From Opitutaceae bacterium (GTDB lineage Bacteria; Verrucomicrobiota; Verrucomicrobiia; Opitutales; Opitutaceae), in NCBI GenBank assembly GCA_947474995.1, contig CANJNJ010000036.1, positions 1 to 38,930 of the forward strand: a stretch of DNA of 38,930 bases. Direction: 5' to 3'. Below are positions 1 through 38,930 of the stretch, piece by piece. Positions within the stretch are counted from its first letter, which is position 1, and every line of letters starts with the position of its first letter. Below the pieces are notes generated by a model. The model was given only the letters and a program-made list of their open reading frames with translations, did no database searches and was not told the origin of the DNA. Position numbers and translations under genes: made by a program.

Positions 1-16
1 CATGTAGAATAATTAT

Positions 17-46
17 TTAAACTATCTAATTTTATGGATTTATAAT
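17..46 (+). promoter_or_regulatory. Candidate sigma70-type promoter for the first TonB receptor
   Basis: The first 55 bases are far more AT-rich than the rest of the window. A perfect TATAAT lies at 41-46, and a weak -35 (TTAAAC, 17-22) sits 18 bases upstream. This would give an untranslated leader of about 130 bases before the ATG at 184. The -35 matches the consensus at only three positions, so this is a candidate. Confidence 0.35.
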
Positions 47-183
47 TTTTGTGAGATGAGCACAGCTATCGATTGGCAATTTCCCTTGAGTTTATGACAC
101 AAGTTAATCTTCCTCCGACACGAGTAAACGCGGCTTACGCCGCATTGGCTGTAGCCATATCTAAACCGCAACTGAATAACGAT

Positions 184-3012
184 ATGAAACACAATCCTCG
201 CAAGGTGCTAACGACCCTTGCTTTGTTCGCGGTCCCGGCCCTTGGGCTCTGGTCCGCGACTCCCCCCTCCGCTGCGCCGACGACCAATGCCAATGAAACG
301 GTCATGTTGGATCCAGTGATCGCAACCGGCACGCGTTTCGGCTCGGCGGCATCGCAGGCCGACGTGCCTGTCATCATTATTGGAAAACAGCAGATGGCTC
401 AGACGCCTTACGTCGAGATGGCTGATTATCTCAAGAACATGCCAGCGTTTACGGGCTCTGGTAACACCAACGACAGTTCGACCAACGGCGGCAATGGCGG
501 CCGGAACATCGATTTGCGCGGCCTTGGCTCCCAATATACCTTGGTGCTCCTAAACGGCCGGCGCCTGTCCTACCATGCGACGGATAACATTATTGACGTG
601 AATCAAATCCCGGTCTCGGCCGTTGACCACGTCGAAGTTTTGACCAGCGGTGCATCGGCCATTTACGGCTCGGACGCCATTGGCGGCGTCGTCAATGTGA
701 TTACCAAGCGCGGCCAAAACGGCGGTGAGTTGGATGTGTATTATGGCAACACCAACTTCAAGAATACCGGCGGTCGGCGCAATACGTCCGGGTTGGAGCG
801 CCGGCAGTTCTCGTTTTCTGTCTCCGGTTCAGAAGGAAAGGTCGATTTTCTGGCAGGCGCCCAATATTTCAAACAGGCTGGCGCCTACAGTTCGCACTAC
901 ACCTGGAGCTTCGTTCCTTCCGCCACGAGCAACGTCTATCCCTACCGTCTTAGCCTGGCAAACAACCTCTTCACTCCGGGCGCAACGGGTAGCGCCAATT
1001 ATCTCGTAAAGTGGAAGCCGGGCGAGGGTGGACCCCGCGACGCCAGCTCTCCTTCTGATTTCCGGACCTATGTAGGAACGGCGCGGAATTTGGATAACGT
1101 CGACGCCGGCGGTGATCAATTTCCCTTTTACCTCTTCACCCCGATTATTCGGCCGGAGGAAAGGTACAACGTTTTCGCTTTCACGACTTATCAGCTCGCA
1201 CCCAACGTCAAGCTGAGCGTGGACATGATGTATCGTTATGCTTATTCTTACAATCAGCTGGCGCCGGCCGCCGTGCCAGTCCCTGGCGGTGGCGGCATCA
1301 TCATCCCTTCCACCAATTACTGGAACCAGAAAATTTTTGGCGCCAACGCTCCCCGCATCACGTCGGGTGGGTGGCGGTTACTGGGGCTCGGGCCGAGATT
1401 GGATACGAATGAACTCAATAGCGTCTGGGCCAACGTCGGTCTTGAGGGTAGGGTTTCCGATTGGAACTGGCGCGTGGAGTCTCTCTTCACGCAGGAAATG
1501 CACCAAAGGAAAGAGGGCAACTCGACGTCCATCCCGCTGCTGAACGAACGGCTGGCGCTCACCACCCCGGATGCGTTTAATCCCTTCAGCAGCAAGCTCG
1601 ATGCGAACACGAGCATCTGGTCGGAGATCAAGCGCGATGCCTACACCAATGACCGCAGCCAGCTCGCCAACATTTCGGCTACGGTCGACGGCAAGGTTTT
1701 CGACACCGCGAATGGTGCGGCCCGCGGTGCCTTGTCAGTGGAGTGGAATCAACTCAGGGCTTATAGCCATCCCGACGCGTTGACCCAGGCAACGCCGCTC
1801 GGGTTCAACGGCACGCCATTCCCCACAGATGGTGCCCGCACCCAATACGGCGCCTCGGCGGAAGTCGAAACCCCCATCCTTCCTCAGGTCACGGCGCGGT
1901 TCGCCGCTCGGCACGACCACTACTCGGACATCGGCAATTCCGACGTCGGCCAGGCCTCGGTGAAATATCAACCGTCCCGGGAACTGCTGTTTCGCGGTTC
2001 GTGGGGCATGGGTTTCATCGCACCGTCGATTCTTGAACTGCACGAAGGCCCGCAGATCACCAATCCTTCTTTCGTCGATCCGACCTCGAAAACCACGAAG
2101 GGCGCTTGGGGGGAACAAAGCCAGGTGTCGATCATCCGGAGAGGTAATCCGGACCTTAAGCCGGAAAAAGCCCGGATGATCGATGTCGGCGTGGCCTACT
2201 CTCCGAAATCGACCAAGGGACTGACGTTAACGGCCGATTACTGGTACGTGAAGCAAACCGACAAAGTGGCCACTCCGGACGATTATGCGCGCGTGGTGGC
2301 CAAGAAATTCTGGGATACGCTCGGCTCGTCCGATGCGGCTCGTGACGCCGCGGCGCGCAACCCGACGAGCCGGGCGGCTGCGGTGGCCACGATCAAGCAG
2401 CAGACCGGTGTCGATGTGCGCTACGATCCCAACGGGGGCGCCTCTGGCCTCGGCGGGCTTGATGTGAGCGACAATGCCATGGTCGGCGTCGGCCGGGTCA
2501 ATCTCGCGGGACAAAATACCGACGGTGTCGACTTCGGGGCTGTCTACTCGTACAACGCGGCTGAACTCGGCAACTACCTGCTTGATGTTAAGGCAATCTG
2601 GACGCGCTCGTTCGACCATCAGGCGATTGCGGGCGAGCCCTTTGAGCATTGGGCTGGCATGTATTCCTCTGGCACCCAAGGCGTCTTCCCGAAGTGGCGA
2701 TACAACGTGAACCTCTCCTGGCAGAAGGGTAAATTTGGCGCCAACGCCACCTACCACTACTTGCAGCGGGTGACCAGCGATGGCGGAATCGATGCGAACT
2801 ATAACCGGGACTACCTGCCTGGATTCACCACGTGGGACTTTCTGGTGTCGTGGCGGCCGCGGGGTGATAAGGTGACGTTCGCTCTCGGCATGGAAAACGC
2901 GTTCAATCAGCCGCCGTCGCAGACTTCGCTGGCGCTGAATAACCGCGTTCCGATCGGCGCCTATGACGTCAAGGGCCGGTACTGGTACGCCCGCGCTCAA
3001 TACAAATTCTAA
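184..3012 (+). CDS. TonB-dependent outer-membrane receptor (plug and beta-barrel)
   Basis: A 942-residue outer-membrane receptor expected to take up a large nutrient with energy from TonB-ExbBD. I chose the ATG at 184 because it opens with a signal peptide (MKHNPRKVLTTLALFAVPAL); the frame is open further upstream only from a TTG at 73. A plug domain follows the ATGTRFG segment, with LVLLNGRR and VEVLTSGASAIYGSDAIGGV, the usual hallmarks of this family. The C-terminal barrel has the NPDLKPEKA motif and ends in aromatic YKF, as outer-membrane barrels do. No Shine-Dalgarno is visible and no SusD partner is nearby. The substrate is unknown; the secreted S9 peptidase and a second receptor next door suggest peptides, which is inference. 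Confidence 0.93.
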   Translation: MKHNPRKVLTTLALFAVPALGLWSATPPSAAPTTNANETVMLDPVIATGTRFGSAASQADVPVIIIGKQQMAQTPYVEMADYLKNMPAFTGSGNTNDSSTNGGNGGRNIDLRGLGSQYTLVLLNGRRLSYHATDNIIDVNQIPVSAVDHVEVLTSGASAIYGSDAIGGVVNVITKRGQNGGELDVYYGNTNFKNTGGRRNTSGLERRQFSFSVSGSEGKVDFLAGAQYFKQAGAYSSHYTWSFVPSATSNVYPYRLSLANNLFTPGATGSANYLVKWKPGEGGPRDASSPSDFRTYVGTARNLDNVDAGGDQFPFYLFTPIIRPEERYNVFAFTTYQLAPNVKLSVDMMYRYAYSYNQLAPAAVPVPGGGGIIIPSTNYWNQKIFGANAPRITSGGWRLLGLGPRLDTNELNSVWANVGLEGRVSDWNWRVESLFTQEMHQRKEGNSTSIPLLNERLALTTPDAFNPFSSKLDANTSIWSEIKRDAYTNDRSQLANISATVDGKVFDTANGAARGALSVEWNQLRAYSHPDALTQATPLGFNGTPFPTDGARTQYGASAEVETPILPQVTARFAARHDHYSDIGNSDVGQASVKYQPSRELLFRGSWGMGFIAPSILELHEGPQITNPSFVDPTSKTTKGAWGEQSQVSIIRRGNPDLKPEKARMIDVGVAYSPKSTKGLTLTADYWYVKQTDKVATPDDYARVVAKKFWDTLGSSDAARDAAARNPTSRAAAVATIKQQTGVDVRYDPNGGASGLGGLDVSDNAMVGVGRVNLAGQNTDGVDFGAVYSYNAAELGNYLLDVKAIWTRSFDHQAIAGEPFEHWAGMYSSGTQGVFPKWRYNVNLSWQKGKFGANATYHYLQRVTSDGGIDANYNRDYLPGFTTWDFLVSWRPRGDKVTFALGMENAFNQPPSQTSLALNNRVPIGAYDVKGRYWYARAQYKF

Positions 3013-3039
3013 ACGAGGCGAATTATTTCGTCACGCGCA

Positions 3040-3070
3040 ACGCGGCCCGGGCAACGGGGCCGCGTTTTTT
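3040..3070 (+). terminator. Rho-independent terminator after the TonB receptor
   Basis: Perfect 9-bp stem (ACGCGGCCC at 3040-3048, GGGCCGCGT at 3057-3065) with an 8-base loop, running into a T-tract to 3070. It begins 27 bases after the receptor stop codon. Confidence 0.85.
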
Positions 3071-3074
3071 ATTT

Positions 3075-3341
3075 TCATCTGCCGTACTGCGAGAGCATGT
3101 CGTTTTGCTCGTGCTCGATGCGCCCGGTGCCGGAGACCATCCCAGGCCGATCCTCGGCGATGCCGGCCGGCCCGCCTTTTCGCACCACATGGGAGATCCG
3201 GCTGCCCGTCTGCTGGACCACTTCGCCTTCAACGTACACGGCAGTGGGCGAATATCTTTGGTGGGCAGACTGGGCGCAACCGGCGGCGATAGACGCGCTC
3301 AGCGATATGATTACCAGACGCAGGGGTCGTGTGGATTTCAT
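3075..3341 (-). CDS. Small predicted lipoprotein, function unknown
   Basis: An 88-residue protein starting MKSTRPLRLVIISLSASIAAGC, written here as a basic N-terminus, a hydrophobic stretch and a lipobox (S-I-A-A-G-C, Cys at about residue 22). This is the pattern of a lipoprotein signal peptide cleaved by signal peptidase II. The mature part of about 66 residues is polar, has no recognisable domain and ends DMLSQYGR. The frame continues upstream to 3392, but the ATG at 3341 is preferred because it places the basic residues directly before the hydrophobic stretch. It lies convergent to the receptor, just past that gene's terminator, and downstream of the S9 peptidase on the same strand. No Shine-Dalgarno is evident. 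Family not recognised. Confidence 0.55.
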   Translation of the reverse strand: MKSTRPLRLVIISLSASIAAGCAQSAHQRYSPTAVYVEGEVVQQTGSRISHVVRKGGPAGIAEDRPGMVSGTGRIEHEQNDMLSQYGR

Positions 3342-3415
3342 GGGGCTAGCTAAATGCCATGACTGGCCAGTCCGCAAGGGCCCGATTTTCATTCAGAAGG
3401 CGTCGAAAAAGACCG

Positions 3416-3499
3416 GTCATTCTGAGCGCAGCGAAGAATCCAGTGGAACCTACGCTGCCGTTTCGCGGGTGCGAATGTCTCGCTGGCGCGCAGAATGAC
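3416..3499. repeat. Intergenic inverted repeat with GTCATTCTG ends
   Basis: An 84-base element bounded by perfect 9-base inverted ends, GTCATTCTG (3416-3424) and CAGAATGAC (3491-3499). It contains the segment GAGCGCAGCGAAGAATCC, a type of short intergenic repeat familiar from many bacterial genomes. It lies between the lipoprotein and the S9 peptidase stop and encodes no gene. Confidence 0.6.
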
Positions 3500-3533
3500 A
3501 ATCAAGGCGCCCTTTTTAGACGCCCGCTCAGGG

Positions 3534-5597
3534 CTAGCGGCCTCCCGGGCCGGTAGCTCCGGCTGAATTTGGCTTTGCCGTCGGCCAACCCATGTTGTGC
3601 GCCAGAAAGTCGTCAACCTTGTGGAAGAACGCCACACGGCTCCCAACGTTGCGGTAACCGTGGCCTTCATTCTCCTCGACGATGTACTCGTATGATTTGT
3701 CGTAGCGCTTGAGTCGCGATTCGAGCGCCGCCCCGTGTCCGAGTGGCACCCGGGGGTCGTTCTTGCCGTAGGCGGATAAGAGCGGAACGCGGATCTTGTC
3801 GATAAACTCGATCGGGTTGGTCGCTTTGATCTGCTCGCGGTCGGTGGCGGGGTCGAAACGGGTCAGGCGCAGGAAATCGCGAATCATCCTCGGCAGGCGA
3901 AAATCACCATTGCCTTGGGCGATCAGCAACTCGAGGTCCGCGACACCCACATAATTGATCCCGAGCCGGTAAAGCTCCGGGGTGAACACCAGACCCGCGA
4001 GCGTCGCGTAGCCCCCATAGCTCGCTCCGAATATTCCGACCCGCGCCGAATCGGCGATGCCCTCGGCAATCGCCCACTTCACTCCATCGCTCAGATCGTC
4101 CTGCATGCGCAGGCCATATTGCCGATACCCGCCGCGCTGGAACTCGAGCCCGTAGCCGCCGGAGCCGCGAAAATTGATCTGCAGTACGGCGTAGCCGCGG
4201 TTGGCCAGAAATTGAACTTCAGGATCGAAGCCCCAGACATCGCGCGGGCCGAAGGGACCGCCATGCGGCACCAAAATCATCGGCAGGTTCCTGGGCTGCA
4301 TTCCGAGCGGAAGGGTGAGGTAGCCCGGAATCTTCGTCCCATCGCGTGCGCCAAAAGCAATCGGCCGCATTTCGGCCATTTTCTTGGGATCGATGGCTGG
4401 GTTGGCCTTTCCGAGAAAGGTCATCTCGGCCTTGGTCACATCGTGAAGATAGAATGTGCCCGGGTCGCGATCGCTCGTCGCCACGATCACTTGGAGTTTG
4501 CCGTCCTTGGTTTCGCTGACGACGTGATTCGCGGTGCCCGACAACGCGGCGTCGAGGTTGCGCTCCTGGCGCTCCATGGCCGGATCGAACCAGCGGATAG
4601 TCGATTTCTCCGCCATGTAGCTGATGCCTCCCAGTTCGCCAGCCTGATTGAAGATCAGCCCGCCGAACGCATCGCGCGAGCCCAGGCCGCCGCTCCGGTA
4701 GTTGGCCATTCGATCGCCGGGCTCGAACTGCGGATCCGTGAACACGACCGGGCCAAAGGCTTTGGTTTCGGGATCGTAGGTGCGAATCGCCCCCTTGTCG
4801 TGCTCGAGAAAAGAAAGTACGTAGAGCGTGCGATTGTCCTTCGCGAAGCGAATGGGCTTCCAATGCGGCTCGATCGGCGACGCTTCCGGAAAAATCAGGG
4901 AGATCTCGTTGGGAAACTCCGCGAGCGACTGCCATTTCGACTTCTCGTCGGAGCGATAGAGAATCTTCACCGGTCCGGCGAAATCCGTGCAAATCGCCAC
5001 GCGAATGGCGCCCGCGTTGTCGGCAATCCAAACCCGGGCGTTGAGGTCATTGAGCTCAAGCCGGGTCGATTTGCCGGTCCGGAGATTGACCTTGATGGGC
5101 TCGGCCAGACCGGAGTTCCCGCGCATTTCGGTCATCAGCACCGCGTCCTTGTCGCCCGGCAACATGCTGATGAAGTCCCGGGGCAGATCGTAGTCTCCGA
5201 TCCGGTCGGCGGCATCGACTTGGGCCAGCTGCCGGATGATCGTGAGGTTCTGGCCGTCGGGATCGATGGCGTAGATGCCGTAGGACTCGCGGCCGCCGAG
5301 CTGTTGGGCGAACAGGATCCGATCCGGCTTGGCCCACTTGGCGTACACGACACTTTCCTTCGTCATGTTGGTCAACCACCGGAGCTGCTTCGTCTCGCGA
5401 TCGAGGATGGCCAGGTTGTAACGGTCGTTGCGGGGGGCGAGGAAGGTGAGATACCGGCCGCTCGGGGAGATTTGCACGCCGCGCATGGCCGCATCGGCGA
5501 AGAGCGTTTCCACCGGGATGGGCGCGGATGGCTGGGCCAGGGCCAGCGTGGTCAACAGCGCCGGGACCAGGAGCCACCGAGTGAGGGAAAATTTCAT
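3534..5597 (-). CDS. Secreted S9 family peptidase (prolyl oligopeptidase type)
   Basis: A 687-residue exopeptidase of the S9 clan, expected to cut short peptides outside the cytoplasm. The start at 5597 gives a clear signal peptide (MKFSLTRWLLVPALLTTLAL); the frame stays open upstream but reads through repeat sequence. Residues of about 30-400 form the beta-propeller (GVQISPSGRYLTFLAPRND and later repeats). The C-terminal alpha/beta-hydrolase domain has nucleophile Ser526 in GASYGGY, Asp614 in GKNDPRVPLGHG and His646 in NEGHGYR, so the triad is complete. The glycine-rich tail is unremarkable. It is divergent from the receptor at 5866, separated by 268 bases that hold a palindromic repeat. Flanking TonB receptors suggest it processes peptides before or after uptake. 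Confidence 0.93.
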   Translation of the reverse strand: MKFSLTRWLLVPALLTTLALAQPSAPIPVETLFADAAMRGVQISPSGRYLTFLAPRNDRYNLAILDRETKQLRWLTNMTKESVVYAKWAKPDRILFAQQLGGRESYGIYAIDPDGQNLTIIRQLAQVDAADRIGDYDLPRDFISMLPGDKDAVLMTEMRGNSGLAEPIKVNLRTGKSTRLELNDLNARVWIADNAGAIRVAICTDFAGPVKILYRSDEKSKWQSLAEFPNEISLIFPEASPIEPHWKPIRFAKDNRTLYVLSFLEHDKGAIRTYDPETKAFGPVVFTDPQFEPGDRMANYRSGGLGSRDAFGGLIFNQAGELGGISYMAEKSTIRWFDPAMERQERNLDAALSGTANHVVSETKDGKLQVIVATSDRDPGTFYLHDVTKAEMTFLGKANPAIDPKKMAEMRPIAFGARDGTKIPGYLTLPLGMQPRNLPMILVPHGGPFGPRDVWGFDPEVQFLANRGYAVLQINFRGSGGYGLEFQRGGYRQYGLRMQDDLSDGVKWAIAEGIADSARVGIFGASYGGYATLAGLVFTPELYRLGINYVGVADLELLIAQGNGDFRLPRMIRDFLRLTRFDPATDREQIKATNPIEFIDKIRVPLLSAYGKNDPRVPLGHGAALESRLKRYDKSYEYIVEENEGHGYRNVGSRVAFFHKVDDFLAHNMGWPTAKPNSAGATGPGGR

Positions 5598-5671
5598 TGG
5601 CGTGCGGGGTGGGACTCTGGGGGTGCGCGTGGGAACGTCAAATTTCGTGACCGATCGGTGGGGGTATCGTT

Positions 5672-5756
5672 TCACGCGGAGCAGCGGAGGCCGCGGAGAA
5701 AGTCGTGATAACACGTGAATTTTTGCCCGCTCCGCGTTCTCCTTGGCTCCGCGTGA
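5672..5756. repeat. CACGCGGAG palindromic repeat, copy 1
   Basis: Perfect 10-base inverted ends TCACGCGGAG (5672-5681) and CTCCGCGTGA (5747-5756), with further GCGGAG/CTCCGC complementarity inside. The same end sequences recur at 34871-34937. It occupies the middle of the divergent S9 peptidase/TonB spacer (5598-5865), so any promoters of these genes must lie beside it. Confidence 0.75.
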
Positions 5757-5865
5757 GAACGGTTTGGCGCGATTCATTTCGAACTGTGCATTCCCGGCCG
5801 GTCCGATGACCCACAAACTCCTCGGCGGGCTGCGAATTCTCTGCCATCATCGGCGAACCGATTTC

Positions 5866-8835
5866 ATGATTCGATCGCAGACATTTCTCCGGAATCCAAT
5901 GCGTTTGGCGGCATGGTGCGTCGTCGCGGGCGTTGCTTCCCTTGCCGCCCAGACCGCGCCCACTGAAACGCCCACCGCCAGGGAAAAGGAGTCGGAAACC
6001 CAAAAACTCGCGCCGGTTGAGGTCACGGGCTCGCGAATCAAGCGCGTCGAAACCGAAGGACCTTCGCCGATCAAGATTATCTCGCGGGACGACTTGGAGC
6101 ACTCCGGTCGGGCCAGTTTGTCTGACGCGCTGCAGCAAATGCCGGAGGCGGGCTTTGCCGGGATCAACGAAAGCGGCACGACCTCGGCAGTCCGGGGCTC
6201 GTCGGCTTTGAACCTGCGCGAACTGGGCGCGAACAACACGCTGGTGCTCATCAATGGGCGGCGGGCGGTTCTGACCGGGCAGGGTGATTTGAACGGGACC
6301 GCCTTTGTCGATCTCAACCGGTTTCCCGTGGTGTTGGTCGAACGGGTCGAGGTGTTGAAAGACGGTGCCTCGGCCATTTACGGGGCCGATGCGACGGCCG
6401 GGGTGGTGAACGTGATTTTGCGCAAGGATTTCAAAGGGGCGGAAGTTGACGTGAATTTTGGGACCACCCGTGGGGCGACCGCCGGTGAAAAGAATTTTTC
6501 GGTGTTTTTCGGCACCGCCGCCGGCAAAATGAGTGCGACCGTGGGCGTGAGTTTCTACCAGCGAGGTGGTCTGCGGGCAATCGACACCGACTATGCGGCC
6601 AACGCGGACCTCTCGGCCCGTTATCTCGCCAAAGGTCCTCAGTACGCCGACCGGGTGGCCGAGGGCTTGTATGACCTTCGCTCCGGCACCGGCCCGCAGG
6701 CGCGCATCAACGGCGTCGCGGGCGCACCCATCAACGGCCAGAACGGCGTAAATATTCCCGGCCTGCAGCCCAATCTTCTCATTAGCCGGCTGCCCGGAAC
6801 AGGGGGCGTGGCGTCGGGACTGGGCTCCGTCGCAACCCCTTCGTTTACGAATCCGCCGCAGGTGGGAACGGGGGGCCAGTACAGCGCCGCGATTACCGCC
6901 ACCTACGTTCCGCAGCAACTCACGCCGCAAAGCAATCCGTCCAATCTCTACAACTATCAGCAGTGGGTCTGGCTGCTGCCGGAAGTGAATCGCCTCGGAT
7001 TGACGTCCGCCTTCCGCTACGACGTTTCGAAGAACCTCGAAACCTACGCCGAACTTTCCTACTCGCGGAACAAGTCGCACATCGAGTTCGCGCCGCCGCC
7101 GATCTCGACGGTGGACGACAACCAAATCGTGGTCCCGCGAACGAATTATTGGAATCCCTTCGGCGTCGATGTGCAGTTCCAATGGCGTCCGGTTGATTTC
7201 GGGGCGCGGAAATCGGACGTCTCGACCGAGACCGTGCAAGCCTTGATCGGAACCAAGGGGCGATGGCGGGAGCGGTGGGACTGGGACGTCGGTTTCACTC
7301 ACGGTGACGATCGGCATGAGGACGTCTCCTCCAACATGATTTCCGAGAGCCGGCTCCGGACGGTGCTCGCCCGCAGCACGCCAAATGCGCTGAATATTTT
7401 TGGCGGCGCCGGCTTCCGGAACGATCCGGCGGCCTACAATGAAATCCGCGTCTCTACCGTGGGTGGCGGGCACGCCGGACTGAACTTAGCCGACGCGAAG
7501 ATCGCGGGCGAACTGTTCGAAGGACCGACGGGGACGATTGGAGGCGCGGTTTATTCGGAATGGCGCAAGGAACTGTTCAGCGAGCGCAACGATGTGCTTG
7601 CCAGCACCCTCGATGACATCGTCGCGCAGGTCCGGTCCTCCGCGCCGAGCGACGCGCGGCGGACCGTGGGATCGATTGCCGCCGAGTTGCGCGTGCCGCT
7701 GATTAAGGCGGCGGATCGCCGCTTTCTCCTCAGGGCAGATCTCAGCGCGGCCGCGCGATTTGAAGATTTTAGCGACGGCTACGACAGCGGAGTTAAGCCC
7801 TATTTTGGTCTGCGCCTTCAGCCCTTGCGGGATCTGGTGCTTCGGGGCTCGGTGACCAAGGCGTTTCGGGCGCCCACGCTGCACCAACTTTACGGCGGCG
7901 AACGTCAGTCACTGCAGAACAACCTGCCCGACTACCGGCGGCCGCAGGCGCTCACCGGCGATCCCTTTGATGGGGTGGCGACCGAGCGACTCGTGCGCGC
8001 CGTGGGCAACCCGGATCTGAAGCCCGAGAATACGGATATTTTTCAATACGGTTTCGTCTACGACGTGCCGCTCAAGCCGCTGAAGGGCCTCTCCTTTGGC
8101 GCTACATTCTTTCACTACGATCAGCGCAACGTCATTACGACGCTCGGGCCGAGCTTCATCCAACTCAACGAAGTGGGCGGTGGCAGCGGCAATCTCGTCG
8201 TCCGCGACCCGACCCCGGAAGTTTACCAGAATCTTACGTCCTCACCGATTCCGATTCTGGTCGCTCCCTACCAGGTGGGATACCTCCTCCCGGGTCAGGC
8301 GTTTCGCGTCCCCGGTCGCATCCGCTACCTCCAGGATCAGGTCCTCAATCTCGCACGGCAGAAAGTCGAAGGCTACGATTTTGAGATCAATTATGTGAAG
8401 ACCTCGCCGAGCTACGGGCGTTTCAGTTTTCGCGCGGCCGCGTCCTATCTGTCGTTTTTCGACTATTCCTCGAATGAGGAACTGACCAATCGCGTCGCGC
8501 GGTTCGGTTTCCCGCGGGTGCGGATGCAGGCCAGCCTGCTGTGGACGCGCAAGGAATGGACGGCGGGCTTCCTCCAGAATTACACGGGCCGCTACGAGGA
8601 CTACGACCATGCCGGCTTCAAGGTGGACGACTACTCGACGACGGGTTTCTTCCTCGGATACGACATTCCGGCGGGTCGAATCCGCTGGGTGGAAAACATG
8701 CGGCTGACCTTCGGGCTCGACAACGCTTTCAACGCGAAGCCGCCGCTCTTCGACGGCCCCGTGGGGTACGATCAACGCTTCATCAGCCGTCCGGATGGTC
8801 GGTTCTGGTTTATCGGGCTGCGGCGCGCCTACTGA
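5866..8835 (+). CDS. TonB-dependent outer-membrane receptor (second copy)
   Basis: A 989-residue receptor. The signal peptide follows MIRSQTFLRNPMRLAAWCVV; an in-frame ATG at 5899 with a GGAA eight bases upstream is an equally possible start. The plug begins around VEVTGSRIKR, continues through GPSPIKIISRDDLEHSG and ELGANNTLVLINGRRA, and includes VEVLKDGASAIYGADATAGV. The barrel has NPDLKPENTDIFQYGF. It is related in architecture to the receptor at 184 but clearly diverged in sequence. It is transcribed away from the S9 peptidase, and the pair may share a regulated divergent promoter region. No SusD-like lipoprotein follows. The substrate cannot be read from sequence; peptides are a guess from context. 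Confidence 0.94.
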   Translation: MIRSQTFLRNPMRLAAWCVVAGVASLAAQTAPTETPTAREKESETQKLAPVEVTGSRIKRVETEGPSPIKIISRDDLEHSGRASLSDALQQMPEAGFAGINESGTTSAVRGSSALNLRELGANNTLVLINGRRAVLTGQGDLNGTAFVDLNRFPVVLVERVEVLKDGASAIYGADATAGVVNVILRKDFKGAEVDVNFGTTRGATAGEKNFSVFFGTAAGKMSATVGVSFYQRGGLRAIDTDYAANADLSARYLAKGPQYADRVAEGLYDLRSGTGPQARINGVAGAPINGQNGVNIPGLQPNLLISRLPGTGGVASGLGSVATPSFTNPPQVGTGGQYSAAITATYVPQQLTPQSNPSNLYNYQQWVWLLPEVNRLGLTSAFRYDVSKNLETYAELSYSRNKSHIEFAPPPISTVDDNQIVVPRTNYWNPFGVDVQFQWRPVDFGARKSDVSTETVQALIGTKGRWRERWDWDVGFTHGDDRHEDVSSNMISESRLRTVLARSTPNALNIFGGAGFRNDPAAYNEIRVSTVGGGHAGLNLADAKIAGELFEGPTGTIGGAVYSEWRKELFSERNDVLASTLDDIVAQVRSSAPSDARRTVGSIAAELRVPLIKAADRRFLLRADLSAAARFEDFSDGYDSGVKPYFGLRLQPLRDLVLRGSVTKAFRAPTLHQLYGGERQSLQNNLPDYRRPQALTGDPFDGVATERLVRAVGNPDLKPENTDIFQYGFVYDVPLKPLKGLSFGATFFHYDQRNVITTLGPSFIQLNEVGGGSGNLVVRDPTPEVYQNLTSSPIPILVAPYQVGYLLPGQAFRVPGRIRYLQDQVLNLARQKVEGYDFEINYVKTSPSYGRFSFRAAASYLSFFDYSSNEELTNRVARFGFPRVRMQASLLWTRKEWTAGFLQNYTGRYEDYDHAGFKVDDYSTTGFFLGYDIPAGRIRWVENMRLTFGLDNAFNAKPPLFDGPVGYDQRFISRPDGRFWFIGLRRAY

Positions 8836-8860
8836 ATAATCGGGAAAGAAACGGCGTGTT

Positions 8861-8927
8861 GGTAGTTCCGCCTTTAGGCGGAATCCGAGTCATTCAATCC
8901 TTCCGCCTAAAGGCGGCACTACGAACT
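8861..8927. repeat. TTCCGCC palindrome family, copy 1
   Basis: Two short palindromes (TTCCGCCTTTAGGCGGAA near 8867, TTCCGCCTAAAGGCGG near 8901) are themselves arranged as an inverted pair, GTAGTTCC...GGCACTAC. The folded element lies between the convergent ends of the TonB receptor and the GH20-like gene and could act as a bidirectional terminator. Its right end supplies the stop codon of the GH20-like gene. Related copies lie at 14264, 25331 and 29867. Confidence 0.85.
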
Positions 8928-10796
8928 CGGGCCCAAGCGGACTTCGATCGCATCGCGATTCCGTGTCCAGTCGAGCGCGGGCCAGCCCCGCAGCGGGACC
9001 GGCCGTCCGATGATTTTTCGGCGGAGGCGAAGGGGAAAGTGGGAGGTTCCATTGGTCAGGGCGACGTCCTCGAGCTTCACCTGCCCGAGCCCCCGCAATA
9101 CGAGCCGCAGGCGCGGCAGGGTTTGCGGCGAGCCGTCCCAGTCCACTGGGGCGGCGTGTTCCCGGCGCAAGCCCCCGTGCCGCCGGGCGGCGCGATTCTG
9201 GAATTCGTGGGTGTGGCACGCCTGGAGCGTTTCCCATTTTCCGTCCGGTCGCTTCTGCTCGACCGCGACCAGATGCGCCCCCGGTTGGAAGTTGTTCACC
9301 ACGTAACAAAGCTGCCACTTCGGCTCGAAGGCCGTCGGGTCCTTGAGTCGGGCGGCATCGGCGCGAAGGATTTCCTCGTTCGGCCCGTGAGTTCCCCGTT
9401 CTCGGGTCGAAGCCCACATGGCTTTCGCCGCCTGCTGTCCCGCCGCGATCGCCGCGGGTAAAGTCTCCCGCTCGTCCGCCGTGCGCACCGCGAGGTCGCG
9501 TTGCGCGAGATAGTGCCGGAATTCCACGCTCGTTTGCAGCGGCCCGGGCAGGGAAGTTCGTCCCTTCCGGCCGGTGCGCGCCAGCTCCCGAAAATATTTC
9601 TCTTCCCTCCGATATTCGCCCACGGATTCGCGCCGCGAAACCGTGTTCCAGTTGGAATTGATTTCCCACCGCGGATAGCCGCCAAAGGGAAACCGATCGC
9701 ACGCCAGCGCCACCTGGGCCGATCGCCGGGCGGTTTTCCGCCCAAACACCCGCGCGAAGCCGCGCTCGAGCATCTCCGCGGGCTCGCTCACACCGCGATC
9801 GAGCCAAAGGGAGGCGGCGGCGGCGTCGACGACAGTCGTCAACTCCAGCGCGAGGCGGTTCGGCTCCCAACTCGTCATCAGGAATCCGGTCGCGTTGAGC
9901 CGTTGGCAATGCCGCCACCACGAGAGGATGTTCTCCAGCCGGTCGCGAAAGTGCGGCATCGGTTCGTAGCGAAACGCGCCGTTCATCGGGCAGCCCCAGT
10001 ATTCGTTTCCTCGGGCGCACAGCCGTTCGCCGAGATCGCTTTCGACGTAGTTGAACAGCTCCACGCGTGGCCGCCGCGGGAAATTGTAGTAGTACCATTC
10101 GTAGACCGCGACGTCTCGCGGCAACAGCGGTACGGCGTCCGGCACAAAATAGAGCATGTCCGCCCACAGCCCCAGGTGCAGTCCTTGTTCCACGGCCAAT
10201 CCGCGCAGCTGATGGACGTAGGTGGCAAAGTGGGCCGCCCGTCCCCGTCGTCTTATGTCCGCGCGGCAGCGGGGACATTTGCCGAGGTGAAACGATTCAT
10301 CGAGGCCGACATGGACTTTCCCTGCGGTGCAAAAGGGCGCCATGTCGCGCAGCAATTTCTCGGCGACCTCGAGCGTGCGGGGATGGAGTGGGCAAATCTG
10401 TCCGCGCTCGAGCGGCGAGCCGTCGGGCGCGCGCAGTTCGTTGAGGTCGCGCAGTTCCGGGCGTTTGATCAGGTATTGGGTGTGCCCGAGGAGATTGACG
10501 ATCGGTACGACCTTGATGCCCGCCTTCGTGGCCGCGCTCACGAGACGTTGGAACTCGCGATAGGTGTAGGCGTCGGACCGCGCGACGCCGGGCAGGCTCG
10601 GATATTCGACGGCGTCCTCGAGGTGGAGGTAGAGCTCGTTGTAACCCCACTCGGCGTAACGGGGAAGTTGGGCCAGTAGCCAGTCGAGCCGTTCGACCTG
10701 CCGCGCCAGATCCCATTGGAAGCCGAGGTTTTTGCGCTGCAAAAACCTGGTGGATTTCCCGCCGGGGGCGGAAAATTGGGGATCGGTCAAAGGCAT
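8919..10796 (-). CDS. Glycoside hydrolase family 20-like protein
   Basis: A 625-residue protein without a signal peptide. The ATG at 10796 is set by a GAGGA Shine-Dalgarno seven bases upstream. A TIM-barrel-like region starts at GFQWDLARQVERLDWLLAQL (residues 25-44) and includes NLLGHTQYLI and VHVGLDESFHLGKCPRC. Asp166-Glu167 matches the catalytic Asp-Glu pair of GH20 beta-N-acetylhexosaminidases, and Cys174/Cys177 follow at once, which is not a general GH20 feature. The C-terminal part (after about residue 500) looks like a beta-rich accessory domain. It may cleave N-acetylhexosamine residues, or be a GH20-related enzyme of other specificity. Residues of about 6-24 are encoded by a palindromic repeat, and the stop codon lies in another. 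It is divergent from the MOSC gene. Confidence 0.72.
   Translation of the reverse strand: MPLTDPQFSAPGGKSTRFLQRKNLGFQWDLARQVERLDWLLAQLPRYAEWGYNELYLHLEDAVEYPSLPGVARSDAYTYREFQRLVSAATKAGIKVVPIVNLLGHTQYLIKRPELRDLNELRAPDGSPLERGQICPLHPRTLEVAEKLLRDMAPFCTAGKVHVGLDESFHLGKCPRCRADIRRRGRAAHFATYVHQLRGLAVEQGLHLGLWADMLYFVPDAVPLLPRDVAVYEWYYYNFPRRPRVELFNYVESDLGERLCARGNEYWGCPMNGAFRYEPMPHFRDRLENILSWWRHCQRLNATGFLMTSWEPNRLALELTTVVDAAAASLWLDRGVSEPAEMLERGFARVFGRKTARRSAQVALACDRFPFGGYPRWEINSNWNTVSRRESVGEYRREEKYFRELARTGRKGRTSLPGPLQTSVEFRHYLAQRDLAVRTADERETLPAAIAAGQQAAKAMWASTRERGTHGPNEEILRADAARLKDPTAFEPKWQLCYVVNNFQPGAHLVAVEQKRPDGKWETLQACHTHEFQNRAARRHGGLRREHAAPVDWDGSPQTLPRLRLVLRGLGQVKLEDVALTNGTSHFPLRLRRKIIGRPVPLRGWPALDWTRNRDAIEVRLGPSS
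10726..10780. repeat. GGTTTTTGC double-hairpin repeat, copy 1 (inside a coding region)
   Basis: Perfect hairpin AGGTTTTTGCGCTGCAAAAACCT (in two arms, 10726-10748), followed by a second GC-rich palindrome TTTCCCGCCGGGGGCGGAAA. It is translated as part of the N-terminus of the GH20-like protein. It is inverted relative to copy 2 at 10851 and related to copy 3 at 13216. Confidence 0.8.
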
Positions 10797-10850
10797 CGTT
10801 GTCCTCGATTGATGAACTGGCGATGACGGTCGTTCAAGGGGCAACGAACC

Positions 10851-10904
10851 CGGGGATTTTCCGCTCGCGGAAAATTCCGTTAGGTTTTTGCGTAGCAGAA
10901 ACCT
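10851..10904. repeat. GGTTTTTGC double-hairpin repeat, copy 2
   Basis: A slightly decayed copy: the palindrome GATTTTCCGCTCGCGGAAAATTC precedes the imperfect hairpin AGGTTTTTGCGTAGCAGAAACCT, each arm pair being partly mismatched. It is oriented opposite to copy 1, so the two bracket about 70 bases that hold the GH20/MOSC divergent start region. Its last base is the first base of the proposed MOSC start codon. Confidence 0.75.
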
Positions 10905-11395
10905 TGGTCACGATCCGCCACATCCTTATTTCACCCGGCCATAATTATTTTGGCCGCTACGGTGAACCACCGGGCGAGCATCCGATGCGCGAGGTCACGG
11001 CCGTTTCGTGTCGGGCCGGCTGGGGACTCGAGGGCGATCGCTTTTATGGCTATCGCCCCGGCTACCGCGGCCAGGTGACGTTCTTTGGTTGGGAGACCTG
11101 CTTGGCGGCCCGGAAAAAATTCGGCGCACCCCAGCTCTCCCCGATGGCATTTCGGCGGAATGTGGTCCTCGAAGGGATCGACCTGAATACGTTGATCGGC
11201 CGCCGGTTCGTGCTCGGGGGCGTCGAATTCGAGGGCACCGAGGAATCGCGTCCGTGCCACTGGATGAACGCGGCCGTGGCGCCGGGCGCGGAGGATTGGC
11301 TGCGCGGGCAGGGCGGCCTGCGCGCGAAGGTTCTCAGCGACGGCCCGCTCGAGGCGGGTCCGGTTGGGCTATGGCTTTCTCAGGAAGTTGCCTAG
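10904..11395 (+). CDS. MOSC-domain protein
   Basis: A 163-residue protein of the MOSC (molybdenum cofactor sulfurase C-terminal) family, whose members bind sulfur-carrying or molybdenum cofactors. The core reads ISPGHNYFGRYGEPPG, then GLEGDRFYGYRPGYRGQVTF, then EESRPCHWMN, with a Cys in the usual place near the C-terminal end of the domain. Relatives begin with a Met shortly before the IRHIxISPGHN stretch, which points to the TTG at 10904. An ATG at 10823 is also in frame, but the 27 residues it would add are encoded by repeat copy 2. The gene is divergent from the GH20-like gene and its end overlaps the convergent cca gene by 27 bases. The substrate is unknown. Confidence 0.78.
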   Translation: MVTIRHILISPGHNYFGRYGEPPGEHPMREVTAVSCRAGWGLEGDRFYGYRPGYRGQVTFFGWETCLAARKKFGAPQLSPMAFRRNVVLEGIDLNTLIGRRFVLGGVEFEGTEESRPCHWMNAAVAPGAEDWLRGQGGLRAKVLSDGPLEAGPVGLWLSQEVA

Positions 11396-12775
11396 CCAGG
11401 CGACTCCGCCGGCTTCGTCGCTGAACGCGCCATCGAGTTGGGCCTCGAACGCCGCGTCGATGATCGGTTTGAATTCGGCTCCGGGCTTCATCCCGAGGGC
11501 GAGCAAATGCCGTCCGAGCACGATCGGCTTGGGGGCGGAGTCGGCCAGCGCCAGAGCGTGGGCTTTGGCCACGAGTTCATCGATGCGCGTGTGAATCTCG
11601 ACGGAGGGCAGGGGCGGCCGGCCGTTGGCGTCCGCCCGCATGATGAAGGCGAGATCATCGATGGTCGCCGGAGCGAGCCGGCGGGCCAGTCGGCGCACGC
11701 TCGTGTCCGAAAATGTCGTCTGGCCGTGGTGATGCGCCAGATGATTGACGACGAGTGCTTGCACCGCGGGGTCCACTTCCAACGGCGCGCCGATGCGGCG
11801 GAGAAATTGGACCGCGATGGGCCCGCCAGCCGCCTCGTGTCCCGGACTCGTCCACCGCATCTGGCCGCGTTTCTCCGCCTGCACCGTGGTCAGTGGCTTG
11901 CCGAAGTCGTGCGCCAGCACTCCGAACATCAGGAGCCGTCGGCGCGCGGCGTTGGCGTCGGCCCACTCCGGCAGGGCGACGAGGGCGTCGAGGCAGAACT
12001 GGGTGTGCGTGAACACGTCGCCTTCCGGATGCCATTCGGGCTCCTGGGGCGTGCCGCGCAGGACCGCGACCTCGGGAAAGTGCTTCAGCCAGTGGGTCTC
12101 CTCGAGGACGGCCAGCCCCCGCGATGGCTTGATCGACTTGGTCGCCCATTTTTCCCATTCGCCCCAGACGCGCTCCACGGGGAGTTCGGCAAAGGTGTGG
12201 CTGATGCTCCGGCACAGCGACACGGTTTCGGGCGCCAGCGTGAAGTCGAAGCGGGCGGCAAATTGAAAAGCCCGCAGCACGCGCAGCGGATCTTCCACAA
12301 ACGCGGCGCTCGTGTGACGCAGAAGGCGCGCCTGCAGGTCGCGTTGGCCGCCGTGGGGATCGATCAGTTCGCCGGTAAAGGGGTCGAGGGCGATCGCATT
12401 GATCGTGAAATCGCGCCGGGCCGCGGCATCGGCCGCATCCAGCTTCGGATCAGGCTCGACGGCAAAACCGCGGTGCCCCGCGCCCGTCTTCGATTCGCGG
12501 CGGGGCAGGCTGAAGTCGTACTCGGCGCCGGATTCGCGGCTCCGCACTTTGATGACGCCAAAGCTGCGGCCGACCACGTCGGTCGACCCAAAGGGCCCGA
12601 GCGCACGATGGAGCGTCTCGAAATCGACACCCCCGACTTCGATATCGAAGTCCTTGGCGTTCTGCCCGGTCAGCCAGTCGCGCACGCCGCCGCCCACTAG
12701 TCGGGGTCGCCCCACGCGTCGAAGCGCGTCGAGCATCGCGTGCAGGTCGTCCGGAAGCTGAAGTGGCGGTGGCAT
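11369..12775 (-). CDS. cca: CCA tRNA nucleotidyltransferase / poly(A) polymerase family, with HD domain
   Basis: A 468-residue enzyme expected to add or repair the 3' CCA end of tRNAs. The nucleotidyltransferase head shows LVGGGVRDWLTG (26-37) and the catalytic metal-binding DFDIEV (42-47), then RRDFTINAIALDPF (120-133) and DPLRVLRAFQFAARFDF (162-178). A C-terminal HD domain follows, with HPEGDVFTHT (249-258) and LAHDFGKP (287-294), suggesting an added phosphohydrolase activity as in some bacterial CCA enzymes. The family also includes poly(A) polymerases and split A- or CC-adding enzymes that sequence alone separates poorly. The stop of the DUF423 gene upstream lies 3 bases before this start, so the two are probably co-transcribed. 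Confidence 0.9.
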   Translation of the reverse strand: MPPPLQLPDDLHAMLDALRRVGRPRLVGGGVRDWLTGQNAKDFDIEVGGVDFETLHRALGPFGSTDVVGRSFGVIKVRSRESGAEYDFSLPRRESKTGAGHRGFAVEPDPKLDAADAAARRDFTINAIALDPFTGELIDPHGGQRDLQARLLRHTSAAFVEDPLRVLRAFQFAARFDFTLAPETVSLCRSISHTFAELPVERVWGEWEKWATKSIKPSRGLAVLEETHWLKHFPEVAVLRGTPQEPEWHPEGDVFTHTQFCLDALVALPEWADANAARRRLLMFGVLAHDFGKPLTTVQAEKRGQMRWTSPGHEAAGGPIAVQFLRRIGAPLEVDPAVQALVVNHLAHHHGQTTFSDTSVRRLARRLAPATIDDLAFIMRADANGRPPLPSVEIHTRIDELVAKAHALALADSAPKPIVLGRHLLALGMKPGAEFKPIIDAAFEAQLDGAFSDEAGGVAWLGNFLRKP

Positions 12776-12778
12776 CCC

Positions 12779-13174
12779 TTATTCTTCTTTGGCGAGAGCC
12801 GCCGCGATCACGAATAGCCAGCCTCCCATCAGGGCGAGGCCGCCGAGCGGGGTCACCGGCCCCAGCCAGCGCGGTCCCCCCAAAGCCAAGCCATAGAGGG
12901 AACCGGAAAAGAGGAGGGTGCCGACGCACCAGCAACGAACGGCCCAGAGGATCCGATTGACCGGACCGGTGTTCGCTGCGCGCAGCCATGCGGCGGTTCC
13001 CAGCAGGGCGACGGCGTGAAACACATGATAACGGGCGCCGGTATCCCACGCGTGAGCCATGCCACGCTCGGCCAATGTCGTCGCCAAAGCATGAGCACCC
13101 AATGCTCCAAGGGCGACGCCGGTGAGGCCAAAGAAGCCAGCCGCGAGCAAGGGAAAGCGATATCGGGTGGTCAT
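12779..13174 (-). CDS. DUF423 family small membrane protein (YgdD-like)
   Basis: A 131-residue integral membrane protein with four likely transmembrane segments. It carries the family signature at the N-terminus (GLTGVALGALGAHAL) followed by WDTGARYHVFHAVALL, and later FSGSLYGLAL and PLGGLALMGGWL. The length fits DUF423. The biochemical role of the family is unknown. It is the first gene of a tight pair with cca (3-base gap). The spacer upstream, shared with the divergent rplM operon, carries a double-hairpin repeat. The assignment to the family is strong; no function is claimed. Confidence 0.88.
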   Translation of the reverse strand: MTTRYRFPLLAAGFFGLTGVALGALGAHALATTLAERGMAHAWDTGARYHVFHAVALLGTAAWLRAANTGPVNRILWAVRCWCVGTLLFSGSLYGLALGGPRWLGPVTPLGGLALMGGWLFVIAAALAKEE

Positions 13175-13215
13175 GCGCCTAAAAGTCGCACATTGGCAGC
13201 GGGAAACAAGACTGG

Positions 13216-13274
13216 AGGTTTTTGCGGTGCAAAAACCTCCTCGATTTTCCTCCCCGGGCGGAAATCCCGGGAAA
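13216..13274. repeat. GGTTTTTGC double-hairpin repeat, copy 3
   Basis: Perfect hairpin with arms AGGTTTTTGC and GCAAAAACCT (13216-13238), then a palindromic CCCCGGGCGGAAATCCCGGG segment. It lies between DUF423 and rplM, immediately upstream of the candidate rplM promoter. Confidence 0.8.
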
Positions 13275-13280
13275 ACTCAG

Positions 13281-13308
13281 TTGACAGGCTCTCGCGAAAC
13301 CCTAGCTC
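13281..13308 (+). promoter_or_regulatory. Candidate promoter of the rplM-rpsI operon
   Basis: A perfect -35 hexamer TTGACA (13281-13286) is followed after 16 bases by TAGCTC (13303-13308), a poor -10. Its place just upstream of rplM is right for a ribosomal-protein promoter. The weak -10 would put transcription start only a few bases before the ATG at 13324, so the match is tentative. Confidence 0.35.
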
Positions 13309-13323
13309 TTGACCTCTTTTCGC

Positions 13324-13752
13324 ATGAAAACGTATCTCGCCAAGAAGGAGACAGTGCAACCCAAGTGGCACCTGATCGATGCCACCGAGGTTCCCCTCGG
13401 TCGCCTCGCCGTCAAGGCCGCCAATCTTATCCGTGGCCGGCACAAGCCCACCTATACTCCGAGCGTGGACACCGGCGACTACGTCGTGGTGATCAACGCC
13501 AACAAGGTGGTGCTCACGGGCAAGAAGGAAGTCCAGAATGAGTACATGTTCTTCTCCGGCTTCGTCGGCGGCGAGAGTTACCGCAAGGTTTCCCTGATGC
13601 GCCAGCGCCACCCCGAGTTCATCATCGAGCACGCCGTCAAAGGCATGCTGCCGAAGAACCGGATCGCAGCCAAGATGCTCACCAAGCTCCGCGTGTTTGC
13701 CGGCCCGACCCACACGCACGAGGCCAACAACCCCCAAAAGATTTCCGTCTGA
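13324..13752 (+). CDS. rplM: 50S ribosomal protein L13
   Basis: A 142-residue ribosomal protein of the large subunit, an early assembly protein. It shows the family's WHLIDATEVPLGRLA near the N-terminus, then GKHKP-like GRHKPTYTP, GDYVVVINANKVVLTGKK and the C-terminal AVKGMLPKNRI. The length is normal. The ATG at 13324 was preferred over one at 13309 because it matches the family start (MKTYLAKK). It is followed 14 bases later by rpsI, the conserved L13-S9 pair of most bacteria. The order and intactness give a firm housekeeping anchor for this part of the window. Confidence 0.98.
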   Translation: MKTYLAKKETVQPKWHLIDATEVPLGRLAVKAANLIRGRHKPTYTPSVDTGDYVVVINANKVVLTGKKEVQNEYMFFSGFVGGESYRKVSLMRQRHPEFIIEHAVKGMLPKNRIAAKMLTKLRVFAGPTHTHEANNPQKISV

Positions 13753-13766
13753 TTCCCTGACTGCCC

Positions 13767-14171
13767 ATGAGCGCTGCTACTCCCGCCAATATTTTCCTCG
13801 GCACCGGCCGCCGCAAGACCTCTACCGCCCGCGTGCGGATTACCGAGGGCACCGGCAAACTCTCCGTCAACGGGCGCGAGTTTGACAGTTACTTTTCCCA
13901 CGAGAATTTCTCGAAACAGGCTTATGCGCCGTTGCTGACGGTCGACCTGCGCGAGAAGATCGATGTGACGGCCAATGTCGCGGGTGGCGGAGTCGCCGGC
14001 CAGGCTGGCGCCGTCGCCCATGGTATTGCCCGCGCGCTCCAGAAGATGAACGCCGAACTCCGTCCGGCTCTGAAGAAGGCCGGCCACATCAAGCGCGACC
14101 CGCGCGAGAAGGAACGCAAAAAGCCCGGCCAGCCCGGCGCCCGCAAGCGCTTCCAGTTCTCGAAGCGCTGA
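13767..14171 (+). CDS. rpsI: 30S ribosomal protein S9
   Basis: A 134-residue ribosomal protein of the small subunit. It has [14 protein letters not shown] near the N-terminus, [21 protein letters not shown] in the middle and the family's very basic C-terminal tail ending RKRFQFSKR, which reaches toward the P-site tRNA in known structures. Length and start are typical. It is the second gene of the operon with rplM and is followed 28 bases later by a strong rho-independent terminator. Confidence 0.98.
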
Positions 14172-14199
14172 GTTTGCTCCGAGCACTCTTGGTTTTATC

Positions 14200-14230
14200 A
14201 ACCGCCCGCTTTATCCGCGGGCGGTTTTTT
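14200..14230 (+). terminator. Rho-independent terminator of rplM-rpsI
   Basis: Perfect 10-bp stem (AACCGCCCGC, 14200-14209, with GCGGGCGGTT, 14217-14226), a 7-base loop and a T-tract reaching 14230. It is the clearest terminator in the window. Confidence 0.92.
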
Positions 14231-14263
14231 ATTGGCGACGTGAGTCGATTCGGACCGGGCGCT

Positions 14264-14330
14264 CGTCGTTCCGCCTTCAGGCGGAAGGATTGAACTGTTC
14301 AGATTCCGCCTGAAGGAGGAACGACGAACA
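14264..14330. repeat. TTCCGCC palindrome family, copy 2
   Basis: Arms GTCGTTCCGCCTTCAGGCGG (14265-14284) and CCGCCTGAAGGAGGAACGAC (14306-14325) form a long hairpin with one bulged position. Each arm contains its own small palindrome, as in the copy at 8861. It lies just past the rpsI terminator; the remaining spacer to 14437 holds nothing else recognisable. Confidence 0.85.
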
Positions 14331-14437
14331 GGGCGTCCAGTTTCCGGGCGTAGCCCGGGTACTCGTTCGATACCCAAGAGGGTCGGTAAATTTCGCGATG
14401 GCGATCTGGAACGTGACCTGCTTATTGAAGGACTCAG

Positions 14438-14695
14438 ATGAAAAACGCCCTCCTTCGCTCGCTCCCCTTTGCCTGCACTTTTTCCGCCCTGGCCACCGAG
14501 GCCTTCGCGCACCCGGGACATGACGGGCACGAGCTGACGTGGGACTTGGGCCATCTCGTGTCGCATCCTTTGGCGACCTTGGGTTGCGCGGTCGTTTTGC
14601 TGGCGGGAGCTTGGGCCGTGGCCCAGTTATTGGAAATCGGCGCCGGGCGAGTGCGCGAAGTGGTCCGCCAGCGCCGGTCCGATCGCCGCGAGTAA
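14438..14695 (+). CDS. Small His-rich exported membrane protein, unknown function
   Basis: An 85-residue protein supported by a good Shine-Dalgarno (GAAGGA, six bases before the ATG). It has a signal peptide (MKNALLRSLPFACTFSALAT), a His/Asp-rich stretch just after the cleavage region (AHPGHDGHELTWDLGHLVSH), one transmembrane helix (PLATLGCAVVLLAGAWAVAQLL) and a basic cytoplasmic tail (RQRRSDRRE). The His-rich segment on the non-cytoplasmic side recalls the HxxHD-type start of HupE/UreJ nickel permeases, but this protein is far too short to be one. It is convergent with ureD, so a role in metal handling for urease is possible but unproven. I do not recognise a named family. Confidence 0.68.
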   Translation: MKNALLRSLPFACTFSALATEAFAHPGHDGHELTWDLGHLVSHPLATLGCAVVLLAGAWAVAQLLEIGAGRVREVVRQRRSDRRE

Positions 14696-14816
14696 GGGTC
14701 GAAGTAGCGCCGCGCACCTATCGGAGCGGACGAAGGGCCCGCGTAATTTTCGGTGCCCATTGGGTACTCTTGGGGGGCGACATGCGGCGTTTCCCGACGC
14801 CGGTGGGAGACCGGTG

Positions 14817-15641
14817 CTAAAGCTTTCGCGGATCACACGCGAGTCGCGGATATTGGGTCGCGAGAATCCGGCGCGATTCGCGCAGGGCGTCCCGCAAACG
14901 CATCGGATCGGCCGCGACAAATTTCAGGCTCCAGCCGCCGCGCCGCAGCGCGCTGACGCCGACCCAGAGTCCGCTACCGTGCAGCGCCGCGACGACCTTG
15001 CGCCACGCTGGCGCGGAGTCCGGGTCGGGCGTGATGAGCACCGCATTGGCAAAGCACGCCGCGGGACCGGAGCCCGCCAGTTCGGCCAGCGCGTGCAGCG
15101 AGTCGCCGGTCTGGTCGAGCCGTTCCCGCAGGATTAGTTCGTCCCCGAGGCGAACGTCGATTTCCAGGCAGAGCCGGTCCCAACTCCAGGCTTCGTCGTG
15201 CGCAATTCGGCCCGCGGCGAGTTGATCGACGAAGAAGAGCGATCCGCCTGGTGCGATCGCCACGGTCGTCACCTGGCGGTAATGCGAGCCGCGATGCGGC
15301 ACCAAGGGTTCGGGCATGACTTCCAGCCATCCGCCCGCGGCCACGGCGAAATGCTGGCGGCATTCGGCGGTGCCCTCCTTCATCTGGAAAATCCGGCTGG
15401 CGCTCGGCGTGGTCATCAGCAGGGCCGCCCCCGCGCCGACGGCGATATCTGACTCGAGGCGATCGCCGGAGAGAATACCTGCGGTGGGATTCACGATCTG
15501 CACGAGCAGCGTGCACGCGTCGGCGTCCCAGTAGGACTTGCTGACGTGATACGGCGCGCGGAACGACTGCGCGGCGAGAACGGTGCGCCCGTCGGCCCGC
15601 GCTTCGGCGCGCAGCGCAAGGTGTCCGGAAAAATCGGCCAT
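14817..15641 (-). CDS. ureD: Urease accessory protein UreD
   Basis: A 274-residue accessory protein that binds apo-urease first and recruits UreF and UreG for nickel insertion. Family landmarks are VQIVNPTAGILSGDRLESDI, LMTTPSASRIFQMKEG, WLEVMPEPLVPHRGSHY and FVDQLAAGRIAH. Length is normal. Its ATG overlaps the ureG stop by one base (TGATG), so translation is coupled. It is the last gene of the accessory group ureE-ureF-ureG-ureD and is convergent with the small His-rich protein. No terminator is obvious in the 121 bases between them. Confidence 0.95.
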   Translation of the reverse strand: MADFSGHLALRAEARADGRTVLAAQSFRAPYHVSKSYWDADACTLLVQIVNPTAGILSGDRLESDIAVGAGAALLMTTPSASRIFQMKEGTAECRQHFAVAAGGWLEVMPEPLVPHRGSHYRQVTTVAIAPGGSLFFVDQLAAGRIAHDEAWSWDRLCLEIDVRLGDELILRERLDQTGDSLHALAELAGSGPAACFANAVLITPDPDSAPAWRKVVAALHGSGLWVGVSALRRGGWSLKFVAADPMRLRDALRESRRILATQYPRLACDPRKL

Positions 15642-16270
15642 CAGCGCGCAGGGCCGGCGGGCTTTTGCGCGAACAGCACCTCGCGCTCGAGCCAGGCGAT
15701 CACGGCGTCGAGATTGTGCTCCCGCTTGAGGTCGCAGAACAGAAATGGCCGCGCGCCGCGCTGGATGCGGGCGTCGCGCTCCATCACGCCGAGATCGGCG
15801 CCGACGAGCGGGGCGAGATCGATTTTATTGATGATCAATAAATCGCTGAACTTGATCGCCGGCCCGCCCTTGCGCGGGATTTTGTCCCCTTCCGCGACGT
15901 CGATCACATAGATGAAAGCGTCGACGAGTTCGGGCGAAAAGGTCGCGGTCAAATTGTCCCCGCCGCTTTCGACGAGCAGCACCTGCAGGTCGGGAAACCT
16001 GGCCTCCAGCGTGCGGCAGGCCTGCTCGTTCATCGTGGTGTCGTCGCGGATCGCCGTGTGCGGGCAACCACCGGTCTCGACGCCGGCGATGCGCTCGGCC
16101 GGCAGCGCGCTGTGCCGGATGAGAAATTGGGCATCCTCGGAGCAGTAAATGTCGTTCGTCACGACGGCCATCGAGTAGCGCTGGCGGAGTCGCTGGCAGA
16201 GCTTGAGGCAAAGCATCGTCTTGCCGGAACCAACCGGGCCGCCGATGCCGATGCGAGGAGGACGGGACAT
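15641..16270 (-). CDS. ureG: Urease accessory GTPase UreG
   Basis: A 209-residue SIMIBI-class GTPase that drives nickel delivery to urease. It has the P-loop [11 protein letters not shown] (residues 8-18), the [13 protein letters not shown] segment, the nickel-binding Cys-Pro-His in [14 protein letters not shown], the LVESGGDNL switch region and the NKIDLAP guanine-specificity motif. Length is normal and the protein lacks the N-terminal His-rich extension seen in some UreG proteins. It lies 135 bases downstream of ureF; that gap is filled by an inverted repeat. ureD follows with a one-base overlap. Confidence 0.97.
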
Positions 16271-16282
16271 GGAGAAAAAGGA

Positions 16283-16395
16283 GCGAGTAGCGGGTAGTGA
16301 GTAGCGAGGAGGAAGAGGAGAAGGAACGTTGGAAGAAGTGCGCGGTGGATTTAGGGTGAAGGGCGTGGTCCGCGATTTGGATACCCGCTACTCGC
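16283..16395. repeat. Inverted repeat in the ureF-ureG spacer
   Basis: Perfect 14-base arms GCGAGTAGCGGGTA (16283-16296) and TACCCGCTACTCGC (16382-16395) enclose 85 bases. Internal copies of GTAGCG/GTAGTGAGTAG make the arms partly self-repeating. It fills nearly all of the 135-base gap between ureF and ureG. Confidence 0.85.
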
Positions 16396-16405
16396 TACTT
16401 TCATA

Positions 16406-17128
16406 TCACGAAATAAACATGCGGGAGTCCGCGGATTCATGGCGGGCCGCGGCGATGTCGAGCCAGGGGTTGAACCAGCCGATGTCTTCGAAGGCAGTGG
16501 CTTGGGCCTCGGCGATGAGGGCCGGGGCCGCGGCCAGCGATTCCGTCAGCAGCGTTTGGCTGGCGTTCTGGCCGAGCCGCAGCAGTTTCATCGCGGCCGA
16601 AATGAGCGCGGCGAGTGTGGCGTAAGTGATGCCGGCCAGAACGGCGGGGAGGGGCGCGCCGAGGATTCGACCTTCGAGGGCCGCTGACACCGACGGAGTA
16701 AACGGCCACTGGGCCGCGGCGGCTTGGAGCAGATATTCGCGAGCGAGCGAATGTTCGCGCAGGGTTGCGACGAGTTCGGCCCGCTGGCGTCCGATATTTT
16801 CGGCCGCGACCCGCGCTTCGCGGGCGGTCTTGAGCGCGGAGGAGAGCACGCAAAGCTCACGCACGCGCGGCCAGTCGGGCGGGGCGAGCGCGCGCCACGC
16901 GTGGGCCGCGAGCGGCAACTCGACGTGACGCAGCGTGGGGAGCGCCGAACCTCGGATAAACTGCCGCAGGGTGGCGCGGTCGCGCACGACATTCTCATGG
17001 ACCAAACCCTCGAGCCCGAAAGAGTGGGCGTAGCTGCCGGTCGGATAGAATGAGTCGCCCGCCTGCAGGAGTCCGCAGAACCAGGTGACGTCGCCGGCCT
17101 CAGTGTTTATGGCTGGTGCCGAGCTCAT
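16406..17128 (-). CDS. ureF: Urease accessory protein UreF
   Basis: A 240-residue helical protein that regulates UreG within the UreD-UreF-UreG complex. It has QAGDSFYPTGSYAHSFGLEG near the N-terminus, the diagnostic UreF stretch, followed by LREHSLAREYL and the C-terminal segment with FNPWLDIAAARHE. I chose the ATG at 17128 over one 24 bases upstream because it begins nearer to the conserved core. Its start overlaps the end of ureE by 29 bases on the same strand, an unusually long overlap that supports translational coupling. The ureG gene follows after a repeat. Confidence 0.95.
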   Translation of the reverse strand: MSSAPAINTEAGDVTWFCGLLQAGDSFYPTGSYAHSFGLEGLVHENVVRDRATLRQFIRGSALPTLRHVELPLAAHAWRALAPPDWPRVRELCVLSSALKTAREARVAAENIGRQRAELVATLREHSLAREYLLQAAAAQWPFTPSVSAALEGRILGAPLPAVLAGITYATLAALISAAMKLLRLGQNASQTLLTESLAAAPALIAEAQATAFEDIGWFNPWLDIAAARHESADSRMFIS

Positions 17129-17564
17129 GCGTGGGTTGTTCGCCGCGGGCAAACCGGCCCGGGCGAAAAATCGCGGTGGTGGCCGTGAAGGGCACCTTGA
17201 GCCGCTCGAGCAATTGCCGGACGGCCGGCTCGTCGGGAGCGAGCAGGCGCGTCGCGTCGGCCGAAAGTTCGAGATGAAGATTGCCGATCGCCCAGCCGAT
17301 GCCCGCGGCGACGGAAGGCGCGACCGCCAGCGAGATTTCGATCACCGGCTCGGCGTGCTGGTAAACGACGTAGCGCTGCGCGGCCGATTGCCAGAAGGTG
17401 TCCCCGTTCTTCAGCGGCGCGGATAACTCGAAGCCAAATTCCGTTCCGTCTTCCGCGGTTCCCCGCCACAGCCGTTTCGCGAGTGTCATCCGCTCCACGC
17501 GCAAAGCGGCTTCCGGCAACCTGGCGTCGGGTTGGGCAATCGCGGTATGGATGAGTTGTGGCAT
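17100..17564 (-). CDS. ureE: Urease accessory protein UreE (nickel chaperone)
   Basis: A 154-residue metallochaperone that supplies nickel for the urease active site. The N-terminal domain (MPQLIHTAIAQPD through RLWRGTAEDGTEFGFEL) and the ferredoxin-like C-terminal domain (AIGNLHLELSADATRLLAP) fit UreE. The conserved metal-binding His of the family corresponds to the one in GNLHLE. The C-terminus ends THELGTSHKH, a short His-containing tail rather than the long His-rich tail of some homologues. It leads the accessory group; 278 bases separate it from the divergent DUF1080 gene. No promoter is convincing in that spacer. Confidence 0.92.
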   Translation of the reverse strand: MPQLIHTAIAQPDARLPEAALRVERMTLAKRLWRGTAEDGTEFGFELSAPLKNGDTFWQSAAQRYVVYQHAEPVIEISLAVAPSVAAGIGWAIGNLHLELSADATRLLAPDEPAVRQLLERLKVPFTATTAIFRPGRFARGEQPTHELGTSHKH

Positions 17565-17842
17565 CGTTGGTCTGAACTGGAGCACTTCCTTTCGGTCGCT
17601 GGAAGCAGGGATTGGTCCAATTGGAGGAGTACTTCAGTGAAAGCGATGGCGAGTATTAGGGGATGAATGAGCTGCGTCCCGGATTCTTCTCGCAGCGGCT
17701 GGGGGGGGCGTCATCCGTACCAGTGATTCCGGCGGCGTCGGTTGTTTCGCAGGCCAGCGCATGGTGTCTCCGTCGCGTATGCGTGGCCGTGTTCGTTCCC
17801 CTTTTCAGTTCATCGCAAGTCACTCAAATATCCTCCTCCCCT

Positions 17843-18595
17843 ATGACCTTACGTCGAAATGCGGCACTTCTGGCGGTCGCTTTGATTGTTGGTGGCAATT
17901 CGTGGCTTCGCGCCGACGACAATGTTCTCACGCCGGCGGAGAAGACCGCGGGTTGGGAATTGTTGTTTGATGGTCGCACCCTGGCGGGCTGGCGCGGCTA
18001 TGGGATCAAAGAGGTTCCGCCTGGTTGGGAAGTTAAGGACGGTTCGCTGCGCTCCGTGGTTGTTGGGCCCGATGCCAAACATCTGAGCGGGGCGCATCCC
18101 CAGGGCATTGATCTCATCACCATCCGGAAGTTCACCGACTTCGATCTGACTTGGGAGTGGCGCATCGGCTACGGCGGCAACAATGGGATAAAATATTTCG
18201 TCACCGAGGCGCGCCCATCCGCGCCCGGACATGAATATCAGGTCATGGATGACGTGGGCGACCCTTCCCGCCCGTGGCGGGGTGAGGTTCACCGCCTGGG
18301 TTCATTTTACGATGTGGTGCCGCCGGCGGCCGACAAGCCGATGCGGCCGGCGGGCGTGTGGAACACCTCGCGGATTGTCGTGCGCGGCAACACCGTCGAA
18401 CACTGGCTCAACGGCGTGAACGTGGTGGTTTACGAGATTGGCAGTGCAACGGTCAAAGCGGGGCTCGCTCACAGCAAATACAAGGATGAGCCCGGATTTG
18501 GTGAGAAGATTACCGGCCACATTCTCCTGGTGGCCACGACCCAGCCCGGCGGTGAGTGCTGGATCCGCAACCTGAAGATCCGGGAGTTCAAGTAA
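17843..18595 (+). CDS. Exported DUF1080 (3-keto-disaccharide hydrolase domain) protein
   Basis: A 250-residue exported protein with the concanavalin-like fold of DUF1080. The ATG at 17843 gives a signal peptide (MTLRRNAALLAVALIVGGNS). Family landmarks are GWELLFDGRTLAGWRGYG, GWEVKDGSLRSV, DFDLTWEWRIGYGGNNGIKY, GHEYQVMDD and WNTSRIVVRGNTVEHWLNG. Members of this family hydrolyse 3-keto-glycosides in systems where a sugar is first oxidised at C3. It opens a plus-strand cluster with a cytochrome c, a propeller protein, a TonB receptor and a second DUF1080 gene. The frame is open upstream to 17663, but that part does not look like family sequence. Confidence 0.9.
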   Translation: MTLRRNAALLAVALIVGGNSWLRADDNVLTPAEKTAGWELLFDGRTLAGWRGYGIKEVPPGWEVKDGSLRSVVVGPDAKHLSGAHPQGIDLITIRKFTDFDLTWEWRIGYGGNNGIKYFVTEARPSAPGHEYQVMDDVGDPSRPWRGEVHRLGSFYDVVPPAADKPMRPAGVWNTSRIVVRGNTVEHWLNGVNVVVYEIGSATVKAGLAHSKYKDEPGFGEKITGHILLVATTQPGGECWIRNLKIREFK

Positions 18596-18646
18596 GCCAC
18601 CGGGGTGAAGGTTCACCCGCCTGCGTCAATCCTCCTCCTCGCCTCG

Positions 18647-19720
18647 ATGCCCCCCCGCCTTTTTGCTTTTGTTCTGTGCGTCGTCTCCTGCGCGGGCCGT
18701 GCCGCGCCGACCGGTATGATCACGTACGACACGCGGCCGCACGGCACCGTGGCCGCGCCGCTCATTTTGCGGACTTATCTCCCGGACCCCGGGCTCGGCG
18801 ACGTGGTGATGTCCCACCATGGGAAGGGCTCGAAGACCTCGGAATACAGCCCGGAAATCGGCGCCGACGTGGCCGGGGAAGTAATTCCGCTCGCGGGTGT
18901 GCCGGCGGCGATTGCCGTCAACCACGGGCCCGAACTTTCGTATGTGTTCGACACGACCGAGGGGCGGCTCCTCTACGCGTGGCGGGGCGGTTTCCTCGAC
19001 ATGTACCCGTATTGGGGCGTGAAAGAAATGGGGACGCGCCTGTATGACTATGTTCCCAAGTTGGTCGGGACTCTTTTTTATAAAGCGGCCGGCAAGCATC
19101 CGATCGAGATTGATGGCCGCAGTGTTTCGGAGGACGGAGCGCCTCGGTTTGTCGGCTACGACCTCGTGGACTCGCAGCCCACGTTCACCGTGCGCCACGG
19201 CTCGCATCTGGTGCACACGACGGTGCGGCCGGTCACCGGGCAGAACGCCTTTCGCGTGGAATTCAAAGTGGAACCGGCCGGCGCCGTCGCCTACCGCGCC
19301 GAGTCTTCCGGGCTCGACGTTAAAACGGTCTCGAAGGGCAACGGCACGCTCGTGTTGACCATCGCGGGTCCTTCGCTCGGGGCCTTCGAAGGCTACTCGC
19401 GCAAGGTGACGATCAAGGAGGCGAGCGCGGCGGCGGGTGAGCAGTTCTACCGCAATTACGGTTGTGCGGTCTGTCATTCGACCGACGGCTCAATGGGTCA
19501 CGGTCCTTCTTGGCTCAATCTCGCGGGACACGAGCGCACCCTGCTCGACGGTTCGAAGGTCATGGCGGACGACGCCTACCTGCTCGAGTCGATGAAGAAT
19601 CCGAATGCGAAAATTCTCCAGGGCTTCGCCCCCAATTTCATGCCGCCTTACAGCCAGCTCGGCGACCTGGAGTACCAGTCGCTGATTCTCTACATCAAGT
19701 CGCTTCGTCCCGGACGGTGA
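18647..19720 (+). CDS. Exported protein with C-terminal cytochrome c domain
   Basis: A 357-residue exported protein. The ATG at 18647 begins a signal peptide (MPPRLFAFVLCVVSCAGRAA); a GTG at 18605 is an alternative. Residues of about 25-250 form a non-heme beta-rich domain containing VVMSHHGKGSKTSEYSPEIG, IAVNHGPELSYVFDTTEGR and LLYAWRGGFLDMYPYWG, a type seen in planctomycetal and verrucomicrobial cytochromes linked to propeller proteins. The C-terminal heme domain has one CAVCH (273-277), with Met332 in NFMPPY a likely axial ligand. It probably passes electrons from a periplasmic oxidation. It starts 51 bases after the DUF1080 stop, and a GTG of the next gene overlaps its stop codon. Confidence 0.85.
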   Translation: MPPRLFAFVLCVVSCAGRAAPTGMITYDTRPHGTVAAPLILRTYLPDPGLGDVVMSHHGKGSKTSEYSPEIGADVAGEVIPLAGVPAAIAVNHGPELSYVFDTTEGRLLYAWRGGFLDMYPYWGVKEMGTRLYDYVPKLVGTLFYKAAGKHPIEIDGRSVSEDGAPRFVGYDLVDSQPTFTVRHGSHLVHTTVRPVTGQNAFRVEFKVEPAGAVAYRAESSGLDVKTVSKGNGTLVLTIAGPSLGAFEGYSRKVTIKEASAAAGEQFYRNYGCAVCHSTDGSMGHGPSWLNLAGHERTLLDGSKVMADDAYLLESMKNPNAKILQGFAPNFMPPYSQLGDLEYQSLILYIKSLRPGR

Positions 19721-19764
19721 CGCCGCCGCGACCGCTCCTGCGTCCCAAGCCACCCCTCTGCTCC

Positions 19765-21276
19765 GTGCATCCTCGAATCTTATTCTGCGCCGCTTCGCTG
19801 GTCACTCTCCTCGCTGGAATGCTGCCGGCCGCCCCGATGGCGGATAGCTACGTGGTCGAGGATATCCCCTTTCCGGCCGACGTGGCGGCCGAAGTCGGCG
19901 GGATTGGCTTCGATGCGAACGGGTTGATTTATGTGGGCCTGCGGCGGGGCGATGTGCTCACGGCCATGCCGACCGCCGACCCGGCGAAATTTGACTGGAA
20001 GGTTTTCGCGACCGGTTTTGACAATACGGGTGGGGTGATCGTGACGGCCCCCGGTCGAATCGTGGTGGCGCAGATGCCTGAACTGACAGAAGCCACGGAC
20101 ACCAACGGTGACGGCCGAGCCGACCGTTACCGCACGCTCAGCGACGCCTGGGGCCTTTCGGGCAACTACCACGAGACCACGGCGCTGACGACGGATGGCC
20201 ACGGCGGCTACTTCGTTGCGCTCGGCACGGCCTCGCATCGTTCGCCCACGTTTGTTTATACGCGGGGTGAATACTCGGCCATCGGTCGCCGGGGGCGCAA
20301 TTTCTCGGCCCTCAAGTACCGGGGCTGGACCATGCACGTCAAGGCGGACGGCACCACGGAACCGTACTCCTCGGGCTTCCGCGTGCCCAACGGGATATTG
20401 TACGATGACGAGGGCAATCTCTGGTCGAGCGATAATCAGGGCGACTGGAAAGCGACGACGCCGCTCTATCTTTTGCAGCAGGGAAATTTTTACGGTCACC
20501 CGAGTAGCCTGGTCTGGGATTCGAAATGGCCGGCGGAAAAGGATCCTCTCGCCACGTTTCGCGCGGACCTTGCCGCTTACAACAAGATGCGCACCTATGC
20601 GTCGGTCGAGGTGCCGTACCTGGAACTCCTTCGCTCCGGCTCCCAGCCGATCCAGATTCCCCGTAACGGCGCCTTCGGCCCGTTCGGGGGGCAGATCCTT
20701 CTGGCCGATGCCGCCAGCAAGCACATCGCCCGAATCATGCCGGAGAAAGTCGACGGCGAGTATCAGGGCGGGGTCACCCTTTTCATCAACGAGCAGGGAT
20801 TGCGCGTGAGCAACAACCGCCTGGCGTTTTCCCCCGACGGCCGGAGCCTTTACGTGGGGCAGACCTCGCGCGGCTGGGGTGCGACGAGGGGAACGGATAC
20901 CGAGGGGATGCAGCGCATCTCCTGGCATGGAACGGTGCCGTTCACCATTGAGAAGATGAACATCACTCCCCGTGGTTTTCGACTGACCTTTACCGGGCCG
21001 GTCAATGCGGCCGCCGCGCAGGCCTCCGGCTACGCCGTCAATTCCTACACCTATCAATCCCGCTGGGTCTACGGCGGCGATCCCGAGAATGCGCGTGACC
21101 ATGCCGTGGCTGAGGTCAAGAGCATCGATCCGCGGACCGTGGAAGTGGTGATCGATTCCTTTCTGCCGGGTCGGGTCTACCATCTACGCTTGGCGGCGGC
21201 GGTCACGAGCGCGACCCGCGAGGCGCTGTCCCACCCGGATTACTATTACACCGCCAATCGGATTCCCAAAGACTGA
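19765..21276 (+). CDS. Exported six-bladed beta-propeller protein, dehydrogenase-like
   Basis: A protein of about 503 residues with a signal peptide (h-region LFCAASLVTLLAGMLPAAP). No ATG fits; the GTG at 19765 is chosen, and a GTG at 19717 overlapping the upstream stop (GTGA) would add 16 residues. The body resembles the soluble glucose/sorbosone dehydrogenase-like propellers of this phylum: EVGGIGFDANGLIYVGLRRG, DTNGDGRADRYRTLSDAWGL (a calcium-binding DxNxDGxxD loop), then SGFRVPNGILYDDEGNLW and FSPDGRSLYVGQTSRGWG. The C-terminal 100 residues form an Ig-like segment. Coupled to a cytochrome c gene, it is a candidate periplasmic sugar oxidoreductase, though no cofactor site could be verified. 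Confidence 0.82.
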   Translation: MHPRILFCAASLVTLLAGMLPAAPMADSYVVEDIPFPADVAAEVGGIGFDANGLIYVGLRRGDVLTAMPTADPAKFDWKVFATGFDNTGGVIVTAPGRIVVAQMPELTEATDTNGDGRADRYRTLSDAWGLSGNYHETTALTTDGHGGYFVALGTASHRSPTFVYTRGEYSAIGRRGRNFSALKYRGWTMHVKADGTTEPYSSGFRVPNGILYDDEGNLWSSDNQGDWKATTPLYLLQQGNFYGHPSSLVWDSKWPAEKDPLATFRADLAAYNKMRTYASVEVPYLELLRSGSQPIQIPRNGAFGPFGGQILLADAASKHIARIMPEKVDGEYQGGVTLFINEQGLRVSNNRLAFSPDGRSLYVGQTSRGWGATRGTDTEGMQRISWHGTVPFTIEKMNITPRGFRLTFTGPVNAAAAQASGYAVNSYTYQSRWVYGGDPENARDHAVAEVKSIDPRTVEVVIDSFLPGRVYHLRLAAAVTSATREALSHPDYYYTANRIPKD

Positions 21277-21366
21277 TCGGCCGTCGCCGATCTGGGAGCC
21301 CGAGGCGAGCGATCGAATGTCCAAGTATACAATCAGAATAAGCCCAATCAAAACCCACTTACTATC

Positions 21367-23700
21367 ATGATGAGTTCTCGTATTACCTTTAGCGCAGATG
21401 GGCATGGCGCGCGTTCACGGCGCGCGCTGACTCTTGCGCTCTGCCTTGTCAGCTGCGCCTTGGTGCCGGCTTATGCGCAAACGCCGGCTGCGTCGCCGGC
21501 CAAAGGCGCGGGCGACGTCGTCGCGCTCCCGGCGTTCCAAGTGGCGTCGTCGACGGACGACAGTTTCATCGGCAAGGAGGCCATGAGCACGACGCGCACG
21601 GGTGTGGCTATCGCTGACCTCGCGCAGTCCGTCGTCGTCGTGAACAAGGAATTTCTCAACGACCTGCGTCCGGAATATATCGCCGACATCATGAAATATG
21701 TCGGTGGCGGACAGACGGGAACCCTGACTTGGACCGGTTCAACGCGCTACATGATGCGCGGCTACACCACCGAGGGCGACTTCACGGACGGTTTCAGGAT
21801 GCCGTCAGGAAATACGAATTTCAATTTCGTCGACCACGTCGAAATCATCAAGGGACCCTCGGCCATCTTCGTTACCAACTCGGCCAACACGGTGGGCGGC
21901 ATGGTCAACAAAATCGCCAAGGCGCCGACTTCCTACAAGGTCGGCACGCTGACCGTGGAAGCGGCGATGTTTGACCGGGGCGGGGCGGACCTTGATATCG
22001 GCGGCCCGATTACGGCCGACAAAAAGTTCCAATATCGGCTGCTCCTGAGCGACGTTGATTTCAAGCGCTACTATGACGCCGGTTACGACAAGCGGTGGTC
22101 GATCAGTCCGATGTTCGCTTATGATTTCGGCCCGGATAGCCGGGTGTGGGTCAAGATGGAGAAGTTCGACCACGACTACTCCGCCTACAACGGCATCGCG
22201 ATCGATGGTCGGACCAACAAACTGGCCGCAGTATCGAACAAGAATAACTTGAATGAGGACGCGCCACTGAACTGGCGCAAAGACGCGTTCGAACGAATTT
22301 GGGGCCAGTTCACCACCCGACCGTCGGACTTCCTGGCCGTCCGCATTGCCGCTCTCGCTTACACGGCACCTTCGTCCCGGATTGAGTCCATTGCGTCGCC
22401 GGTTGGCGCAACCAATCCGACGCTGCAAGCGAACGGTAATTGGATTTTCACTCCCTACGCCCAGTATACCATTCCCCCCAATTATGTCGCGGGTCAGTTG
22501 ATCCCTCGCATCACCCAGGCCGACAAAGTGTTTCGGCCGGGTCGCGAAGTGCAGAACGATTATATCTTCAGCTTCAACACCGGGCCAGTGAGCCACAAGC
22601 TGCTCATCGGCGGCGTTGCCCGGCAGGACATCCAGACCAACCATAGCTATTCCAGCGGCGGCACGAGCACGGCCACCAGCAGTTCGATCGACCCGTTCAA
22701 CCCGAAATTTCCTGGTACGGTCACGGTGAATCTCAACCAACCGCCCGTCAATTTTCAGGAACAGGATAGCGTCTTCTTCAAGGGGTTCATCCTCGATACC
22801 CTGAGCTTCATGAAGGATCGCGCGATCTTCACCTTCGGCGTGTCGCGCAATCGGTTTTCCCAGTCGTCGACGTCGCAGGACTACAACCAACGGACGGGAG
22901 TCTACGCGACGCCCGTGAATGTACCGGCGACCATTCTGAACAAGAGCCTCACGCAGTACAGCATTCTCCTCAAGCCACTGCCCAATGTCTCGGTGTTTTA
23001 CGGGTACAACGTGAATTTCGCCGCGAACCCCATTCAGTTTGGGCAATTTTTGCCGCCGCAGGAAGGCAAGCAATCGGAGTTTGGTTTTAAGTCCAATTGG
23101 CTGGGCGGTCGGCTCAACATTGCGGCCAATTACTTCGACATCCAGCAACTCAACAACAACGTGCAGCCCTTTCCGCAGACGGTGCCGCCGAGTTTCCTGC
23201 TCATCAACGGCGTCCTCTCGAAGGGCGTGGATGGGGACATCTCCTTTGCCGTGAACGATAACCTGCTTTTCATCGCTTCCTTTGCGGTGTTCGACGCGTC
23301 GGCTGCCTTGCGCTCACCGTGGAGCGTCACCCCGATGCCGTCTGATGGGCAGAAGCACGCCACTTTGCCGGTCAACAATGTCTCCGAAAAGAATTTCTCC
23401 CTGTGGGGCCGCTACAAGTTCACCACTGGGCCGGTCAAGGGACTCTCGATTGGCGTCGGCCTGAACACGTTGTCGAAGCGCGCGATCACCGACAACGCGA
23501 ACCAGATTCTTTACGGTTACGTTCCGGGCTACGGCTTGGTCGACGCGAATTTCAACTACGAGACCAAGCGCTTCAAGTACCAGCTGCGGATCGATAATCT
23601 CCTGAACAAGAAGGATTATTTCCATGCGGTCCGCAGCAATCAGGTCATGCTGCCCGGCTTCCCGACCAACGTTGGCGGGGCCATCATTTACAAGTTCTAG
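21367..23700 (+). CDS. TonB-dependent receptor of the siderophore-receptor type
   Basis: A 777-residue outer-membrane receptor. Two adjacent ATGs (21367, 21370) are possible starts; a signal peptide leads to an AYAQ cleavage site near residue 38. The plug starts at GKEAMSTTRTGVAIADLAQS and contains YIADIMKYVGG, YMMRGYTTEGDFTDGFRMPS and HVEIIKGPSAIFV, features shared with FhuE/FcuA-like receptors. The barrel ends with GGAIIYKF. In Opitutaceae such receptors also sit in saccharide clusters, and here it lies between the propeller gene and the second DUF1080 gene, so a sugar-related substrate is as likely as a siderophore. It is followed 27 bases later by DUF1080, probably one operon. Confidence 0.93.
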   Translation: MMSSRITFSADGHGARSRRALTLALCLVSCALVPAYAQTPAASPAKGAGDVVALPAFQVASSTDDSFIGKEAMSTTRTGVAIADLAQSVVVVNKEFLNDLRPEYIADIMKYVGGGQTGTLTWTGSTRYMMRGYTTEGDFTDGFRMPSGNTNFNFVDHVEIIKGPSAIFVTNSANTVGGMVNKIAKAPTSYKVGTLTVEAAMFDRGGADLDIGGPITADKKFQYRLLLSDVDFKRYYDAGYDKRWSISPMFAYDFGPDSRVWVKMEKFDHDYSAYNGIAIDGRTNKLAAVSNKNNLNEDAPLNWRKDAFERIWGQFTTRPSDFLAVRIAALAYTAPSSRIESIASPVGATNPTLQANGNWIFTPYAQYTIPPNYVAGQLIPRITQADKVFRPGREVQNDYIFSFNTGPVSHKLLIGGVARQDIQTNHSYSSGGTSTATSSSIDPFNPKFPGTVTVNLNQPPVNFQEQDSVFFKGFILDTLSFMKDRAIFTFGVSRNRFSQSSTSQDYNQRTGVYATPVNVPATILNKSLTQYSILLKPLPNVSVFYGYNVNFAANPIQFGQFLPPQEGKQSEFGFKSNWLGGRLNIAANYFDIQQLNNNVQPFPQTVPPSFLLINGVLSKGVDGDISFAVNDNLLFIASFAVFDASAALRSPWSVTPMPSDGQKHATLPVNNVSEKNFSLWGRYKFTTGPVKGLSIGVGLNTLSKRAITDNANQILYGYVPGYGLVDANFNYETKRFKYQLRIDNLLNKKDYFHAVRSNQVMLPGFPTNVGGAIIYKF

Positions 23701-23727
23701 TCGAATTCGAAACCAAATTTGCTCCCC

Positions 23728-24366
23728 ATGAATTCACGCCTTCTGTCCGTGTCTCGTTTCGCCCTGTTCGCCGCGATCGTTGCGGTCGGCTCCTTCGCCT
23801 CCTCGGCCATGGCCGAGGAGCCAAAGTTCGTCCCGCTGTTCAACGGCAAGGATTTCACCGGCTGGAAGCTGCCCGAGCCCAACTTGAACTGGAGCGTCCG
23901 GGAAGGAGTCCTGGTCGGCAACAGCGAGGAAAAGCTGCGCGGCAGCAATCTCTGGACCGTAAAAAGCTACGGTAACTTCATCCTCGATATCGACGTGAAG
24001 TGCGAGGGCCCGGAAATCGACACCGGCGTGGACCTGCGCACCCCGAGTTTCCAGCTGCAGATGGGCGTGTCGCGCAGCCTGAAGCGGGACATGACCGGTT
24101 CCTGGCTGACCGACGGCAAGGGTGACCCGACCCGTTATCCCGAGTCCGGCCGCGCGAACGACTGGGAGAAATACTTCAAGGCGGGCGATTGGAATACCTT
24201 CCGGATCGAGGCACGCGGCAACACGTTCACAGCGTGGCTCAATGGCCACAAGATTTCCCAATACACGAGTGACCGCTATGCCCAGCCGGGCCCGATCGGC
24301 CTGCAGTTTCACGACACGCTCAAGATGAAGCTGGGCTTCCGGAACATCCGAATCGCGGAGCTGTGA
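23728..24366 (+). CDS. Exported DUF1080 protein (second copy)
   Basis: A 212-residue exported DUF1080 protein. The ATG at 23728 begins a signal peptide (MNSRLLSVSRFALFAAIVAV) ending at AMAEE. The domain begins at FVPLFNGKDFTGWKLPEP and continues with NLNWSVREGVLVGN, FILDIDVKCEGPEIDTGVDL, QLQMGVSRSLKRD, WNTFRIEARGNTFTAWLNGH and GLQFHDTLKMKLGFRNIRI. It is shorter than the copy at 17843 and differs in the central substrate-facing strand, so the two probably have different specificities. It ends the plus-strand cluster and is followed by a GC-rich hairpin. Confidence 0.92.
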   Translation: MNSRLLSVSRFALFAAIVAVGSFASSAMAEEPKFVPLFNGKDFTGWKLPEPNLNWSVREGVLVGNSEEKLRGSNLWTVKSYGNFILDIDVKCEGPEIDTGVDLRTPSFQLQMGVSRSLKRDMTGSWLTDGKGDPTRYPESGRANDWEKYFKAGDWNTFRIEARGNTFTAWLNGHKISQYTSDRYAQPGPIGLQFHDTLKMKLGFRNIRIAEL

Positions 24367-24373
24367 GGTGAGG

Positions 24374-24398
24374 GCGGACCGCCAGGCGGTCCGCTGTT
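24374..24398 (+). terminator. Candidate terminator after the DUF1080/TonB cluster
   Basis: GCGGACCGCC (24374-24383) and GGCGGTCCGC (24385-24394) form a near-continuous palindrome starting 8 bases after the stop codon. Only TGTTCT follows, so the U-tract is weak; it may instead be a simple 3' stabilising hairpin. Confidence 0.55.
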
Positions 24399-24466
24399 CT
24401 GCCCAGTGAGGCCCCAGGACGGAAATGGGGCTTCAACGGTTCAACTTTCCGCCGTTTCTTCGCCGC

Positions 24467-25129
24467 ATGTTCATTGGACACTATGCGGTGGCCTTGGCCG
24501 CCAAACGAGTGGCGCCGACGGCGTCTTTGGGCCTGCTCTTTGCGGCGGCGCAGCTGCCGGATCTGGTCTGGCCGGTCTGCGTGCTACTGGGCTGGGAGCA
24601 CGTTGGGATTGTCCCGGGAATCACGGCCTTCAACCCGCTGGAGTTCTCTTCTTATCCGTGGTCGCACAGCCTGCTCATGGTCGCGGCCTAGGGCACCGGG
24701 GCGGGCCTGGTTTATTTTCTCTGGGCGCGCGATCGCGCCGGGGCCGTGATGGTGGGTCTTCTGGCGGTGAGTCACTGGGTGCTCGATTGGGTGACGCACC
24801 GACCGGATTTGCCGCTCTGGCCGGGTGGAGCGGGGCGTTTTGGATTGGGACTCTGGAATTCAGTCGCCGGCCCGCTGGTGATTGAAAGCGGAATGTTTAT
24901 TGCCGGCATCGTGGTTTACTTTCGCTGCACGCAGCCGAGGGACCGGACGGGGCGTTACGCGATGGGGTCATTGCTGGCGGTACTGACTTTCTTCTACCTC
25001 GCCGACCGTTTCGGCCGGCCGCCGCCGAGCGAACAAGCGTTAGGTTGGTTCGCGCTCGTGGGCGGCTGGCTGCCGGTGGCGTGGTCGGACTGGGCCGACC
25101 GGCACCGGGTCACGGTTTCGGTGCGCTGA
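24467..25129 (+). pseudogene. Membrane protein gene interrupted by one in-frame TAG
   Basis: A 220-codon reading frame starting MFIGHYAVALAAKRVAP, broken only by TAG at 24689-24691, between SLLMVAA and GTGAGLVYFLWARDRAG. Both halves are in the same frame and read as one multi-helix membrane protein. The His and Asp pattern (FIGHY, QLPDLVW, YPWSHS, HWVLDWVTHRPDLP) resembles YdjM-like membrane-bound metal-dependent hydrolases. A Trp codon (TGG) at the TAG would fit, as relatives have a Trp-Gly here. The break could be a recent nonsense mutation, a sequencing error or, less likely, readthrough. If translation stops, the first product is a 74-residue fragment (24467-24691). The upstream ATG at 24425 is in frame but outside the conserved start. 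Confidence 0.78.
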
Positions 25130-25165
25130 AAACTAACCGCGGCTTTCTTTGCCGCCAACTACCGG

Positions 25166-25447
25166 GCGCGGCGGAGCCGCAACCAAACCTCGGCCACGCA
25201 AAACTTCAGCAGCCAGGAATCATTTTGTGGCAGCTGAAATTCTTCTCGGCCGGCGAGGATTCTGCACGAGAGTAGTGCGGTCTTCTTCCGAGACTGCACT
25301 CGGGAAAAGGGGCGGCGCACCTGTTGTTGGTCGTTCCGCCTTCAGGCGGTGCTTGGGGCGCCTTCATTCCGCCTAAAGGCGGGACTACGAACAAGACCCG
25401 GCGTTTCCTTAAGACGAACATCTTGGTCGCTTCCTTCGAATCGTCAG
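25166..25447. repeat. Composite repeat array A
   Basis: This array fills most of the 425-base gap 25130-25554, which holds no credible gene. Modules in order: GCGCGGCGGAGCCGCAACCA (from 25166); a block from GGATTCTGCA (25257) through GTGCGGTCTTCTTCCGAGAC to TTGTTGGTC (25331) with a CTTCCGAG/CTCGGGAA hairpin; a TTCCGCC palindrome pair (25331-25392); and GAACATCTTGGTCGCTTCCT...CGTCAG (25416-25447). The same modules occur in the same order at 29611-29950 and 34622-34995. Confidence 0.8.
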
Positions 25448-25454
25448 GCGGATA

Positions 25455-25500
25455 GACGCGGATGAAAACTCCATCGATCCATCCGCGTTAATCCGCGGAA
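25455..25500. repeat. GACGCGGAT/ATCCGCGT repeat, copy 1
   Basis: GACGCGGATGAAAAC (25455 on) pairs with CCATCCGCGTTAATCCGCGG to form an imperfect hairpin. Related elements lie at 30711-30776 and 34665-34737. It directly follows array A. Confidence 0.65.
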
Positions 25501-25554
25501 AAGGCTTGGGGCCGTGCCCCGTTGGTGGCGGGCGGGCTGCCGACAGCGCGCCGG

Positions 25555-26574
25555 TCAGGGGCGGCTGGGCAAATCCACCAGGACCGATTCAGCCGGGAAG
25601 GGCTGGCCGTCGGCAAGGCGGACGAGGTTCGCCGTCGTCATCAGGGCGATTTCGCTTAACGCCTCGTGTGTGAAAAAAGCCTGGTGGGCGGTGATGAGCA
25701 CGTTGGGAAACGTCAGCAGGCGGGAAAGTTCGTCGTCCTGCAGAATCTCGCCGGAATGGTCCTCGAAGAAAAGTCCCTCCTCCTCTTCATAGACATCGAG
25801 GGCGACCCCGCCTAGCCGGCCCGTCTTGAGGGCCTCGATGAGCGCAGTGGTGTCCACCAGTTTGCCGCGGCTCGTGTTGAGCAGGTACGCGCCCGGTTTC
25901 ATCCGGGCCAAAGACTCTGCGTTCAGCAGATAGCGGGACTGCGGCGTGAGTGGCAGGTGCAGCGAGACGATGTGACTCGCGGACAGCAGGGTGGCGAAAT
26001 CGGTGTAGCGCACCCCCTGGGTCGCCGCCCATTCGGGCGCGGGAAAAGGATCGTAGGCCAGCACGTCGGTGCCGAAGCCGCGAAAAATCTGCGCGGCGAT
26101 CTTGCCAATTTTGCCCGTGCCGACGACCCCGACGGTCTTGCCGTGAAGATCAAAGCCGACCAGGCCGCTCAGGGAAAAATTGTGTTCGCGGACGCGATTG
26201 TAGGCGCGGTGGATTTTGCGGTTGAGCGCGAGTAGGAGGGCGATCGTGTGTTCGGCGACGGCATACGGCGAATAGGCCGGCACGCGGATGACGGCGAGGC
26301 CGAGGGCCTTGGCGGCCGTGAGGTCCACGTTGTTGAAGCCCGCGCAACGCAGCGCCACGAGCCGCACACCGAGCTGGTGCAGTTGCTGCAAACACGCGGC
26401 GTCGAGCCGGTCGTTGACAAACACGCAGACCGCCTGGGCGCCGGCGGCGGTGGCGGCGGTTTCGCTGCTCAGCCGAAATTCATGGAACTGGCGGCGCAGT
26501 CGATCGGCGGCCGGAGCGCGCTCGAAGTACTCGCGGTCGTAAGGTTTGGTGTCGTAGAAGGCGACGGTGTTCAT
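25555..26574 (-). CDS. ldhA: D-lactate dehydrogenase (2-hydroxyacid dehydrogenase family)
   Basis: A 339-residue NAD-dependent enzyme that interconverts pyruvate and D-lactate, usually in fermentation. It has the dinucleotide fold motif VGTGKIG (151-157), the active-site Arg236 in NTSRGKLVD, a Glu in DVYEEEEG (about 264) and His297 in AHQAF. The segment LFFEDHSGEILQDDELSRLL and the ending NVLITAHQAFFTHEAL are close to the D-LDH (LdhA) subgroup rather than other family members. The ATG at 26574 is chosen; the open frame beyond it overlaps the ATPase gene. It starts 20 bases after the stop of the P-type ATPase on the same strand, suggesting an operon. Confidence 0.92.
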   Translation of the reverse strand: MNTVAFYDTKPYDREYFERAPAADRLRRQFHEFRLSSETAATAAGAQAVCVFVNDRLDAACLQQLHQLGVRLVALRCAGFNNVDLTAAKALGLAVIRVPAYSPYAVAEHTIALLLALNRKIHRAYNRVREHNFSLSGLVGFDLHGKTVGVVGTGKIGKIAAQIFRGFGTDVLAYDPFPAPEWAATQGVRYTDFATLLSASHIVSLHLPLTPQSRYLLNAESLARMKPGAYLLNTSRGKLVDTTALIEALKTGRLGGVALDVYEEEEGLFFEDHSGEILQDDELSRLLTFPNVLITAHQAFFTHEALSEIALMTTANLVRLADGQPFPAESVLVDLPSRP

Positions 26575-26594
26575 GATGGGGGAAGGGGTGACTC

Positions 26595-29345
26595 TCAGGG
26601 TCGTGATGATTTTAGGCTCACTTCCGGCCGCGCCGGTTCGTGGGGCTGACGGTGGCGGCCGACGCGAAGCCACTTTTCGATTTCCGCCGCCAGAAAGGCC
26701 GCGCCGGCCACGCCGCCGATGCGCAGCCAGGACTCGCCGGAGATGGGGGCGCTGTGGAAAAGTTTGTTCATCACGGGAGCGTAGGTGAAAAGCAGCTGCG
26801 CGCCGAGCATGACGAGCGAGCCGACGATGGCCCACCCGTTCGTGAACCAACCGATGGAGAAGAGGGATTGGTTCAGGGAGCGGCAACTGAAGAGATAGGT
26901 GATTTCCACGAGGACAACGCTGTTGACGGCCACGGTGCGCGCTGCCGCCAGCCCGGAATGCGCGACGCGCAGCTCCCACAGGAACAGTCCCAGTCCGCCG
27001 CCCACCATCAGGAGCGAGACCAGCGCGGTGCGCAGGAGGAGCATCCGCGTGAGCAACGGTTGCTTCGGGTCGCGGGGCGGCCGCAGCATGACATCGCTTT
27101 CCTTCGGCTCGAACGCCAGGGGCAGGCCCAGCAGCGTGTCGGTCAGATTAATCCAGAGCAGTTGGAGTGGCACCAACGGCAGCGGCAAACCGAGCACGAT
27201 GGCGGCCAGCAGCATCAGCGCCTCGCCGAGGTTGGTAGGAATGATCCACACGATGAATTTGGTGAGGTTGTCGAACACGCCCCGGCCTTCCTCGACGGCG
27301 GCCTCGATGCTCGCGAAGTTGTCGTCGGTGAGAATCATCGCGGCCGCGCCCTTGGCCACGTCCGTGCCGCTGATACCCATGGCGACGCCGATGTCGGCCT
27401 GCTTGAGGGCGGGGGCGTCGTTCACGCCATCGCCGGTCATCGCGACGATGTGGCCGCGCGACTGGAGCGCCCGCACGAGGCGGAGCTTTTGCTCGGGAGC
27501 CACGCGGGCAAAGACGGCGGTGCGATCGGCGACCTCGGGGAGTTCGGCGTCGGAGATTTTTTCGAGCGCGCGACCGGACAGGGCCACCAGCGCTCCATGC
27601 TCGGCGCGGCCCTTTAGTCCGATTTGGCCGGCGATGGCCCGCGCGGTGACGAGGTGGTCGCCCGTGATCATCTTCACCGCGATGCCCGCGTCCTGGCATT
27701 GGCGGACAGAGGCGATGGCGGCGGGTCGCGGCGGGTCCATCATCGCCTGCAAGCCGAGGAAGGTGAATCCCTCGGCGACTTGGGCGGGTTCGAGCTTGGC
27801 GAGATGCGCGGCCCCGGGCCGGCGGGCCAGCCCGAGCACCCGCAGGCCGCGGGCCGCCATTGTTTCGGCGGCGCGAAGCACGGCCGCCCGATCCAGCGCG
27901 ACCGCGGCGGAGCCTTCGCCGAGCGCGTCGGTGCAGCGCTCGAGCAGGCGTTCCAAGGCACCGACCTTGTAGATGACACGGCCGGAGGGCGTCGCGTGCA
28001 GCGTGGCGCGGAACATCTGCTCGGATTCAAACGGAATCGTGTCCACGCGCGGCGCGGCGCCTTGGGTGTGGACGCGCGTGAGTCCGCCCTTCTCGGCGGC
28101 CACGACCAGCGCGGCTTCGGTGGGGTCGCCCTGCACTTTTAACCGCCCGTCCTCCTGGCCGACTTGCGAGTCGTTGCACAGCAGTCCGGCCCGCAGGCAC
28201 TCGGTGAGCGCGGGATGTTCCGGCACTTTCACGACGGCACCCTCGAGCCGGAAGTCGCCCTTGGGTTCGTAGCCAGTACCGGTGACCGTGTAGAGTTTTC
28301 CGCCGGCGTAGATTTCCTGCACCGTCATCTGGTTCTCGGTGAGCGTGCCGGTTTTATCCGAGCAAATCACCGTGGTGCTGCCGAGGGTTTCGACGGCGGG
28401 AAGCCTGCGGATGATGGCCTGCCGTTTCGCCATCCGGGACACCCCGATGGCGAGGACGATGGTGACGGCGGCGGGCAGGCCCTCGGGAATCGCGCCGACC
28501 GCCAGCGCCACCGCCGCCATGAACATTTCGACCGGCTTTTCGCCGCGCGCGACGCCGAGTCCGAAGGTGACCACCGCCAGCGCGAAAATGGCCCAGAGCA
28601 CGAGGTTGCTGAACTGCGCGATTTTCTTCGTCAGCGGCGTGGACAACTCGACGGCGCCGGAGATGAGCCGGGCGATGCGACCAGTTTCGGTCTGGTCGCC
28701 GATGCCCCAGACGACGCCTTCGGCCTCGCCCCGGGTGATGAGCGTGCCGGTGTAGGCGAGATTTTTTCGGTCGGCGAGCAGGGTATCCAGCGGCAGCGGC
28801 TCGAGCTGTTTGGCGACCGGGAGCGATTCGCCAGTGAGGGCGGATTCGTCCGCATGGAGATGGCGGGCCTGGACGAGCCGCAGGTCGGCGGGCACGCGGT
28901 CGCCGGATTGGAGGAGCACCACATCGCCCGGCACGAGCTGATCGGAGGGGAGGCGGAGTTTTTGGCCATCGCGGCGCACCGTGGTTTCGGTGGCGACCAT
29001 CCGGGCGAGCGCCTCGATGGCCTTTTCCGCCTTCGACTCCTGGAGGAAGCCCACCACGGCGTTGAGCAGCACGACGCCCAAAATGACGCCCGCGTCCACC
29101 CATTCGGCAAGGGACGCCGTGACGCCGACCGCGACCAGCAGGATATAAACGAGCGGCTGGTGGAACTGCTGGAGAAATTTGCGCCACGGCGGCGTCCCCC
29201 GATGCGCAGTGACGCGGTTCGGGCCGAATTTCACCTGACGGCGACGGACCTCCTCGGCCGACAGACCGGTCGACAAATTCACGTCGAGGAAATGGACGAC
29301 TTCCCTCGCCGGCAGCTGGTGCCAGGCTTTATCTTTTTGCGTCAT
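26595..29345 (-). CDS. Calcium-type cation-transporting P-type ATPase
   Basis: A 916-residue P2A-like ATPase of the inner membrane that pumps a cation, probably calcium. It has the actuator motif LTGES (170-174), the helix-4 ion-site motif AIPEGLPAAV (285-294), the phosphorylated Asp330 in CSDKTGTLTEN, MITGDHLVTARAIA, and the hinge VAMTGDGVNDAPALKQADIG. An N-terminal cation-ATPase domain (residues 1-70) and a C-terminal six-helix domain complete the standard architecture. The PEGL motif fits Ca2+ or related pumps; the exact ion (Ca2+, Mn2+, Na+) cannot be settled here. It precedes ldhA. The start at 29345 matches the usual N-terminal position; no strong Shine-Dalgarno is seen. Confidence 0.93.
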   Translation of the reverse strand: MTQKDKAWHQLPAREVVHFLDVNLSTGLSAEEVRRRQVKFGPNRVTAHRGTPPWRKFLQQFHQPLVYILLVAVGVTASLAEWVDAGVILGVVLLNAVVGFLQESKAEKAIEALARMVATETTVRRDGQKLRLPSDQLVPGDVVLLQSGDRVPADLRLVQARHLHADESALTGESLPVAKQLEPLPLDTLLADRKNLAYTGTLITRGEAEGVVWGIGDQTETGRIARLISGAVELSTPLTKKIAQFSNLVLWAIFALAVVTFGLGVARGEKPVEMFMAAVALAVGAIPEGLPAAVTIVLAIGVSRMAKRQAIIRRLPAVETLGSTTVICSDKTGTLTENQMTVQEIYAGGKLYTVTGTGYEPKGDFRLEGAVVKVPEHPALTECLRAGLLCNDSQVGQEDGRLKVQGDPTEAALVVAAEKGGLTRVHTQGAAPRVDTIPFESEQMFRATLHATPSGRVIYKVGALERLLERCTDALGEGSAAVALDRAAVLRAAETMAARGLRVLGLARRPGAAHLAKLEPAQVAEGFTFLGLQAMMDPPRPAAIASVRQCQDAGIAVKMITGDHLVTARAIAGQIGLKGRAEHGALVALSGRALEKISDAELPEVADRTAVFARVAPEQKLRLVRALQSRGHIVAMTGDGVNDAPALKQADIGVAMGISGTDVAKGAAAMILTDDNFASIEAAVEEGRGVFDNLTKFIVWIIPTNLGEALMLLAAIVLGLPLPLVPLQLLWINLTDTLLGLPLAFEPKESDVMLRPPRDPKQPLLTRMLLLRTALVSLLMVGGGLGLFLWELRVAHSGLAAARTVAVNSVVLVEITYLFSCRSLNQSLFSIGWFTNGWAIVGSLVMLGAQLLFTYAPVMNKLFHSAPISGESWLRIGGVAGAAFLAAEIEKWLRVGRHRQPHEPARPEVSLKSSRP

Positions 29346-29610
29346 GGTTGGTGGAACACCTGCGGCGGAAACGCGGCGTGCATCGCGTTGGTGGAATCTT
29401 AGATCAAGATGTCGCCGGATACCTTGCAAAATTTGCCCGACTCTCCGCGCCGGTTGCCCTGCGCAAAGGGGGGCCTCGCGCCGTGCGACCTTTGCCTATG
29501 AAAGGTTGCCGCCAGTCTGGTAATGGGGGTGTTCAGTCAGTAAGGATGCCTCCTGCCGCGGCCTGCGGCCGCAACCCTAGGCGACGGAGGAGTTGCCACA
29601 AAAAGTCCTA
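29346..29610. other. Gene-free stretch upstream of the P-type ATPase
   Basis: No supported gene, tRNA or clear promoter. It is GC-rich, with a GCGGCCTGCGGCCGC near-palindrome around 29557-29571. It presumably contains the ATPase promoter, which I cannot place. Confidence 0.5.
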
Positions 29611-29950
29611 GCGCGGCGGAGCCGCAACCAAACTCAAGCCGTCAGGCTTTTTTTGCACAGGCGGCCAATCCGAGAACGAACTGAGATCAATCCCTCCGTC
29701 TGACCTCGGTTCGTGCTCCGGTAAAATTCAGGGGCTTGTGCCAGGGCCCATTCGCAACTCCTTGTGGCTTTGAAATTCCTCGTGGCTTGCACGGATTCTG
29801 CAAAACAGGGGCGCGGTCTTTTTCCGCGATTGCGCTCGGAAAAATGGCTGCGCAGCCGTTGTTGGTCGTTCCGCCTAAAGGCGGGACTACGAACAAAAAC
29901 CGCGTTCGCTTTCGGCAAACATGTTGGTGTCTCCGCTCGAATAGCCAGAC
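29611..29950. repeat. Composite repeat array B
   Basis: Modules in the same order as array A: GCGCGGCGGAGCCGCAACCA (from 29611); the block GGATTCTGCA (29793) through GCGGTCTTTTTCCGCGAT and GCTCGGAAAAATGGCTGCGC to GTTGGTC (29867); a single-arm TTCCGCCTAAAGGCGG unit with ACTACGAAC (29867-29894); and AAACATGTTGGTGTCTCCGC then TCGAATAGCCAGAC (29917-29950). The 29634-29790 interval shows no gene. Confidence 0.8.
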
Positions 29951-29955
29951 ATGCT

Positions 29956-30150
29956 ATCGTCGAGAATCAGGCCGGAACGCACCGCGGAATTCACCGCGAA
30001 CGCCGCGACAAAGATTGCGGGCCCGCCCACCATGACGGATTTCCGATCCGCCTCAGGTGTAAGTCCGAGCGGGATCAGGGAGGCAACCACGGTGAGCAGA
30101 AACGCCGTGACCGCGGCTATGTCGCCGCAGGCGCGCGGACCCGGAGTAAG
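29956..30150 (-). pseudogene. Possible remnant of a membrane transporter
   Basis: One minus-strand frame shows two hydrophobic segments, AVTAFLLTVVASLIPLGL and MVGGPAIFVAAFAVNSAV, joined by a charged loop (TPEADRKS) and followed by RSGLILDD. Third positions are GC-rich as in real genes here. The FAVNSAVxSxLIL pattern recalls major-facilitator transporters such as ArsJ from memory, but this is only about 65 codons, has no convincing start, and runs into array B at its 3' end. I read it as a decayed fragment cut by the repeat; a chance frame is possible. Confidence 0.35.
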
Positions 30151-30276
30151 CGGTTTAGCGAAACGTATAGCCACGAGCGCCGAGCGAGCGGAGGTTCCAC
30201 TCGCTGGCGTTCGGGGCGGCAAACGCCCGGGTCCCCGTCGGAGTCGGAATCATTGCCTTCGCTCCTGCCGTTATTC

Positions 30277-30735
30277 ATGCCTTACCCCTTGCCGAAGACT
30301 CTCGAACCCTCTCCCGCCCTGCGCCCCAAAATCCTGGCGGTGGACGATTCCAAGACCGTGCGCCGCCTGGCCCAACAGGTGCTCCGCGATTTCGACTGCG
30401 AGGTGAGCGAGGCCGCGAACGGGTTCAAAGCCCTGTTCGCCATGGAACGGATCCTGCCCGATCTCATTCTTCTCGATGTGAACATGCCCACCATGGACGG
30501 GCTGGAAATGCTCACCCTGCTCAGTTCCAAGCCGGAGCTGAAGGCGATCCCGGTCATCATGCTGACCTCGCCCGCCGATCACTCCGTCAGTGGTGAACTT
30601 GCGGCGTTGGGCGTCAGCGCCACCCTGATGAAGCCCTTCACCCCCGCCGAGCTCATCGCCAAGATTCGCGGCGTGCTCCCGCTGAAGCCGGTCCGGCCCC
30701 ATCTCCCCGCCGATGACGCGGATGGACGCGGATAA
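30277..30735 (+). CDS. Single-domain response regulator (CheY-like receiver)
   Basis: A 152-residue receiver-domain protein. The acidic pair Asp23-Asp24 (AVDDSKTVRR), the phospho-acceptor Asp67 (LILLDVNMPTMDG), Thr97 (VIMLTSPAD) and Lys119 (LMKPFTPAEL) are all present, so it should be phosphorylated by a histidine kinase, probably encoded elsewhere. There is no output domain; such proteins act through protein contacts, often on motility or in phosphorelays. The ATG at 30277 gives an N-terminal extension of about 16 residues before the domain. The C-terminal residues (about ADDADGRG) and the stop codon come from a GACGCGGAT repeat. No kinase or chemotaxis gene is nearby. Confidence 0.88.
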   Translation: MPYPLPKTLEPSPALRPKILAVDDSKTVRRLAQQVLRDFDCEVSEAANGFKALFAMERILPDLILLDVNMPTMDGLEMLTLLSSKPELKAIPVIMLTSPADHSVSGELAALGVSATLMKPFTPAELIAKIRGVLPLKPVRPHLPADDADGRG

Positions 30736-30776
30736 GTCCGGACCGAACCATGCGCGTTAATCCGCGTGATCCGCGA
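30711..30776. repeat. GACGCGGAT/ATCCGCGT repeat, copy 2
   Basis: GATGACGCGGATGGACGCGG (from 30711) pairs imperfectly with GCGTTAATCCGCGTGATCCG (to 30776). Its first part is translated as the C-terminus of the response regulator. Confidence 0.7.
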
Positions 30777-30985
30777 GGCTCGGTCGTAACGATTCGGCTG
30801 GAGGGCGCCGAAAAAAAGTTGGGTTGATGATCGTGATATTTGCTTATGCGATCGCGGAGCATGCCGAATCCTCACTCCACCTTTATCGAAGGCTGATTGG
30901 CTCTCTTCCTCCTAGCTTCATGGCTCCTGAATTAACTCAGCGGATTGATTATCCGAGCCTTAAATCCTTGGTTCTCTCTCTGCGC

Positions 30986-31063
30986 CTCTGCGCCGTGAGC
31001 GAAGCGGGCGGGAGTGGAGTTTGGGCCAAGGCGGTGACTCGCGCAAGGCGGCAGGGCGCAGAG
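30986..31063. repeat. CTCTGCGCC/GGCGCAGAG inverted repeat downstream of ureC
   Basis: Nine-base perfect arms CTCTGCGCC (30986-30994) and GGCGCAGAG (31055-31063) end 3 bases before the ureC stop codon. The whole 330-base gap 30736-31065 between the response regulator and ureC holds only this and the preceding repeat, plus an AT-richer stretch (30825-30970) with no gene I can support. The hairpin could act as the 3' end of the ureC transcript. Confidence 0.6.
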
Positions 31064-31065
31064 GA

Positions 31066-32835
<1,770 letters not shown>

Positions 32836-33010
32836 CGGAAGAATTTTTTTTGGGTCACAGAGTACAAGGCGTGGTTCCGCCGCGAATCAGGGCTCGATTT
32901 TCCGCCTCATCCGCGGAAATGCCTTGGCGCAGAGTCCTGGCCGGTCGGAATGAGAGTCGCAGTTGGCGTGCATCCTTGGGAATGGCGGGAGAGACTAAGC
33001 CTCCGTGACC
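32836..33010. other. ureB-ureC spacer with repeat-like sequence
   Basis: A 175-base spacer with no gene. It contains fragments of several palindromic families: GGGTCACAGAGTAC (32855 on), TCATCCGCGGAA (near 32909) and GCCTCCGTGACCTCAGTGCC (33000 on), the last overlapping the 3' end of ureB. A short A-tract lies just before ureC, where a Shine-Dalgarno would be expected, and no clear one is seen. Confidence 0.55.
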
Positions 33011-33373
33011 TCAGTGCCTCCGCGGTCGTCGCGGTGATCCTGCCTTGGTTTTGGATTTTGCATCGAGCTTGCCGTTGATCTTCGCGTTGAGGCCGAACAC
33101 TTCGCGGGCGCCGGCGAGGGCGACGAGTTCGACGCGTTTGGTGTCGCCGGCTTCGAAGCGCACCGCCGTGCCGGCGGGAATGTTGAGACGGAAACCGCGC
33201 GACGCGGCGCGATCAAAGCGCAGCGCCGTATTGGTTTCGAAGAAATGGTAGTGCGAGCCGACCTGAATCGGGCGATCGCCGGTATTGGCCACTTCGAGGA
33301 TGACCGTTGCCAGAGCGACGTTGGCGGCCAAAGCGGTGGCGTCGGCCGCGACGATGATTTCACCGGGAATCAT
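33011..33373 (-). CDS. ureB: Urease beta subunit
   Basis: A 120-residue structural subunit of urease. It begins [11 protein letters not shown] and contains the family hallmarks [37 protein letters not shown], and [18 protein letters not shown], then [17 protein letters not shown]. After the normal end, a basic tail ([14 protein letters not shown]) extends the protein by about 15 residues compared with the usual 101-106; this tail and the stop codon are read from repeat sequence. It lies 21 bases after ureA and is followed by a repeat-bearing spacer before ureC. Confidence 0.96.
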
Positions 33374-33394
33374 GGGGAGAGTGTGACAGGACTA

Positions 33395-33697
33395 TTATCG
33401 AATCGGATGATGCACGGTCACCAGCTTGGTGCCGTCGGGGAAGGTGGCTTCGACTTGTACGTCGTGAATCATGTCGGCGATGCCTTCCATGACGTCGGCG
33501 AGTTTGAGGATCGTGGTCCCGTAACTCATCAACTCGGCCACCGTGCGGCCATCGCGGGCGCCTTCGATGATCTCGTAGGTGATGATGGCGATGGCCTCGG
33601 GGTAGTTGAGCTTGAGCCCGCGCGCCTGGCGGCGTCGCGCGAGGTCGGCGGCGGTGACGATCAGGAGTTTTTCGCGTTCGCGGGGGGTGAGATGCAT
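33395..33697 (-). CDS. ureA: Urease gamma subunit
   Basis: A 100-residue structural subunit that packs with UreB and UreC in the urease trimer. The family sequence is complete: [74 protein letters not shown] and the terminal TVHHPI. The ATG at 33697 was chosen over an open frame extending to 33814 because it matches the universal start and length; the extra stretch is palindromic repeat. It follows urtE after that 91-base repeat-containing spacer and leads the structural group. Confidence 0.97.
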
Positions 33698-33711
33698 GGC
33701 GGGGAAAGGTG

Positions 33712-33773
33712 AATTCAGAAGCCAGGAAACCAGGAGCAAAGCCTCTGATTCATGGCTTCTTGGCTTCGGAATT
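33712..33773. repeat. Inverted repeat in the urtE-ureA spacer
   Basis: Arms AATTCAGAAGCCAGGAA (33712-33728) and TTCTTGGCTTCGGAATT (33757-33773) match at 15 of 17 positions. The element occupies most of the 91-base gap between urtE and ureA and lies immediately upstream of the ureA start. Confidence 0.8.
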
Positions 33774-33788
33774 AATGGCTCTGGTTTT

Positions 33789-34586
33789 TCAAACTTGGAG
33801 GTACTCTTTAACAACCTCGTCGGTGAGTGTGGCGATCGGGCCGGAGGAGACGACTACGCCGCGATCCATTGCGAAGTAGCGGTCGGCGACTTCGCGGCAG
33901 AAGTCCACGTATTGTTCGACGAGGAGAATCGCGAGCGAGTGCTCCTGTTTGAGTTGCTGCACGGCGTGCTTGATTTCTTCGACCGCCCGCGCGGCCTGCT
34001 CGAAGGCGGCCGCGGGGGCGCGAGGGGCCTTGAGCTTTTTCAACGTGTCGCCGATTTGGTCGATGATCGACGGCTGGATGCCTTCGGTTGGTTCGTCGAG
34101 GATCAGGAGTTTCGGTTCGGTGAGCAACGCGCGACCGATGGCCAACTGCTGCTGCTGGCCGCCCGAGAGGACGCCGCCCTTGCGCGAGAGCATTTCCTTC
34201 AGGACGGGAAAGAGGGCGAACACGCGCTCCAGCCCGGCGCGCGCCGCGGCCCCCTTGCGTCCGTGCACGACGAGCCCGACCTGAAGATTTTCTCCAACCG
34301 TGAGGTGAGGGAAGATATCGCGGCCCTGCGGCACGTAGCCGATCCCGGCCCGGGCCCGAACATCCATGGGAAGTTTTTCAATCGACTGGCCCGCGAGGGT
34401 AATGGTGCCGGAGCGGACGGGTAACACGCCCGTGATGGAACGAAGGGTGGTGGTCTTGCCCACGCCGTTGCGGCCCATGAGCGCCACGACCTCGCCGGGC
34501 GCGATGTCGAGAGCGACGCCGCGGAGAATGCGCGAACCTCCGATGTAGGTTTCGATCCCGGAAAGTTGGAGGAGCGGGCTAGGCAC
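33789..34586 (-). CDS. urtE: Urea ABC transporter ATP-binding protein UrtE
   Basis: A 265-residue ATPase of the branched-chain/urea (HAAT) importer class. Walker A is GRNGVGKT (38-45), the signature [16 protein letters not shown] (140-155) and Walker [11 protein letters not shown] (160-169), followed by the UrtE-like [10 protein letters not shown]. Between IIDQIG and the switch-loop strand [20 protein letters not shown] lies an inserted stretch of about 29 residues ([20 protein letters not shown] and on) rich in Ala, Glu and Lys, probably a helix, which typical UrtE proteins of about 230 residues lack. It pairs with UrtD on the UrtB-UrtC membrane core. A 489-base repeat array separates it from urtD. 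Confidence 0.93.
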
Positions 34587-34664
34587 TTTGAAAAACGTGT
34601 TTTTTGGTCGCAGAGAGCCCAGCGCGGCGCAGCCGCAACCAAAAGGGACAAGGCATTGTTTTTA

Positions 34665-34737
34665 ACCGCGGATAACACGGATGGCGCGGATTGGTAGGGA
34701 CTTTATCCGGGATTGATCCGTGTAATCCGCGGTTAAA
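34665..34737. repeat. GCGGAT palindrome, copy 3 (inside array C)
   Basis: TTTAACCGCGGATAACACGG (from 34665) pairs with CCGTGTAATCCGCGGTTAAA (to about 34737), giving a long, nearly perfect hairpin with about 35 unpaired bases between the arms. It is the best-preserved member of the family in the window. Confidence 0.85.
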
Positions 34738-34870
34738 CGGCTCGAACAAGATGGCTCGGAAAATCTTTGTGGCCGGAAAAGATTCCGCAGTACAGCCGTG
34801 TGCTCTTTTTCCGAGACGGCGCCCGGAAAAAATGGCTGCGCCGCCGCGAATCTGAATTCGGAGCAATCTC

Positions 34871-34937
34871 TCACGCGGAGAGGCGGAGGCGCGGAGAGCC
34901 CCGATGGCTCCTCCGCGTCTCCGCGCACTCCGCGTGA
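34871..34937. repeat. CACGCGGAG palindromic repeat, copy 2 (inside array C)
   Basis: Perfect 10-base ends TCACGCGGAG (34871-34880) and CTCCGCGTGA (34928-34937), identical to those of the element at 5672-5756. The internal GGCGGAGGCGCGGAG also pairs with CTCCGCGTCTCCGC. Confidence 0.82.
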
Positions 34938-35075
34938 AGATCTGGTCCAAGCTGCAAGACAAACCTGTTGGGGCCTTCGCTCGAATAGTCAGACCAAGGT
35001 CCAAGCCGCGGTCACAGAGAAATCCTCTGTGCTCTTGGTTTGGGTCTCTGTGTCCTCTGTGACGCAACCTCATGG

Positions 35076-35852
35076 TTATCGCGTGCCGTGTTTGCCCCTG
35101 CCGAGATACACTTCGCGAACTTTCTGATCAGCCTGCACGTCGTCGAATTTTCCTTCGCAGAGCACCGAGCCCTGGTGGAGGACGGTGACCTGGCCGTTGG
35201 CGGCAATTTGCTTCACGAAGGTCATGTCATGCTCGACCACGACGAGGCTGTGCTTGCCCGCGAGCGAGAGCAGGAGTTCGCCCGTGCGATAGGTTTCCTC
35301 GTCGGTCATGCCGGCGGCGGGTTCGTCGACGAGGAGGACTTTGGGCTCCTGGGCGAGCAGCATGCCGATTTCGAGCCACTGTTTTTCGCCGTGCGCGAGC
35401 AGGCCGGCCTTCCAGTCGCGCTTCTCGGCGAGGCGGATGAGCTTCAGGATTTCATCAATCCGATCGCGATCCGTCGAGGAGAGGCGGTGCAGCAGCGAAG
35501 CGAACACGCCGCGCGGACCCTTGAGCGAAAGCACAAGATTATCGAGGACGGTGTGCTCGGTGTAGACGCTGGGCGTCTGGAATTTTCGGCCGATGCCGAG
35601 GCGGTTGATTTCGTACTCGTTGAGCCCGGCGAGGTCGTGGTGCGACGCCGGATCGCTGCCGAACTCGATCTTGCCCTTGTCGGGTTTGGCGCGGCCGGTG
35701 ATGAGATCGAAGAACGTGGATTTGCCCGCGCCGTTGGGCCCGATGACCGTCCGCAGCTCTCCCTCGAAGAGGTAGAACGTCAGGTTGGAAATCGCCTTGA
35801 AGCCGTCATAGGTCTTCGAGACATCTTCGACCGTGAGGAGCGGGTGGGACAT
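35076..35852 (-). CDS. urtD: Urea ABC transporter ATP-binding protein UrtD
   Basis: A 258-residue ATPase of the urea importer. Walker A is GPNGAGKS (38-45). The signature region is the degenerate LAHGEKQWLEIGMLLAQEP typical of UrtD/LivG proteins, followed by Walker B KVLLVDEPAAGMTDEET and the switch His in LVVVEHDMTFVKQIA. The segment GRKFQTPSVYTEHTVLDNL also fits the subfamily. The gene lies between urtC (54-base spacer) and a 489-base repeat array that separates it from urtE. The protein is complete, so the transporter core appears intact despite the repeat insertions around this gene. Confidence 0.95.
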   Translation of the reverse strand: MSHPLLTVEDVSKTYDGFKAISNLTFYLFEGELRTVIGPNGAGKSTFFDLITGRAKPDKGKIEFGSDPASHHDLAGLNEYEINRLGIGRKFQTPSVYTEHTVLDNLVLSLKGPRGVFASLLHRLSSTDRDRIDEILKLIRLAEKRDWKAGLLAHGEKQWLEIGMLLAQEPKVLLVDEPAAGMTDEETYRTGELLLSLAGKHSLVVVEHDMTFVKQIAANGQVTVLHQGSVLCEGKFDDVQADQKVREVYLGRGKHGTR

Positions 35853-35859
35853 GGGCGGA

Positions 35860-35890
35860 GTTGAGAGTTGGGGGGTGAGAGTTGAGAGTT
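35860..35890. repeat. Short direct repeats in the urtC-urtD spacer
   Basis: GTTGAGAGTT occurs at 35860-35869 and again at 35881-35890, with a partial copy (TGAGAGTTGAGAG) between. They lie in the 54-base spacer between urtC and urtD and occupy much of it. Confidence 0.6.
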
Positions 35891-35906
35891 CGGAAACAAA
35901 CCTCGC

Positions 35907-37031
35907 TTAGGATTTTGGAGCGGGGACGGGCGCAGCGGCGGGTGCTTCGGGTTTGGGGCCGGTGAGTTTTTTCCAAAGGGGGGCGAGACGCTGGGGGAGA
36001 CTGACGAGGCCGCCGGGAAGGAAGAGCACGACGAGGATGAAGAGGCCGCCGAGGATGATGAGCCAGAGATCGGGAAACGCGCGGGTGGCCCAGCTCTTCA
36101 GGGCGTTGATGCTGATGGCGCCGACGATGGGACCGAGCAGCGTGCCGCGGCCGCCAACCGCGACCCAGACCACGGCCTCGAGCGATTTTTCCGCCTGCAT
36201 CTCGCTCGGATTGATGATGCCGACTTGCGGCGTGTAGAGCGCGCCCCCGACGGCCGCGATGAGTGCGGCAAGGATGAAGATGAAAAGTTTGTAGTGCGCG
36301 GTGGCGTAGCCGCTGAAGAGCACGCGGTTCTCGCCGTCGCGGATGGCCTGTTGCACGAGGCCAAACTTCGTCCGGCTCAGCCAGCGGCAGAAAAGGAAAA
36401 CAAGGAGCAGCGTGACCGCGGTGGCGATATAGAGTCCGCGCGCCGTGGCGGGTTGGGCGAGGCTGTGGCCCAGGATGAATTTGAAATCGGTGAAGCCGTT
36501 GTTGCCGCCGAGGAGCAGGTTGTTGCGGAAAAACATGATCGACGCCGCGTACGTCAGGGCCTGCGTGAGGATCGAAAAATACACGCCCTTGATCCGCGAC
36601 CGAAACGCGAGGAAGCCGAACAGGCCCGCGATCAATCCCGGCACGACAAACACCATCGTCAGCGCGAACGGAAAGCTCGCGAAGGGCTCCCAGAAGGCGG
36701 GCAGCTTCGTCCAGCCGAGAAACACGAGGAAGTCGGGGAGCGGTTTGTGATACTGCCCGAGGTCGCCGATCATCCGCATCAGGTACATGCCGTGCATGTA
36801 GCCGCCGAGGGCGAAGAAGAGCGCCTGGCCGAGGGAGAGCAGGCCGGTGTAGCCCCAGAGCAGATCCACCGACATCGCGAGCAGCGCGTAGCAAAGATAT
36901 TTGCCCCAAAGGCTGAGGGTGAAATTACTGACGAAGCCGTAGGCGTTGAGCAGGGGAAAACCGACGATGAGCAGCAGGGCCACGACGATGACGGCGCTGC
37001 CTTCGAAGCGGCGGAAGAGGGACTTATTCAT
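35907..37031 (-). CDS. urtC: Urea ABC transporter permease UrtC
   Basis: A 374-residue inner-membrane permease of the HAAT type. It has about ten hydrophobic segments, beginning with [19 protein letters not shown], then [20 protein letters not shown] with the family's [21 protein letters not shown], and [19 protein letters not shown]. The Q-loop-contacting region is [20 protein letters not shown], and [17 protein letters not shown] is also conserved. The C-terminus carries an Ala/Pro-rich tail ([16 protein letters not shown]). Its start overlaps the end of urtB by 8 bases, so the two permeases are probably translated together and form a heterodimer. Confidence 0.95.
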
Positions 37032-38808
37032 CGAGGCTGCGGCTGCGGGTGACGAAGAGCCCGGCGGGTTTCCATTGCAGGAAGAGGATGATGCCGGCCA
37101 GGACGAGAATCTTGCCGAAGACCGCGGCGTCCTGGGCGAGATTTTGGAGGAAGCCGCCGAGACCCGGGACCCAACTCAAGCCGGGCGCCCAGTCGGGCAG
37201 ATACTGTTGCAGCACCTGATCAATGCCGCCGATCCCGAAGGCGCTGATGATGGTGCCGCCAATGCTGCCGACGCCGCCGACGACCACGACCATGAACGAG
37301 TCGATGATGTAGCCTTGGCCGAGCGAGGGACCGACATTGCCGATCTGGCTGAGAAAGGCGCCGGCGAGACCCGCGAGCCCACTGCCGAGGCCAAACGTCA
37401 GCATGTTCACGCGCTCCGTGCGCACGCCCATGCACGAGGCCATCGTGCGGTTTTGCATCGACGCGCGGATGAGCAGGCCGAGGGGCGTCTTCGACAGCAC
37501 GAGCCACATGCCGAAGACGATCAGGATGGCGAAGCCGATCACGAAGACCCGGTTCCAGCCGAGGATGACGTCGCTCACGAGCCAGTTGCCGCTGAGATAG
37601 GTGGGACTGGAAACCTGCACGTTATTCGCGCCGAAGATGAGGCGCAGGCATTGCTGCATCACGAGCGACACGCCCCAAGTCGCGAGCAGGCTCTCGAGCG
37701 GACGCCGGTAGAGGAACTGAATCACCGTGCGCTCGAGGACGATGCCGACCAGCGCGGCCGAGATGAAACTGAGCGGGATCGCGGCGAGGAAGTACCCCTG
37801 GTAGGCGGAACCGGTGAAATTCATCCCGTGGATGGGGAGGCTCAGGCCGAAAAACGGAATCGTGATGCCGGCGCCGAAAATATTCTGCACGACGTAGGTC
37901 GTGTAGGCGCCAATCGCGATCATCTCGCCGTGGGCCATGTTGATCACGCGCATCAGTCCAAAGGTGATCGCGAGGCCAAGCGCGCCGACGAGCAGGATGC
38001 TGCCGAGGCTGACCCCGCGAAAAAGTGTGCCAAAGAAATCGACCGCCGAACGGTGGCGCTCGACGGCTTGCTGGGCGGCGCGGGCGGCGGTGGCGACCTG
38101 AAGTTGACCGGCATCCTGGGCTTCTTTGAGGGCGCGTTGGAGAAAGTCGGTGCTGGCGAGGGAGTGGAGTTCCTGCAGTTCCTTGATGGCGGAAAGCTTG
38201 ACGGCCTCCTGGGGGTTCTTGAGCTGCGCGAGGGCGATGGCTTCGCGCAGGGCGCGCTGCACCGCGGGATCCGCCTCGATGGTGAGCCTCGCCTGAAGGG
38301 CGGGAAGTTTCTCGATGTCCTGCGCGAGCCCGATCGTTTGGATCGCCTTGAGCCGCGTGGCCGGGGCCGGTGCGGCGAGATCGGCGAGGTCGAGCACGGC
38401 CTTCATCGCGCGACGCAGCGCGGCGTTGTGCTCGACGGCCACCAAGTCGGCGCCGACCAGGCGGAGCGGCTGGCCGGCCAGATCGAGGAGGGGCGCGCCC
38501 GTGTCGATCCGGAGCGCGGGTTGGGCGCCGTTGGCATCTTTTTCCCCGCTGAGTTGGACGGGGATTTTCGTTCCGTCCGGTGCGGTGTAGACGAAGAGCG
38601 CGTCGACCCGCCAGGCTTCCAGCAGCGAAGCGATGGCGGGGTCGGCCTGGCCCATGAGCAGGCCGATGAGCTGGCGTTTCTCCGTGGCGTTTTCCGCCAG
38701 CGCCGCCCGCACGATCGTCTGCCGGGCGGTGTCCGCGCCGTGGGCCGACGCCGAGATCAGCCACGCGAACAGGAAGATGACGCGGAGCGCGCGAACGAAA
38801 CGATTCAT
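37024..38808 (-). CDS. urtB: Urea ABC transporter permease UrtB with N-terminal extracytoplasmic extension
   Basis: A 594-residue permease subunit. Residues 1-24 form a signal-like segment ([20 protein letters not shown]), followed by about 240 residues of soluble, helix-rich extension including [20 protein letters not shown] and [19 protein letters not shown]. This extension is known in a subset of UrtB proteins. The permease proper begins near [20 protein letters not shown] and contains [58 protein letters not shown] and [20 protein letters not shown]. The start at 38808 is the only good one. The first gene of the transporter, urtA for the urea-binding protein, is not in the window and is expected beyond 38930. 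Confidence 0.95.
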
Positions 38809-38844
38809 TATTTAGAGCCGCGGCATGAATGCTAGAGCCATGCC

Positions 38845-38880
38845 AAGAAGAAGGGCGGGCGCCGATTGGCGTCCGCCCTT
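38845..38880 (-). terminator. Hairpin upstream of urtB, likely 3' end or attenuator after urtA
   Basis: Near-perfect 13-bp stem: AAGGGCGGGCGCC (38851-38863) with GGCGTCCGCCCTT (38868-38880), one mismatch and a GATT loop. Read on the minus strand, the stem runs into CTTCTTGG, a moderately U-rich tail. Its place 43 bases before urtB suits a partial terminator between a strongly expressed binding-protein gene and the permeases. The rest (38881-38930) could hold the end of a minus-strand gene but is too short to assign. Confidence 0.65.
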
Positions 38881-38930
38881 GGTGTCATCGCCGGTCAACG
38901 ACCGGATAATGGGTCAGGGTTAGTCGGAGG

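Follow-up and report, generated by a model that had tools for sequence, protein, structure and literature searches.

We analyzed a five-gene locus of an Opitutaceae bacterium and found that two of its products, a cytochrome c protein (D) and a β-propeller protein (P), belong to a conserved pair in which one electron carrier is kept and repeatedly exchanged for an unrelated one. We give an even chance to P being a periplasmic sugar dehydrogenase that passes its electrons to the tethered carrier and probably yields 3-keto-glycosides for DUF1080 proteins. An earlier sequence-only reading of this DNA, whose interpretation was partly supported overall, had paired the propeller and the cytochrome as an extracytoplasmic redox couple; this pairing was supported by the PQQ sugar dehydrogenase fold of P, the retention of its His and Arg, the single carrier of each complete pair, and the clustering of keto-sugar enzyme families, but not of Gfo/Idh oxidoreductases, around the genes.

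The window, meaning the whole stretch of DNA analyzed (38,930 nucleotides), is one entire contig (G000:C36) of a 5.24-Mb genome in 261 contigs, and an Opitutus MAG is the closest named relative at the five-gene locus. The plus-strand genes that had been described as closely spaced are in place at 17843-24366, in the order DUF1080 (A), cytochrome c protein, β-propeller, TonB receptor and DUF1080 (B), with gaps of 27-90 bp (51, 44, 90 and 27 bp in turn; Table 1). Judged by eye, 5/5 proteins have signal-peptide-like N termini, and all of them look to be exported. Since the urease accessory genes upstream of DUF1080-A are divergent, DUF1080-A is probably the first gene of the unit. A sequence scan found promoter- and terminator-like sites around the genes to be no commoner than chance, so we rate co-transcription of the five genes as plausible and no higher. 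The notion of the five genes as one system held for the cytochrome/propeller pair, which is deeply conserved, but not for the set as a whole, which is local: it is recognizable in the nearest relatives only, and the TonB receptor and second DUF1080 were seen again in the window's order only in one close relative (G016, locus L031).

Table 1. Features of the five-gene locus, with positions in the window and the evidence for each
Feature	Position	Strand	Evidence
DUF1080-A, 250 aa, 3-keto-disaccharide-hydrolase family, exported-looking	17843..18595	+	PF06439 E 3.8e-37, 128.6 bits
D protein, exported-looking	18647..19720	+	PF00034 3.7e-6; Model pLDDT 83.5
Heme c site CAVCH (Cys273, Cys276, His277 of D)	19463..19477	+	Invariant in 44 sequences
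Propeller P, 503 aa, GTG start, six-bladed propeller and C-terminal beta domain, exported-looking	19765..21276	+	Model pLDDT 92.3
DTNGDGRAD Ca-type loop, residues 112-120 of P	20098..20124	+	D112 116/116, D116 110/116, G117 113/116, D120 108/116
His136 of P, matching His144 of sGDH, the catalytic base	20170..20172	+	115/116; aligned with YliI GNH
Arg206 of P, equivalent of sGDH Arg228 (quinone-activating)	20380..20382	+	116/116; YliI counterpart is the Arg in IRNPQG
DNQGDW loop, residues 223-228 of P, where PQQ enzymes have their cofactor-metal loop	20431..20448	+	G226 116/116, D223 112/116, W228 105/116
TonB-dependent receptor, siderophore/metallophore type, 777 aa	21367..23700	+	Plug PF07715 2.4e-6; TIGR01783 1.6e-36, below cut-off
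DUF1080-B, 212 aa, 3-keto-disaccharide-hydrolase family, exported-looking	23728..24366	+	PF06439 E 3.3e-32, 112.5 bits

To follow the pair beyond the window, we gathered relatives of P from 95 related genomes and, by a search from a 10-sequence alignment, from a number of named genomes, and searched the surrounding DNA with profiles. This gave 122 related propellers in Verrucomicrobiota, Lentisphaerota, Planctomycetota and Bacteroidota (four in the last), including cultured Roseibacillus, Luteolibacter, Pelagicoccus, Larkinella and Pedobacter. A D gene lay directly upstream of P in 114/122. Among the propellers lacking one, L031, L043, L098, L111 and L119 reach, or start close to, a contig end; the rest are L045, in which D was found by an earlier profile, L033, which has a second propeller arranged tail to tail, and L048, which has a distant one.

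Exactly one electron carrier was found in 112/114 pairs, as a heme c or a cupredoxin on either protein and in six layouts. On D, the carrier was a C-terminal monoheme domain (55 pairs, the window included), an N-terminal monoheme domain (14), an N-terminal multiheme domain (5) or an N-terminal cupredoxin (14, with all four Bacteroidota among them); on P, it was a C-terminal monoheme domain (23) or a C-terminal cupredoxin (1). In L061, one of the two exceptions, the reading frame is broken and the CxxCH stands in another frame; in the other, L099, the contig end truncates a gene. On a quick tree of the propellers, the layout switched at least 13 times and the metal, heme or copper, at least 6 times; the starred branches of this tree alone force 4 changes for the cupredoxin group. 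We take this as the strongest sign that the D-P pair performs a redox reaction, because the carrier has been swapped repeatedly for an unrelated one and one has always been kept. A literature search, thin on subscription journals, returned no paper on the pair and no assay of its enzymes, nor one combining DUF1080, Verrucomicrobia and cytochromes; the D-P core looks to be a widespread two-gene module that is unstudied as far as that search showed.

The D protein of the window comprises an N-terminal beta domain (approximately 18758-19381) and a C-terminal monoheme cytochrome c domain (approximately 19418-19711). The latter has the CxxCH and Met expected of a PF00034 monoheme cytochrome c: Met332 (codon 19640-19642) is, like C273, C276 and H277, invariant in the 44 sequences compared, and would be the axial heme ligand. 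In structure comparison the cytochrome domain resembles 1w2l (Z 12.4). The N-terminal domain gave weak structural matches only (YidC P1, Z 8.0; galactose-mutarotase-like folds). A profile for DUF6797 (PF20601) did not match D of the window and scored 18-21 bits in relatives, against a cut-off of 24.9; no paper naming DUF6797 was found in the literature search.

Family scores for P were weak, with matches to PF23500 (DUF7133) and to TIGR02604 (41.3 bits against a cut-off of 122.2), and PF07995 (GSDH) did not match P of the window and stayed below its cut-off in relatives. Sequence searches of the PDB were dominated by designed Pizza propellers and otherwise returned weak matches to 3das, 7cdy and 2g8s. 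The structural comparisons were made with an AlphaFold2 model built from a 60-sequence alignment. Foldseek ranked the AA12 domain of the Coprinopsis pyranose dehydrogenase first (E 4.6e-12), and in the VIA list the top 16 PDB entries were all sGDH, Asd or AA12 proteins (Z 26.8-29.5), other propellers reaching at most 24.0. By these best matches, P is predicted to fold like a six-bladed PQQ sugar dehydrogenase.

We counted residue conservation over 116 propellers and aligned P to the E. coli Asd (YliI) with hhalign, an alignment that serves only as a guide because its probability was 63%. Structure prediction, which had been proposed as a check for a PQQ or metal site, gave a PQQ sugar dehydrogenase fold. 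The pocket His and Arg are kept, but the Asx of the Arg/Asx dyad (sGDH Arg228-Asn229), approximately 94% conserved in AA12 (PMC6881810), is missing: the residue after Arg206 was N or D in 0/116 propellers. The DNQGDW loop falls beside the NEHGPRGGDE loop of YliI in the same 63%-probability alignment. The residues at the PQQ-carboxylate end (Lys377, Arg406/408 or their AA12 substitutes) fall outside the aligned part, with Arg352, kept in 103/116, as a candidate; Lys377 is missing from AA12 as well (PMC6881789). The DTNGDGRAD loop that had drawn attention as a calcium-type site is real and, being conserved across the family, not due to chance. The evidence for a cofactor, however, is the His/Arg pocket and not this loop, which is set apart from the cofactor-holding positions of known enzymes.

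A profile search for PqqC found no match in the genome of the window, and no match rose above the cut-off in any of the 95 relatives or in any of the 15 propeller-bearing genomes within a 241-genome sample of the phylum. The negative result is meaningful because the same model scored well above the cut-off in 5 propeller-free genomes of that sample. PqqE matched only below the cut-off, as it did in all control genomes. Local synthesis of PQQ is rejected on the absence of PqqC from the propeller genomes searched, so P would hold either scavenged PQQ or a cofactor other than PQQ; if it is PQQ, scavenging would be needed. Hosts without PQQ synthesis of their own are known to scavenge it, among them E. 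coli and fungi (PMC6881810).

The two 3-keto-glycoside hydrolase-type proteins of the sequence-only reading were confirmed as members of the 3-keto-disaccharide hydrolase family, both far above the PF06439 (3keto-disac_hyd) cut-off of 26.8 bits, and hydrolysis of 3-keto-glycosides is their putative activity. The relatives of DUF1080-A in the PDB are 4jqt, 3hbk, 8rr2 and 8v31, and 4jqt is also the closest entry to DUF1080-B. The TonB receptor, whose nearest PDB entries are CntO and FoxA, had been counted as a part of the system for uptake; its siderophore/metallophore type and its position outside the conserved module speak against this. A role as a PQQ importer was considered and set aside, as only the siderophore-type family pointed to it.

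The profile searches found no Gfo/Idh and no GMC flavin oxidoreductase within the window. The remark that the usual makers of 3-keto sugars are lacking is thus true for the window but proves little, because 51 Gfo/Idh and 7 GMC genes are present in the genome, which also has 42 AP_endonuc_2 and 27 DUF1080 matches. We compared the neighbors of 92 loci within 3 kb (near) with those in the 3- to 8-kb flanks of the same loci (far). The commonest neighbor was a xylose-isomerase-like TIM barrel (AP_endonuc_2; 34 near versus 3 far, p 1e-8; 32/34 on the same strand), and DUF1080 was also enriched (13 versus 2, p 0.002), these p values being optimistic because several near matches come from related loci. 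The closest solved relatives of the TIM barrels are ketose 3-epimerases and a 5-keto-gluconate epimerase; the lower-ranked ones include a 3-keto-D-glucoside 4-epimerase as well as a DgpC-type protein. DUF1080 was near only a minority of pairs; in the window, L036, L048 and L056 it immediately precedes D in the same orientation. Fusions join P to two DUF1080 domains (L112), D to DUF1080 and PA14 (DUF1080-PA14-D, L042), D to CBM6 and LamG (L036), and D to a TIM barrel (L084). Sulfatases were found near 15 loci. Gfo/Idh was unenriched (5 versus 6, p 0.66, with a narrow model from one seed), as expected if the D-P pair replaces the Gfo/Idh oxidant, and on this one-seed count we rejected it as a regular companion of D and P.

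Under the preferred reading, P would be catalytic, with a glycoside or oligosaccharide as the substrate that it oxidizes in the periplasm. His136 would take the proton of the hydroxyl, and the hydride would pass to a cofactor bound near Arg206 and a metal. From the cofactor, electrons would move singly to the heme tethered on D and on to the respiratory chain. With oxidation at C3 of a glycoside, the product at this locus would probably be a 3-keto-glycoside that DUF1080-A, DUF1080-B or both would cleave, and the TonB receptor may import something that serves the system. More tentatively, and at somewhat less than an even chance, we extend this to a third, carrier-linked route to 3-keto-glycosides, in which a periplasmic dehydrogenase of the sGDH fold would bind PQQ in a novel manner or use a different cofactor, hand its electrons to a tethered and exchangeable carrier (heme c or cupredoxin), and feed DUF1080 proteins or keto-sugar TIM barrels across Verrucomicrobiota, Lentisphaerota, Planctomycetota and Bacteroidota.

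Against the preferred reading stand the absence of the dyad Asx in 116/116 propellers, the lack of PqqC, the minority of pairs with a DUF1080 nearby, and the description of sGDH-type enzymes as oxidizers of C1, not C3 (PMC6881810). On this last ground the main rival holds the D-P pair to be a conventional dehydrogenase of aldoses (at C1) or alcohols, a six-bladed quinoprotein with scavenged PQQ, next to which DUF1080 shares regulation and substrate but does not act on the product. The strong fold match to PQQ sugar dehydrogenases and the use of PQQ by E. coli and fungi that do not make it agree with such an enzyme. We nevertheless consider it unlikely, as the missing Asx counts against it too, the TIM barrels beside the pair resemble keto-sugar epimerases, the 3-keto-D-glucoside 4-epimerase among them, and a lactone product accords less well than a keto-sugar with the fusion and clustering of DUF1080.

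The six-bladed propeller fold is also used by lactonases and for structural roles, and the reading that we rate lowest has P as no enzyme at all, P and D forming a carbohydrate-binding or scaffold complex and the cytochrome serving general electron transfer. The many non-redox roles of such propellers, the low family scores of P and the poor structural matches of the N-terminal domain of D agree with it; a scaffold, however, would have no need of a near-invariant pocket His and Arg or of a single carrier in every complete pair, with layouts that vary and include copper. It also appears improbable that the pair oxidizes some other compound, such as a sulfated sugar, a polyol or a lactone, and that DUF1080-A and -B act simply as glycosidases or binding modules. 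The nearby sulfatases and the majority of pairs without DUF1080 would suit this reading, as would the proposal of DUF1080 homologs as glycosidases acting on xanthan and their overlap with CBM66, a carbohydrate-binding family (PMC5673643). Sugars are still indicated by the fold, the TIM-barrel neighbors and the carbohydrate-binding fusions, however, and 3-ketotrehalose hydrolase activity has been reported for a DUF1080 protein (PMC9007349).

The closest known arrangement is the fungal AA12 pyranose dehydrogenase CcPDH, made up of an AA8 cytochrome b, an AA12 PQQ propeller and a CBM1. It shares with the D-P pair a one-electron carrier tethered to a propeller of the same fold (6jt5, Z 27.9), and would also share a cofactor not made by the host; like it, some D-P members have carbohydrate-binding modules. 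The D-P pair differs in being bacterial, in having heme c or a cupredoxin as carrier, mostly on the partner protein, in lacking the Arg/Asx dyad, and in the D domain beside nearly every propeller. Tethering of a cytochrome to a six-bladed quinoprotein already has a precedent in AA12-AA8 (PMC6881789). Bacterial sGDH and aldose sugar dehydrogenases (PF07995; E. coli YliI) resemble P in fold and active-site His and Arg, but the similarity is weak and below cut-off in relatives, and P has the partner D, an extra C-terminal domain and no Asx after the Arg. The TIGR02604/DUF7133 PVC-type heme-binding CxxCH proteins, with TIGR02604 named for its heme-binding motif, have a related propeller and also occur in PVC bacteria, but P scores low for TIGR02604 (41 bits versus 122) and belongs to a distinct family that pairs with D.

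LacA of Caulobacter is of the flavin GMC kind. The Caulobacter LacABC system, encoded by adjacent genes, joins periplasmic 3-oxidation of a disaccharide (lactose) to proposed hydrolysis by DUF1080 (PMC9007349), and resembles our locus in the periplasmic oxidation beside DUF1080 but has no propeller. The idea of a pathway of periplasmic oxidation and DUF1080 is therefore not new, having been proposed for LacABC; the oxidant would be. In the operons for O-glycoside deglycosylation in Agrobacterium and C-glycoside deglycosylation in strain PUE, an oxidoreductase is encoded with a TIM-barrel eliminase (PMC10628242), and oxidation likewise adjoins keto-sugar TIM-barrel enzymes, but by flavin or NAD oxidoreductases in place of a propeller and carrier. 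The D-P pair, its swappable carriers and the missing Asx distinguish it from the known systems.

DUF1080 proteins are very numerous in Planctomycetes (PMC5673643), and despite the abundance of the family few makers of its 3-keto substrates are known in the phyla concerned. If true, the preferred reading would add a new pairing, one with swappable carriers, to those known for six-bladed quinoprotein-like enzymes, and would provide a widespread dehydrogenase sending the electrons of periplasmic sugar oxidation to the respiratory chain, which would account for part of this mismatch.

Features with coordinates around the five-gene locus and at related loci are tabulated. The YdjM-like membrane protein gene appears to be interrupted in the window, with an in-frame stop near 24691. 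In G016, a close relative, the coding sequence of the TonB receptor was distributed across three frames, reflecting either a broken gene or assembly errors. Around the locus in the window, the urease genes were split, and the five-gene locus lay between the two parts together with genes for a 2-hydroxyacid dehydrogenase, a P-type cation ATPase and a response regulator.

Features with coordinates near the locus and at related loci (L-numbers, in other genomes)
Feature	Location	Strand	Remark
ureE/ureF	window 16406-17585	-	left of five-gene locus
YdjM-like membrane protein gene	window 24469-25129	+	immediately 3' of five-gene locus
ureC	window 31066-32835	-	~13.5 kb to right
TonB receptor gene of G016	L031 8321-10521	-	reading frame split
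Second propeller	L033 9412-10941	-	without D partner

At L033, a complete D-P pair (the conserved core of propeller P and its partner D) and the second propeller were arranged tail to tail. Much longer propellers, of ~800-990 aa, were found in many cases in Opitutales, Lentisphaera and others (L094, L096, L097, L101, L103, L104, L106, L108-L110, L114, L116, L118, L122, L124 and L125), and a C-terminal DUF6807 domain was present in all four propellers scanned (L032, L090, L122 and L124). In several Akkermansiaceae, a two-gene unit encoding one DUF1552 and one diheme protein was oriented convergently to the D-P pair (L055, L057, L059, L062, L069, L120 and L129).

A XylR-like regulator, combining sugar-binding and AraC-type HTH domains, adjoined 15 D-P pairs (L039, L041, L069, L073, L075, L078, L079, L081, L083 and others) and was upstream and divergent in most cases, hinting that expression of the pairs is controlled by sugar.
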